DNA from: Deltaproteobacteria bacterium RBG_13_61_14
GTDB taxonomy: Bacteria > RBG-13-61-14
Direction of reading: 5' to 3'
Length of the DNA stretch: 49,131 bases
NCBI GenBank assembly: GCA_001797815.1
Contig: MGQK01000125.1
Coordinates: forward strand, 82,442-131,572
A program made the position numbers and the translations under genes. This document shows positions 1-49,131 of the stretch, one piece after another (position 1 is the stretch's first letter; each line of letters begins with the position of its first letter). The notes beneath the pieces were generated by a model. It was not told the DNA's origin, did not search any database, and was given only the letters and a program-made list of their open reading frames with translations.

Positions 1-1
1 T

Positions 2-505
2 ATCTACCAGGCGCTGGAGGAGTGCGCGCCGCTGCTCCAGGGCTTCGGCGGCCATGCCCAGGCCGCGGGGCTGGTGATCGCCGAGGACAAGTTGCCCGCC
101 TTCCGCGAGCAGTTTGAGGAAGCAGTGGCGAAGCGGACCGCGGCGGAGGACTTCGCGCGGAAGCTAGTGTTGGATGCGGAATGGCCCCTGCACAAGCTCG
201 ACCGGGGTTTGGTGGACGACCTCTTCCGCCTGGAGCCGCATGGGATGGGCAACCCCGAGCCGGTGTTGGCGGCGCGGGGGGTGGTGGTGGCGCAGGCCCG
301 GGTGGTCAAGGACAAGCACCTGTTCCTGGTGCTCCAGGAGGGCGGGAAGAATATCGAGGGCTGGGCCTTTGGCCAGGCGGAGGACCCGCCGGAGCCGGGC
401 GACCTGGTGGACGTGGCCTATACGCCGGAACTCCACCGCCACCGCGACCGGGAATACATCCGCGTCCGCATCAAGGACTATCACCTGGTGCATGATCGAA
501 GATAG
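2..505 (+). CDS. recJ: Single-stranded-DNA-specific exonuclease RecJ, C-terminal part (5' end outside window)
   Basis: The reading frame is open from the left edge and ends at 505, so only about the last 167 residues are present. RecJ degrades single-stranded DNA 5'->3' in recombination and repair. The visible part has the DHHA1-type glycine-rich segment (LLQGFGGHAQAAGLVI, from about base 35), then the OB-fold C-terminal domain with the typical HGMGNPEP motif near base 240. The catalytic DHH domain lies upstream of the window. The next gene starts 232 bp downstream, after a long inverted repeat, so an operon link to it is uncertain. Family assignment is confident because both motifs are characteristic of RecJ. 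Confidence 0.9.
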   Translation: MYQALEECAPLLQGFGGHAQAAGLVIAEDKLPAFREQFEEAVAKRTAAEDFARKLVLDAEWPLHKLDRGLVDDLFRLEPHGMGNPEPVLAARGVVVAQARVVKDKHLFLVLQEGGKNIEGWAFGQAEDPPEPGDLVDVAYTPELHRHRDREYIRVRIKDYHLVHDRR

Positions 506-572
506 CACTCAGGTCACTTAACCCTGGGGAGGCCTTCTCGTGTGGGCTTCGTGGCTTCATGATCTCAGAGAT

Positions 573-726
573 GGTTCCTGGTTCCTGGTTTCTGGTTACT
601 GGTTCACAGTTCTGAGGATTGGCTTTGGGCTTAAAGGTTCGCGGCCGGGGTCAGCCGCTTCCCTAAAATCAACCAACTGGTGTTCAAAACCAGCAACCGG
701 GAACCAGAAACCAGGAACCAGGAACC
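573..726. repeat. Long imperfect inverted repeat built of GGTTCCTGG-like units
   Basis: Left arm 573-602 consists of GGTTCCTGG/GGTTTCTGG units. The right arm, about 697-726, is its near-perfect reverse complement (CCAGGAACC units). About 95 bp lie between the arms. The right arm ends just before the GAGGAG ribosome-binding site of the UroD-family gene, so the element forms most of that gene's leader. It could fold into a large hairpin. It accounts for most of the 232-bp gap after recJ. Confidence 0.75.
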
Positions 727-737
727 GAGGAGTAATA

Positions 738-1826
738 ATGACCGGGAAAGAGAGGATGTTGACGGCGTTGGCCCGGGGCGTGCCGGACCGGGTGCCGGTG
801 TGGGAACTGGCGTTCAACGAGGAGAGCATCATCAAGCTGGCGGCCCATTACCTGGACGCGGCCCAACTGCCCGAGCCCAAGAACGTCCACGACATGACCG
901 ACGCCGAGGTGCTCCAACTGGTGAACGCCTTTCGGGTGATGGGGACCGCGCTCGACCTGGACGGCATCACCGCTACCAACTCCGCGCCCATGACCCGGGT
1001 GGACGCGGACCATTTCCGCGACGGCTTCGGCGTGATCCATCACGCCAGCGCCTTTGGCGAGCCTTACCCGGTGCAGGGGCCGATCTCGGGGCCGCAGGAT
1101 TTGAAAAAATTCCAGATGCGCCCGCCCGCGGACCTCGACTTCATCATGATTGATTTGATGCGCGCCAATTCCCCGGAGGGGGCGATCGCCTACATCTTGA
1201 ACGGGCCTTTCTTCCTGAGCCGGTGCCTGCGCGGCTCGCTCGAAAACCTGCTCATGGATTATATTTTGCAGCCGGGCCTGGCCAAGGATCTGGCCCGGAT
1301 GACCACCGATTACAACCTGGCCTGCCTGGAGATCATCGCGAAAAAAGGCGCGCACTTCGTGGTCAACGACTGCGACCTGGCCTGGAACCAGGCGCCGATG
1401 ATGAGCCCGGCCCAGTATGAGGAATTTCTGCATCCCTATCACCAAGAGATCGTGAAGCGCGCGCATGAGCTGGGCCTGAAGATGGTCAAGCACTCGGACG
1501 GCAAGCTCCGGTTCCTGATCCCGTATTTTATCGAGGAGGGCTTTGACGGGTTGCACCCGATCCAGCCGCAGTGCCTGGATATCGGCGAGATCAAGAGAGA
1601 GTTCGGGGACCGGCTCTGCATCATGGGCAACATTGACTGCAGCTACCTCTTGGTCTTCGGCGCGCCGGAGGAAGTCCGCCAATCGGTGCAGGAGACCATC
1701 GCCAAGGCCGCGGCGGGCGGCGGCTATATCCTCAGTTCCTCCAATACCATCCACCCCGGAGTCAATCCGGAAAACTACATCGCCCTGGTCCAGGCGGCCC
1801 GGGAATTCGGCAACTACCCGGTTTAA
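738..1826 (+). CDS. Uroporphyrinogen decarboxylase (UroD/MtaA-like) family protein, not HemE
   Basis: The 362-residue protein starts at ATG 738, with GAGGAG just upstream at 726-732. An open frame extends back to 540, but that part is translated repeat and is not protein-like. The sequence has the TIM-barrel UroD-superfamily pattern: MTGKERMLTAL at the N terminus, HSDGKLRFLIPYF in the middle, GLHPIQPQ, then GDRLCIMGNID and a GGGYILSSSNTIHPGVNPEN tail. This subgroup includes corrinoid methyltransferases and many uncharacterised proteins. HemE proper has other conserved motifs. The substrate cannot be read from sequence and no corrinoid protein is adjacent. It may be co-transcribed with the isomerase-fold gene 121 bp downstream. 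Confidence 0.82.
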   Translation: MTGKERMLTALARGVPDRVPVWELAFNEESIIKLAAHYLDAAQLPEPKNVHDMTDAEVLQLVNAFRVMGTALDLDGITATNSAPMTRVDADHFRDGFGVIHHASAFGEPYPVQGPISGPQDLKKFQMRPPADLDFIMIDLMRANSPEGAIAYILNGPFFLSRCLRGSLENLLMDYILQPGLAKDLARMTTDYNLACLEIIAKKGAHFVVNDCDLAWNQAPMMSPAQYEEFLHPYHQEIVKRAHELGLKMVKHSDGKLRFLIPYFIEEGFDGLHPIQPQCLDIGEIKREFGDRLCIMGNIDCSYLLVFGAPEEVRQSVQETIAKAAAGGGYILSSSNTIHPGVNPENYIALVQAAREFGNYPV

Positions 1827-1828
1827 GA

Positions 1829-1870
1829 CCTCGCGCGGAAGGCTTGCCTTCGCCGGCTTGCGCCGCGAGC
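1829..1870. other. GC-rich potential hairpin between the UroD-like and isomerase-like genes
   Basis: The 121-bp gap begins with a stretch bounded by CTCGCGCGG and CCGCGAG that could pair. It has no T-run, so it is not a classical terminator. The rest of the gap leads into a perfect AGGAGGT ribosome-binding site (1937-1943) before ATG 1948. Confidence 0.3.
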
Positions 1871-1947
1871 AGGGTTATGCTATTTCTCCCCTCGGATGAT
1901 CGGCGCTCTTCCCGGGAAGACCTTTCTTGGCGAACAGGAGGTAACCG

Positions 1948-3516
1948 ATGGCGGCGAAGATGACCGTGGGCGTGTTCTCGCCCAATGATCCCCGTCCCTG
2001 GGTGCGGCGGGAAAACCTGGACCTGATGCTGGCGCACGAGAAGAGCCTGATCCAGGTCTTGCGCCGAAACGGGATCCGGGTCGTGCGCGGCGGCGACGGC
2101 TTCGCCCGGGAAGACCAGATCGCCTGGAACACCCGGCTGGTCCAGGCCCAGGTCAAAAAGATCGCGGCGAAAAAGCCTTCAGCCCTGATCGTCAACCAGG
2201 GCTCCTGGACCTTCCCCTACGACTCGGTGGACGCGGTCCGCTACTTCATGGCCGAGACCGGCGACCTCGCCCGGGTGGTCATGTTCAGCTACAAGGACAC
2301 CCAGGTGCCGGGCCTGGTCGCGGGCATGGCCGCAGCCGGCGGGCTGAAAAGGATCGGCGTCCCCTTCCAACTGATCTACGGCATCATTGACCGCGACCCC
2401 AAAACCGAGAAGAACCTTTTGCAGGTGCTCGAATTCTTCCAGCGCCGCGCCCAAGCCGCGGCCGGCGTCAGGCGCGTCCTCGCCGCCCTGGCCCGGCAAA
2501 AGTTTTTGGCCTTCGGCGGCATGAGCCTGAAGATGCCCACCACCACCGCGGACGTGGACCAGTGGCAGAAGGTGTTCGGCATCACCTACCAGGCGCTCGA
2601 CCAGTCGGTGCTGATGGACCGGGCGCTGCGCATGATCCGCTTCACCGGCGCGCCCGGCGAGAGCGAGTATGTGATCAAGGACAAGCGCCTGCGGGCCGCG
2701 CTCCACTTCCTGATCAACGGCAGACACGGCCGGTTCGACTTCTCCCGGCCCAAGCTCCAGAGCGTGCACAAGTTCGTGCTCCAGCTCGCCCTCTACTACG
2801 CGGCTCTGGACGTGTGCGAGGAAGAAGGCGCGACCTTCACCGGGATCAAGTGCCAGGATGAATTGAGCGCCCGCTACTGCACCGCCTGCCTGGCCACCGC
2901 TTTCCTCAACAACGACGTCGGCCCCGAGGGCAAGCGCAAGAAGATCATCCCCACCGCCTGCGAGTGCGACATGGACTCGGCCCTCTCCCAGCTCATCCTC
3001 TCCCTGCTCAGCGGCGCGCCGGCCGGCTTCGGCGACTTCCGCGACGTGGAAAAGGGCCGGCTCGCCATTGTCAACTGCGGTCAGCATCCGCCCTACTTTT
3101 TCGGCAAGCCCGGCGAAAGCGGGAAGAAGAAACTCGACCGGGTGGAATACCTGGGCCAGGAGATTTTCTACGATGCCGGCGGCGCCGCGGTGCGCGGCCG
3201 CACCCCCGGCGGCGAGATTATGACCGTGGCGCGGCTCGGCCGGGAGAACTTGAAATACCAGCTGGTGGCCACGATCATCCGGACCGAGCCGGTGAAAAAG
3301 AAAGAGCACGAGCGCTACAACCCCTCCTGGCCCATCATCAAGGGCCGGCTCTTCATCCCCGACCAGACCCTGATCAAAATCTGGCCCTGCAACCACCTCG
3401 GCTTCGCCTACGGCGATTGGACCCCCCACCTGGCCGAGCTCGCCCACCGCCTCGACATCGGCCACCTGATCTTTGATCAGCACGGCCGCGAGCATTACAA
3501 GCCCGTTTTCCAGTGA
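1948..3516 (+). CDS. L-fucose/L-arabinose isomerase-fold family protein
   Basis: The 522-residue protein starts at ATG 1948 behind AGGAGGT. It matches the fucose/arabinose isomerase superfamily by overall plan. The N-terminal Rossmann-like half has a GSWTFPYD segment near residue 85. It is followed by FGGMSLKMPTTTADVDQWQKVFGI at about 189-212 (given here as positions 189-200 and 201-212 of one block) and the acidic/Cys patch GIKCQDEL (299-306) and ACECDMDSAL (337-346), where metal ligands are expected. These isomerases interconvert aldose and ketose sugars using Mn2+. This branch is distant from FucI and the real substrate is unknown. The gene ends 13 bp before the DGQHR gene, so the two are almost certainly co-transcribed. 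Confidence 0.75.
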   Translation: MAAKMTVGVFSPNDPRPWVRRENLDLMLAHEKSLIQVLRRNGIRVVRGGDGFAREDQIAWNTRLVQAQVKKIAAKKPSALIVNQGSWTFPYDSVDAVRYFMAETGDLARVVMFSYKDTQVPGLVAGMAAAGGLKRIGVPFQLIYGIIDRDPKTEKNLLQVLEFFQRRAQAAAGVRRVLAALARQKFLAFGGMSLKMPTTTADVDQWQKVFGITYQALDQSVLMDRALRMIRFTGAPGESEYVIKDKRLRAALHFLINGRHGRFDFSRPKLQSVHKFVLQLALYYAALDVCEEEGATFTGIKCQDELSARYCTACLATAFLNNDVGPEGKRKKIIPTACECDMDSALSQLILSLLSGAPAGFGDFRDVEKGRLAIVNCGQHPPYFFGKPGESGKKKLDRVEYLGQEIFYDAGGAAVRGRTPGGEIMTVARLGRENLKYQLVATIIRTEPVKKKEHERYNPSWPIIKGRLFIPDQTLIKIWPCNHLGFAYGDWTPHLAELAHRLDIGHLIFDQHGREHYKPVFQ

Positions 3517-3529
3517 GAAGGAGATCATC

Positions 3530-4651
3530 ATGATCACGATTCCGGCGCTTCGGGTGAAACAGTTTCGGATGGAGTTTTACCAGGCCGCGTTTTCGTCCGC
3601 GGACGTCTCCCGGCTGGTGGAGTTCGTGGTGCTGGGCTCAGGCGCCGGGCCCAAGCGGCGCCGCGGTCGCAGGAAGGCGCGGCCGCGGGTGCGCTGGGAC
3701 CTGCTGGAGTCGCTGGTCAAGACCGGCGACACCGCCTACCAGCGGCCGCTGATCCGCAAGAAGCTCGAGGGCCTGGTCGAATACTACCGCGAGTGCGCGG
3801 AAGAGGAGCGGGTGCCGCTGCCGGCCATTCCCGGCGCGGTGATCCTGGTCTCCCAAGAGAAGCTCGAATTCTCCCCCTCCGGCCGCAACCCCAACCTCGG
3901 CCTGCTCCAGATCCCGGAGCGGCCCGGCCTGCTCCACGCCCTCGACGGCCAGCACCGGCTGGTGGCGCTCCAGACCGGCGACCTGCCCGAATCCGCCGGC
4001 GCGCTCCAGGTCCCTGCGGTGATCTTCGACAGCCTGGAGCCGGCCCAGGAAGTGGAGATGTTCGCCACCATCAATTGCAAGCAGACCAAGCTCAACCCCT
4101 CGCTCCTGGTCAGCCTCTCCGGCCGGCGGCTCTATGCCGATCCCCGCGAGGTGCTGGCCCACGAGCTGGCGCGCAAGCTCAACGAGGAGAGTGACTCGCC
4201 GCTCTTGGGCGAGATCAAGATGCTGGGCGTGGGCAAAGGCCGCGTGCCCCAGTCCTCCTTCACTCGCGCGGTCATGGAGTTCCTGGGCCAGGACCCGCCG
4301 CCGATCAAGGACAGCGAGCAAGCCCAGCAGTTCCTGGTCAAATACTTCAAGCAACTGGGCCGGGCCTTCCCCGACGCCTGGGCCGGACGCAAATACAGCA
4401 TCAAAAGCCCGATCGCGCTCCGCGCCTTCCTCCTCGCCGCGACTGCGGTCATCGCCCGCATCAAAGAAGAGCGCGGCGACCTCACCGACGCCCTGGTCAT
4501 CCGCAAGGCCATCGAGCCTTGGACCACCAAGATCACCTCCGACCGCTTCTGGACCGAGGGCGAGTGGCAGCGCAAGCTGGCCCAGAGCGCCCGCCGCTCG
4601 GCCGAAATCCTGGCGCGGGAGCTGAAAGAGGCCTTGGAAAGCGGGGAGTGA
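3530..4651 (+). CDS. DGQHR domain protein (DndB-like)
   Basis: The 373-residue protein starts at ATG 3530 after AGAAGGAGA. It opens with ITIPALRVKQ, as DndB-type proteins do. It carries the signature LDGQHRL at 138-144 and the conserved MFATINCKQTKLNPS at 177-191. A basic stretch, KRRRGRRKARPR, lies near residues 42-53 and could bind nucleic acid. DndB regulates DNA phosphorothioation in dnd systems, but no dndA, C, D or E gene is present here, so this is an orphan of unknown role. It sits 13 bp behind the isomerase-fold gene. The stop codon is followed at once by an A8 run and a 28-bp repeat. Confidence 0.82.
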   Translation: MITIPALRVKQFRMEFYQAAFSSADVSRLVEFVVLGSGAGPKRRRGRRKARPRVRWDLLESLVKTGDTAYQRPLIRKKLEGLVEYYRECAEEERVPLPAIPGAVILVSQEKLEFSPSGRNPNLGLLQIPERPGLLHALDGQHRLVALQTGDLPESAGALQVPAVIFDSLEPAQEVEMFATINCKQTKLNPSLLVSLSGRRLYADPREVLAHELARKLNEESDSPLLGEIKMLGVGKGRVPQSSFTRAVMEFLGQDPPPIKDSEQAQQFLVKYFKQLGRAFPDAWAGRKYSIKSPIALRAFLLAATAVIARIKEERGDLTDALVIRKAIEPWTTKITSDRFWTEGEWQRKLAQSARRSAEILARELKEALESGE

Positions 4652-4655
4652 AAAA

Positions 4656-4683
4656 AAATTGTGAATTGTCAGGACCTGACCCC
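4656..4683. repeat. 28-bp direct repeat, left copy (TGACCCC family)
   Basis: This stretch is identical to 5710-5737. Its core GTCAGGACCTGAC (4668-4680) is a palindrome with a 1-bp centre. It lies 4 bp after the DGQHR stop codon. The two copies bracket an AT-rich lipoprotein gene and a gene fragment. Confidence 0.9.
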
Positions 4684-4714
4684 AATACACCTTTTACCAG
4701 GTAAGGAGGTAACT

Positions 4715-5494
4715 ATGAATAATAAAGCTATATCCCTTATGCTAGTGCTATTATTATTACTTATTTCCGACTGTCAACTGTTAAAAAAACCAGAAAAATA
4801 CGATTTGCCATCTGAAGAAGAATTAATGAAAAACGAATGGTTTGTGCTCCCGGGGAACTTTTATTCATGCTTCGATCCATTACTATTATGGCATTTTCTT
4901 ACAGATCAAACCGTGCATTGTTCTTATTCAGAAGTATTATATAAAAATATTAACGGCAAATTAGAAAAATGGGTTACTTTGAGAACAATTGTTGATCAAG
5001 AAAAAGTACATTATGCACCTGAGTTATTGTGGACTGATAATGATTACCTATATATTGGTACATTCACTAGAGTAATTGACGCGGAAGATATGGATGATAA
5101 AAGAGTTGAAATTACAATATATAAGGTAAATCTGAAAAAGAAAGAATTAAAAGATAAAAGGAGATTTAAATGTTTAAGCACTGATTATGCACGGCATAAT
5201 GATCAATTTTACAGGACATATAGTTTAATAGATAGAAATTATATCATATATATTTTTCCACAATATTTAATGAGAGAAGGCATAAATGTTGTAAGCATTA
5301 AAGCGGATTTATCTGAAAAGATTAATTGTTGTTTTATAGATAAGAGCTTTGAAAATCTTGATAGAAACACCCCTCTACGTTACAGAATAGAAAATAATTA
5401 TCTTTATTTCAGATGGAAAAATGAGGAGGGGAAATTATTTAAAGAAAGTGTTTATTTGGACGACTTAGAACAAGGAAAATGTTCAGTCAGATAA
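4715..5494 (+). CDS. Hypothetical lipoprotein, AT-rich (likely acquired)
   Basis: The 259-residue protein starts at ATG 4715 behind a strong AAGGAGGT (4703-4710). The N terminus has a charged start, a run of leucines and a lipobox (LLLLISDC), so it should be lipidated at Cys-20 and anchored in a membrane. The rest is rich in Lys, Asn, Tyr and Ile, with repeated beta-type patterns (NDYLYIGTF, NYLYFRW) that suggest a beta-propeller or beta-sandwich. I recognise no family. Its base composition is far more AT-rich than its neighbours, and it lies between 28-bp direct repeats, which points to horizontal acquisition. Confidence 0.7.
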   Translation: MNNKAISLMLVLLLLLISDCQLLKKPEKYDLPSEEELMKNEWFVLPGNFYSCFDPLLLWHFLTDQTVHCSYSEVLYKNINGKLEKWVTLRTIVDQEKVHYAPELLWTDNDYLYIGTFTRVIDAEDMDDKRVEITIYKVNLKKKELKDKRRFKCLSTDYARHNDQFYRTYSLIDRNYIIYIFPQYLMREGINVVSIKADLSEKINCCFIDKSFENLDRNTPLRYRIENNYLYFRWKNEEGKLFKESVYLDDLEQGKCSVR

Positions 5495-5597
5495 AAAATC
5501 TATATTAGTTCGGGGGAAAGTATACTTAAAGGTCGTTTGAGATAACCTATGCAATCAAGCCAGGAAAGCTACTGATGAGCGTGGACAGGGAAGCAAG

Positions 5598-5709
5598 ATG
5601 AAGATTCGAAGATTAAGCGCGGTGATAGGAATAGCCGTGGCGATGCTCTTATCGACGGGCAGGAGCGCGGAAGAGCCGGAAAGGCCGTCACCCTCGGCCT
5701 CAGAAAAAG
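5598..5709 (+). pseudogene. 5' fragment of a secreted-protein gene, truncated by a repeat
   Basis: From ATG 5598 the frame encodes about 37 residues with a good signal peptide (MKIRRLSAVIGIAVAMLLST), followed by a low-complexity Glu/Pro/Ser start of a mature protein. At 5710 it runs into the second 28-bp repeat, and the frame then continues antisense into the cyclophilin-like gene. No downstream remainder is visible nearby. The 103 bp before it hold no recognisable gene. Confidence 0.5.
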
Positions 5710-5737
5710 AAATTGTGAATTGTCAGGACCTGACCCC
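5710..5737. repeat. 28-bp direct repeat, right copy, overlapping the 3' end of the cyclophilin-like gene
   Basis: This copy is identical to 4656-4683. It contains the stop codon (5723-5725, read on the minus strand) of the cyclophilin-like gene, so the repeat supplies that gene's last codons and stop. Confidence 0.9.
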
Positions 5738-6106
5738 TAATTCAAGCCGGATAGCGGCGCCGGACTTCACCTGCCCGAAGAGCTTGGCGTCGCCCTTCAC
5801 CTTGCCCAAGATGTTGACCGCGCTCGCGGCCCGGGGCTTTTGCCCCAGGCTGGCCGGGGTGCGGCCGAAGAAAATGCAAAAGGCCGGCCCTTCCGGCCAG
5901 TAGCCGATCTCGCCCACTTCCACGTCCGCGCGCGCGTCCGCCTCCAGACCGGCTTGCACCGGAATCGAGAAATACACCTCTTCGCCCCAGCGCTGGGCCC
6001 TACTCTCGATCGGGAGCGCGGCCAAAACTGCGCGCGCCGTCCGGCTCTCATTCAACTCGGCCAGGGCCGAAACTTTCCCGGCAATGATCTTGATCCGACT
6101 GGGCAT
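5723..6106 (-). CDS. Cyclophilin-like fold protein (TM1367 / DUF3830 type)
   Basis: The 127-residue protein starts at the ATG at 6106, preceded by GGGAGGAAACC. It has the small beta-barrel pattern of TM1367-like proteins: a KIIAGKVSALAEL start, a WGEEVYFSIP strand, the conserved EVGEIGYWPEGPAFCIFFG core and a VNILGKVKGDAKLFGQVKSG tail. The biochemical role of the family is not established. The last few residues and the stop codon lie inside the 28-bp repeat, so the native C terminus has been slightly replaced, though the core is intact. Confidence 0.75.
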   Translation of the reverse strand: MPSRIKIIAGKVSALAELNESRTARAVLAALPIESRAQRWGEEVYFSIPVQAGLEADARADVEVGEIGYWPEGPAFCIFFGRTPASLGQKPRAASAVNILGKVKGDAKLFGQVKSGAAIRLELGVRS

Positions 6107-6223
6107 GGCGGTTTCCTCCCGCCTGGACATCATAGCACATCTATTTGCCTTTGGAACTTGACTTCGGTCCTCCCAAGCGCCGCTGAATTACTGAACACCC
6201 TCTCCTGGCCAACTTGAGAGATT

Positions 6224-6766
6224 CTATTTTTTGGATGCCTGCGCGAGCTTGGAAAAAAGCTCGCCCGCGCTGATGGTGTCCTGGCCTTCCAGGTAACCCT
6301 TGGCCAGGAGGTAATACGACATCGCCCCGGCCCGGTTGGTCTGGTCCTGGTTGGGCTTGCCCGGCTTGACCACTCCCGGCACCCCGGCCACAAAACTATT
6401 CGCCGGCACTTGCTCGCCCGCCTTCACCACCGCGCCCGCGGCCACGATCGCGCCTTTGCCCACGGTCGCGCCGTCCAAAACCACCGAGTTGATCCCGATG
6501 ATACAATCGTCTTCCACCGTGCACCCGTGCAAGACCGCCCCGTGCCCCACGGTCACGTAGCTCCCCACCTTTACCGGCCGGCCCGGCGCCGCGTGCAGCA
6601 CGCAGCCGTCCTGGATCGAAGTGTATTCCCCGACGCTGATCGAATCGAAATCGCCCCGCAAGGCCGAGTGCGGCCACAGGCTCGAACCCTTGCCCACGCT
6701 CACGTTCCCGGTCTGCACCGCGCTCGGGTGCACAAACACGCTGGCGTCAATCTTCCGCTCGCTCAT
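6224..6766 (-). CDS. Gamma-class carbonic anhydrase family protein (left-handed beta-helix)
   Basis: The 180-residue protein starts at the ATG at 6766, behind CGAGGAGGAGAGC. It shows the hexapeptide-repeat left-handed beta-helix, with GDFDSISVGEYTSIQDGCVLH at 38-58 (motif ends in His-58), then GHGAVLHG with His-75 and His-80. These three His match the metal-binding triad of gamma carbonic anhydrases and of YrdA/PaaY-type proteins. The reaction would be CO2 hydration, but many family members have no proven activity. It is followed on the same strand by the cyclophilin-like gene. Confidence 0.88.
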   Translation of the reverse strand: MSERKIDASVFVHPSAVQTGNVSVGKGSSLWPHSALRGDFDSISVGEYTSIQDGCVLHAAPGRPVKVGSYVTVGHGAVLHGCTVEDDCIIGINSVVLDGATVGKGAIVAAGAVVKAGEQVPANSFVAGVPGVVKPGKPNQDQTNRAGAMSYYLLAKGYLEGQDTISAGELFSKLAQASKK

Positions 6767-6795
6767 GCTCTCCTCCTCGAAATATCTGGAGTGGT

Positions 6796-6815
6796 GCGGG
6801 TGCCCCCACCCGCAA
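6796..6815. repeat. Small palindrome TGCGGGTG-CCCC-CACCCGCA
   Basis: A perfect 8-bp inverted repeat with a 4-base loop lies between yjbQ and the carbonic anhydrase gene. It belongs to the same loose family as the palindromes at 9748-9767 and 10504-10525. A transcript could form a stable hairpin here, but there is no T-run. Confidence 0.7.
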
Positions 6816-6818
6816 ACC

Positions 6819-7238
6819 TTATTCTCCAACTATCTGCACCACAACCTCCCGCTCCCGCGAGCGGTTGTCATGGTCCATGAGCACGATCTGCTGCCAGGCG
6901 CCCAAGAGCAGCCGGCCCTCGGCAAAGGGCACGCTGAACCCGGCCCCGGTCAGCGCGGCCCGGACGTGGGAAAAACCGTTGCCGTCGCCCCACCTCGCGT
7001 TGTGAGCGTAATCCCGGTCCTGCGGCGCCAGCTGCTCCAGCGCCCGCTGGAGGTCGCTGACCGCCCCGCTTTCGAACTCGATGGTGGTGATGCCGGCCGT
7101 GGACCCGGATACAAATACGAGGGCGATCCCCGCAGCCAGGCCCGAACCCGATATGGCTTTTGCAACCCGGGGCGTGATGTCCACAACGTCGGAAAAGCCC
7201 TTGGTCTTGACCTTGAACCGATCGGTTACAACTCCCAT
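6819..7238 (-). CDS. yjbQ: YjbQ family protein (secondary thiamine-phosphate synthase type)
   Basis: The 139-residue protein starts at the ATG at 7238, with GGGAGG about 10 bases upstream. It has the full UPF0047 pattern: SGSTAGITTIEFE (about 47-59), WGDGNGFSHVRAALTG and LGAWQQIVLMDHDNRSRER near the C terminus. Some family members have weak thiamine-phosphate synthase activity, but the physiological role is unclear. The GDGNGHSH motif reads GDGNGFSH here, with the first His replaced by Phe, so any metal site differs slightly. The length is typical for the family. Confidence 0.9.
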   Translation of the reverse strand: MGVVTDRFKVKTKGFSDVVDITPRVAKAISGSGLAAGIALVFVSGSTAGITTIEFESGAVSDLQRALEQLAPQDRDYAHNARWGDGNGFSHVRAALTGAGFSVPFAEGRLLLGAWQQIVLMDHDNRSREREVVVQIVGE

Positions 7239-7334
7239 TTTTTATTATCCTCCCGATCTCGGCCAGGCCTGGAATAGTCCGCTTCTCCACTCTGACCAGG
7301 ATGATGCGCCGAGAGGCCCGAAGAAACTATTTGG

Positions 7335-8741
7335 CTACAAGCCAAAATAGAAAAACGCCTTGGCCCCGATGCTCCGGCCCGGCTCGGGCGGGATCCAGCC
7401 GGCCTGGGCGAGCGGGTAAAGATATTTCAGGTCCGGATGGTCCGCTCCCAGCATCTGATGGGCCACCAGTCTCCCGTGGTAAAAACCGTCCACCATGCCC
7501 ACCCCATTGTAACATGCACAAATGTATTGCCCCTTGGCCGGGAGCGCGCCCGCGAGCGGCCGGCCCGAGACGTTCATGGCCACCGGCCCGCACCAGCGCT
7601 CGGTGACCTCAATTCCCTCCAGGTAAGGCAGCCGCTCCCGCAGCTCGCGTTCCATCCGTTCATAGTCCTTCCCGCCCGGCCCCCAGACACAGGAATTGAA
7701 AGACTTGTAGCCGAAGATGCCGCGCAGGAAAACGCGATGGTCCGGGGTGAGGCCGATGGTGCGGGACAGGGTCTGGATCTCCTTGAGGTTGGCCCAGAGG
7801 AAGCCGGCCCGCTCGCGCTCGGCCGGGGTCAGGGGCCGGGTCGCGACAATGGCCACGTGGATGGGGATCATCCGGGAGGAGAGCAGTCCGCCAAGGCGCG
7901 GGGTATAGGCGTTGGTGGCGAAGAAGACCTGCTTGGCCGCCACCGTGCCTTGGGGCGTGCTCAGGAGATTCGCTGCAACGGCAGAGTCGGTGTTGGCGAC
8001 CTTGAGCACCGGCGAATTCCCATACACCGGGACTCCCTGGCCGAGCACCCTTTCCAAAATCCCTTTGATCAGCTTGCCCGGATGCATAAGCAAGCAGCTC
8101 GACTCTTCAATCCCGGCCGCATAAAACCTGGTACCGATCTTCTCTTGAAACTCCTGGCCCTGGTGCAAGGTGCTGTCTCTCCCGGCCGCTTGCATCCTGG
8201 CCGCGAGCTTTTGGAGCGCCGGGACCTGCCCTTTCGTGGCCGCCGCGATCAGGGGTTCCGGCCGGAGGTTGCATTCGATGTTCCGGAAGCGGATAAAGTC
8301 AAGGAGGGCGGCCTGGGCCCGGCCGGAGAATTGGTTCCATTCCTTGGCCGCCTCGGGGCCTTGGGAATCCAGGATGCTTTCCCAGGCGTGGTATTCGGCG
8401 ACGAGATGCCCGGAGTTGCGCGAGCTGGCGCCGGAGCCCGGCCGATGCGAGTCGAGCACGCAAAGCTTGAGCTCGGGCCGGAGTTCGCGCAGGGTCAAGG
8501 CCGCGCAAAGGCCGGTGATGCCGGAGCCGATGACGGCGACGTCGGCCTGCACGTCGCTTTCGAGCCGGGGCACCGTCGGCCAGGGCCCGGCGTCCTTTTC
8601 CCAGAAGCCCGCCGGCCGCGGATCATCCACCTCCGGCCCCTTCGGTCCGAAATTCTCGGCCACCGCAGCCGGCAGCACCACCCCGGCCGCAACTGCCCCC
8701 GCTCCGATGGCGAGACCTTTCAATACTGATCTGCGCTCCAT
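7335..8741 (-). CDS. Tat-exported FAD-dependent oxidoreductase (DAO family)
   Basis: The 468-residue protein starts at the ATG at 8741, preceded by GGTGGAAAG. A GTG at 8753 is possible but lacks a ribosome-binding site. The N terminus MERRSVLKGLAIGAGAVAAG is a twin-arginine signal, so the folded flavoprotein is exported. A Rossmann FAD site follows (VAVIGSGITGLCAALTL, about residue 67). The DAO-type body contains GSGASSRNSGHL and ends with a second nucleotide-binding patch (YICACYNGVGMVDG). Family members oxidise amines or amino acids such as glycine, sarcosine or putrescine. The substrate here is unknown. Confidence 0.85.
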   Translation of the reverse strand: MERRSVLKGLAIGAGAVAAGVVLPAAVAENFGPKGPEVDDPRPAGFWEKDAGPWPTVPRLESDVQADVAVIGSGITGLCAALTLRELRPELKLCVLDSHRPGSGASSRNSGHLVAEYHAWESILDSQGPEAAKEWNQFSGRAQAALLDFIRFRNIECNLRPEPLIAAATKGQVPALQKLAARMQAAGRDSTLHQGQEFQEKIGTRFYAAGIEESSCLLMHPGKLIKGILERVLGQGVPVYGNSPVLKVANTDSAVAANLLSTPQGTVAAKQVFFATNAYTPRLGGLLSSRMIPIHVAIVATRPLTPAERERAGFLWANLKEIQTLSRTIGLTPDHRVFLRGIFGYKSFNSCVWGPGGKDYERMERELRERLPYLEGIEVTERWCGPVAMNVSGRPLAGALPAKGQYICACYNGVGMVDGFYHGRLVAHQMLGADHPDLKYLYPLAQAGWIPPEPGRSIGAKAFFYFGL

Positions 8742-8781
8742 CTTTCTTTCCACCAGGGCATTTTCGTTATGTTTAATGTTT

Positions 8782-8800
8782 AGATCTGACCCCCAATTGT
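8782..8800. repeat. TGACCCC-family repeat directly behind the SDR stop codon
   Basis: AGATCTGACCCCCAATTGT (8782-8800) touches the stop codon of the minus-strand SDR gene (8800-8802). It shares CTGACCCC and an AATTGT block with the 28-bp repeats at 4656 and 5710. Confidence 0.45.
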
Positions 8801-9630
8801 TAGCTTCCTAACAGAGATTTTCCGGCGAGCCGGGCGAGGGCCTGGTAGAGCCGGACCGAGACGCGCTTGATGATCCAGAGCGGATACATGTGGAGCGGCG
8901 AGGGCTGGACCGGCCGGCGCCGGCGGATCGCCCGGAGCACGTCCTTGGCCACGGCCTCGGGCCCCGAGCCGAAGCGCATGTAGAACTCGTCCACCTTGGC
9001 CCGCAGGTTCTGGCCCTGCTCGTCGTAGAGCTCGACCTTGCTGTCCTTGGTGATGTTGGTGGCGATGATGCCGGGGCAAAGCGCGGTCACGTAGATGCCG
9101 TAGCGAGCGAGCTCAAGGCTCATGGTCTCGGAAAGCCCGACCACCGCGAACTTGCTGGTGGTGTAGGCCGCGAGCCCCGGCAGCCCGCAGAGGCCGGCGC
9201 CGGAGGCGGTGTTGACGATGTGGCCGCCCCCGCCCTGGGCGATCATTTTCGGGAGGAAGAAATGGACGCCGTAGATCACGCCCCAGAGGTTGACCGCCAG
9301 CACCTTCTCCCAGTCCTCGAGCGTGTGCTTCTGAAGCGGCGCGCCCACGCCGATGCCGGCGTTGTTGTGCAGGACATCCACCCGGCCCGCGTTGGCATAC
9401 ACGTCTTCCGCGAACTTCGCCACCGCCTCCCGGTCGCTGGAATCCACGACATAAGGAGTCGCTTCGGCCCCCAGGCTGCGGATCTCCTGCGCGACCTTCT
9501 CGATCCGCTCGGGGACGATGTCGCTGAGGTGGAGCCTGGCCCCTTCCCGGGCAAAGGCGAGCGCTACTGCCCGGCCGATGCCGGAGCCAGCGCCGGTGAT
9601 CACCACTACCTTATTCCGAAAATCTTTCAT
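8800..9630 (-). CDS. Short-chain dehydrogenase/reductase (SDR)
   Basis: The 276-residue protein starts at the ATG at 9630. It is a classical SDR: cofactor loop TGAGSGIG (12-19), NNAG (89-92), catalytic Asn-114, Ser-143, Tyr-156 and Lys-160 (YTTSK). Asp-37 at the end of strand 2 (LHLSDI) favours NAD over NADP. The C-terminal 80 residues carry a basic RRRR segment and an amphipathic tail, which suggests membrane association, as in lipid- or steroid-acting SDRs. The substrate is not identifiable. Confidence 0.88.
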   Translation of the reverse strand: MKDFRNKVVVITGAGSGIGRAVALAFAREGARLHLSDIVPERIEKVAQEIRSLGAEATPYVVDSSDREAVAKFAEDVYANAGRVDVLHNNAGIGVGAPLQKHTLEDWEKVLAVNLWGVIYGVHFFLPKMIAQGGGGHIVNTASGAGLCGLPGLAAYTTSKFAVVGLSETMSLELARYGIYVTALCPGIIATNITKDSKVELYDEQGQNLRAKVDEFYMRFGSGPEAVAKDVLRAIRRRRPVQPSPLHMYPLWIIKRVSVRLYQALARLAGKSLLGS

Positions 9631-9747
9631 CCTTCACCTCGAAGAGTTAAACCTTCCGCTTCCGCGCTTCCGCGGAAAAAGAACTCCCGCGCCTGCGCAA
9701 TCCTGACTCCAATTCGCTTTCCGGAATGGAGGTTTTGACTTTCGGGG

Positions 9748-9767
9748 CGCGGGTGACCCCACCCGCG
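9748..9767. repeat. Palindrome CGCGGGTG-ACCC-CACCCGCG beyond the 3' end of the GT2 gene
   Basis: An 8-bp perfect stem with a 4-base loop, preceded by TTGACTTTCGGGG. It lies 9 bp from the GT2 stop codon and is related to the element upstream of the same gene. The rest of the gap 9631-9776 shows a short CGCGGAAA-type hairpin and nothing else recognisable. Confidence 0.7.
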
Positions 9768-9776
9768 CGGTCATCT

Positions 9777-10469
9777 TTAGTCCGCCAGCGCATAGCGGAG
9801 GATGCACCAAAGCGCCTGAAGACCGTCCTTCCAGTTGATCTTCTTTCCTTGGGCGTAGGTGCGGCCGTTGTAAGAGACCGCCACCTCGAATACCCGGGGC
9901 CGGGGCTGGTAACGCGCCATCTTGATGGTGACTTCCGGCTCGAACCCGAAGCGGTCCTGCTTGAGGGGCAGGGCCTGGATGATCTCGCGGCGGAAGACCT
10001 TGTAGCAGGTTTCCATGTCGGTGAGGTTGAGGTTGGTGACCAGGTTGACGAGGAAGGTGAGCAGGCGGTTGGCCAGGTAGTGGTGGAAGAAGAGGACCCG
10101 GTGTTTGCGACCGAGGAATCGGGAGCCGTAAACCACGTCGGCCCAGCCCTTTTCGATCGGCTCGATCAGCTCGGGGTATTCTTGGGGGAAGTATTCCAGG
10201 TCCGCGTCCTGGACCAGGACGATGTCGCCGGTGCAGTGCCGGAAGCCGGTGCGGAGCGCGGCGCCCTTGCCCTGGTTCTGTTCGTGATAAATAATCCGCA
10301 GGTTGAATTCGCGCTCTTTCTGCTTCAAGAGCTCCCGGGTGCCGTCGGTGGATCCGTCATCCACCAGGATGATCTCTTTCTCGATAGGCACCGCGGCCAC
10401 CTGGCGGAGCACCTCCTCCAAGGTCTGGCTCTCGTTGAAAACCGGAATGACCACGCTTAGCTTTGCCAT
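9777..10469 (-). CDS. Glycosyltransferase family 2 (dolichyl/polyprenyl-phosphate sugar synthase type)
   Basis: The 230-residue protein starts at the ATG at 10469. It is a GT-A fold enzyme: [11 protein letters not shown] (4-14), [10 protein letters not shown] (35-44), [13 protein letters not shown] (64-76), and the metal-binding DAD at 88-90. It has the Dpm1-like [13 protein letters not shown] and [13 protein letters not shown] segments. Proteins of this type transfer a sugar to a polyprenyl phosphate at the cytoplasmic face of the membrane. It lacks the C-terminal membrane segments of some relatives. No good ribosome-binding site is visible because a repeat lies directly against the start. 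Confidence 0.88.
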
Positions 10470-10473
10470 CGTC

Positions 10474-10525
10474 TTGACTTTAGGGACGCGGCTGACATTA
10501 GGGGCGCGGCTGACCTCAGCCGCGC
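10474..10525. repeat. Tandem TTGACTTTAGGG / GCGGCTGAC element with terminal palindrome
   Basis: Two related units lie between the divergent GT2 and ribokinase genes. The second is a near-perfect palindrome, GCGCGGCTGA-CC-TCAGCCGCGC (10504-10525). The element resembles the one at 9735-9767, so the GT2 gene is flanked on both sides by the same repeat family. Confidence 0.65.
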
Positions 10526-10602
10526 ATAACTCATCCGCCGCGCATTTGTCATTCTAACATTCACTTTCCTTGAGGGCAAACCTCGGCTACAATGAGGGGC
10601 CG

Positions 10603-11496
10603 ATGCCGGAGATCGTGGTCATTGGTTCTTCCAACACCGACCTGGTGGTGAGGGTGGACGAGTTCCCCCGAGCGGGCGAGACCGTGCTCGGCTCTGACCT
10701 GCGCGAGTTCCTCGGCGGCAAGGGCGCCAACCAGGCGGTGGCCGCGAAACGGCTGGCCGCGGACGTGGCCTATATCGCGCGGATCGGGACCGACGCTTTC
10801 GGCCAGGGCCAGGTCAAGGGCTTGGCTGCCGAGGGCCTGGACCCGGCTCATTTCCTGCGCGATGACCCCGGCCCCTCGGGCCTGGCCCTGATTTACTTGA
10901 ACCGGCACGGCCAGAACTCGATCGTGGTGGCGGCCGGCTCCAACGGCCGGCTCTCGGAGGCCGACCTGGAGAAGAAGCGGCCGCTGATCGAGAGCGCCAG
11001 GCTGATCCTGCTGGAGATGGAAATTCCGGCGGCCACGGTGAAGCGGGCGCTCCAGATCGCGCGGGACCAGGGCGTGGCTACCTGTCTTAACCCGGCGCCG
11101 GCGCAGCCGCTGGGCCAAGACGTGCTCGGGCTCTGCAATTTCCTGGTGCCGAACGAGACCGAGGCGGAAGTGCTGACCGGGATCAAGGTCCGGGACCTGG
11201 ATTCGTGCCGGGCCGCGGCGGCGAAGCTTGCGGCCGCGGGCGTGAAAGAGGTGATCATCACCCTGGGCGAGCGCGGCGCTTATTGGCGCGGCCAGGTTTT
11301 CCCGGCGCCCAAGGTGAAAGTAGTGGACACGGTGGCGGCCGGTGATGCGTTTATCGGCGCTTTGGCCGCGGAGTTGGTGCGGGGCCAAACGATTCCGCTG
11401 GCGATCGCCTATGCCAACCGGGCCGGGGCTTCAGCGGTGACCCGTCCGGGAGCCATGCCCTCGCTTCCCACCCGCGCGGATGTGGACCGGCTGTAA
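10603..11496 (+). CDS. rbsK: Ribokinase
   Basis: The 297-residue protein starts at ATG 10603, with GAGGGG just before it and a TACAAT box 9 bases upstream (10588-10593). It is a PfkB-family kinase that phosphorylates D-ribose at O5. It has the first signature GGKGANQAVAAKRLAADVAY, starting near residue 39. It also has the second signature VVDTVAAGDAFIGALAAEL near residue 245, where the Asp of AAGD is the catalytic base, as in E. coli RbsK. No ribose transporter is adjacent, so it may serve nucleoside salvage. Another sugar substrate within the PfkB family is possible. Confidence 0.85.
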   Translation: MPEIVVIGSSNTDLVVRVDEFPRAGETVLGSDLREFLGGKGANQAVAAKRLAADVAYIARIGTDAFGQGQVKGLAAEGLDPAHFLRDDPGPSGLALIYLNRHGQNSIVVAAGSNGRLSEADLEKKRPLIESARLILLEMEIPAATVKRALQIARDQGVATCLNPAPAQPLGQDVLGLCNFLVPNETEAEVLTGIKVRDLDSCRAAAAKLAAAGVKEVIITLGERGAYWRGQVFPAPKVKVVDTVAAGDAFIGALAAELVRGQTIPLAIAYANRAGASAVTRPGAMPSLPTRADVDRL

Positions 11497-11570
11497 TTCA
11501 TCGAAGCACTGCCAAATTAGTTGGATGATCCTGCCGGGCGCGCAAGGGCCGGGCAGTGAAGGAGGGGATC

Positions 11571-13349
11571 ATGAAACAAGGCGGAGCCTTTCTCGTGCTG
11601 TGGGGATTCATCCTGGTCTTTAGCTCCGGGGCCGGCGGCCAGGAGAGCGGGCCTCTGGCCGGGTTCACCCGGCAGATGAACCTGAGCCTGGCCCAGGCCA
11701 CGGAGGTCGCCTTGGCCAACAACCCGGACCTGCGGGGGGAGCGGTTGAATTTGGAGATGGCCAAGACGGATCTGGTCCGGGCCCGGGCCGCGTATGACCC
11801 TTACGTGCAAGTGGACTCGAGCTACTCGAAGCGGGAGCAGCCATCGGCCCAGGCGGTCTTCGGCACCTCGAGCGAGAGCGCCAGCCTGAACCTGAGCACG
11901 GGCATGTCCACCATCACCGGCGGCTCGCTCTCGCTGGACTTCCGGAACTCCCGCTCCGAAAGCGATTCGATTTTTTCCACCCTCAACCCCTCCTATAATA
12001 CCGACGTCTCGCTGAATTTGCGCCAGCCCCTGCTCAAGAACCGCTGGACCGACCAGCGCCGGATGGACCTGGACCAGGGGAGCAATGACCTGAAGAACGC
12101 CGAGCTCTCGCTCAAGTCGCGGACGCTGGAGACCGGGTCGCAGGTGGAGGACGCCTACTGGTCGCTGGTGCGCGCCCGCCTGGACATCGGAGTGCGCCGG
12201 CAAAGCGTGGAGGTGTCCGAGCACCTGCTGGCCATCGCCCAGGCCCAGGTGAGAACCGGCCTGGCCGCGCCGGTGAGCACGATCCAGAGCCAGGCCAACC
12301 TGGCCTCGGCCCAGGCCGGCCTGATCCGCTCGGAGAACGACTATCGCAAGTCCCAGAACAACTTGAAGCTGATCCTCAACCTGACCCCGGAACAGGGGTT
12401 ATGGGACCTGGAGCTGGTGCCCACCGACCTGCCGCCCGAGCCGGCGGCCGGGGAGGTGGCCGCCGAGCAGGTGATGCGGGAAGCCCTGGCCAACAACATC
12501 GCCCTGCTCCAGCTCGGGCTCAACCTGGCCAATAGCGAGATTGACAATTACCAGACCAAGAACCGGCTCTTGCCCCAGCTCGACCTGCGCGCCAGCATCG
12601 GGCTTTCGGGACTCTCCGGCACCGATAACACCGGTCCGCAACTAATCGAGACCGGCTTTGTCATTCCCAACCCCCTGCCCACGCCCCCGCCTTACATGGT
12701 GGAGCGGACCACTCTCACCCCCGCCCCCTCGGCCTACGATGGCGACTACGGGGACGCGCTTGAGAACCTGGGCACGGGGGACAACCTGAACTGGTCGGCC
12801 GGGCTGACCTTTAACATCCCCATCGGCAACCGCGCCGCGCGCAGCGACTGGAAGCGGGCGCGGCTCAACCTGGAGCGGATGAAGATCGAGCAGGCCAAGC
12901 AAGCGAGGAACGTGATCTTCACGATCCAGAACCTGCTCAGCGACTTCACCTCGGCTCAGCGCAACCTGGAAGCGGCGAGCCTGGCCGCAAAGCTCCAGCA
13001 GCAGAACCTGGAGACCGAGGAAAAGCGCTTCGAGCTGGGCCTGAGCACGCAATACGACGTGATGCAGGCGCAGGAGAGCTACAACGACGCCAAGACCAGC
13101 GAGATCGGGAGCCGGATCGAGCTGGCCAAGGCTTCTGCCCGGATCGAGCGGGCGCGGCAAGGCTATGTCTCGGCCGGAGGGGTCGGCGGCTTCACCCTGC
13201 CCTCCGGGCTGACTTCGAGCCTCAACCTGGGCAGCCTGGCCGGCTTGCCCTCCGGCATCAGTCCCAGTCTGCTTCAGCAATACAGCAGCATGCTGCCCGC
13301 GGGAATTGACATGAATATGCTCCAATCCCTGGGAATCTCTCTCCCCTGA
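11571..13349 (+). CDS. TolC-family outer-membrane efflux protein
   Basis: The 592-residue protein starts at ATG 11571 behind GGAGGGGATC. It has a signal peptide ending near GAGG, then two OEP repeats: LSLAQATEVALANNPDL at about residue 40 and a second helical half after residue 290 (EVAAEQVMREALANNIALLQ region). It forms the outer-membrane barrel and periplasmic tunnel of type I secretion or RND-type efflux. The C terminus is extended by about 60 residues rich in Gly, Ser and Leu. No adaptor or inner-membrane pump is adjacent; two large lipoproteins follow in the same direction at 15 and 25 bp spacing. Confidence 0.88.
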   Translation: MKQGGAFLVLWGFILVFSSGAGGQESGPLAGFTRQMNLSLAQATEVALANNPDLRGERLNLEMAKTDLVRARAAYDPYVQVDSSYSKREQPSAQAVFGTSSESASLNLSTGMSTITGGSLSLDFRNSRSESDSIFSTLNPSYNTDVSLNLRQPLLKNRWTDQRRMDLDQGSNDLKNAELSLKSRTLETGSQVEDAYWSLVRARLDIGVRRQSVEVSEHLLAIAQAQVRTGLAAPVSTIQSQANLASAQAGLIRSENDYRKSQNNLKLILNLTPEQGLWDLELVPTDLPPEPAAGEVAAEQVMREALANNIALLQLGLNLANSEIDNYQTKNRLLPQLDLRASIGLSGLSGTDNTGPQLIETGFVIPNPLPTPPPYMVERTTLTPAPSAYDGDYGDALENLGTGDNLNWSAGLTFNIPIGNRAARSDWKRARLNLERMKIEQAKQARNVIFTIQNLLSDFTSAQRNLEAASLAAKLQQQNLETEEKRFELGLSTQYDVMQAQESYNDAKTSEIGSRIELAKASARIERARQGYVSAGGVGGFTLPSGLTSSLNLGSLAGLPSGISPSLLQQYSSMLPAGIDMNMLQSLGISLP

Positions 13350-13364
13350 AGAAAGGACCGGACC

Positions 13365-15035
13365 ATGAAACGTTTGGCGATCGGGTTCGCGCTTTTGGCC
13401 TTGCTCCCCGCCTGCAATGATAAACCCCGCAATCCTTCGAGCGTGCCGGATTACCGGGGGCAGTGGAACTTTACGGTGACCCAGAGTGAGCCGGCCAGCG
13501 ACACCTACACGGTGGAGGTCACCACCGGTGGCCTCTCGGGGTTCGCGTTCGTGGCGGCCAGCTCTTTGGACGGGGATACTTCCGGCCCGCGGCGGGTCTG
13601 GACCGACCTGCCGGTGCTGATCGGCGCCTGCGGGCTGACCATTACCTTCAGCGATACCGCCGGCAAAGATTTGAACCTGGCCCTGGGCGATTCCTGGACC
13701 TTCCAGGTTTCCGGCGGTACCATTTTCAACCCCGCGCCAACGCTCTCCAATTCATCCACTGTGGAGGCGGTGACCACCGGGGGAATTTACACCTGCCTGC
13801 CCGCGCCCTGCCCGGGCGGGCTGTTCGGCGCCATGGTGCCCCCGGCCGCGGGGCCGTTGCCGTTCGGCCCGAGCGTGGCCGGGAACCAGGGAGAAATCCC
13901 CCTGCTCCAGATGGACCAGACCGGCTCCAATCTTTCGGCCGCTCTCCCGGAAGAGCACGTCTTGACCCTCTCTCTGCCCGGCGCCGCGGTGGGGGACAGC
14001 ATTTCCTTCAGTTACCATCGGAGCATTGTCTGGGAGAACCCCAACGGCGATTTCTTTCTGGTCCGGGCCACCAACGGCTCCCGTTTCGAGGACCTCGAAT
14101 ACCTTTCCAGCAGCCAGACCGACCACGCCGGCGGCCGCCGGCAATTGACTTTCCGCGCCGGCTCTGCTAATTTAACAGTAGATTTTATCTTCGGCCTGAG
14201 CGGGTCGGGGAATGTCATTTTCCTGGACCAGATCGCCGTCCTGAAAAACGGGGAGGTATGGTTCCAGGATGATTTCCCTGGCGCGGACTTCGGCAATGAC
14301 CTGGCTCCGCTTTCTCAGCGCTGGCAGGCACGGTCTCCGAAGCTGGCGGTAGGCTCGCTGGGGATTGACGACCAGACGCCGATTGAGGGCGCTTACAGCG
14401 TGCGGGCCGAAGGCGGGGTGGTCTTTTCCCTGCAGGGCGCGATCTTGACCGGGGCCGGCGCGTTGGGCGGCTTGGTAGGAATCGGGCCGCAGCAGTCGTT
14501 GCAGGGAGTGACCCTGGAGATCTATGAAACCGAGGCGTTCGACTTCCTCACCAGCCTGGCCGGCATCGAGCAAGGCGCCCGCGCCCTGGCCGGAACCTTC
14601 CGGGGCGAGCCGACCGACCATTCCTGCGTGGAGCAAGGCAACTTCCTTTCCAGCATCAACGCCCGGGAGTTGGCCCAGGTGGAAGGCGCCTGGACTCTGC
14701 GGATTGAGGGGGAGGCGCAGGATTGCAAGAGCGCGGTGGAATTCGGAGACACCCTGGGACCGTTCGAGGTCACCCAGACCGGACAGACCTTCTACGCGGA
14801 TCCCCAGGTTCCAATTGTGGATAAATACTCCAACCCGAGCAATCTGTTCGGCACGGTCAACGGCCCCGCGGTCTTCTTTTTCCTGGGGGATTTCAACCGG
14901 GTGTCGGATCGGCGGGCCACGTTCGTGGGAGCGGTGACCGAAGCGAGCATTACCGGCCCAATGTTCGGGACCCTTCCCTTTGCCGGCGGCGAGGAGTGCG
15001 AGGTGACCGGCACTTTCACCGCCACCCTGGAGTAA
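13365..15035 (+). CDS. Large hypothetical lipoprotein A, paralogous to the next gene
   Basis: The 556-residue protein starts at ATG 13365 after GAAAGGACCGG. Its lipobox LLPAC gives a lipidated Cys-17. A beta-rich N-terminal domain (about 30-145) includes YTVEVTTGGLSGF. The middle domain (about 200-310) has a jelly-roll-like pattern shared with the next protein: GDSISFSYHRSIV, GDFFLVRATNG and DFIFGLSGSGNVIFLD. The C-terminal domain ends with CEVTGTFTATLE. I recognise no named family. It lies 15 bp behind the TolC gene, so it may act with it at the outer membrane. Confidence 0.75.
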   Translation: MKRLAIGFALLALLPACNDKPRNPSSVPDYRGQWNFTVTQSEPASDTYTVEVTTGGLSGFAFVAASSLDGDTSGPRRVWTDLPVLIGACGLTITFSDTAGKDLNLALGDSWTFQVSGGTIFNPAPTLSNSSTVEAVTTGGIYTCLPAPCPGGLFGAMVPPAAGPLPFGPSVAGNQGEIPLLQMDQTGSNLSAALPEEHVLTLSLPGAAVGDSISFSYHRSIVWENPNGDFFLVRATNGSRFEDLEYLSSSQTDHAGGRRQLTFRAGSANLTVDFIFGLSGSGNVIFLDQIAVLKNGEVWFQDDFPGADFGNDLAPLSQRWQARSPKLAVGSLGIDDQTPIEGAYSVRAEGGVVFSLQGAILTGAGALGGLVGIGPQQSLQGVTLEIYETEAFDFLTSLAGIEQGARALAGTFRGEPTDHSCVEQGNFLSSINARELAQVEGAWTLRIEGEAQDCKSAVEFGDTLGPFEVTQTGQTFYADPQVPIVDKYSNPSNLFGTVNGPAVFFFLGDFNRVSDRRATFVGAVTEASITGPMFGTLPFAGGEECEVTGTFTATLE

Positions 15036-15060
15036 AAGGGGTTTGACAAAGGACATGGCC

Positions 15061-16521
15061 ATGACCAAGCGGATGATGATGGGACTGATGCTGTTCGCGG
15101 CCTTGGCGCTCGCGGGATCGGCCTGCGACGAATCCAGCTCCGGAGCCGGCTTCAGCATGACCGGCGCGACCGGCGGCAGCAACCACCGCTGGGACCTGAT
15201 GCTGACCAACCTGGACCCGAGCGCTTCTACCTGCCCTACCGGTTTGTTTGAGGGCCTGCCCGACCTGCCCGCCGCCCTGCTGGCGGCGTTCCCCGGCCTG
15301 CCCCTGCCCGATATGCCGTTTAGCTTGGCGCCGTCGCTGGAGGTGCTGACCTCCGCCTATACCCAGGAGGCGAACGTCCCGGAAATCTACCTGCTCAGTT
15401 TCTCCACCCTGCCCTCCATGCCCCCGGTGCTCCCCCCCTCGCCAGTCGCCGCCGGCGACCAGATCCAGGTCCAATACACCCGCCGGATCGTCTCCGACGG
15501 CAAGGACGGCGACTTCTTCGCGGCGCGCCTGACCAACCAGCGCGGCTACGAGTTCATCGAAGACCTCACCCAACGTGAGATGAAAAATAGCGATACCAAG
15601 ACCATCACCTGGACCGCCACCGCCCAGGGCGATTTCCTGGGCCTGGACCTGATCGTGGGCTTAAGCGGCCCGGCCGACTACCTGATCCTGGACGACCTCA
15701 GCATCGCCATCGCCGGCGTCCCGCTCCTGACCGAAAACTTTGAACTCGCCGACCTGACTCCCCCCACCGGGTCTTACCTCTGGCTGGACATCTTTCCCGC
15801 CCAGGCCCTGGGCCACGCCGGCATCACCGGGGAACCCGGCGAAGTCCTGGCCGGAGCCCAGAGCTACAAGTTCCAGGGCGGACGGCTCTTCCACCTCTAT
15901 GGCCAATCCTTTTCCCAGGCCGGCGTCGAGGCCGCGGAATTCAACCTGACCGACGGCGCGGTGGACAGCACCTATTGGCAGGGCTTGTTCATGGGCATGA
16001 GCCAGGACTCGGCCCTGGTCGGGAACTATAACGGTTACAACTATGACCTTAGCTGCCGGGAGAACGGCATGTTCTTTGTCCTGGAAGATTCGGACGGCAA
16101 CGCCGATGCCGGCGGCAACTGGGCCATCACCGTCACCGCCGAACTTCTTCACTGCGACACTGTCCTCGGCTACAGCGACACCCTCTTCCCGGAAAGCGCC
16201 TATGCGGTTGCCGTCAACCAGTTTCAAACCGCGCTCGGCGGAATTCTTATGGGCAATACCGTGGTGATGGATAGCCAGGGCAATGAGGTGAGCTTCCAGG
16301 GTTTGGTCCTGGGCGACATGGTCTTGCTCCTGGCCGGGGTCTCCACCCCCGCTGTTCCCGGAGGCATGATTTACAACGCCGCCTTCCTCGGCGCCCTCAC
16401 CGAGACCGACACCGGCGCGACCGTGGCCGGCTCGGTCATGGGCCTAGCCTTCCCCAACCTGGCGCTCCCCGCCGCCACCTGCGACCTCTCCGGCACCTTC
16501 ACCGCCGCCATTACTAATTAG
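15061..16521 (+). CDS. Large hypothetical lipoprotein B, paralogous to the previous gene
   Basis: The 486-residue protein starts most likely at ATG 15061, 7 bases after AAAGGA. ATG 15055 and TTG 15043 are in frame but poorly spaced. The lipobox is ALAGSAC. It shares the jelly-roll-like core with its neighbour: GDQIQVQYTRRIV, GDFFAARLTNQRGYEFIEDL, LIVGLSGPADYLILDDL. It also shares the C-terminal plan: GMSQDSALVGNYNGYNYDLS, AGNW-type strands and a CDLSGTFTAAITN end. It lacks the extra N-terminal domain of protein A. The two genes probably arose by duplication. The stop codon touches a GGGACACCATA repeat. Confidence 0.75.
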   Translation: MTKRMMMGLMLFAALALAGSACDESSSGAGFSMTGATGGSNHRWDLMLTNLDPSASTCPTGLFEGLPDLPAALLAAFPGLPLPDMPFSLAPSLEVLTSAYTQEANVPEIYLLSFSTLPSMPPVLPPSPVAAGDQIQVQYTRRIVSDGKDGDFFAARLTNQRGYEFIEDLTQREMKNSDTKTITWTATAQGDFLGLDLIVGLSGPADYLILDDLSIAIAGVPLLTENFELADLTPPTGSYLWLDIFPAQALGHAGITGEPGEVLAGAQSYKFQGGRLFHLYGQSFSQAGVEAAEFNLTDGAVDSTYWQGLFMGMSQDSALVGNYNGYNYDLSCRENGMFFVLEDSDGNADAGGNWAITVTAELLHCDTVLGYSDTLFPESAYAVAVNQFQTALGGILMGNTVVMDSQGNEVSFQGLVLGDMVLLLAGVSTPAVPGGMIYNAAFLGALTETDTGATVAGSVMGLAFPNLALPAATCDLSGTFTAAITN

Positions 16522-16522
16522 A

Positions 16523-16579
16523 GGGACACCATACTTAATTCAGTTGGCGATGGCGATGGATTATTAGGTATGGTGTCCC
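16523..16579. repeat. GGGACACCATA palindromic repeat, complete copy
   Basis: The left arm GGGACACCATACTTA and the right arm TAGGTATGGTGTCCC pair around a 27-base loop containing GTTGGCGATGG. It starts 1 base after the stop codon of lipoprotein B. A second, interrupted copy lies at 17792-17990 and a half copy at 32466-32486. Confidence 0.85.
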
Positions 16580-16631
16580 AAAAATTACCCAAAATTACCT
16601 GTTAGCAAAACCAACAAAAGTGGTCAAGATC

Positions 16632-17603
16632 ATGATATTAGAAATCATAAAAAGAGTCACACCCAAGAGGGTCAAGAGGATTATACCTCAGGCGTTGAAA
16701 GATCGACTGAGAACAGATTCGGTTTCACAGCCCCTGCCTTCGTGGAATTACTTACAGAACCTGATGTTCAATTATCAAGTCAATAATTTAGTTAACGTAG
16801 ATCCGAAGTCTTTCAAAAGAAGAATTGATGAATTTCTCCAGCTTCAAGACTATGAGATGGAAGAATTCAAGGATCCTGATAAGCAGCGAGATTTGTCCAT
16901 AAAATTTCACTGGGGACATAACCATGACTTTGGGAATTTTTTTTTGAAAGGTAAAATGGAGGATAATCATTTTAGACTTGTGTCAACATTCATTGATCAC
17001 TTTGGCGTTCTTCCTAAATCTCTTAAGGGTATGAAAGTACTTGACATCGGCTGTTGGACAGGTGGTACCAGTCTGCTTCTATCGGCTATGGGTGCACATG
17101 TAGTTGCAATCGAAGAGGTAAAAAAGTATGTTGATTGTCTTAATTATTTGAAATATGCATTTAATATTGATAGACTTGAACCTAAGAATCTTTCCCTGTA
17201 CGACTGCACAACAGGCGAATTTCAAGACTCCTTTGATTTCGTCTTATTTGCTGGGGTCTTATACCATGTCACAGATCCTATTCTAGCGCTGAGAATAACC
17301 TTCAATTGTTTAAAGGATGGGGGCTTTTGTCTTTTAGAGACAGCTGCTATTGATTCAAATAAACCTATTTTAGCTTACCAAGGGCCAACTGTAGTTTTAG
17401 GCGGTAGTAAATGTGATTTGAGTAGAACCGGATGGAACTGGTTTTTTCCTTCTCCCAATACTCTCTCCCAAATGATGGCTGATGTCGGCTATAGAGACAT
17501 TCAAGTCGGTAAATGTATAAATGAAAGAGTTTTCGCGGCAGCGAAAAGAGAGGCTCATATTGACATGATGAGAGGCGGACTATCACAAAGAAAAATTCGT
17601 TAA
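16632..17603 (+). CDS. SAM-dependent methyltransferase (DUF1698/CmoB-like), AT-rich
   Basis: The 323-residue protein starts at ATG 16632; a GTG at 16620 is in frame and neither has a clear ribosome-binding site. It has the class I methyltransferase motif I VLDIGCWTGG at 136-145, followed by the acidic strand end HVVAIEE, and motif IV-like FDFVLFAGVLYHVTDP. This arrangement resembles DUF1698/tRNA wobble-uridine methyltransferase relatives. The substrate is unknown; similar genes also act on sugars and lipids. The gene is much more AT-rich than its surroundings and lies between GGGACACCATA repeats, so it looks acquired. Confidence 0.8.
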   Translation: MILEIIKRVTPKRVKRIIPQALKDRLRTDSVSQPLPSWNYLQNLMFNYQVNNLVNVDPKSFKRRIDEFLQLQDYEMEEFKDPDKQRDLSIKFHWGHNHDFGNFFLKGKMEDNHFRLVSTFIDHFGVLPKSLKGMKVLDIGCWTGGTSLLLSAMGAHVVAIEEVKKYVDCLNYLKYAFNIDRLEPKNLSLYDCTTGEFQDSFDFVLFAGVLYHVTDPILALRITFNCLKDGGFCLLETAAIDSNKPILAYQGPTVVLGGSKCDLSRTGWNWFFPSPNTLSQMMADVGYRDIQVGKCINERVFAAAKREAHIDMMRGGLSQRKIR

Positions 17604-17711
17604 ATATTACGGGGGGCATGGTTTGCTCTAAATATTTAGACCGAAGTTCCTGCTGAAATAAAACGTTAACTGCATGTTCTTCAACGATTTTGCTCAAAAT
17701 CCCATTCCCCT

Positions 17712-17790
17712 TTACTGGCAACGCATCTCCAGGAGCTCAAAAGCCTTGGCCTGAAGAGGGGTGGGCGTGGAAAGTTGGGTGAAGAATTCG
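17712..17790 (-). pseudogene. Possible 3' remnant of a lost gene beside a repeat
   Basis: Read on the minus strand, this stretch encodes EFFTQLSTPTPLQAKAFELL and a few more residues before a TAA at 17714-17712. It looks protein-like but has no start or upstream body, because the GAATTCGGGGGACACC repeat begins immediately upstream. It may be the tail of a transposase or other gene cut by the repeat. I cannot name the family. Confidence 0.3.
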
Positions 17791-17791
17791 G

Positions 17792-17990
17792 GGGACACCA
17801 TACTTTCTAATGAGAGCATAAAATGGTTGACATCGGCCGTAGGATCAGAGGTAGGGGCAGGGCTTGCCCTGCCCCATTTGGGCGCGGCAAGCCGCGCCCC
17901 TACGGTTTCTCCCTTGAACCAATTCTGTCAACAATAATCTGCTCCGAGTAATAATTCGGTTGGCAATGGATAATTAGGTGTGGTGTCCCT
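17792..17990. repeat. GGGACACCATA repeat, second copy, interrupted by a nested element
   Basis: The left arm GGGACACCATACTT is at 17792-17805. The right part, 17953-17990 (AATTCGGTTGGCAATGG then AATTAGGTGTGGTGTCCCT), matches the loop and right arm of the copy at 16523. About 150 bp separate the arms, including the palindrome pair at 17851-17903. The right end lies 9 bases from the moxR stop codon. Confidence 0.75.
17851..17903. repeat. GTAGGGGC...GCCCCTAC palindrome pair nested in the GGGACACC repeat
   Basis: Two adjacent palindromes, GGGGCAGGGC-TT-GCCCTGCCCC and GGGCGCGGC-AA-GCCGCGCCC, are enclosed by GTAGGGG and CCCCTAC. A similar element occurs at 41876-41934. Confidence 0.8.
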
Positions 17991-17998
17991 CAAATTGG

Positions 17999-18939
<941 letters not shown>

Positions 18940-18943
<4 letters not shown>

Positions 18944-20064
18944 GCGCGGCTCGGAGCCTTGAGCCCCGCTCCTTTTTCTTCCAAACGCGACCGGATGGCC
19001 GCGTAACAGTCATCCTCCCGGCCGAAAAAATCCAGGGCCACCCGGAGCGAATGAATCGGAAGCGCGGGCAAACCGAGACCCGCGAGCCGGCCGGCGTCTT
19101 TCTCGGTGGTGATCATCCGCTCGGCGCCCGCGGCTCTGGCCCGGGCCGCTAGCTCCTTGAGCTCGGCCGCGGAATACGAGTGATGGTCCGGGAACGCCAC
19201 CCGATCTTTCACCTGGACTTTTGCAGCCAGAAGCTCAAAGAAATAATCAGGCTCGGCCAGGCCGGCAAAGGCCAAAGCCGGGCCTTGATCCTCTGCCGGC
19301 TCTCCAGCCAGCGAAAAAATCCCAACGGGCTGATAGCGGCTGAAAAAGACCGGGGCCTCTGGGTTCCAGCGCGAAAGCCACTCGGTCCAGGCCGGGTCCG
19401 GCCGGGAAACCTTGTTCACCACCACCACCGCGGCCCGGTGAAGGGCCGACCACGGCTCGCGAAGACGGCCGCGGGGTAAAAGCGCCTCGCCGGCCGGCGA
19501 CCGGCGGCCATCCACCACCACCACGTCGGCGTCGCGCTCTAGCCGGAGGTGCTGGAAGCCGTCGTCCAGGACCAGATGGGTGGCGCGAAACTGGGCGATG
19601 GCCTGCTCGCCGACCCGGACCCGGTCCGGCCCGCAAAGCACCGGCACCCCGGCCAGGTTTTGCGCCAGCCAATAGGGTTCGTCGCCCAATTCCCGGGCCG
19701 AGCCCAAAGGGCCGTCGCCGCGGGACGCCACGGTGACCGGCGCCGCGCTCGCCCGGCGATAGCCCCGGCTGATCAGCGCCACCCGCCGGCCCTCGGCGGA
19801 GAGCCGTGCGGCCAGCCAGCGGGCGAGCGGGGTCTTGCCCGAGCCGCCCACGGTGAGATTGCCCACCGCCGCCACCTTGGCGGGAAGCCGCCGGCTCGGC
19901 AGCCAGCCCTTCTGGTAAGCCGCGGCGCGCGCCTGCATCAGGCCGCCGTAAGCCCCGGCCAACAGGCTCAAGGGCAGGCGGAGGAGCGCGCCGGGAAGCG
20001 AGAGCTCCTGCCCGGGCTTCCACATCCAATCCAGCCGGTCGGGGCTGAGCCATCGCGCCATCAT
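18940..20064 (-). CDS. lpxK: Tetraacyldisaccharide 4'-kinase
   Basis: The 374-residue protein starts at the ATG at 20064 (or 20061), preceded by GGGGAGG. LpxK phosphorylates the 4' position of the lipid A disaccharide at the inner membrane. It has an N-terminal hydrophobic helix (LSLLAGAYGGLM), the extended P-loop VAAVGNLTVGGSGKTPLARW, the DDGFQH motif (LVLDDGFQHLRL) and the VVVDG strand. The length is slightly above the usual 320-340. It follows msbA on the same strand by 13 bases and overlaps moxR by 4. The gene that makes its substrate, lpxB, is not in this cluster. Confidence 0.93.
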
Positions 20065-20077
20065 CGGTCCTCCCCGC

Positions 20078-21901
20078 CTAGCTGAGCAAAGCCTTGCCGG
20101 CATGGGCGCGCTGGGCCTGGCCGTCGGTCTCATACTCGCCCAGGAAGAACTGCATGTCATAGAGCCGCTTGTAAACCCCCTCGCGGGAGATCAATTCCTC
20201 GTGGGTGCCCTGCTCGACCACCCGCCCGTCTTCCATCACCAGGATCTTGTCGGCACGGCGGATGGTGCTGAGCCGGTGGGCGATGGCGAAGGTGGTGCGG
20301 TGCTGCATGAGCAGGTCGAGCGCCTTCTGCACCTCCCGCTCCGCCTCGGTGTCCAGGGCCGACGTCGCCTCGTCCAGGATCAGGATCGGCGGGTTCTTGA
20401 GCAAGGCCCGGGCAATGGCCAGGCGCTGGCGCTGGCCGCCGGACAGGCGCACGCCGCGCTCGCCGATATCGGTGTTGTAGCCCTGGGGCAGCTTGACGAT
20501 GAAGTCGTGGGCGTTGGCCGCCTTGGCCGCTTCCTCCACCTCGGCCTGCGTCCGCTCCGGCGAGCCATACTTGATGTTGTTGGCCACGGTATCATTGAAC
20601 AGGAAGGTCTCCTGGGTTACCACCCCGATCTGCCGGCGCAGGCTCTGCAGGGTCACCTCCCGGATATCCACGCCGTCCACGGTGATCCGGCCTTCCTGGA
20701 GATCGTAAAACCGGGGCAGCAGGTTCACCACCGTGGTCTTGCCCGATCCGGACACCCCGACCAGGGCGATCAGCTCGCCCTGGTTCGCGATCAAGTTGAA
20801 ATCTCTGAGCACGTACTCGTCCAGGTAGCGGAAAGAGACGTTTTCGAAACGAATCTCGCGCTGGAAGGGCGGGAGCGCGCTCGCCCCGGGAGCTTCGACC
20901 ACGGTGCTTTCTTTCTCCAGGGTCTCGAGGATGCGCTCGGCCGCCCCGTAGGCGGTCTGGAGGTTGCCGTTGATGTCGCCGATCTGGCGGATGGGCCCAT
21001 ACATGAACCCGATGGCCATGAGGTAAGACACGAAATCCCCGACCTCGGTATCGCCCGTGGCCAGACGCAGGCAGCCGATGAAAAAGATGACGGCGATACC
21101 GAAGGAGCCGATCATGTTGGTAATCGGAGAGATGAGCAATTTGGTCCGCTCATAGGTCATGACTAGCTTTAAGAGACGGAGGTTGATCGCCCCGAACCTC
21201 GCCACCTCCTCCCCTTCCATGTTGAAAGCCTTGACCACCTTGGCGCCGGAGTAGGTCTCCTGCAGGTGGTCGGTGAGGTCCGCCACCTGGCTGAGGCCCT
21301 TCTTGGTGTAGCGCTTCATGGCGGTGCCGATCCGGATGATGGGTCCGATGGTGGTGGGAATTACCATCAATGCGGCCAGGGTGAGCCAGGGGTCCCGGTA
21401 AACGCAGACGCCGATCAGTCCCGCCAGTTTGAGCAGTTGGCGGATCAGTTCCAGCAAGAGCGGCACCGCGCTCTGCATCCGGCCCACGTCGTTGGTGGTG
21501 CGCGAGATCATGTCCCCGGTGGTGCCGCGGTCGAAGTGATCCAAAGAGAGGTGGATGAAGTGGCCGTAGATGCCGATCCGGATATCCTGCACCACCCGCT
21601 GGCAGACCCGCTCGCGCTGGTACTTGTAGAGAAAATCGGTGGATTCGCGCAGCAGGAACAGCCCCGGGATGGACAGGGTCAGAAGCGCGATCAGGGCCAG
21701 GCGGGGTTCTTTCTGCACATAATCCACAAAATATTTGGCCCCGAAAGCCGCCACCGGCTCGAAGGGCGAGGCCAGGAGCATCAGCACCACCATCAGCGCA
21801 AAGCCGCGGCGGTAACGCCGGAAATAGGGATAAACGTAGCCGAGGGTCCGCTTGAGCTGCGACCAGCGGATCATCCCTTTCTCTTTTTTCTTCTTACCCA
21901 T
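20078..21901 (-). CDS. msbA: MsbA-type lipid A export ABC transporter, permease fused to ATPase
   Basis: The 607-residue protein starts at the ATG at 21901. It is a half-transporter with six membrane helices in residues 30-320, followed by a nucleotide-binding domain. Walker A GVSGSGKT is at 382-389, the signature LSGGQ at 486-490, Walker B ILILDE at 506-511 and the switch His at 542 (AHRLST). It should flip lipid A-core across the inner membrane as a homodimer. Its position between lipid A genes supports that over other exporter roles. Its start codon follows the stop of the Gfo/Idh gene with no gap. Confidence 0.92.
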   Translation of the reverse strand: MGKKKKEKGMIRWSQLKRTLGYVYPYFRRYRRGFALMVVLMLLASPFEPVAAFGAKYFVDYVQKEPRLALIALLTLSIPGLFLLRESTDFLYKYQRERVCQRVVQDIRIGIYGHFIHLSLDHFDRGTTGDMISRTTNDVGRMQSAVPLLLELIRQLLKLAGLIGVCVYRDPWLTLAALMVIPTTIGPIIRIGTAMKRYTKKGLSQVADLTDHLQETYSGAKVVKAFNMEGEEVARFGAINLRLLKLVMTYERTKLLISPITNMIGSFGIAVIFFIGCLRLATGDTEVGDFVSYLMAIGFMYGPIRQIGDINGNLQTAYGAAERILETLEKESTVVEAPGASALPPFQREIRFENVSFRYLDEYVLRDFNLIANQGELIALVGVSGSGKTTVVNLLPRFYDLQEGRITVDGVDIREVTLQSLRRQIGVVTQETFLFNDTVANNIKYGSPERTQAEVEEAAKAANAHDFIVKLPQGYNTDIGERGVRLSGGQRQRLAIARALLKNPPILILDEATSALDTEAEREVQKALDLLMQHRTTFAIAHRLSTIRRADKILVMEDGRVVEQGTHEELISREGVYKRLYDMQFFLGEYETDGQAQRAHAGKALLS

Positions 21902-22882
21902 TCACAGCGCCTCCGGCCGGGGAAGGTTTTTGGCGATACACTCGTGGATGCGTAGCGCCACCTTCAGCGCCCGCCAGCCGTCCTCGCCGCTGACCGCCGG
22001 CGGCGTGCGCTGGGCCACCGAATCGAGGAACGCCTCGAGCTCGGCCTGGAGGGCGTCCTGGCGGTCGAGAGGGACCTGCTGGATGCGAATCCGGGACATG
22101 GGGTCGGCGCCGTCGCCTTCGCCCAGGGTGAAAACCGCCATCTTCTGGTTGGAGTAGTCAATCGAGATATAGCGCTCCGGCTCGAAGATACGGATCTTGC
22201 GGATGCCCTCGCCCAGCGAGACCCGGCTGGCGGTGAGGTTGGCCACTGCCCCGTTCTCGAACTCCAGACGGGCGTTGGCGATGTCCACCTTGTCCGAGAG
22301 CACCGGGACGCCGAGGGCGGAGACGGATTTGACCGGCGCCTTGATAAAGCTGAGGATAATATCCAGGTCGTGGATCATCAAGTCCAGGATCACGTCCACG
22401 TTGGCCGCCCGTTCCTTGAAAGGTCCCAGCCGGTTGGCCTCGATGAAACCGGGCCGGACGATGGTGTTGCGCAGGGCCAGGATGGCGGGGTTGAAGCGCT
22501 CGAGGTGGCCGACCTGGAAGATGCGGCTCCGGGCCTGGGCCAGGCGGACCAGTTCTTCGGCCTGGGCCTCGGTCTCGGTCACGGGTTTTTCCAGGAGGAT
22601 GTCGAGCCCGGCTTCCAGGCAGGCCTTGGCCACCCCGTAATGCTCGGGCGTGGGCACCACGATGTTGACCGCCTGGACCTGCGCCAGGAGCTCGCGGTAG
22701 TCGGTGAAAGGCTCGGTGTGCAGGCGGCCGGCCAGGGCCGCGGCCCGCTCCGGGACTACGTCCACCACCCCGACCAGCTCGGCCCGGGGCAGCGCCGCGT
22801 ATTTTTCCGCGTGGAAGGTGCCCAGGTAGCCACAGCCGATCACGGCCACCCGCACCCGCGAAGTTGTTGAAGAATCTGCCAT
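21902..22882 (-). CDS. Gfo/Idh/MocA oxidoreductase, candidate UDP-GlcNAc 3-dehydrogenase (GnnA-like)
   Basis: The 326-residue protein starts at the ATG at 22882, 8 bases after GGGAG; GTG 22900 is an alternative. The N-terminal Rossmann domain has VAVIGCGYLGTFHAEKY. The family EKPV motif (ILLEKPVTET) and the GHLERFNPAI segment follow, then the C-terminal alpha/beta substrate domain. In Leptospira and Acidithiobacillus, GnnA oxidises UDP-GlcNAc at C3 and GnnB then aminates it, giving amide-linked lipid A. The location between lpxI and msbA suits that role. No gnnB aminotransferase is in this window, so the assignment is an inference. Confidence 0.8.
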   Translation of the reverse strand: MADSSTTSRVRVAVIGCGYLGTFHAEKYAALPRAELVGVVDVVPERAAALAGRLHTEPFTDYRELLAQVQAVNIVVPTPEHYGVAKACLEAGLDILLEKPVTETEAQAEELVRLAQARSRIFQVGHLERFNPAILALRNTIVRPGFIEANRLGPFKERAANVDVILDLMIHDLDIILSFIKAPVKSVSALGVPVLSDKVDIANARLEFENGAVANLTASRVSLGEGIRKIRIFEPERYISIDYSNQKMAVFTLGEGDGADPMSRIRIQQVPLDRQDALQAELEAFLDSVAQRTPPAVSGEDGWRALKVALRIHECIAKNLPRPEAL

Positions 22883-22902
22883 CTTTCCGGCTCCCGGCAC
22901 CC

Positions 22903-23745
22903 TCAGTGACCCTCGGGGGCGGCCGGGGCTTCCACTCCGACCAGGGTGATGCCCATGACCTCCGCCAGGGCGGTCATCTTCCGGCGCTCCAAAAGCAGGA
23001 CCCGGCCCGCCTCCACCGCCAGCACCCGCGCCCGCGCCGCCTCCAGGTAGCGCAGCGTTTCCATCCCCACCGCGGGCACGTCGAAACGGAAGTCCTGGCC
23101 GGGCTTGGCGGTCTTCACCACCACCGCGCCGGGACCGGCCAGCCGGCCGGCGCGGAGGATGGCCTGGTCCGTGCCCTCGATCGCCTCGACCGCGACCACC
23201 GCCTGGTCCTTGACGATCACGGTCTGGCCGAGGTCGAGGGCGCCGATGCCCTTGGCCATGCCCAGGCCGAAGCGGACGTCCGCCGCTTCCGGGGCGGAAA
23301 GGGGGATGCCGTTGAGCGTGGCCGCCGGTGCCATCCAGTTTTGCAAGTAGCGGGTGGCCGGGTCCACGGTGATGCCGGCGCGCTCCAGGACTTTCACCAC
23401 CGCCTGGAGCAGGGTGTCGTCGCGGCGGTCGGGCAGGCTCTGGAGCAGGGAGAGAGCCATCTCGTCGAGTTGGAGGTTGTTGTACATCCGGGTCTTGTAA
23501 AGCTTGCCCACCATCACCGCCCGGGTGGCGCCTTCTTCCTGGAGGATGCGCAGCAGTTCCTGGAAATGGAGGAAGGGGAACTCGCGCAGCCGCAGCCCGC
23601 GGTCGAGCAATTCGGGATGGGACTCGCCGGCCGGGGCCAGGGCCACGACCTCAAAGCCCTGGTCGAGCATCTCCTGCGCGGCCAGGACCGGGAACCGGCC
23701 CGAGCCGCAGAGCAACGCCACGCGCTCGCCGCTAACGGATGACAC
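22903..23745 (-). CDS. lpxI: UDP-2,3-diacylglucosamine pyrophosphatase LpxI
   Basis: The 280-residue protein starts at a GTG at 23745, overlapping the 3' end of lpxA by 14 bases. LpxI hydrolyses UDP-2,3-diacylglucosamine to lipid X and UMP, replacing LpxH in many alpha- and deltaproteobacteria. The family pattern is clear: an N-terminal VALLCGSGRFPVLAA, then LLRILQEEGATRAVMVGKLYK and the C-terminal domain with GLGMAKGIGALDLGQTVIVK and VVVKTAKPGQDFRFDVPAVG. The length is normal. Confidence 0.93.
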   Translation of the reverse strand: MSSVSGERVALLCGSGRFPVLAAQEMLDQGFEVVALAPAGESHPELLDRGLRLREFPFLHFQELLRILQEEGATRAVMVGKLYKTRMYNNLQLDEMALSLLQSLPDRRDDTLLQAVVKVLERAGITVDPATRYLQNWMAPAATLNGIPLSAPEAADVRFGLGMAKGIGALDLGQTVIVKDQAVVAVEAIEGTDQAILRAGRLAGPGAVVVKTAKPGQDFRFDVPAVGMETLRYLEAARARVLAVEAGRVLLLERRKMTALAEVMGITLVGVEAPAAPEGH

Positions 23746-24523
23746 CCCGCTGACTCGTCCGGATAAATTCCAGGAGGTGGGCCACTTCCGGGTCGGCGCC
23801 GAACTCCTCTTGCGCCTTGACCAGTGCCTCCTCCAGCCGGAGGCCGGAGCGGAAGATGGTCCGGTAGGCCCGGCGCAGGGCGTGGGCGGTCTCCAGGGAC
23901 AGGCCCACCCGCTTGATGCCGACCCGGTTCAGCCCGATAAACCGCGCCCGGTCGCCGGCCACCAGGCTCCAGGGCGGCACGTCCATGGGCGCGCCGGAGA
24001 TGGCGGCCAGCATCGCGCCCCGGCCCACCCGGCAATACTGATGCACCCCGGAAAGCCCGCCGAGCACGGCATGGTCTTCCAGGATCACGTGCCCGGCCAG
24101 CAAGGCCTGGTTGGCCATGAGCACATGGTTGCCGAGCACGCAGTCGTGGGCCACGTGGCAGCCGATCATGATAAAGTTGTCGTTTCCGACCACGGTCTCA
24201 CCCCGACCCGAGACCGTGCCCCGGTGCAGGGTGACATACTCCCGGATGAGGTTGCGGTCTCCCACCCGGAGCCGGGTGGGCTCGCCCCGATAGGACACGT
24301 GCTGGGGCGCCCCGCCCAGGCAGGCGAACGGCCCGATCCGGTTGTCGCGGCCGATCGCGGCGGGTCCTTCCAGGACGACGTGGGCGCCGATGACGGTGCC
24401 GGCGCCGACCTTCACGCCCTCGCCGATCACGGCAAAGGGCCCCACCGCCACCCCGGAGTCCAGCTCGGCCCGGGGGTGGATCACGGCCGTGGGATGGATG
24501 CCCGCGGGTTCAGGGTTGAGCAT
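23732..24523 (-). CDS. lpxA: Acyl-ACP--UDP-N-acetylglucosamine O-acyltransferase LpxA
   Basis: The 263-residue protein starts at the ATG at 24523 and overlaps skp by 14 bases. LpxA makes the first committed step of lipid A synthesis. It shows hexapeptide repeats of a left-handed beta-helix (IHPTAVIHPRAELDSGVAVG onward), GGAPQHVSYRGEPTRL, and GCHVAHDC, in which His-126 corresponds to the catalytic base His-125 of E. coli. The helical C terminus (RRAYRTIFRSGLRLEEAL) is typical. At the hydrocarbon-ruler region the sequence is AMLAAISG, so acyl length cannot be predicted safely. The usual upstream lpxD and fabZ are missing. Confidence 0.95.
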   Translation of the reverse strand: MLNPEPAGIHPTAVIHPRAELDSGVAVGPFAVIGEGVKVGAGTVIGAHVVLEGPAAIGRDNRIGPFACLGGAPQHVSYRGEPTRLRVGDRNLIREYVTLHRGTVSGRGETVVGNDNFIMIGCHVAHDCVLGNHVLMANQALLAGHVILEDHAVLGGLSGVHQYCRVGRGAMLAAISGAPMDVPPWSLVAGDRARFIGLNRVGIKRVGLSLETAHALRRAYRTIFRSGLRLEEALVKAQEEFGADPEVAHLLEFIRTSQRGVIR

Positions 24524-25058
24524 CGAAGTAACGGGTGACCTCGTCGGTGATTTCCAGTTTGGGGTTGTAAAAAATCAGCATCCCGCGCAGGTCGAGGATC
24601 AGACTGAAGTTCTGCTCGGTGGCCATCTTCTCGATCACGTCGGAAAGGCCCTTTTCCAGGGGCGCCAGCGCTTCCTGCTCCCGCTTGCGCGCCTGGTCCT
24701 CGTAATCCTGGCGCTTGCGCTCAAAGGAGCGCATCTTCAACTCCAGGTCGTTCGCCTTTTGCTTCTTGGTGTCTTCGCTCCAGACCGAGGCCTTGTCGGT
24801 GAACTCTTTCTTCAGGCGGTTGATCTCATCCAGCTCCCGCTTCAGCTCTTCGCCCTTGGGCTTGAACTCGGCTTCCAGGGTGCTGAACTTGGCCTTGCCC
24901 ACCTTCGAGTCCTGGGCCACCTTGTCCACGTTCACGATCCCGATCTTGACGCCCGGCGCCGCCTGGGCCCAGGCCAGGCGCTCGGAGCTGAGGGCCGCGC
25001 CCAGCGCCGCGGATAACACCATGCTCAAGAACCAGAGCAGAGTCATTTTTTTCGTCAT
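24510..25058 (-). CDS. skp: OmpH/Skp-family periplasmic chaperone
   Basis: The 182-residue protein starts at the ATG at 25058. It has a signal peptide ending near AWAQA, then the OmpH core: IGIVNVDKVAQDSKVGK, a long charged coiled coil (about 60-140; KRELDEINRLKKEF, RKRQDYEDQARKREQEAL), and a C-terminal strand FSLILDLRGMLIFYNP. Skp trimers hold unfolded outer-membrane proteins in the periplasm. It lies between bamA, 17 bases upstream, and lpxA, which it overlaps. This bamA-skp-lpx order is common in diderms. Confidence 0.92.
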   Translation of the reverse strand: MTKKMTLLWFLSMVLSAALGAALSSERLAWAQAAPGVKIGIVNVDKVAQDSKVGKAKFSTLEAEFKPKGEELKRELDEINRLKKEFTDKASVWSEDTKKQKANDLELKMRSFERKRQDYEDQARKREQEALAPLEKGLSDVIEKMATEQNFSLILDLRGMLIFYNPKLEITDEVTRYFDAQP

Positions 25059-25075
25059 CGCACCCGCCTCCTCGG

Positions 25076-27364
25076 TCAGAAATTGGTCCCGATCGCAAAG
25101 TTGAACACTTCGCTCCGCTCGCCTTCCCGCCGGTCAAGGGGGAATCCCAGCTCGAAGCGGAGCGGTCCCATCGGCGACATCCACCGGATGCCCGCGCCCC
25201 AGTCCTGGCGCAGGTTAGAAAGGTCAATCTCTTCGTTATCGTTAAAGGCGTTCCCGATATCATAAAAGGCCACGAACTTGAGTCCCATCTCCTTGGAGAT
25301 GGGGATCACATAATCAAGGTTAAAGACTAGCTCCTTGTTCCCGCCGATCGGGGTCTCGAACTCCGAATCCTCCACGAACACCGGCCCGACCGAGCCATAC
25401 TCGTAGCCGCGCAAGCTGTGGATGCCGCCCAGGAAGAAGCGTTCGGTGATGAGCAGGTCTTCGCCTCCCTGGTAATCGAGCAGACCCAGAAGCACCCGGC
25501 CCGAGAGATAGGTTCCCCGGGTCTTGGGGATGGGCTGATAATACTGGGCTTCGAGGATGGTCTTGATGAAATCCTGCTCGCCCCCGAACACATTGTATCC
25601 GGCCACCTCCACCCCCGCGGAAAGCAGGGAGCCTTTGGTGGGATCCAGGTAGTTGTCGAGCGCGTTCCGCTCGAGCTGGGTAGTGAGACTCCCGATCAGG
25701 GTATTGGCCGGCTGGCGGCGGTAGATGCTGGAGGACTTGGCGTAATTTTCCAGGTTGCTCTGGACCAGGGAATAGGTCAGGGAGGTGCGGACGTATTCGG
25801 TGTGGGGAATCGGCCGGCCCACGGTGAGGCTGCCGCCCCGGCGGGCGCTGGTGAAGTCGAGGTAGCGCTGCTCGGTGGAGAAGAGGTTGACGGCGAAGCG
25901 CCAATTCGAATCCAGGAAGTAGCGATCATCGAAGCGCACGTAGTAGTTCTGGGTGCGCTGGGAGATCTGGGTCTGCAAGGACAGCGACAGGCCCTGTCCC
26001 AGGAAATTCTGCTGCGAATACTGGGCGGTGAAGAAGAAATCCTCGGTGGTGGAATAACCGGCCCCCGCGGAAAAAGCCCCGGAGGGCCGTTCCTTGATCA
26101 CCACGTCCACGTTGACCCGGTCATCGGCGCTGCCCGGCCGGGGGATGAACTCCACCGAGTTGAAAAATCCCAGCCGCTGCACCCGGGCCTGGCTCCGCCG
26201 CAGCTCTTTGGAAGAATAAAGTTGCGTCTCCGAAATAGTCAATTCCCGCCGGATGACCTTGTCGTGGGTTTTATCGTTCCCGGTCATCTCGATCCGCTCG
26301 AAATAGACTTTTTTGCCCTTGTGGATCATGTAGTTCAGGTTGACTATCGCGTCCTCCGGATGCCGGTCCAACTGGTAATCAATGTCCACCAGGGCGTAGC
26401 CTTCCTCCCCGTAACGGTCGGTCAGATACTGGATGTCCATCTGCAACTGGCTCTGCCGAAAAATCTCGCCCTCCTGGAGCGCGAAATTCTTCTTGGACTC
26501 CGCTTCCGGATCGAGCAGGTCCCCGGTCACCGTGATCGTCCCCACCCGGTACTGGATGCCTTCCTCCAACCCGACCCCGATATAAACCTGGCGCAAATCC
26601 GGGGTGAGCAGACGTTCCGGCGACGCCACCTTCAGGTCCAGGAAACCATGGTCCTTGTAGTAGTAGTCCAGGAAATAGAGCGAGCGGAACATCTCTTCCC
26701 GGTTATAAGGCTTGCGGGTGAACGCCCCGCTCTCTTTCACCCCTTGCATCGCCTGATGCAGCTTCCGCTCCGAGATCTTCTCGTTGCCAAAAATCTCGAT
26801 CTTTTTCACCTGAGGCTTCTTATACTCGTGGAGATGGAAGATCACCCGCACCCGGCCCGGCTCCACTTCCTCCACTTCCGGCACCACCTCGGTCAAAAAC
26901 AGGCCCTTCTTCTGGTATTCTTCCTCGATCCGCGCCTTGGCTTCCTGAACCTTGCCCGGGTCAAAGATGGCATGGGCCTTTAACTCTACCAACTTTTCCA
27001 AGTCGTCCTGCTTGATCTGGGCGTTGCCGGTAAAGCTTACTTCCTGGATCAAGGGCTTTTCCGCGATGATATAGGTCAGGGCCAACCCTCCCGGCACTTC
27101 TTCCTCTTCCACCCGCACGTCGGTGACAAATCCGGAAGCAAAGATCGCCTGGATGTCCTCGCTCACCTGTTCCCGCGATAATTCCTGGCCCACTTTTGAA
27201 CCAATAAAAGACCGAATCGTTTCCTCCTCGATCCCCCGGGTCCCCTCCACCTCAATCCGCTGGATCACCTGCCCGGCCGCCCACCCAGGCCATACCGCTC
27301 CCAGGAGCACCGCCAACAGCATCATCCACAGGCCATACCCGCCCGCTTGCCCCTCCGCGCGCAC
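25076..27364 (-). CDS. bamA: Outer-membrane protein assembly factor BamA
   Basis: The 762-residue protein probably starts at GTG 27364, which has GAGGA four bases before it. A TTG at 27391 is in frame but lacks such a site. A signal peptide (MMLLAVLLGAVWPGWAAG) precedes five POTRA domains (about 30-420) and a 16-stranded barrel. The barrel loop 6 motif is LRGYEYGSVGP (the VRGF/Y equivalent), and the C terminus ends with Phe (FAIGTNF), as barrel proteins do. BamA inserts beta-barrel proteins into the outer membrane. It is the first gene of the minus-strand envelope operon. Confidence 0.95.
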   Translation of the reverse strand: MRAEGQAGGYGLWMMLLAVLLGAVWPGWAAGQVIQRIEVEGTRGIEEETIRSFIGSKVGQELSREQVSEDIQAIFASGFVTDVRVEEEEVPGGLALTYIIAEKPLIQEVSFTGNAQIKQDDLEKLVELKAHAIFDPGKVQEAKARIEEEYQKKGLFLTEVVPEVEEVEPGRVRVIFHLHEYKKPQVKKIEIFGNEKISERKLHQAMQGVKESGAFTRKPYNREEMFRSLYFLDYYYKDHGFLDLKVASPERLLTPDLRQVYIGVGLEEGIQYRVGTITVTGDLLDPEAESKKNFALQEGEIFRQSQLQMDIQYLTDRYGEEGYALVDIDYQLDRHPEDAIVNLNYMIHKGKKVYFERIEMTGNDKTHDKVIRRELTISETQLYSSKELRRSQARVQRLGFFNSVEFIPRPGSADDRVNVDVVIKERPSGAFSAGAGYSTTEDFFFTAQYSQQNFLGQGLSLSLQTQISQRTQNYYVRFDDRYFLDSNWRFAVNLFSTEQRYLDFTSARRGGSLTVGRPIPHTEYVRTSLTYSLVQSNLENYAKSSSIYRRQPANTLIGSLTTQLERNALDNYLDPTKGSLLSAGVEVAGYNVFGGEQDFIKTILEAQYYQPIPKTRGTYLSGRVLLGLLDYQGGEDLLITERFFLGGIHSLRGYEYGSVGPVFVEDSEFETPIGGNKELVFNLDYVIPISKEMGLKFVAFYDIGNAFNDNEEIDLSNLRQDWGAGIRWMSPMGPLRFELGFPLDRREGERSEVFNFAIGTNF

Positions 27365-27403
27365 TGATTCCTCGTTTACTTCCTGATTCAAATTAAAGAC
27401 ATC

Positions 27404-27432
27404 AGTTTATCAGAAATCCCCCCTTGGCGCAA
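27404..27432 (-). promoter_or_regulatory. Candidate sigma70 promoter for the bamA operon
   Basis: On the minus strand, TTGCGC (27432-27427) and TAAACT (27409-27404) are separated by 17 bases. The match to consensus is moderate. The remaining gap 27433-27649 between the divergent genes shows no gene. Confidence 0.35.
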
Positions 27433-27649
27433 TGAACCCGCTCCTTCAATCGGACCCGGCCAATACTCTGCAGCCAGGGGCCTCTCACCCGGGCTGCTGA
27501 TCCGTGCTTCCCCGGGCAATAACAACCCAAGTCCGGACCAAGCATCTTGGTGGGAAAAGGCGCGGTTTTCATTAGCGGCTGACACCCGCGCCCGGGATGA
27601 GGGCGGACCTGAAAGGCGGCCCGTCGCCGGAGCGGGAAGGCATCGAAAT

Positions 27650-27678
27650 TTGACTTGCAGGGTTTCAATTCTTATAAT
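27650..27678 (+). promoter_or_regulatory. Strong sigma70 promoter, near-leaderless, for the SRPBCC gene
   Basis: TTGACT (27650-27655) and TATAAT (27673-27678) are separated by 17 bases. The ATG at 27688 is only 9 bases past the -10 box, so transcription should start at or within a few bases of the start codon. No ribosome-binding site is visible. Confidence 0.7.
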
Positions 27679-27687
27679 CGGAACCGG

Positions 27688-28452
27688 ATGACCCGTCATT
27701 TTCATCGCTGGGCGGCAATTTTTTCTTGCCTCTTGCTGGCCGGCATGGGGGTCTGGCTTTGGCCGAAAAGGGTTCTGGGGCAGGAAAACGAAGACGACAA
27801 ACTCAAGCGAGGCGATATCTTGATCTCTTTTCGGCCGAGCCCCTTTTCGGATCTTTCCGAGGTGACCGGGGTCATCCTTTTCAATGCGCCTTTGGCGATT
27901 GTCTGGAAGGTCCTGACCAATTACGACGATTATGCCCGCTTTTTACCGGATATCAGCCAGAGCAAGGTGGAACGGAAGGAGGGGGCCGTGGTCTGGCAGC
28001 GGGTCGAGGTTCACAACCTCTGGCCGCTTCCGGACTTCCACTATCTCCTCAAGATCACGAATCGGCCCGAGGCCGGCGAGATTGGGTGGCAGATGCTGGA
28101 AGGAAACCTGAAGAACTTGTATGGCCGCTGGAAACTCGAGCCTTTTGCCGCCAACCCGAACCAAACCAAAGCCATGTATACCTTGCTTCAGGACCCCGGC
28201 GGATTTTTTGGGGATTTGACCCAGAATTTTTCCACCCGCTCCCTGGTCCTGGAACGGCTGGATGCCTTTCATGCCGAGATCCAATTGGAGAAAACGCGCC
28301 AGGATGGGCAGCCGGAACGGGTGATCCGTCCTAATTGGCGCAAGGCCATCTTTTGGTGGGAAGAACTGGAACCCCCCCGCTTTCGCGCCGAGAATAAACC
28401 ACCCCCTCCCGAACCGGCCCCCGCCAAACCTAAACCCCCGGCCCTCCCCTGA
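27688..28452 (+). CDS. SRPBCC (START-like) lipid-binding-fold protein, secreted or membrane-anchored
   Basis: The 254-residue protein starts at ATG 27688. The N terminus is a signal peptide or anchor (WAAIFSCLLLAGMGVWLW). The SRPBCC core follows: VTGVILFNAPLAIVWKVLTN, YDDYARFLPDISQSKV and a C-terminal helix VLERLDAFHAEIQLE. This is the polyketide cyclase/coenzyme Q-binding pattern, which forms a hydrophobic ligand pocket. The last 25 residues are Pro/Lys/Ala rich (PPPPEPAPAKPKPPALP) and look like a flexible or wall-spanning tail. The ligand is unknown. Confidence 0.78.
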   Translation: MTRHFHRWAAIFSCLLLAGMGVWLWPKRVLGQENEDDKLKRGDILISFRPSPFSDLSEVTGVILFNAPLAIVWKVLTNYDDYARFLPDISQSKVERKEGAVVWQRVEVHNLWPLPDFHYLLKITNRPEAGEIGWQMLEGNLKNLYGRWKLEPFAANPNQTKAMYTLLQDPGGFFGDLTQNFSTRSLVLERLDAFHAEIQLEKTRQDGQPERVIRPNWRKAIFWWEELEPPRFRAENKPPPPEPAPAKPKPPALP

Positions 28453-28567
28453 ACAAGCTGGACTCTATTTTCAAAATCCCCTCGGGGGCCTTGAACTTAT
28501 CAGGCTCAAAGGCTAAGCTGTTTTCTGGCTCGCATCGGCAAACGACCAGCTCAACAAGGAGGCAGAG

Positions 28568-31099
28568 ATGGGACGGATCAAGGATCGGAAAGAACTGGAG
28601 CAAATTTTAACCGCGCTCTTTGACCGGGTGATCCAGGACCAGGCCATCACCGACCAGTTGGTGGCCGCCAACCTCGTGCTCCGCTTCCGCTACTCCGACC
28701 CCGAAGGCGTGATCACCATTGACCTGACCCGAAAGCCCCCGGTCTATCGCTTCGACGACCAGGGCGAGGCCGACGTGGAGATGATCCAGTCCGCGGACGC
28801 CTCTCACGAGTTCTGGCTCGGCCGCTTAAGCCCGGTGCGGGCCATTGCCACCGGCAAGATCTCCGCCCGGGGCGATGTGGCCAAAGCCCTCAAGCTCCTG
28901 CCCGCGATCAAGCCCGCCTTCGCCCTCTACCCGCAAGTGCTCCGCGACCTGGGCAAGACCCATCTTTTGCCGCAAGAAACCGCGACCCGCCGCAAAGGCT
29001 TCCTCTCCGGCCTGCTCAGTTCCTTCTCCCGCCGCGGCCGCACCTTCGATCTGAGCCAGCTCCCGGAGCAAACCCTGCCGCCGGCGGCCAAGGCTCCGGC
29101 GCCCGCGTCCTCCATTCGAGAAGTAAAGCTCCCGCCGGATGAGAAGCAACTCCGCCAGGAGATGCTCAAGCGCATGATGCTGATCCGGGCCTTTGAAGAA
29201 TCCTTATCCCGCGAGTGGCGATCGGGCAAGATCCCCACCGCGGCCATCCACCTCAGCATCGGCCAGGAGGCTTCCGCGGTCGGCGTCTGCTTCGCGCTCA
29301 AGGACGATGACGTCATCGCCACCACCCACCGCGGCCACGGCCACATGCTGGCCAAGGGCGCCCCGACCGACCGGATGATGGCCGAGATCTACGGCAAGGC
29401 CGAAGGGCTGTGCCAGGGCAAGGGCGGGAGCATGCACGTGACCGATTCGAGCATCGGCGCCATCGGCGCCAACGGCATTGTCGGCGCCTCGCCGCTCATC
29501 GCCGCCGGCGCGGCCCTGGCCTTTGCCCAGCGCAAGGAAAACCGGGTGGCCGTGGCCTTCCTCGGCGACGGGGCCACCAACCAGGGCATGTTCCACGAGG
29601 CGCTCAACCTCGCCTCGGTCTGGAAGCTGCCGGTGCTCTTCGTGGTCGAGAACAACGGCTACGGCGAGTTCACCCCGCAAGCGCAGCACATGGCCATCGG
29701 CCGGATCGCGGACCGGGCCGCGGCTTACGGCATGCCCGGCGAGCAGGTGGACGGCAACGACGCCGACGCGGTCCTGGCCGCGACGCAAAAGGCCCTGGCC
29801 GACGTCCGCTCCGGCAAAGGGCCGGCGCTGCTCGAATGCCTGACCTACCGCTGGCATGGCCACATGGAGGGCGACTCCCAGGCTTACCGCACCCGGGAAG
29901 AGGTGGAGCGCTGGAAAGAGCGCTGCCCGGTCAAGGGGATGGCCGAGCGCTTGATTGCGGAGGGGGTGATCACCGGGCAGGACCGCGAGCGGATGCGGCA
30001 GGAGGCGGAGGACGAGGTGGCCCAGGCCGTGCACTTTGCGGTGGAGGGCGCGGACCCGGACCCGGAGAGCCTACGCCTCGAAGTGTTCGCGCCGGAAGCG
30101 CCGCTGCCCCAGGGCAAAGGCGGCGGCGCGATGAAGAGCATCACCGGCTCGGCTGCGATCAATCTGGCCCTGGCCGAGGAGATGCGGCGCGACCCCTCGG
30201 TCTTTTTGATGGGGGAGGACGTGAGCCTGGGCGGTTACATGGCGGTGAGCAAGGGGTTGGTGGAGGAGTTCGGGCCGGACCGGGTGCGCGACACGCCGAT
30301 CAGCGAGAACGCGATCGTGGGGTCCGCGGTGGGCGCGGCCATGGCCGGGATGCGGCCGGTGGCCGAAATTCTCTTCAGCGACTTTATCACCTGCGCCATG
30401 GACCCCATCGTCAACAACGCGGCCAAGCTCCGCTACATGTCCGGCGGGCAATACAAAATGCCCCTGGTGGTGCGGCTGCCCAGCGGGGCGGGTCTGGGCA
30501 TGGCGGCCCAGCACTCGCAGAGCCTGGAGGCCATGCTCATGGGAATTCCCGGCCTGATCGTGGCCGCGCCCGGCATGGCCCGCGACGCGCGGGCCCTCCT
30601 CAAAACCGCCATCCGCAGCGACAACCCCGTCATCTTTTTCGAGCACAAGCTCTGCTACCTGATGCAGGGCGAGGTGCCCGAGGCCGAGGAATTCCTGCCT
30701 TTCGGCCGGGCCGCGGTCGCGCGGCCGGGGAGCGACGTGACCGTGGTGGGCTTGCTCTACACCGTGCATTTGGCCCTGGAGGCCGCGGAAACTTTGGCGC
30801 GGGAAGGGATCAAGGTGGAGGTGATTGATCTCCGCTGCCTGGCCCCGCTGGACCTCGATACAGTTTTGCAATCGCTGGCCCGGACCGGCCGGCTGGTCAC
30901 GGTGGAGGAAGGCCCGGTCCGGGGAGGCTGGGGGGCGGAGGTGGTGGCGCGCGTGGCCACGGCCGGGCTGGGTCTGCTCCGCTTTGCGCCGGTCCGGCTC
31001 GGCGCTTCGGACAACCCCATTCCTTACAACAAGGCGCTTGAGGGCTTAAGCGTGCCCGACGCGGCCCGGATCGCCGCGGCGATCAGGAAGTTGTTTTAG
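28568..31099 (+). CDS. SCP2 domain fused to 2-oxoacid dehydrogenase E1 alpha and E1 beta
   Basis: The 843-residue protein starts at ATG 28568 behind AAGGAGGCAG. Residues 1-125 are an SCP2-type sterol/lipid-binding domain (LVLRFRYSDPEGVITIDL; GEADVEMIQSADASHEF; GKISARGDVAKALKLLP). A Pro/Ala linker follows. Residues 196-500 are E1 alpha with the thiamine diphosphate motif GDGATNQG...VVENN (333-363). Residues 523-843 are E1 beta (MGEDVSLGGY, PISENAIVGSAVGAAMAG, GWGAEVVARV). E1 decarboxylates a 2-oxoacid and passes the acyl group to lipoyl-E2. No E2 or E3 gene is adjacent. The intact catalytic motifs argue for an active enzyme; the SCP2 fusion is unusual. The 115-bp gap before it shows only a weak CCCC/GGGG hairpin. 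Confidence 0.88.
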   Translation: MGRIKDRKELEQILTALFDRVIQDQAITDQLVAANLVLRFRYSDPEGVITIDLTRKPPVYRFDDQGEADVEMIQSADASHEFWLGRLSPVRAIATGKISARGDVAKALKLLPAIKPAFALYPQVLRDLGKTHLLPQETATRRKGFLSGLLSSFSRRGRTFDLSQLPEQTLPPAAKAPAPASSIREVKLPPDEKQLRQEMLKRMMLIRAFEESLSREWRSGKIPTAAIHLSIGQEASAVGVCFALKDDDVIATTHRGHGHMLAKGAPTDRMMAEIYGKAEGLCQGKGGSMHVTDSSIGAIGANGIVGASPLIAAGAALAFAQRKENRVAVAFLGDGATNQGMFHEALNLASVWKLPVLFVVENNGYGEFTPQAQHMAIGRIADRAAAYGMPGEQVDGNDADAVLAATQKALADVRSGKGPALLECLTYRWHGHMEGDSQAYRTREEVERWKERCPVKGMAERLIAEGVITGQDRERMRQEAEDEVAQAVHFAVEGADPDPESLRLEVFAPEAPLPQGKGGGAMKSITGSAAINLALAEEMRRDPSVFLMGEDVSLGGYMAVSKGLVEEFGPDRVRDTPISENAIVGSAVGAAMAGMRPVAEILFSDFITCAMDPIVNNAAKLRYMSGGQYKMPLVVRLPSGAGLGMAAQHSQSLEAMLMGIPGLIVAAPGMARDARALLKTAIRSDNPVIFFEHKLCYLMQGEVPEAEEFLPFGRAAVARPGSDVTVVGLLYTVHLALEAAETLAREGIKVEVIDLRCLAPLDLDTVLQSLARTGRLVTVEEGPVRGGWGAEVVARVATAGLGLLRFAPVRLGASDNPIPYNKALEGLSVPDAARIAAAIRKLF

Positions 31100-31111
31100 A
31101 ATTTACCGGAG

Positions 31112-31135
31112 GAGAGGCATTCTTGCTTCTCTTTT
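31112..31135 (+). terminator. Rho-independent terminator after the E1 fusion gene
   Basis: An 8-bp stem GAGAGGCA / TGCTTCTC with a TTCT loop is followed by TTTT, 12 bases past the stop codon. Confidence 0.6.
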
Positions 31136-31138
31136 CAG

Positions 31139-31155
31139 TCCCGCCTCCAGCGGGA
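31139..31155. repeat. Small palindrome TCCCGC-CTCCA-GCGGGA
   Basis: A perfect 6-bp stem with a 5-base loop directly after the terminator. It marks the left border of the AT-rich island. Confidence 0.55.
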
Positions 31156-31213
31156 TTAAAATTATAAGGCTCTGACGACTATCTTTCCAATTAGATTTTG
31201 AAGAGGAGGGAAA

Positions 31214-31734
31214 ATGAGTTCAAAAATTAGCAAAGAAAAAGTTTTCTAATTATTCATCTTATTAAGCAATTTTGTTATGGTTTTGAGATGATGACCAATG
31301 TGGCTCAAGAAGCAGAACCCGGAAGTGCTAGAATTGCGTTTTATTTTAATAGCTTATACCAATATATTGCGGCAATGTTTTTATTAGATAAGAAACATCA
31401 TCCCATGGGTGGAATTATATACAAAGCCTTAAAGCCCATGGGATTAGCTTTCCACCTAGAAAACATTAAAGAAACTCTATCTCACCAATTAGGTAAGACA
31501 ACCCTTGGAGAAATTATCCGTAATTTCCGGAATCAATTCCTAATTCATGGTAAATGCCAAACCGCTGATCTTATAAAGATTTATTCGCTAGTAAATATGG
31601 AGGATCTTTCCATTAAATTGAAATTTGATGAATTGATGGAGACTTTGTATTTTCATATTAAAGAGTTAGCAATCAATTTGTGTAGCGATGCAAAGATAGA
31701 ACTTCAAGATGTTGGTATCTATAAAGCTGTTTAG
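31214..31734 (+). pseudogene. HEPN-like small helical protein gene with a probable frameshift near the start
   Basis: ATG 31214 has a strong GAGGAGGG site but stops after 11 codons (TAA 31247). The adjacent frame is open from 31231 to 31734 and reads naturally through KSFLIIHLIKQFCYGFEMMT into a helical protein. One base missing in the A-run at 31236-31240 would join them. If translation instead starts at ATG 31288, a 148-residue protein results. It contains RNQFLIH at 81-87, which fits the R-x4-6-H motif of HEPN RNases. No family is certain. The gene is AT-rich compared with its left neighbour. Confidence 0.5.
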
Positions 31735-31770
31735 ATCAGGGGCAGCCACCTTTGCCGTTAAGATGGAAGA

Positions 31771-32379
31771 TTACTCTGGCGGTTTACAGGCAGAGCATGG
31801 AGTATAGCCTTTTTGTTTCGCCTCTGTTAACGGAATGGGTATTTTGCTACTTGATAGGAAACGACAATTTTCTCGGTGGTATTTTTTCCCGGTTTTGGTT
31901 ACATAGACCGTCTCAGTTAAAGGCTCCTCAGATTTTTTCTTGCTTGTCTCGCTTACAGAAGTTACCATCGTTTGCTGAATCCACCCTTTTTGCCCATTAA
32001 ATTCTATCTGTAACCATTCTCCCATCTGGAAGCCAGTCTTTTTTACTATTGTTCCAGCCTCCAATGTAAGGATTATTTCTGATTGGGGATCTGGGGCTTT
32101 TTTAACATTAGCTTGCTTAATCACTTTCAATTGCAAGGAAGAATCAGTTTTCACTTTAGAAGGTGATTTTTCCACCTTTGATGGAGTAGAGACAGCCGAT
32201 TTAGAACTCTTCGAACTAGTGCAAGTGCAACTTGGGCTCAATGATCCATCACAACATTGGTCTCGTCCATTGGAGCATCCACAAACCCCTCCGTGGTGGC
32301 TACAACAGCCCCCGGCTTCTGCTTTGAAACCCGCAAGCAAAAAGAACGAGCCCAATGTAATAACCGTTATTTTTTTCAT
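31771..32379 (-). CDS. Secreted Cys-rich SH3-domain protein with a C-terminal Cys/His metal-site motif
   Basis: The 202-residue protein starts at the ATG at 32379. A signal peptide ends near FKAEAG. It is followed by a Cys/His-rich stretch (CCSHHGGVCGCSNG, about 25-38, continuing to Cys-52), a Ser/Lys linker, a bacterial SH3 domain (about 82-142; VKKAPDPQSEIILTLEAGT and GEWLQIEFNGQKGWI), and a C-terminal module with YHRENCRFL and PCSACKPPE. That last module resembles Ada-type zinc-binding tails also found on secreted nucleases. A role at the cell wall is plausible but not shown. It lies convergent to the HEPN-like gene, in AT-rich DNA. Confidence 0.78.
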   Translation of the reverse strand: MKKITVITLGSFFLLAGFKAEAGGCCSHHGGVCGCSNGRDQCCDGSLSPSCTCTSSKSSKSAVSTPSKVEKSPSKVKTDSSLQLKVIKQANVKKAPDPQSEIILTLEAGTIVKKTGFQMGEWLQIEFNGQKGWIQQTMVTSVSETSKKKSEEPLTETVYVTKTGKKYHRENCRFLSSSKIPIPLTEAKQKGYTPCSACKPPE

Positions 32380-32465
32380 TTTCTGCCATCCTAATTCCTA
32401 TCATTTGGACCTTTAATGCCTGCACCTATCGGCGGCCAGAATGTCAAGGTCGAATTCGAATTCGC

Positions 32466-32525
32466 GAATTCTGGGGACACCATAATTATTTCCTGTTAAG
32501 TGTAAAGCGAAGCCTTGACCCCTTT
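32466..32525. repeat. GGGGACACCATA half copy joined to a TTGACCCC-type repeat
   Basis: GAATTCTGGGGACACCATAA (32466-32485) matches GAATTCGGGGGACACCATAC at 17785. Next to it, GTAAAGCGAAGCCTTGACCCC (about 32503-32523) belongs to a TGACCCC-ending family and stops 5 bases before the metallophosphoesterase stop codon. Together they fill the gap 32380-32527. Confidence 0.65.
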
Positions 32526-32527
32526 TT

Positions 32528-33286
32528 CTAAAAAATGCATTCTACCATTTCATTGTAGCCGTCTTGTAAATCGAACACCCTGTAGCCCGCAGGCAAATAA
32601 TCTTCAATATGCGTGCTCGACCCCGGATTCGACCAAATCGGTATACTCCATAAACCACAGGGTTCAATTTGGACATGATTATGGCCAAATAGAAGTGCAT
32701 CAACTTTTCCCTTTATCACCCTTTCCAGCTTTTTGGTGTCCTGGAGGCCTTTGAATTTGGGAAATGGAAAAGGATGATGATGAAGATAAAGGACCTTTTT
32801 GCATCTTTTCACTGCTGGATCGTTTTCAATATAATTCTCCAATAAGTTGATCTGAGGTTCCCCCAATTTTCCTTCGCAAGTGTCCATATCAACCTTTTCC
32901 GCCATCGAATTTAAGCCCCAAAAGGCAACCCCTCCGATTATATGGCGAGTAGGGTAAGGTGGGGTATTGGTATTGCCAAACGTTTGATCGAACAAGGCCA
33001 CAAATTTCTCATCATCCACCGTCCCATCTCCATAGTCATGGTTGCCAGGAATGATCAAAACCTTGTAATCCTGCAGTATCTTTAGAGCATCTATAGCATT
33101 TTTATACTTTTTGCTTTTAAAGGCATTATCCACTAGGTCTCCTGTTATTACCACAACATAATCACTGGCAGGCTGTTGTTCATTGCAAATCTTGTTGAAA
33201 ACTTTACGGGCATTTTTCAGCATACTCATCTTAGTTAATCTACTCCTGCCTCCAATATGAAGATCGCTCAAATGGATAATTTTCAT
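32528..33286 (-). CDS. Calcineurin-like metallophosphoesterase
   Basis: The 252-residue protein starts at the ATG at 33286 after AAGGGAACC. It has all five metal-binding motifs in order: HLSDLH (5-10), ITGDLVDN, IPGNHDYGD, LYLHHHPFPF and LLFGHNHVQ. Such enzymes are two-metal phosphodiesterases or phosphatases that act on nucleotides, nucleic acid or proteins. It has no signal peptide, so it is cytoplasmic. Its composition is AT-rich, like the two genes to its left. A partner nuclease subunit (SbcC-like) is not present. Confidence 0.9.
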   Translation of the reverse strand: MKIIHLSDLHIGGRSRLTKMSMLKNARKVFNKICNEQQPASDYVVVITGDLVDNAFKSKKYKNAIDALKILQDYKVLIIPGNHDYGDGTVDDEKFVALFDQTFGNTNTPPYPTRHIIGGVAFWGLNSMAEKVDMDTCEGKLGEPQINLLENYIENDPAVKRCKKVLYLHHHPFPFPKFKGLQDTKKLERVIKGKVDALLFGHNHVQIEPCGLWSIPIWSNPGSSTHIEDYLPAGYRVFDLQDGYNEMVECIF

Positions 33287-33327
33287 TGGTTCCCTTCTCT
33301 TTCTTGGTTAGCTTATCATGTCCTGGT

Positions 33328-33492
33328 TCAACGGGAATTGAAAAAATCCAGATTAATCTTAGTGAGTAAAGAGTCTGGAACCGCCACCTTTATCTTGAAA
33401 TACAAAGGCACGCCTTCGTTCCTGTGAAAGCGCGCCTGAATTTGGCTGGGTTCTTTATCTTCCGGCCTCTTCTCTGAAGAGGTGTCAAGGTG
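33328..33492 (-). pseudogene. Possible C-terminal remnant of a lost gene
   Basis: The minus-strand frame 33492-33328 encodes about 54 residues with protein-like text (QARFHRNEGVPLYFKIKVAV, then PDSLLTKINLDFF) and a TGA at 33330-33328. It has no start codon, and its upstream end falls in the GTGTCA tandem repeat. It looks like the tail of a gene destroyed by repeat insertion. Confidence 0.3.
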
Positions 33493-33570
33493 TCAGGTGT
33501 CATGGTGTCAAGTGTCATGGTTTGGGTTCCTAAGTCTAAAGTCTAAAGCCCAATGCCTAAAGCCTATCTT
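33482..33570. repeat. Degenerate tandem GTGTCA(A/T)G units followed by a CTAAAG array
   Basis: Units such as GGTGTCAAGGTGTCAGG run from 33482 to about 33522. They are followed by TCTAAAGTCTAAAGCCCAAT and CCTAAAGCCT units. The second part is the reverse complement of a stretch at 46703-46737. Confidence 0.7.
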
Positions 33571-33690
33571 CTGCCCTCTGGACACCGATTATGGCCTAGT
33601 TTTTAAAGGCTTGTCAAGCCCAAAATGCGGATTCGGGCGAGACGCCGGGAACTCCTCGGCTTCGAATCTACTTAGAAAATGCACGGAGTT

Positions 33691-33741
33691 CCCCCTCACC
33701 CTAACCCTCTCCCTCGAGGGGAGAGGGGAGGGAGAGGGTGA
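33691..33741. repeat. Purine/pyrimidine-asymmetric inverted repeat (CCCTCACCCTAACCCTCTCC type)
   Basis: CCCTCACCCTAACCCTCTCC on the left pairs with GGAGGGAGAGGGTGA on the right around CTCGAG. This kind of element recurs in many bacterial genomes. The remaining gap to 33890 holds no supportable gene. Confidence 0.75.
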
Positions 33742-33890
33742 TTCCCGGCGGCAAAGGCATTTTCATGATTTCAGGGCGCCGCCATGCGGCATGAACGACT
33801 GCTATGAATTTAGGTATGAGCTTGCCCCCTGCGCAGCCTGCTTTCCAGCAGCGCCAGGTTTGGTGCGCTCGGCGCCGATCCTGCTGAGCG

Positions 33891-36530
33891 CTATTTAATC
33901 TCCAGGATTTTCATCGGCTTCAAGTCGGCCATTAAATAGGCGGTGAGGTCGCCGCGGTGCCGGCTGGGTTCCGGCAGCGGCAGGGTGGTGCGCTTGGAGC
34001 CGTCGGCCAGTCGCTGGCGCCGCAATTCAATATTGTAATTGATCGGCACCGGCTTCCCGGTCTGGTTATCTTTCAACAATATCCCCACCATCACTTGGCG
34101 AGCCTGAGGATCGGTCACCTTCACTTCGCCGACCACCACCTGCTTTTTCGGGTCGTATTCAAATTTGGTGACTTCCACGCCCACGGGTTTCGCGGCCTCG
34201 CCGGCCGGCAAAGGCTCCAGGCGGAAGGTGCCGGTGCTGATGAAGCGGCCCTGGCCGTTGTAAAGGTCCCAGGGCCGCCAGATATGATTGGTAATGTAGC
34301 CTACAACCGTGGGACCGGTGACCAGGGCGGCCGAGAGAAAGCCTTTCATCCCCCCGCCGGAAAGCGTATGGCTGACATAGCTTTGCTGGCCGGCGCTTGC
34401 CTCTTCGCTGGAAACGCTGAGCCTGGTGAGCGCCTTGAGCATGTTGGGAGGCTTCAACTCGGCCCAGAGCGAAGCGCCTCGCTCGACCGTGCCGTCCGCT
34501 CGGATGCGGCCCGAAAGGCGAAAGCGGTCGAGGGGGAACGGGAACGAGCTTTCCTCGAAGAAGCAGTTGTCCGACTCCAGCTCGAAAAAATCTCCTTTGA
34601 CTTTTCCGGAAAAGGCATAGAACAGGCTCCGGGAATCCGGGATGCCCTGCTCCTCTCCGCCCGCGCTCTCCCCGTATTTCTGGACCGCCCAGGCCACAAA
34701 GGTATTCTTCTCCCGGTCCACTTCCACCACCGAGAAGGGGATGCGCATGATCGCAATCCCGATCTGGTCCAGGCTGGGCACGATCGGCGGCTGGGGAAAG
34801 GCCATGTGGGTGATGACAAAGCCGGGATGCTCGCCTTGCAGGAACACGCTCTCGCCCTTCGCCTTTGCAACCTGGAGTTGCAGCACCCCGGAAACCTCGC
34901 CCGAGCCGCCCTCCTGATCTGTATAATCGGCGCTCACCCGAAGCGAGTATTCTTGTCCGGGCGCGAGCATTTCCTCCGGGACAATGGCCACGGTGCGGTC
35001 GTCGCCGAACACTTCCACCCGGAGCGCAAAGGCAGGGCTGGCCGCGGCGCGCACGGAAGCCGGGTCCAGCTTGGCCCGGGCGGTGCGGCCGTTTTGCCGC
35101 ACGATCAGCCGCAGGATCACCACCTGGGAGGGATGCACGGCAAGGGCTTTGCCGGCTTCCGATTTCGGGATCGGATTCCGGTCCATCAGGCCGCCGGGCG
35201 AGACGTCGTGCCACCATGCGCCTTCCTCGTGGAATCCGTCCGAGGGATCGCGGTTGATTCCCGGCGCGCCCTCTTGCAAATAGTAATGGTAAGGAATGTA
35301 AAACACGTCCCCGTTGGCGCTGGCCACGGCCAGGCCGCTCTTGCCGAGCGCGGGCGAGGCATTGAGGTTGGGGTAGTCCACCCGGCCGGCCAGGACCAGG
35401 GTGTCAAAGGACCAGCGGCGGGAGCCGTCGGGTTGAAGGGCAAAGACCTCGCCCTGGCCGCCGCCGAAATACACGAGGTATTCTTCTTTGCCTTCCGGGT
35501 CCGGGCCCAGGACCGGAGAGCTGCGCACGGCATCGCCGGTATAAAAAGTCCAGCGCACTTTTCCGCTGGCGCCGTCAATGGCGTAGAGGAACCCGTCGGT
35601 GGAGGCGACATAGACCGTGCCCTGCGGGTCCAGGGCCGCGGAAGCGTAGATGTGGCTGTCGGTTTGGAGCCTCCACTTGATTTTGCCTCGCTTCGAATCC
35701 AGGGCGTAGAGTTTGCCGTCGAAACTGCCCTGGTAAATCGTGCCATCCGGCGCGAGCGCGGGCGAGGCCACCAGCGGGTTTTCCAGGTTCTTCTTCCACT
35801 TGAGCTTGCCGGTCTCCTGATCGAGCGCGTAGAGCCGCATGTCGAAGCCGGCAAAGTAAAGCGTCCCGTCCGGCCCAAACGCCGGCACCGTCCAGATCAG
35901 GAAACCGGTGCGATGGGCCCATCTCATCTTCCCTTCCGGCGTGATGCTGTAGAAGAAAAAATCATTGTTGCCGGCGTAGAGGTTCTGGTCCGGGCCAAGC
36001 ACCACGTTGCCTTCCCACCAATAATTGGTCCCGAATGTATAAAGCCCCTCCGGCCGGTTCGTGGTGACATCAAAGGCCCAAATCTCACGGCCTTCCTTGT
36101 CCAGGGCATAAAGGGCCGCGCCGGCCGGAACGTAAACCCGGCCGTCTCCGGACAGGGCCGCGGCGGAATCCATCAGCTCCCGCGCGTCGAATTTCCAGAG
36201 CAGCTCGCCCGAGAAGGGGTCCAGGGCGTAAAAATAATGGTCGGCGCTGCCCACGTAGATGCGCTCGTGTTCATCCAGGACCGGGGTGGAAAAGATGCCG
36301 TTGCCGGTCCGCCAGAGGCGGGGCTTGAGGGGAAGGTCCGGGTTCGGATGCCTTTCCAGGAACCGGCCCTGGCCCGTGTTCTGGAGGTTGCCGCGCATGA
36401 CCGGCCAGGGAGCGCCGGGAGGATAAGGGGACGCGGGCTCCGCGCTCGCGGCGGGGATGCCGGTCATGGGAACGGCGCCGAAAAAGACCAGGACCCCGGC
36501 CAGGATTCCAACCGATAATCCTTTTCGCAT
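33891..36530 (-). CDS. Secreted PQQ-like beta-propeller protein with long C-terminal beta domains
   Basis: The 879-residue protein starts at the ATG at 36530 behind GAGGTG. A signal peptide ends at ASA. Seven PQQ/BamB-like blades follow (about 60-410), each with an ALD-x-GxxxW motif, for example ALDPFSGELLWKFDA, ALDQETGKLKWKK and AIDGASGKVRWTF. An Ig-like domain lies near residues 470-570 (GQEYSLRVSADYTD), then about 300 residues of unrecognised beta-rich sequence. BamB-type propellers scaffold proteins; PQQ dehydrogenases need extra residues that I do not see. It is exported, probably to the periplasm or cell surface. It is divergent from the acyl-CoA dehydrogenase gene. Confidence 0.82.
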   Translation of the reverse strand: MRKGLSVGILAGVLVFFGAVPMTGIPAASAEPASPYPPGAPWPVMRGNLQNTGQGRFLERHPNPDLPLKPRLWRTGNGIFSTPVLDEHERIYVGSADHYFYALDPFSGELLWKFDARELMDSAAALSGDGRVYVPAGAALYALDKEGREIWAFDVTTNRPEGLYTFGTNYWWEGNVVLGPDQNLYAGNNDFFFYSITPEGKMRWAHRTGFLIWTVPAFGPDGTLYFAGFDMRLYALDQETGKLKWKKNLENPLVASPALAPDGTIYQGSFDGKLYALDSKRGKIKWRLQTDSHIYASAALDPQGTVYVASTDGFLYAIDGASGKVRWTFYTGDAVRSSPVLGPDPEGKEEYLVYFGGGQGEVFALQPDGSRRWSFDTLVLAGRVDYPNLNASPALGKSGLAVASANGDVFYIPYHYYLQEGAPGINRDPSDGFHEEGAWWHDVSPGGLMDRNPIPKSEAGKALAVHPSQVVILRLIVRQNGRTARAKLDPASVRAAASPAFALRVEVFGDDRTVAIVPEEMLAPGQEYSLRVSADYTDQEGGSGEVSGVLQLQVAKAKGESVFLQGEHPGFVITHMAFPQPPIVPSLDQIGIAIMRIPFSVVEVDREKNTFVAWAVQKYGESAGGEEQGIPDSRSLFYAFSGKVKGDFFELESDNCFFEESSFPFPLDRFRLSGRIRADGTVERGASLWAELKPPNMLKALTRLSVSSEEASAGQQSYVSHTLSGGGMKGFLSAALVTGPTVVGYITNHIWRPWDLYNGQGRFISTGTFRLEPLPAGEAAKPVGVEVTKFEYDPKKQVVVGEVKVTDPQARQVMVGILLKDNQTGKPVPINYNIELRRQRLADGSKRTTLPLPEPSRHRGDLTAYLMADLKPMKILEIK

Positions 36531-36694
36531 CGCAACACCTCGCCTTTTCTCGGATCTGTAGCGTTTCATTACATCCGACCGTCCGCAGCTTGTCAAACCT
36601 GAATTCCCGGAGAGCCTTTCGCGCCGGGGTTGAACTCTCTTTACCTTTACTGATATCCTTAAGGCACTGTTTCGCCCAAAGGAGGGACCGGGCC

Positions 36695-38497
36695 ATGGCC
36701 GAGAAGTTTGTGAGTATGCGCAACCTGAAGTTCCTGCTTTACGAAATGTTCGAGGCGGAGTCGCTCACCCGCTATCCCTATTTCCAGGAGCACAGCCGGG
36801 AGATTTTCGACCTGGTCCTGGACACGGGCATGCGGCTGGGCAAGGAGCTATTGTTCCCGTGCTTTTCCGAGATGGACAAGAAGCCGCCGGAGTTCGTGAA
36901 CGGCGAGGTCAAGGTCCATCCCCTGGTCAAGGTGATAATGCGGGAATGCGGAGAAGGCGGCTGGATCGGCGCCCAGGCCGCTTACGAGCACGGCGGCCAG
37001 CAGATGCCGAATCTGATCATGTCCGCTTTCCGCTGCATCTTTTCCGCGGCCAATTATTCCGCCGCGGTCTATCCCTTCCTCACCACCGGCGCGGCCTTTC
37101 TCATCCTGTCCTTCGGCTCCAAAGAGTTGATCGAGACTTACGTGCCCAAGATGTTCGCCGGCGAGTGGCAGGGCACCATGGCCCTGACCGAGCCCCAGGC
37201 CGGAAGCTCGCTCACCGACCTCACCACCACCGCCTATCCCACAGATCAGGGCTATTACAAGATCAAGGGGCAGAAGATCTTTATCTCCGCGGCGGAGCAC
37301 GACGGGGGGGCGAACGTGGTCAACCTGCTCCTGGCCCGGATCCAGGGCGCGCCGGCGGGAGTGAAGGGCATCTCGCTCTTCGTGGCGCCCAAGCTCCGGC
37401 CCGAAGGCGGCAAGCTCGTGCCCAATGACCTGCAATGCGCCGGGATCTATCACAAGCTCGGCTACCGGGGCTCGCCCATCACCCAGCTGGCGCTCGGCGA
37501 GAACAACGACTGCCGGGGCTTTTTAGTCGGCCAGCCGCACCAGGGGCTCAAGTATATGTTCCAGATGATGAACGAGGCGCGGATTGACGTGGGCCTGGGC
37601 GCGGTGGCCATCGCCTCGGCCGCTTATTACGCTTCGCTCCAGTATGCGCAGGAGCGGCCCCAGGGCCGGAAGGTCACTTCCAAGGACCCGACCCAGCCCC
37701 AGGTGCCGATCATCGAGCACGCCGACATCAAGCGCATGCTCCTGTTCCAGCGGGCGGTGGTGGAAGGCTCGCTTTCCCTGATCTTCCAGTGCGCCAAGTG
37801 GGTGGACCTGGCCCACGTGCTGAGCGGAGACGAGAAGGATAGGTATGAGTTGCTCCTGGACATCCTGACGCCGGTGGCCAAGAGCTATCCCTCGGAGATG
37901 GGGATCCTGTCGGTGAGCGCCGGCCTGCAATGCCTGGGCGGATACGGCTATTGCGAAGAGTTCCCGCTCGAGCAGCACTGGCGCGACGCCCGCATCCATC
38001 CCATCCACGAGGGCACCACCGGTATCCAGGGCATGGACCTCTTGGGCCGCAAGGTGGTGATGAAGGACGGCCGGGCGTTCATGCTCTACCTGGAAGAGGC
38101 GGGCAAGACCATCCAGGAAGCCAAAGGGCTCCGCGAGCTGGCGCCTTTCGCCCAAGCCCTGGCCGAAGCCCTGGACAAGCTGAAGCGAGTCACCGGGCAT
38201 TTGACCGGGATCGCGCTCAAGGGCGAGATCGAGCTGTTCCTGGCCGACGCCACGCTCTACCTCGAAATGTTCGGGATCGTCGCCATCGCCTGGCAGTGGC
38301 TCGCGCAGGCGGTGGTCGCGCAAAAGGCGCTGGCGAAAAATCCCGCCGAGGCTGATGCCAACTTTTACCAGGGGAAGCTTTTCACCTGCCGCTACTTCTT
38401 CGGCTACGAGCTGCCCAAGATCGAGGGCCTGGCGGCGCGGCTGCTCACCGGCGACGGCCTGACCGTGGCCATGAAGCAGGAGTTCTTTCAGGATTGA
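36695..38497 (+). CDS. Acyl-CoA dehydrogenase (FadE/DmdC-like, 600 residues)
   Basis: The 600-residue protein starts at ATG 36695 behind GGAGGGACC. It has the FAD-binding signature MALTEPQAGSSLTDL (162-176), the substrate loop region, and the catalytic base Glu-439 in HPIHEGTTGIQGMDLLGRK. The C-terminal extension of about 150 residues is typical of the DmdC/long-chain branch. It oxidises an acyl-CoA to the enoyl-CoA with electrons passed to ETF. The N-terminal leader (KFVSMRNLKFLLYEMFE) matches this branch. The 164 bp between it and the divergent propeller gene hold a weak TTGAAC-like promoter at most. Two esterase genes follow 33 bases downstream. Confidence 0.92.
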   Translation: MAEKFVSMRNLKFLLYEMFEAESLTRYPYFQEHSREIFDLVLDTGMRLGKELLFPCFSEMDKKPPEFVNGEVKVHPLVKVIMRECGEGGWIGAQAAYEHGGQQMPNLIMSAFRCIFSAANYSAAVYPFLTTGAAFLILSFGSKELIETYVPKMFAGEWQGTMALTEPQAGSSLTDLTTTAYPTDQGYYKIKGQKIFISAAEHDGGANVVNLLLARIQGAPAGVKGISLFVAPKLRPEGGKLVPNDLQCAGIYHKLGYRGSPITQLALGENNDCRGFLVGQPHQGLKYMFQMMNEARIDVGLGAVAIASAAYYASLQYAQERPQGRKVTSKDPTQPQVPIIEHADIKRMLLFQRAVVEGSLSLIFQCAKWVDLAHVLSGDEKDRYELLLDILTPVAKSYPSEMGILSVSAGLQCLGGYGYCEEFPLEQHWRDARIHPIHEGTTGIQGMDLLGRKVVMKDGRAFMLYLEEAGKTIQEAKGLRELAPFAQALAEALDKLKRVTGHLTGIALKGEIELFLADATLYLEMFGIVAIAWQWLAQAVVAQKALAKNPAEADANFYQGKLFTCRYFFGYELPKIEGLAARLLTGDGLTVAMKQEFFQD

Positions 38498-38530
38498 ATT
38501 TTAATGAATCGGTAGTAAGGGGAGAGGAAA

Positions 38531-40156
38531 ATGAAAATGCGAGGGGTGATGTTTAGCGGTTTCCTGATCTTGATATTGTCCGCCGCGACCGCAGCCTGGG
38601 CGGAGGACATTTGCTCGGAGCCGGTCAAAACCGCGGCCGGCCTGGTGAGCGGGCATGAGGACGCCCAGACCGCGACCTGCTTCTGGAAAGGCATCCCTTA
38701 TGCCGCGCCGCCGGAGGGAGAGCTTCGTTTCCGGGCGCCGCAGCCCAAGCCGGCCTGGTCGGGCGTGCTGGACGCCGGTTCTTACGGGGACCAGTGCATG
38801 CAGGTGCTGGCTGGAGATAAGGCCCGGAAGCACATGTCCGAGGACTGCCTTTACCTGAACGTCTGGCGGCCGAAGCAGTCGGGATCTTTCCCGGTCATGG
38901 TCTGGATCCACGGCGGGGGCTACATCATGGGCAGCGGTGGCCGGGGCGGCACCGGGTTTAGTTTTGATGGGGGCCGGCTGGTCGAGTTCGGGGACGTGGT
39001 GGTGGTGACGATCAACTACCGGCTCCACGCCTTCGGCTTCCTGGCCGACCCGGGGTTGCGGGCGGAGGACCCGAACCGCTCGACCGGCAGCTACGGCTCG
39101 CTCGACCAGGCGGCCGCGATCCGCTGGGTGCACGACAACATCGCCGGGTTCGGCGGCGACCCGGGAAACCTCACCATCTTCGGCGAGAGCGCCGGCGGCT
39201 GGTCCATCTGCACCATGCTGGCCACCCCTTTGAACCAGGGGATGATCCAGCGCGCCATCCTGGAGAGCGGCGGGTGTGAGAAGAGCGAAAGCCTGGAGCA
39301 GGGCTACGAGAAGGCCAAGATTGTCTGGGAGCGGATCGGCTGCGACCCGGGCGACCTCGCCTGCCTGCGGGCGGCGCCGGCCGAGAAGTTCCTGGGCGGG
39401 CTCAGGGACTTGTATCGCGAAGGCATGCCCTACGCTCCGCACGAGGACGGCTACCTCCTCACCGGCACTCCGCTTTCCATGATCCGCGCCGGCCATTACA
39501 ACCGCGTTCCCTTCATCGCCGGCAGCAACCGCAACGAGGCGGATGCGGTCTTGTTTTTCCGGCGCAAGCTCTGGCGCGCCCGGCCGGCGCAATACGAGAA
39601 CCGGCTGCAAAGCTTCCTGGGCCTGGACCAGGCCGGAGCGGCGGAGCTGGCCCGGCTTTACCCCCTCGGCGAATTCGGCCCGAAACCGCGCCAGGCTTTC
39701 GGCCGCGCCTTTACCGACGCCAGCCTTGCCTGCCCCACCTACCTGGGCCTGGCCGCGGCCGCGGAGCTGGAGGACGCGGCTTATTTATACCGTTTCGATT
39801 ACGACGACACGAAGTATGGCCGGCGCATCGGCGCCCTGCACGCGATGGAGGTGCCCTTGGTGTTCGGCGCGCTCAAGAAGCCGTTCTATAACGAGAAGAA
39901 CCTGGAGGGCGCGAAAGCACTTTCGCGGGTGATGCAGGGCTATTGGACCAACTTTGCCAAGAGCGGGGACCCCAACGGCCCGGGCCTTCCCGAGTGGCCC
40001 CGGTTCACGAACGAGAACCAGCTTCGGCTGATCCTGGATACCGAGGTCAAAGCCGAGCCGGCGGACATGAAAGACCGGTGCGCTTTCTGGGACGCCTACT
40101 ACGACGACCACCCGGGTTTTGAAGGGACGTTGGGAAAAAAGCAAGGGGGAAAATAG
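38531..40156 (+). CDS. Secreted type-B carboxylesterase, copy 1
   Basis: The 541-residue protein starts at ATG 38531 after GGGGAGAGG. It has a signal peptide ending at WAE. It is an alpha/beta hydrolase of the carboxylesterase/cholinesterase family: KGIPYAAPPEGELRFRAP, oxyanion loop HGGG (127-130), nucleophile Ser-220 in GESAGG, acid Glu-336 in GSNRNEAD, and His-437 in GALHAMEVPLVFG. The family hydrolyses carboxylic esters outside the cytoplasm. The close spacing behind the acyl-CoA dehydrogenase suggests that released acids feed beta-oxidation. Confidence 0.93.
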   Translation: MKMRGVMFSGFLILILSAATAAWAEDICSEPVKTAAGLVSGHEDAQTATCFWKGIPYAAPPEGELRFRAPQPKPAWSGVLDAGSYGDQCMQVLAGDKARKHMSEDCLYLNVWRPKQSGSFPVMVWIHGGGYIMGSGGRGGTGFSFDGGRLVEFGDVVVVTINYRLHAFGFLADPGLRAEDPNRSTGSYGSLDQAAAIRWVHDNIAGFGGDPGNLTIFGESAGGWSICTMLATPLNQGMIQRAILESGGCEKSESLEQGYEKAKIVWERIGCDPGDLACLRAAPAEKFLGGLRDLYREGMPYAPHEDGYLLTGTPLSMIRAGHYNRVPFIAGSNRNEADAVLFFRRKLWRARPAQYENRLQSFLGLDQAGAAELARLYPLGEFGPKPRQAFGRAFTDASLACPTYLGLAAAAELEDAAYLYRFDYDDTKYGRRIGALHAMEVPLVFGALKKPFYNEKNLEGAKALSRVMQGYWTNFAKSGDPNGPGLPEWPRFTNENQLRLILDTEVKAEPADMKDRCAFWDAYYDDHPGFEGTLGKKQGGK

Positions 40157-40183
40157 CAGTCCATCCGGAGAAGGGAGGCGGCG

Positions 40184-41809
40184 ATGCGCTTGATCCACAA
40201 AGCGATGGCGGGCATGATCGGGCTGTTGGTTCTGGTCAGCCTGAGTCCGCTGCGCGCGGAAGAAAGAGGGATTTGCTCCGAGCCGGTGAGCACGACCGAG
40301 GGCTTGATCCAGGGACAAACCGTGCCCGGTCATGCCGCCTGCGCCTGGAAGGGCATCCCTTATGCAGCGCCGCCGGTGGGAGAACTGCGCTGGCGGACGC
40401 CGGAGCCGCCGAGGCCGCATGCCGGCGTGCTCCGGGCTTTGGAGGTCGGCTCTTCGTGCCCGCAGGACGAGGTCTTGACCTCGGGCGGCGAGAGCGCGGC
40501 GTTCAGCGAGGACTGCCTGACCCTGAACATCTGGCGGCCGCAGAAGTCGGGCGCCTTCCCGGTCATGGTCTGGATCCATGGCGGGGCATACCGCGAAGGC
40601 GCCGGCACCTACCAGATGTATGACGGCTCGCGGCTGGCTGCGGAGCGGGAGGTGGTGCTGGTGACGATCAACTACCGGATCGGCGCGCTGGGTTTCCTGG
40701 CCCTGCCCGAGCTTAAGGCGGAAGACCCGCACCAGAGCGTGGGCAATTACGGCATCCTTGACCAGATCCGGGCCCTGCAATGGGTGCAGGACAACATCGC
40801 CGGCTTCGGCGGCGATCCGAACAACGTCACCATTTTCGGCCAGTCCGCGGGCGGGATCAGCGTCTGCATCCTGCTCGCCTCCCCTCCGGCGGCCGGGCTT
40901 TTCCACCGGGCGATCAACATGAGCGGCGCCTGCGACACCATCAGCTCTTTGGAAAGGGGATACCGGCAGGGGCGGAAATTAACCGAGGCGCTGGGATGCG
41001 CGGGCGCGGAGGTTGTGAGCTGCCTGCGGCGGAAGCCGGCCGAGGCGTTCGTGCCCAAGGGCAAGAGCCTGCTCCGCTCCAGCGGCGAGGGCCACTCCCC
41101 GCCGATTGACGGCTACGTGCTCTTGGCCCAGCCGATCGAGAGCATCCGCGCCGGAAATTACAACCAGGTCCCGGTCATGGTCGGCCACACCCGGGACGAG
41201 ATCCGGCTCTACACTTTAGTTTTCCCAGGCTTGAGCCTGGTCCCGCGCTTCCTGGTCAACAAGCTCGCGCGGCGGGTGCTCGGCGACCAGACCGATGAGA
41301 TCATGGCCCTTTATTCCTATTCGGACTACCGGCACCCGGCCCAGCTTCTGATCGCGGTGGCGGATGACGGCTTTATCTCGCGCGGCTATTTTGCGGCGGA
41401 GGAGCTCTGCCGGCGGACGCCGGTTTACCTTTATCGCTTTGACTGGAACAAGACCCGGCTCTCCGACAAGATGGGCGCGTTCCACGGCCTGGACATCCCC
41501 TTTGTTTACGGCGCGCTCGACCTGGACTCGAGGATCGCCCGGATTCTGGCGAGCAAGAAGGTTTACGAAGAGGCGCGGCCGCTCTCCGAGCAGTTGATGT
41601 CTTACTACACCAACTTCGCCCGGACCGGAGATCCCAACGGCCCGGGTCTTCCGGCCTGGCCGGCCTATACCACGGAGAATAAAATGCGGCTTTACTTCGA
41701 CCTGCCCGTCACCGTGGCCCCGCTCACGCCGCAGGAAATCGAGCGCTACCAGGCTTTCCAGGATTTGGACCTGGAAGCGATCTATCGCGAGCCGGAGCCA
41801 AACCCCTGA
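40184..41809 (+). CDS. Secreted type-B carboxylesterase, copy 2
   Basis: The 541-residue protein starts at ATG 40184 after GAAGGGAGGCGG. It has a signal peptide ending near LRAE. It is paralogous to the gene before it (shared CSEPV start, KGIPYAAPP, and NIAGFGGDP). The triad is Ser-221 in GQSAGG, Glu-339 in GHTRDE and His-434 in GAFHGLDIPFVYG. The nucleophile elbow has Gln where most relatives have Glu, and the oxyanion loop reads HGGA, so substrate range probably differs from copy 1. Confidence 0.93.
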   Translation: MRLIHKAMAGMIGLLVLVSLSPLRAEERGICSEPVSTTEGLIQGQTVPGHAACAWKGIPYAAPPVGELRWRTPEPPRPHAGVLRALEVGSSCPQDEVLTSGGESAAFSEDCLTLNIWRPQKSGAFPVMVWIHGGAYREGAGTYQMYDGSRLAAEREVVLVTINYRIGALGFLALPELKAEDPHQSVGNYGILDQIRALQWVQDNIAGFGGDPNNVTIFGQSAGGISVCILLASPPAAGLFHRAINMSGACDTISSLERGYRQGRKLTEALGCAGAEVVSCLRRKPAEAFVPKGKSLLRSSGEGHSPPIDGYVLLAQPIESIRAGNYNQVPVMVGHTRDEIRLYTLVFPGLSLVPRFLVNKLARRVLGDQTDEIMALYSYSDYRHPAQLLIAVADDGFISRGYFAAEELCRRTPVYLYRFDWNKTRLSDKMGAFHGLDIPFVYGALDLDSRIARILASKKVYEEARPLSEQLMSYYTNFARTGDPNGPGLPAWPAYTTENKMRLYFDLPVTVAPLTPQEIERYQAFQDLDLEAIYREPEPNP

Positions 41810-41842
41810 GGCCGGGGGATTGAAGGAAAAACCGGCCCCGAT

Positions 41843-41980
41843 CTTGCCCACCCCCATTTTTTCGGTGGGTCTATCGTAGGGGCGCGATTGATCGCGCCCT
41901 TACAAAGCCGGGGCGCAATGAATTGCGCCCCTACATCGGCCGAAAATACGCGGTGCACGTAAAAAATGGGGGTGGGCAAG
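41843..41980. repeat. MITE-like element: perfect 20-bp terminal inverted repeats with two inner palindromes
   Basis: CTTGCCCACCCCCATTTTTT (41843-41862) is the exact reverse complement of 41961-41980. Between them lie GGGGCGCGATTGATCGCGCCC and GGGGCGCAATGAATTGCGCCCC type palindromes (41876-41934), enclosed by GTAGGGG and CCCCTAC. It has no coding capacity. It fills the gap between the esterase and rlmE. Confidence 0.85.
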
Positions 41981-41992
41981 CGGCCCAATCAC

Positions 41993-42021
41993 TTGATTAG
42001 TCCCGCCGTTCTCGTTATCAT
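41993..42021 (+). promoter_or_regulatory. Candidate sigma70 promoter for the rlmE operon
   Basis: TTGATT (41993-41998) and TATCAT (42016-42021) are 17 bases apart. Transcription would begin near 42028, upstream of the AAGGGGGG site and TTG 42047. Confidence 0.5.
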
Positions 42022-42046
42022 GGCATGGCAGCAAGGGGGGAAATTT

Positions 42047-42664
42047 TTGGCGCGCGCGGATTATACAAAGCCGGACTTTTACGCCCGCAAGGCCAAGGAG
42101 CGGGGCTTTGCCGCCCGCTCGGTTTTCAAGCTGGAAGAGTTGGACCGGAAGGAGAAACTGCTCCGGCGCGGGGCGCGGGTGCTGGACCTGGGCGCCGCGC
42201 CCGGCTCCTGGATGCAATACGCGGCCGGGCAGGTGGGCGACAAGGGACTGGTGGTCGGGGTGGATCTCAAGGAGCTTTCCCGGCCGCTTCAGCCGAACGA
42301 GCGTTTTCTCCAGGCCGACGTGTTCGAGCTTTCCGGCGAAGAGTTGCTCTCGCGCTTCGGGGTCTTTGACCTGGTGCAGAGCGACCTGGCGCCGGCGACT
42401 ATGGGCGACAAGGCCACCGACCATTTCCGCAGCATCGCCCTGGCCGAGCGGGCGCTGGCCCTGGCCCGGCGGCTCTTGCGGCCCGGCGGCCACTTCCTGG
42501 TCAAGGCCTTCCAGGGCGCGGACTTCGACGCCTTCGCGCGCTCGGTGCGGGGAAGCTTCCGCACGGTCAAGCTGAAGAAGCCGAAGGGCTCCCGCGCCAC
42601 CAGCCCGGAGATGTATATCCTGGGGCGCGAGTTTCAGCGAATCGAGGAGGAAGACGATGCCTAA
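42047..42664 (+). CDS. rlmE: 23S rRNA (uridine-2552 2'-O)-methyltransferase RlmE (FtsJ/RrmJ)
   Basis: The 205-residue protein starts at TTG 42047, 6 bases after AAGGGGGG. ATG 42020 is in frame, but it overlaps the likely -10 box and has no ribosome-binding site. The family leader DYTKPDFYARKAKERGFAAR is followed by the K-D-K-E catalytic tetrad: Lys in SVFKLEEL, Asp in VQSDLAPATMG, Lys in FLVKAFQG and Glu in SPEMYIL. Motif I is VLDLGAAPGSW. It 2'-O-methylates the A-loop of 23S rRNA. Its 3' end overlaps pfkA by 8 bases. Confidence 0.93.
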   Translation: MARADYTKPDFYARKAKERGFAARSVFKLEELDRKEKLLRRGARVLDLGAAPGSWMQYAAGQVGDKGLVVGVDLKELSRPLQPNERFLQADVFELSGEELLSRFGVFDLVQSDLAPATMGDKATDHFRSIALAERALALARRLLRPGGHFLVKAFQGADFDAFARSVRGSFRTVKLKKPKGSRATSPEMYILGREFQRIEEEDDA

Positions 42665-43850
42665 ACCCAAAGCCAGGGCCAAAAGGGCGCGGGACTCGAA
42701 GGAAACCCGCTTCGGCCGGATCCCGGAGCAGGCCGGCCGGATCAAGACCATCGGGGTGTTGACCGGGGGCGGCGATTGCCCGGGCCTGAACGCGGTGATC
42801 CGGGCGGTGGTCAAGACCGCGATCACGGTTTACCGCTGGAAAGTGATCGGCTTTGAAGACGGGTTCGAGGGCATGATCCTGCCCGGCAAGGAGCGGGAGC
42901 TGGACCTCGACTCGGTCAAGGGCATCTTGCCCCGGGGCGGCACCATCCTGGGCAGCACCAACCGGGGCAACCCGTTCAACTTCCCGGTGGAGCGCCAGAA
43001 CAAGATCGTGTCCATGGACTGTTCGCACGAGGTGGTGGAAACCTACCGCCGGCTCAAGCTCGACGCGCTGGTGGTGATCGGCGGCGACGGCACCCTCAGT
43101 ATTGCCCGCGACCTGGGCCGCAAGCGCGGGCTCAAGTGCGTGGCCGTGCCCAAGACCATTGACAACGACCTCAATGCCACCGACGTGACCTTCGGCTTTG
43201 ACACCGCGGTGACCACCGCCACCGAGGCGATTGACAAGCTCCACACCACCGCGGAAAGCCACCACCGGGTCATGTTCGTGGAGGTGATGGGCCGCGACGC
43301 CGGCTGGATCGCGCTTTACGCCGGCCTGGCCGGCTCGGCCGACGCCATTCTGCTCCCGGAGATCCCTTACGATATCACCAAGCTGATCAAAAAGATCCGC
43401 TCCCGCGAGAACATGGGCCGCAAGTCCTCGATCGTGGTGGTGGCCGAAGGCGCCCGGCCCAAGGGCGGCGGCGTCAGCTACCTCCGCCAGGCCAATCCGC
43501 CCTTTGACCTGGTCCGGCTGGGCGGAGCCGCCCAGCGGGTGGCCGACGAGGTGGAGGCCCTGTCCGGCAAGGAAACGCGGGTGACCGTGTTGGGGCACGT
43601 CCAGCGGGGCGGCAGCCCCACCGCTTTTGACCGTAACCTGGGCACCCGGATGGGCACCGCGGCGGCGCACGCCGCGGCCCGGGGCGAGTTCGGCAAGATG
43701 GTGGCGCTCCGCGGCAATTCGATCAGCATCGTTCCTCTGGCCGAGGCGGTGGCGCACAAGAAATCCGTGGACCCTCACGGCGAGATTGTGCAGGCCGCCC
43801 GGGCGGTCGGCACTGACTTTTGTTCGGCCGAGAGCGAGGAGCCGCGTTGA
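42657..43850 (+). CDS. pfkA: 6-phosphofructokinase (PfkA family, ATP-type Gly with PPi-type Lys)
   Basis: The 397-residue protein starts at ATG 42657, inside the end of rlmE. It catalyses fructose-6-phosphate phosphorylation in glycolysis. Motifs: GVLTGGGDCPGLN (33-45), GGDGT (142-146), PKTIDND (165-171, catalytic Asp-169), MGRDAGWIALYAG and LGHVQRGGSPTAFDR. The position equivalent to E. coli Gly-104 is Gly (ATP type). The position equivalent to Gly-124 is Lys-166, as in PPi enzymes and in some ATP enzymes such as the trypanosome one. ATP use is therefore more likely. A 28-residue basic extension precedes the fold. Confidence 0.92.
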   Translation: MPKPKARAKRARDSKETRFGRIPEQAGRIKTIGVLTGGGDCPGLNAVIRAVVKTAITVYRWKVIGFEDGFEGMILPGKERELDLDSVKGILPRGGTILGSTNRGNPFNFPVERQNKIVSMDCSHEVVETYRRLKLDALVVIGGDGTLSIARDLGRKRGLKCVAVPKTIDNDLNATDVTFGFDTAVTTATEAIDKLHTTAESHHRVMFVEVMGRDAGWIALYAGLAGSADAILLPEIPYDITKLIKKIRSRENMGRKSSIVVVAEGARPKGGGVSYLRQANPPFDLVRLGGAAQRVADEVEALSGKETRVTVLGHVQRGGSPTAFDRNLGTRMGTAAAHAAARGEFGKMVALRGNSISIVPLAEAVAHKKSVDPHGEIVQAARAVGTDFCSAESEEPR

Positions 43851-44611
43851 GCCCGGCCACCCCGGAACCGGCCGCCACCGTGGTCCTGGTCCGGGAACTC
43901 GGCTCCGGCCTGGAGGTCTACATCACCCGCCGCCATGCCGACCTGGTCTTCCTCGGCGGCTTCCACGTCTTTCCCGGCGGCAAAGTGGACCCGGAGGATT
44001 TTTCCGCGGCCATGCTCGAACGGTGCCGCAACTTGGACCTGAAAGAAGCCGGCGCTTCCCTGGGTCTTTTCGGAGAGCCGGAGCGGGCCATGGGCTTTCG
44101 AGTGGCCGGCGTCCGGGAAGTCTTTGAAGAGACCGGGGTGCTTCTGGCCCAAGGGAATCTTATGCCCCCGGCCGGAAAGCTCGCGGGTTATCGCCGCGAG
44201 CTTCATGCCGAGAGGCGTTCGTTCCTCTCCATTCTCGAAGCCTTTGACCTGAACCTGCCCATGGACCGGTTGCTGTGGTTCGCGCACTGGGTAACCCCGG
44301 CCACCTCTCCGCGCCGCTTTGACACCCATTTTTTCGCGGCGCCCATGCCCAAGGGGCAGGAGGTCGCGCCTTTTCCAGAGGAGATTTCGGCCTCGGGCTG
44401 GGAGCGGCCGGCGGAGGCGATCGAGAAGTGGAAGCGGGGGGAGATCAAGATCATCCCGCCCACGCTCGCCAGCCTGGATTTCCTGAGCCGCTTTCCGGAC
44501 TGGGTCTCGCTCGAGCGGCACCTGCAGCCGGAGAAGCTGGTGCGCCAGGGTTCCGCCGCCGCGGGGGTCGAGACCGCGAGCTGGGCCGGGAAAAAAGGGA
44601 TCGTCGGCTGA
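43847..44611 (+). CDS. Nudix hydrolase with an insertion in the Nudix box (NUDT19-like)
   Basis: The 254-residue protein starts at TTG 43847, behind GAGGAG and overlapping the pfkA stop (TTGA). The Nudix box is split: GGKVDPED at 44-51 gives the first Gly and Glu, but REVFEETG lies at 90-97, about 32 residues farther than in the classic G-x5-E-x7-REUXEEXGU pattern. Similar insertions are known in NUDT19-type CoA/acyl-CoA diphosphatases. The C-terminal half (FFAAPMPKGQEVAPFPEEIS, then SGWERPAEAIEKW) also fits that group. The substrate is inferred only. Confidence 0.82.
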   Translation: MSPATPEPAATVVLVRELGSGLEVYITRRHADLVFLGGFHVFPGGKVDPEDFSAAMLERCRNLDLKEAGASLGLFGEPERAMGFRVAGVREVFEETGVLLAQGNLMPPAGKLAGYRRELHAERRSFLSILEAFDLNLPMDRLLWFAHWVTPATSPRRFDTHFFAAPMPKGQEVAPFPEEISASGWERPAEAIEKWKRGEIKIIPPTLASLDFLSRFPDWVSLERHLQPEKLVRQGSAAAGVETASWAGKKGIVG

Positions 44612-45042
44612 TGCGCATCCTCGGGGTGGACCTGGGCGAGCGGACTTTGGGCCTGGCGCTTTCCGACCCCCTGGGCATTGTGGCCGGCGCTTTGCAAACT
44701 ATTCGCCGGACCAGCGAGTCTAAAGACCTTTTAGCCCTGGCCGGGGTCATGGCCGAGCAAGAGGTGGGAGAGATCGTGGTGGGCTTGCCCTTGAACATGA
44801 ACGGGACCCGCGGGCCCCAGGCGGAAAAGGCCGAGGCCTTTGCCCAGAAGCTGCGCGAACGGTTCGGGCTCCCGGTCCACTTGTGGGACGAAAGGCTGAG
44901 CACGGTGGCCGCGGAGCGCTCGCTCTTGGAGGCCGACCTGAGCCGAAAGAAGCGCAAGAAAGTCATTGACCAGGTGGCCGCGGCCCTCTTCCTGCAAAGC
45001 TTCCTGGACGCCCGGGCCTTGGCGCGAAAGGATGAGGCGTGA
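44611..45042 (+). CDS. ruvX: RuvX/YqgF pre-16S rRNA nuclease, Holliday-junction-resolvase fold
   Basis: The 143-residue protein starts at ATG 44611, sharing one base with the upstream stop (TGATG). It has the RNase H-like motifs: ILGVDLGERTLGLALSDP, IVVGLPLNMNGTRGPQAEKA, LWDERLSTVAAERSL and a final KKRKKVIDQVAAALFLQSFL. It is believed to mature the 5' end of 16S rRNA. The pairing with mltG, which it overlaps by 4 bases, is a widely conserved gene order. Confidence 0.94.
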   Translation: MRILGVDLGERTLGLALSDPLGIVAGALQTIRRTSESKDLLALAGVMAEQEVGEIVVGLPLNMNGTRGPQAEKAEAFAQKLRERFGLPVHLWDERLSTVAAERSLLEADLSRKKRKKVIDQVAAALFLQSFLDARALARKDEA

Positions 45043-46064
45043 ACCAGAGCGCCCGGCGCCGGCTTTGGCCCAAACTCCTGGCCCTGACCCTGTTCCTGGG
45101 CACGGTCGCGCTCGGGCTCGTGGTCTGGAACTTCTGGGATTATCTGCGCACCCCGGGCCCGACCCGCGGCGCCCAGGCGATCCGGGTCCACATTCCCGCG
45201 GGTTCGAGTCTCCATCAAATCATCGAGATCCTGGCCGCCAACGGCGTGATCAGCCAGCCCGACAAATTCCGCTACCTGGTGGAATGGAAGGGACTGAGCA
45301 CCCGCATCCAGGCGGGGGAATTTGAGTTCGAGCCGGGGATGCGGCCGGAGGAAATCCTGGCCAAGCTGGTCGCGGGCCAACCCGTGCTCCATGCCCTTAC
45401 CGTTCCCGAAGGCTATCACCTGGTCCAGATCGCAGGCGTGCTCGATCAAACCGGGATCTGGTCCGGCGAACAGTTCCTGACCCTGGCCCGCGACCCGGCC
45501 TTCGCCGCCTCTCTGGGCATCCCCTATTCCACCCTGGAGGGCTACCTGTTCCCCGACACCTACAAGTTTCCCCGGAGCACGCCTGAAACCGAGATCATCC
45601 GGGCCATGTTCCACCGCATGGAGAAAGAGTTTCCTACGGAAGAGGCCATGCGCGGCCTCGGCCTCTCCCGCCACCAGGTTCTGACCCTGGCCTCGATCGT
45701 GGAAAAAGAAACCGGCCGGTCCGAAGAGCGGCCGCTGATCGCCTCGGTGTTCTTGAACCGGCTCAGCCGGGGCATGCGCCTGGACAGCGACCCCACCGTG
45801 ATTTACGGGCTCAACCATTTTAACGGCAACCTCACCCGCCAGGATCTGGAAACCTGGACCCCTTATAATACTTACCGCATCGCCGGCCTGCCGCCCGGGC
45901 CGATTGCCAGCCCGGGACATGACGCGATCCAGGCCGTGCTCCACGCGCCCGCGACCAATTACCTCTTTTTTGTCTCCCGGGGCGACGGCAGCCACGAGTT
46001 CACCCAGAGCTACCGCGAGCACCAACAGGCGGTGGACCGCTACCAGCGCCGCGCCTCCCGCTAG
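45039..46064 (+). CDS. mltG: Endolytic murein transglycosylase MltG (YceG)
   Basis: The 341-residue protein starts at GTG 45039, overlapping ruvX in a GTGA arrangement. It has one N-terminal membrane helix (LLALTLFLGTVALGLVVW), a LysM-like region (IRVHIPAGSSLHQIIEIL), and the YceG domain with LEGYLFPDTYKFP and catalytic Glu-222 in LASIVEKETG. The substrate-site motifs LDSDPTVIYGL and YNTYRIAGLPPGPIASPG follow. It cuts nascent glycan strands in the periplasm and sets their length. Confidence 0.95.
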   Translation: MNQSARRRLWPKLLALTLFLGTVALGLVVWNFWDYLRTPGPTRGAQAIRVHIPAGSSLHQIIEILAANGVISQPDKFRYLVEWKGLSTRIQAGEFEFEPGMRPEEILAKLVAGQPVLHALTVPEGYHLVQIAGVLDQTGIWSGEQFLTLARDPAFAASLGIPYSTLEGYLFPDTYKFPRSTPETEIIRAMFHRMEKEFPTEEAMRGLGLSRHQVLTLASIVEKETGRSEERPLIASVFLNRLSRGMRLDSDPTVIYGLNHFNGNLTRQDLETWTPYNTYRIAGLPPGPIASPGHDAIQAVLHAPATNYLFFVSRGDGSHEFTQSYREHQQAVDRYQRRASR

Positions 46065-46068
46065 GGCC

Positions 46069-46716
46069 ATGAGTCTCCGGGTCAAGGAGCTCTTCCGCAC
46101 CCTGCAAGGCGAGGGCCGGGACACCGGGATACCCTGCACCCTGGTGCGGCTATCCGGCTGCAACCTCCGCTGCGCCTGGTGCGATACCGCCTACGCTTTT
46201 CAGGGCGGGAAACTTTACCGGGTGGAAAGCCTGGTCCGCCGGATCGCCCGGCTTGGGCTGGACCTGGTGCTCGTCACCGGAGGCGAGCCGCTGGTCCACC
46301 CGGAAACCCCGGCCCTGCTTAAGGAGCTTTTGGACCGGGGATCGCGCGTGATCCTGGAGACCAACGGCTCCCTGGATATCAGCGAGGTTCCGGAAGAAGT
46401 GATCGTGGTTCTGGATATCAAGTGTCCGAGCTCGGGCGAGAGCCGCAAGAACCGCTGGTCGAACCTGGCTCACTTGGGAGGGGAGGATGAGATCAAGTTC
46501 GTGATCGCGGATGCCCGGGACTTTCGCTTCGCCAAAGCAGAGATCAAGAAACGCCGCCTGGAGCGCCGCGCCCTGGTCAACCTTTCTCCCGTCGCCTGCC
46601 GGCTGCCGCCGGAAAAGCTCGCCGGCTGGATGCTGCGCGACCGCCTGCCCGTCCGCCTCAACCTCCAACTCCACAAGATCCTCTGGCCGGAAGGGGAAAA
46701 AGGCGTTAGGCGTTAG
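46069..46716 (+). CDS. queE: 7-carboxy-7-deazaguanine synthase QueE (radical SAM)
   Basis: The 215-residue protein starts at ATG 46069, 4 bases after the mltG stop. It has the radical SAM cysteines CNLRCAWC (31-38, C-x3-C-x2-C), the substrate segment LFRTLQGEGRDTGIPCTLVR, GGEPL (VTGGEPLVHPE), LETNGS and the C-terminal LQLHKILWP. It makes the 7-deazaguanine core used for queuosine or other deazapurines. Other queuosine genes are not in the window. The last codons and stop lie in a GGCGTTAG-type repeat that replaces the normal end. Confidence 0.93.
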   Translation: MSLRVKELFRTLQGEGRDTGIPCTLVRLSGCNLRCAWCDTAYAFQGGKLYRVESLVRRIARLGLDLVLVTGGEPLVHPETPALLKELLDRGSRVILETNGSLDISEVPEEVIVVLDIKCPSSGESRKNRWSNLAHLGGEDEIKFVIADARDFRFAKAEIKKRRLERRALVNLSPVACRLPPEKLAGWMLRDRLPVRLNLQLHKILWPEGEKGVRR

Positions 46717-46737
46717 ACATTGGGCTTTAGGCTTCAG
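46703..46737. repeat. GCGTTAG/GCTTTAG degenerate repeat at the queE 3' end
   Basis: GGCGTTAGGCGTTAGACATT then GGGCTTTAGGCTTCAG. In reverse complement it matches CTAAAGCCCAATG-CTAA at 33545. It supplies the queE stop codon. Confidence 0.6.
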
Positions 46738-46765
46738 AAATCAATTTCCAGCTAAGAGAAAGGAT

Positions 46766-46795
46766 TTGACAGGGCCGGCCTCGACTTCCTATGAT
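46766..46795 (+). promoter_or_regulatory. Sigma70 promoter for the CYTH gene, probably leaderless
   Basis: TTGACA (46766-46771) and TATGAT (46790-46795) are 18 bases apart. ATG 46802 is only 6 bases past the -10 box, so the RNA should begin at the start codon. Confidence 0.65.
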
Positions 46796-46801
46796 GGGCC
46801 T

Positions 46802-47362
46802 ATGTCGGCGCAGATCGAGGTGGAGTTGAAGGCCTGGGTGGATGATCCGGAGGCCATGTTGGCGAAGATCCGGGAGCTGGCGGAGCTTAAGGAAGAGGTC
46901 CGCTATGCGGATACCTATTGGACCTACGCCCACACCCAGGGCTACCAGCACCAGCGCTTCCGCCTGCGGGAATACCCGGGCCACGCCCAGGTGACCGCCA
47001 AGGCGCCGGTGTCTCCCGAGAACCCCGACGCCAACCGCGAGCACGAGTTCGAGGTCTCGGACCCGGAGGCGTTCCAGGCCTTTTGCCGGGCCTTCGGTTT
47101 CCGGGTGCTGATCCGCAAAGAAAAACAGGCCCGAAGCTTCACGCCCCGGGAGCGCCCGGCCTTTCCGCTGACCATCGAGCTCAACCACATCCCCGGTCTG
47201 GGTCATTTCCTGGAAGTGGAGGCGCTGGTGGATGATCCCGCCCAGGTCGGAGCGGCCCAGGCGCTGGTGCAAACTATTTTCGAGAGGCTGGGCGTGCCGG
47301 ATTCCAAGATCGAGCCGACTCCTTATACCCGGCTTCTCTACGATTTGGGGAAGCGGGGTTGA
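46802..47362 (+). CDS. CYTH domain protein (class IV adenylate cyclase / triphosphatase type)
   Basis: The 186-residue protein starts at ATG 46802. It has the CYTH signature EVELK (6-10, ExExK), the basic tunnel residues in HQRFRLREYPG and VTAKAP, and the paired acidic strands EHEFEVSD and GHFLEVEAL. It forms a triphosphate-binding tunnel enzyme. Members are CyaB adenylate cyclases, thiamine triphosphatases or inorganic triphosphatases. The sequence resembles the CyaB/archaeal branch, but activity cannot be assigned. No ribosome-binding site precedes it. Confidence 0.88.
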   Translation: MSAQIEVELKAWVDDPEAMLAKIRELAELKEEVRYADTYWTYAHTQGYQHQRFRLREYPGHAQVTAKAPVSPENPDANREHEFEVSDPEAFQAFCRAFGFRVLIRKEKQARSFTPRERPAFPLTIELNHIPGLGHFLEVEALVDDPAQVGAAQALVQTIFERLGVPDSKIEPTPYTRLLYDLGKRG

Positions 47363-47409
47363 TCCCGCTCCCGCCGGCCGCGGTGCCTGGGGCGCTGCGA
47401 AAATTAAAC

Positions 47410-47438
47410 TTTTCAATTCTGATGCTCGATGCTAGAAT
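47410..47438 (+). promoter_or_regulatory. Candidate sigma70 promoter for the HEAT-repeat gene, near-leaderless
   Basis: TTTTCA (47410-47415) and TAGAAT (47433-47438) are 17 bases apart. ATG 47442 and ATG 47451 lie 3 and 12 bases past the -10 box. Confidence 0.45.
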
Positions 47439-47441
47439 AAA

Positions 47442-49091
47442 ATGATCCCGATGAAAAAGACGAACCGTCCCCTGGCCCCGGCCCGGTCGGCGGAGAGCCC
47501 GGAAGAAGCGCTTTCCGCGGCAGGGTTGGAGCGTGCCCAGCAGGAGCGGGAAGCGGTGCTCCAGGAGTTGATCCGGGCCCAGCGCACCTCCAGTCTTTAT
47601 CCGGAAAGCCATCCCCAGCGGGCCGGAGCCCTGGCCCAGAGCTATGGCGCGATCAAAAGCCGGCTGAAAGCAACCCCGGAGATGGACTGGGACGTGACCC
47701 GCAAGGGCTTCAGCTACCGCGACCGGCCCGTTGCCGAGGGCAACCCCTCGGTGGTCAATTTCGCCCGCGAGCTGCACCTGCGCCAGATCAAAAGGTTCGC
47801 GTTCCGCAAGGAGATGACTCTGCCCGAGTTTGAGGCCTTCCTGCGCCTGCTGGCCATGGACCCGGAAGAGTTTCGGTCCGGGAACCTGATCGAGGACCAC
47901 TTCCGCCGCCATCAGATCCGGGAGATCTGGGTGAACGAGATTGATTTCGGCAGGCTCCGGGGCGCCGGGGTGGCGGACCTGGAGGGGGAAGAGGCCAGCC
48001 CGGACCAGTTTGAGATCGTGGACCTGCCCGAAGACCAGGCATCCGCGATCAAGACCCAGATCCGGGAGCTGATCGCCGCGCTCGACGCCGAGCGGGACCC
48101 GGAGCGGTTCCTGCAACTGGTGCGGGAGCTGGAGGTGCTGGCCAACGAGTTGGCGCGGGAAAAAAATTTCGAGGCGGCCTGGGTGATCCTGGCCGCGCTT
48201 TCCGACCATGCCGAGTTTTCCGAGGGCCGCTCCGAGGTTTGCCAGAAACACGCCTTGCGGGCGGTGCGGGCCCTGGCCCAGCGCGAGCTGCTCTCGCATT
48301 TACTCGAGCACTACACCGCGGTGCGGGAGGACCGCAAGCGGCCCTATGAGCGGGTGTTCCGGCAGTTGGAAATGGCGGTCCTGGAGTCGATCCTGGTCTT
48401 GGTCGGCAAGAACGAGGCGCTTTACTCTCACCGCCGGCTCCTGGATTTTGTCGCGGCCATGGGGCCCAAGGTCCGGGAGCCCCTGGAAGCCCGGCTCAAT
48501 AATGCCGGGCCGCACCTGGCCCGCAAGATCGTGTTCCTGCTCGGCGAGCTCCGCCAGCGGGAGAGCGTGGAGGCGCTGCGGGCGATGCTCTCGCACAAGG
48601 ACAGTCGCATCCGCCGCGAGGCGGTGCGCTCGCTGGCCAAGGTCCGGGGCGCGGAATCCTCGCGCGCGCTCCTCGCCGGCCTCGGCCAGAAGCTCGAGCC
48701 CGAGACCAAGGTCCTGATCGTGCAGACCCTGGGCGAGATGCGCGACCTGAGCGCGGTGCCCACCCTGCTCAACCTGCTCCGCCGGCGGCGCTGGCTGGAT
48801 GAAAATTACGAGTTGCTGGCCGCGGCCACCCAGGCGCTGGGCCAGATCGGCTCCAAGGAGGCGTTGCCGGTGCTGATCCGCACCCTGCATCGCCACAAGT
48901 GGATCCAGGCCGAGCCCAACTATCGCCTGCGCCTCACCGCCGCGGCCTCCCTGGGCCAAATCGGGGGCGAGAATGCGGTCCAGGCCCTCAAGCGCTACCT
49001 GCGGGGCAAAGAGGATGAGCTGGAGTTCGCCTGCCAGCAGGCCTTGGCCGAAGTCGAGGCCTCGCACTCCGCACCGGAAGGGACGCGATGA
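47442..49091 (+). CDS. HEAT-repeat protein
   Basis: The 549-residue protein starts at ATG 47442; ATG 47451 is equally possible given the position of the promoter. The first 60 residues are charged and partly coiled. The N-terminal half (60-330) is helical with no recognised family (DVTRKGFSYRDRPVAEGNPS, then DDHF-like acidic stretches). From about 350 to 545 there are HEAT repeats: EPLEARLNNAGPHLARKIVF, VEALRAMLSHKDSRIRREAV, AVPTLLNLLRRRRWLD and EALPVLIRTLHRHKW. HEAT solenoids are protein-binding scaffolds. It overlaps the next gene by 4 bases, suggesting a partner encoded there. Confidence 0.82.
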   Translation: MIPMKKTNRPLAPARSAESPEEALSAAGLERAQQEREAVLQELIRAQRTSSLYPESHPQRAGALAQSYGAIKSRLKATPEMDWDVTRKGFSYRDRPVAEGNPSVVNFARELHLRQIKRFAFRKEMTLPEFEAFLRLLAMDPEEFRSGNLIEDHFRRHQIREIWVNEIDFGRLRGAGVADLEGEEASPDQFEIVDLPEDQASAIKTQIRELIAALDAERDPERFLQLVRELEVLANELAREKNFEAAWVILAALSDHAEFSEGRSEVCQKHALRAVRALAQRELLSHLLEHYTAVREDRKRPYERVFRQLEMAVLESILVLVGKNEALYSHRRLLDFVAAMGPKVREPLEARLNNAGPHLARKIVFLLGELRQRESVEALRAMLSHKDSRIRREAVRSLAKVRGAESSRALLAGLGQKLEPETKVLIVQTLGEMRDLSAVPTLLNLLRRRRWLDENYELLAAATQALGQIGSKEALPVLIRTLHRHKWIQAEPNYRLRLTAAASLGQIGGENAVQALKRYLRGKEDELEFACQQALAEVEASHSAPEGTR

Positions 49092-49131
49092 CCGAGGCGC
49101 TGGCCAAAGAGCTCCTGGAGCCGATCCTGCT
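49088..49131 (+). CDS. Start of an unidentified gene, cut by the window edge
   Basis: ATG 49088 overlaps the HEAT gene stop (ATGA). Only MTEALAKELLEPIL is visible. The overlap indicates translational coupling with the HEAT-repeat protein. No family can be assigned. Confidence 0.5.
   Translation, partial: MTEALAKELLEPIL

Follow-up and report, generated by a model that had tools for sequence, protein, structure and literature searches.

The window analyzed here, a stretch of 49,131 nucleotides from Deltaproteobacteria bacterium RBG_13_61_14, carries on its forward strand a gene for an 843-residue protein (positions 28568–31099, ATG start, stop codon included), supported by its open reading frame and by full-length homologues. 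An AAGGAGG ribosome-binding site (28556–28562, forward strand), read straight from the sequence, lies 5 nt upstream of the ATG. The upstream neighbor on the same strand encodes a SRPBCC/START-like lipid-transport protein (Polyketide_cyc, 27655–28452). Just upstream, on the opposite strand (21902–27391), is an apparent outer-membrane/lipid A row that by eye comprises BamA-like, Skp-like, LpxA-like, LpxI-like and oxidoreductase genes.

Domain architecture and fold of the fusion protein

The preliminary description, made from the DNA letters alone, read this frame as an SCP2 domain, a linker, and the E1 alpha and E1 beta subunits of a 2-oxoacid dehydrogenase; Pfam, fold comparison and homologues all bear this out. 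The SCP2 domain spans residues 1–130 (28568–28957), and is followed by a variable linker (131–192; 28958–29143), the E1 alpha domain (198–510; 29159–30097), and the E1 beta domain with the catalytic E580 and H649 (522–843; 30131–31096). The domain search that the description had proposed returned SCP2 at 19–110 (31.6 bits, cut-off 21.3), E1_dh at 201–498 (284 bits), Transket_pyr at 524–695 and Transketolase_C at 713–835, each above its Pfam cut-off and the last three in the expected order; neither an FeS nor a flavin domain was detected by Pfam. The NCBIfam model NF006667 passed its cut-off on the E1 beta region, and the pyruvate dehydrogenase E1 alpha equivalogs stayed below theirs (TIGR03182, 326 versus 394 bits; TIGR03181, 250 versus 411 bits). 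Foldseek matched a full-length model (mean pLDDT 86) to E1 beta subunits and transketolases, and mycobacterial KGD/SucA (3zhu, 2yid) was within the list.

Since the SCP2 call was the weak point by sequence (the profile PF02036 matched 16 of 26 fusion members at E ≤ 0.01), residues 1–191 were modeled with 26 homologues, a structure model of this region having also been proposed beforehand. The pLDDT of this model was about 97 across residues 1–130. Within the linker, pLDDT is below 50 at 137–156. The best matches of the model were all SCP2 structures, the first being that of human MFE-2 with its ligand bound (1IKT, Foldseek E = 1.3e-7), and VIA gave Z scores of 14.2–14.5 against the MFE-2 domain (108 residues and 1.8 Å at Z = 14.5); alkylsulfatases also appeared among the VIA fold matches. 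W83, G102, P112, P116, Y121 and L125 are invariant across the family. The predicted SCP2 assignment is thus secure at the level of fold, though weak at that of sequence. A finding that residues 1–125 are not SCP2 had been named as grounds for rejecting the idea; instead, this region scores above the PF02036 cut-off and its model adopts the MFE-2 SCP2 fold.

Alignments to human pyruvate dehydrogenase (PDH) and within the family indicated that the E1 part is CATALYTICALLY complete. Conserved throughout the fusion family are the Mg-ThDP ligands D334 and N363, the ThDP-activating glutamate E580, and the active-site histidines H228, H254, H432 and H649, whose individual roles we presume to be those of their counterparts in known E1 enzymes. 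The thiamine diphosphate motif noted at residues 333–363 in the preliminary description is intact (G333-D334-G335...N363) and invariant across the family. The family-specific residues E367 and E434 are also present in an acetoin-dehydrogenase E1 from Acinetobacter. In a phylogeny, this E1 falls on the sister side of the fusion clade, a weak placement given an SH-aLRT of 84 and long branches; an acetoin-type E1 is likely the nearest known relative of the fusion E1. Position 805 is K or R in 30 of 34 members; we take it to correspond to D289, the acidic residue with which human E1 beta binds E2. We considered the loss of this acidic residue as proof of independence from E2 and rejected it, as an E2-linked acetoin dehydrogenase has a lysine there too.

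Distribution and origin of the fusion

A single scan for the same architecture across 84,980 species genomes retrieved 32 loci in other genomes with matches covering SCP2 (48–76% identity), three of them cut by contig ends and two with frameshifts. The loci are spread over Desulfobacterota/Myxococcota, Chloroflexota, Schekmanbacteria and Acidobacteria, and include one from a cultured isolate, Desulfoluna spongiiphila AA1 (G411). The closest relatives, CP070770 and JAUWWP01, are 71–76% identical. Because the full 1–843 architecture recurs at 32 independent loci, neither chance fusion nor misassembly explains it, and the joining of two loci by an assembly error, raised beforehand as a possible flaw, is refuted.

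Mean pairwise identity between members is 47% for SCP2, 59% for E1 and 21% for the linker. In a phylogeny built from 92 E1 sequences, SCP2-bearing E1s form a single clade (SH-aLRT 100) that contains only two members without SCP2. One of these, L121, is truncated at a contig start and hence lacks the SCP2 region. The other, L112 (7830–9950) from Desulfobacterales, retains a linker remnant and the fused E1 alpha/beta but no SCP2; we read this as a secondary loss, which provides a natural deletion control for the domain. The fused SCP2 domains likewise form one clade among SCP2s (UFBoot/SH-aLRT 86/88), and the SCP2 and E1 identities across members correlate (r = 0.91). Judged from these phylogenies, the fusion arose once, and since both clades are single and the identities correlate, SCP2 and E1 have traveled together ever since.

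Gene context and the missing E2

The preliminary description also held that no E2 or E3 gene lies next to the fusion. This is correct, and for E2 it extends to the entire host genome: a search with PF00198 (2-oxoacid_dh) was negative for the host (95% complete) and for two relatives of the same order, whereas it detected the domain in 10 of 14 control genomes. An E2 hidden elsewhere in the host was thereby rejected. The proposed genome-wide check for E3 did return an E3-like gene (L079) elsewhere in the host. Also in the host, at L046 (G000, contig C13), is a second, two-gene E1 alpha/E1 beta pair, partly masked, with no E2 adjoining it or in the genome.

The E2 domain is absent from 9 of the 32 other fusion genomes, including G386, whose chromosome is a single record, and D. 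spongiiphila (G411); most of the remaining E2-less genomes are MAGs, and in G408 contig breaks may hide an E2. In eight of the nine the fusion is the only full-length E1, the exception being G408 with a second, contig-cut E1. The PF00364 (lipoyl/biotin-type) matches that could be read in E2-less genomes, a residue-level reading that left out two host matches, were biotin carriers (MKM/MKV), carboxylase subunits or GcvH. GcvH genes occur in at least two such genomes (G386 and G388), where GcvH could act as a lipoyl carrier for the fusion.

The other 23 of the 32 genomes do encode an E2. We examined the positions of 53 full-length E2 loci in 20 E2-bearing fusion genomes, each with one fusion gene. 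None of the 53 lay within 6 kb of the fusion, 39 lay within 6 kb of another E1, and in about half of the genomes every full-length E2 found adjoins another E1. This pairing is the strongest evidence against the fusion being part of a classical complex. The absence of any E2 gene from the host and from at least two relatives with good genomes contradicts, for these, the suggestion that the fusion works with a distant E2; elsewhere the E2 positions make it unlikely.

No universal operon partner of the fusion was found in the loci examined, only neighbors shared within sub-clades (radical SAM/SPASM with TetR, an epimerase, a class-III aminotransferase), so the pathway could not be read from context. 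In seven loci (L085, L086, L088, L092, L099, L103 and L120) the fusion is preceded, at a distance of about 1 kb, by a radical SAM/SPASM gene, with a TetR regulator gene upstream of the latter in five of them; in L085 and L103, an unnamed protein with no Pfam match lies between. The radical SAM protein received no specific NCBIfam name. Class-III aminotransferase genes directly adjoin the fusion in L104, L114 and L238, an arrangement that resembles the pairing of a ThDP enzyme with an aminotransferase in prodigiosin-type pathways.

The nearest stand-alone relatives of the fused SCP2 are proteins of about 145 residues. The closest (L193 and L194, about 46% identical) are encoded directly upstream of a split transketolase on the same strand, and another (L197) directly upstream of an E1 alpha/beta-E2-AOR (aldehyde:ferredoxin oxidoreductase) row, also on the same strand; the thiamine enzymes found beside stand-alone SCP2 thus number one E1-E2 operon and two split transketolases. 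Because the E1 of the L197 row has its closest matches outside the fused clade, this SCP2 type has probably come to be paired with an E1 on two occasions. Elsewhere, stand-alone genes stand in rows with glycyl-radical enzymes, acyl-CoA dehydrogenases/ligases and AORs (L043–L045, L201, L233–L237, L240–L243, L248, L250 and L252); in part of these neighborhoods, enzyme names beyond those tested with Pfam are by-eye readings. Neighboring genes that turn up as a fusion in other genomes usually have a joint function. Since the stand-alone kin adjoin such enzymes, the SCP2 of the fusion would by analogy hold or deliver a lipophilic substrate or product. The earlier proposal of a hydrophobic substrate thereby gains indirect support, from the MFE-2-like fold and from the lipid/CoA operons of the stand-alone kin.

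As a separate observation, these proteins belong to a distinct SCP2 subfamily with a conserved H-x-F/Y-W motif ("HxFW"), encoded by small stand-alone genes in anaerobes; with fused copies counted, 28 of the 247 genomes from the phylum of Desulfoluna carry it.

A lipid-targeted thiamine enzyme as the favored reading

Overall, we read the fusion as a thiamine enzyme that is targeted to lipids, needs no E2 and works as a carboligase or lyase of the acyloin type, a reading to which we give a probability of roughly 0.45. Its parts differ in strength: independence from E2 is highly probable and a hydrophobic ligand is probable, while carboligase or lyase chemistry has somewhat less than an even chance overall. 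ThDP chemistry yields an acyl-carbanion equivalent from a 2-oxoacid, an acyloin or a diketone. We infer lipid binding, delivery to the active site, and the direction and chemistry of the reaction as follows. The fused E1 alpha/beta domains would bind Mg-ThDP and, starting from a 2-oxoacid (pyruvate, for example), an acyloin or a diketone, form the acyl-carbanion (hydroxyalkyl-ThDP). SCP2, at the N-terminus on its flexible linker, would hold a long-chain or polycyclic lipophilic partner and bring it to the active site, or remove the product. Without an E2, the acyl unit could pass to a carbonyl acceptor (carboligation, or cleavage in reverse), be released by protonation (decarboxylation), or go to a different redox carrier. 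Because no lipoyl E2 is available, transfer to the carbonyl of the lipophilic partner, or cleavage from it in reverse, would be most likely, rather than transfer to CoA via E2. We favor carboligase/lyase chemistry because E1-type enzymes perform it without E2 and because an acetoin-type E1 is likely the nearest known relative.

Several known systems share features with the fusion. The E1 alpha/beta of PDH and BCKDH, including their fused forms, agrees with it in all three E1 Pfam domains, in the ThDP motif and the catalytic residues, and in fold; the SCP2-E1 fusion differs in its N-terminal SCP2 and in having no E2 adjoining it and, in several hosts, none genome-wide. Acetoin dehydrogenase E1/acetoin:DCPIP oxidoreductase (AcoAB), placed with weak support (84) on the sister side of the tree and sharing E367 and E434 in the Acinetobacter enzyme, is by contrast split over two genes whose operon also holds E2 and E3 (as in L192), and it has no SCP2. 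In peroxisomal MFE-2 and SCPx, SCP2 is tethered to an enzyme as in the fusion, and the MFE-2 domain 1IKT is the closest fold match, but the SCP2 is C-terminal and the enzymes act in beta-oxidation and are not ThDP enzymes. Mycobacterial KGD, whose structures 3zhu and 2yid are in the Foldseek list, likewise combines an E1-type enzyme with an additional N-terminal domain; it is a SucA-type single-chain E1 that carries an E2-like acyltransferase domain, not SCP2. Precedents for the chemistry come from aKADH2 (KbDH-alpha/beta of kibdelomycin and the aldgamycin enzyme), E1-type ThDP enzymes in which an acetyl unit derived from pyruvate is coupled to a ketone, and from Ao:DCPIP oxidoreductase, a carboligase in vitro, both of which act without E2 (PMC12247030). 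E. coli PDH E1 is also a carboligase without E2 (PMC7696235). Likened here by description, aKADH2 differs from the fusion in its sugar substrates, its location in actinomycete antibiotic clusters, and its lack of SCP2.

The main rival to carboligase/lyase chemistry is non-oxidative decarboxylation, in which the acyl-carbanion would be protonated and leave as a (fatty) aldehyde, to be oxidized by AOR or reduced by an alcohol dehydrogenase, with SCP2 holding the long-chain 2-oxoacid or aldehyde. This reading requires no E2; stand-alone SCP2 kin adjoin AOR and Fe-alcohol dehydrogenase genes (L045, L236, L252 and L197), and the fold matches include KGD/SucA, a decarboxylase that has an additional domain at its N-terminus. 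However, neither AOR nor alcohol dehydrogenase genes adjoin the fusion itself in the loci examined, and we consider this reading unlikely. Of the two options in the preliminary description, an enzyme that acts alone as decarboxylase or acyloin-former is, as far as sequence can tell, better supported than one that depends on a distant E2.

Against the favored carboligase/lyase reading, the fusion has kept H432 and H649, the residues for reductive acylation of lipoate, as would be expected of an E1 serving a lipoyl carrier. An ordinary E1 acting in trans with an E2/E3 encoded elsewhere, its SCP2 merely broadening substrate choice, would account for these intact residues, and 23 of the 32 genomes have an E2. 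Nevertheless, such an enzyme is improbable given the absence of E2 from the host, the single-chromosome relative and the isolate, and given the E2 positions in the 20 E2-bearing genomes. Least probable of all is a minimal E2-free oxidative decarboxylation, with acylation of another lipoyl carrier (GcvH, LbpA-like) or electrons passed to ferredoxin or quinone: G386 and G388 have GcvH genes and the host has an E3-like gene, yet no GcvH, LbpA or electron-transfer gene was linked to the fusion in the loci examined, and the protein itself has no FeS or flavin domain. The SCP2 fold might instead be purely structural, an oligomer contact or stabilizer with no lipid bound. SCP2-like domains make dimer contacts in some enzymes, such as the alkylsulfatases found among the fold matches, and L112 keeps its E1 after losing SCP2. 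We nonetheless regard a purely structural role as improbable: the best fold match is a ligand-bound MFE-2 domain, the domain is retained under constraint in 32 members, and its stand-alone kin are separate small proteins beside lipid/CoA enzymes.

An E1 is usually regarded as metabolically useless without its E2. Our search of open-access papers turned up no description of an SCP2-E1 fusion. SCP2 and E1 each belong to known families, and each kind of fusion has precedents of its own, SCP2 with other enzymes (MFE-2, SCPx) and E1 alpha with E1 beta; a ThDP enzyme that combines the two and works without E2 seems not to have been described. Annotation pipelines will label the fusion "pyruvate dehydrogenase", which is probably wrong because a conserved E1 family of single origin has gained a lipid-binding domain and occurs in E2-less genomes. 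The fusion lends itself to direct biochemical testing, the cultured D. spongiiphila having a homologue, and it points to an SCP2 subfamily found repeatedly beside hydrophobic-substrate enzymes of anaerobes. More speculatively, and with the odds against it, this may be an undescribed family in anaerobic and environmental bacteria in which SCP2 hands a carbonyl partner, long-chain or polycyclic, to an E2-free E1 that makes or cleaves lipid acyloins, as part of a wider use of "HxFW" SCP2 as a substrate handler for glycyl-radical enzymes, AOR, transketolase and acyl-CoA dehydrogenases. If true, it would represent an uncharacterized branch of bacterial lipid metabolism and an unrecognized wider role of the "HxFW" SCP2 subfamily.
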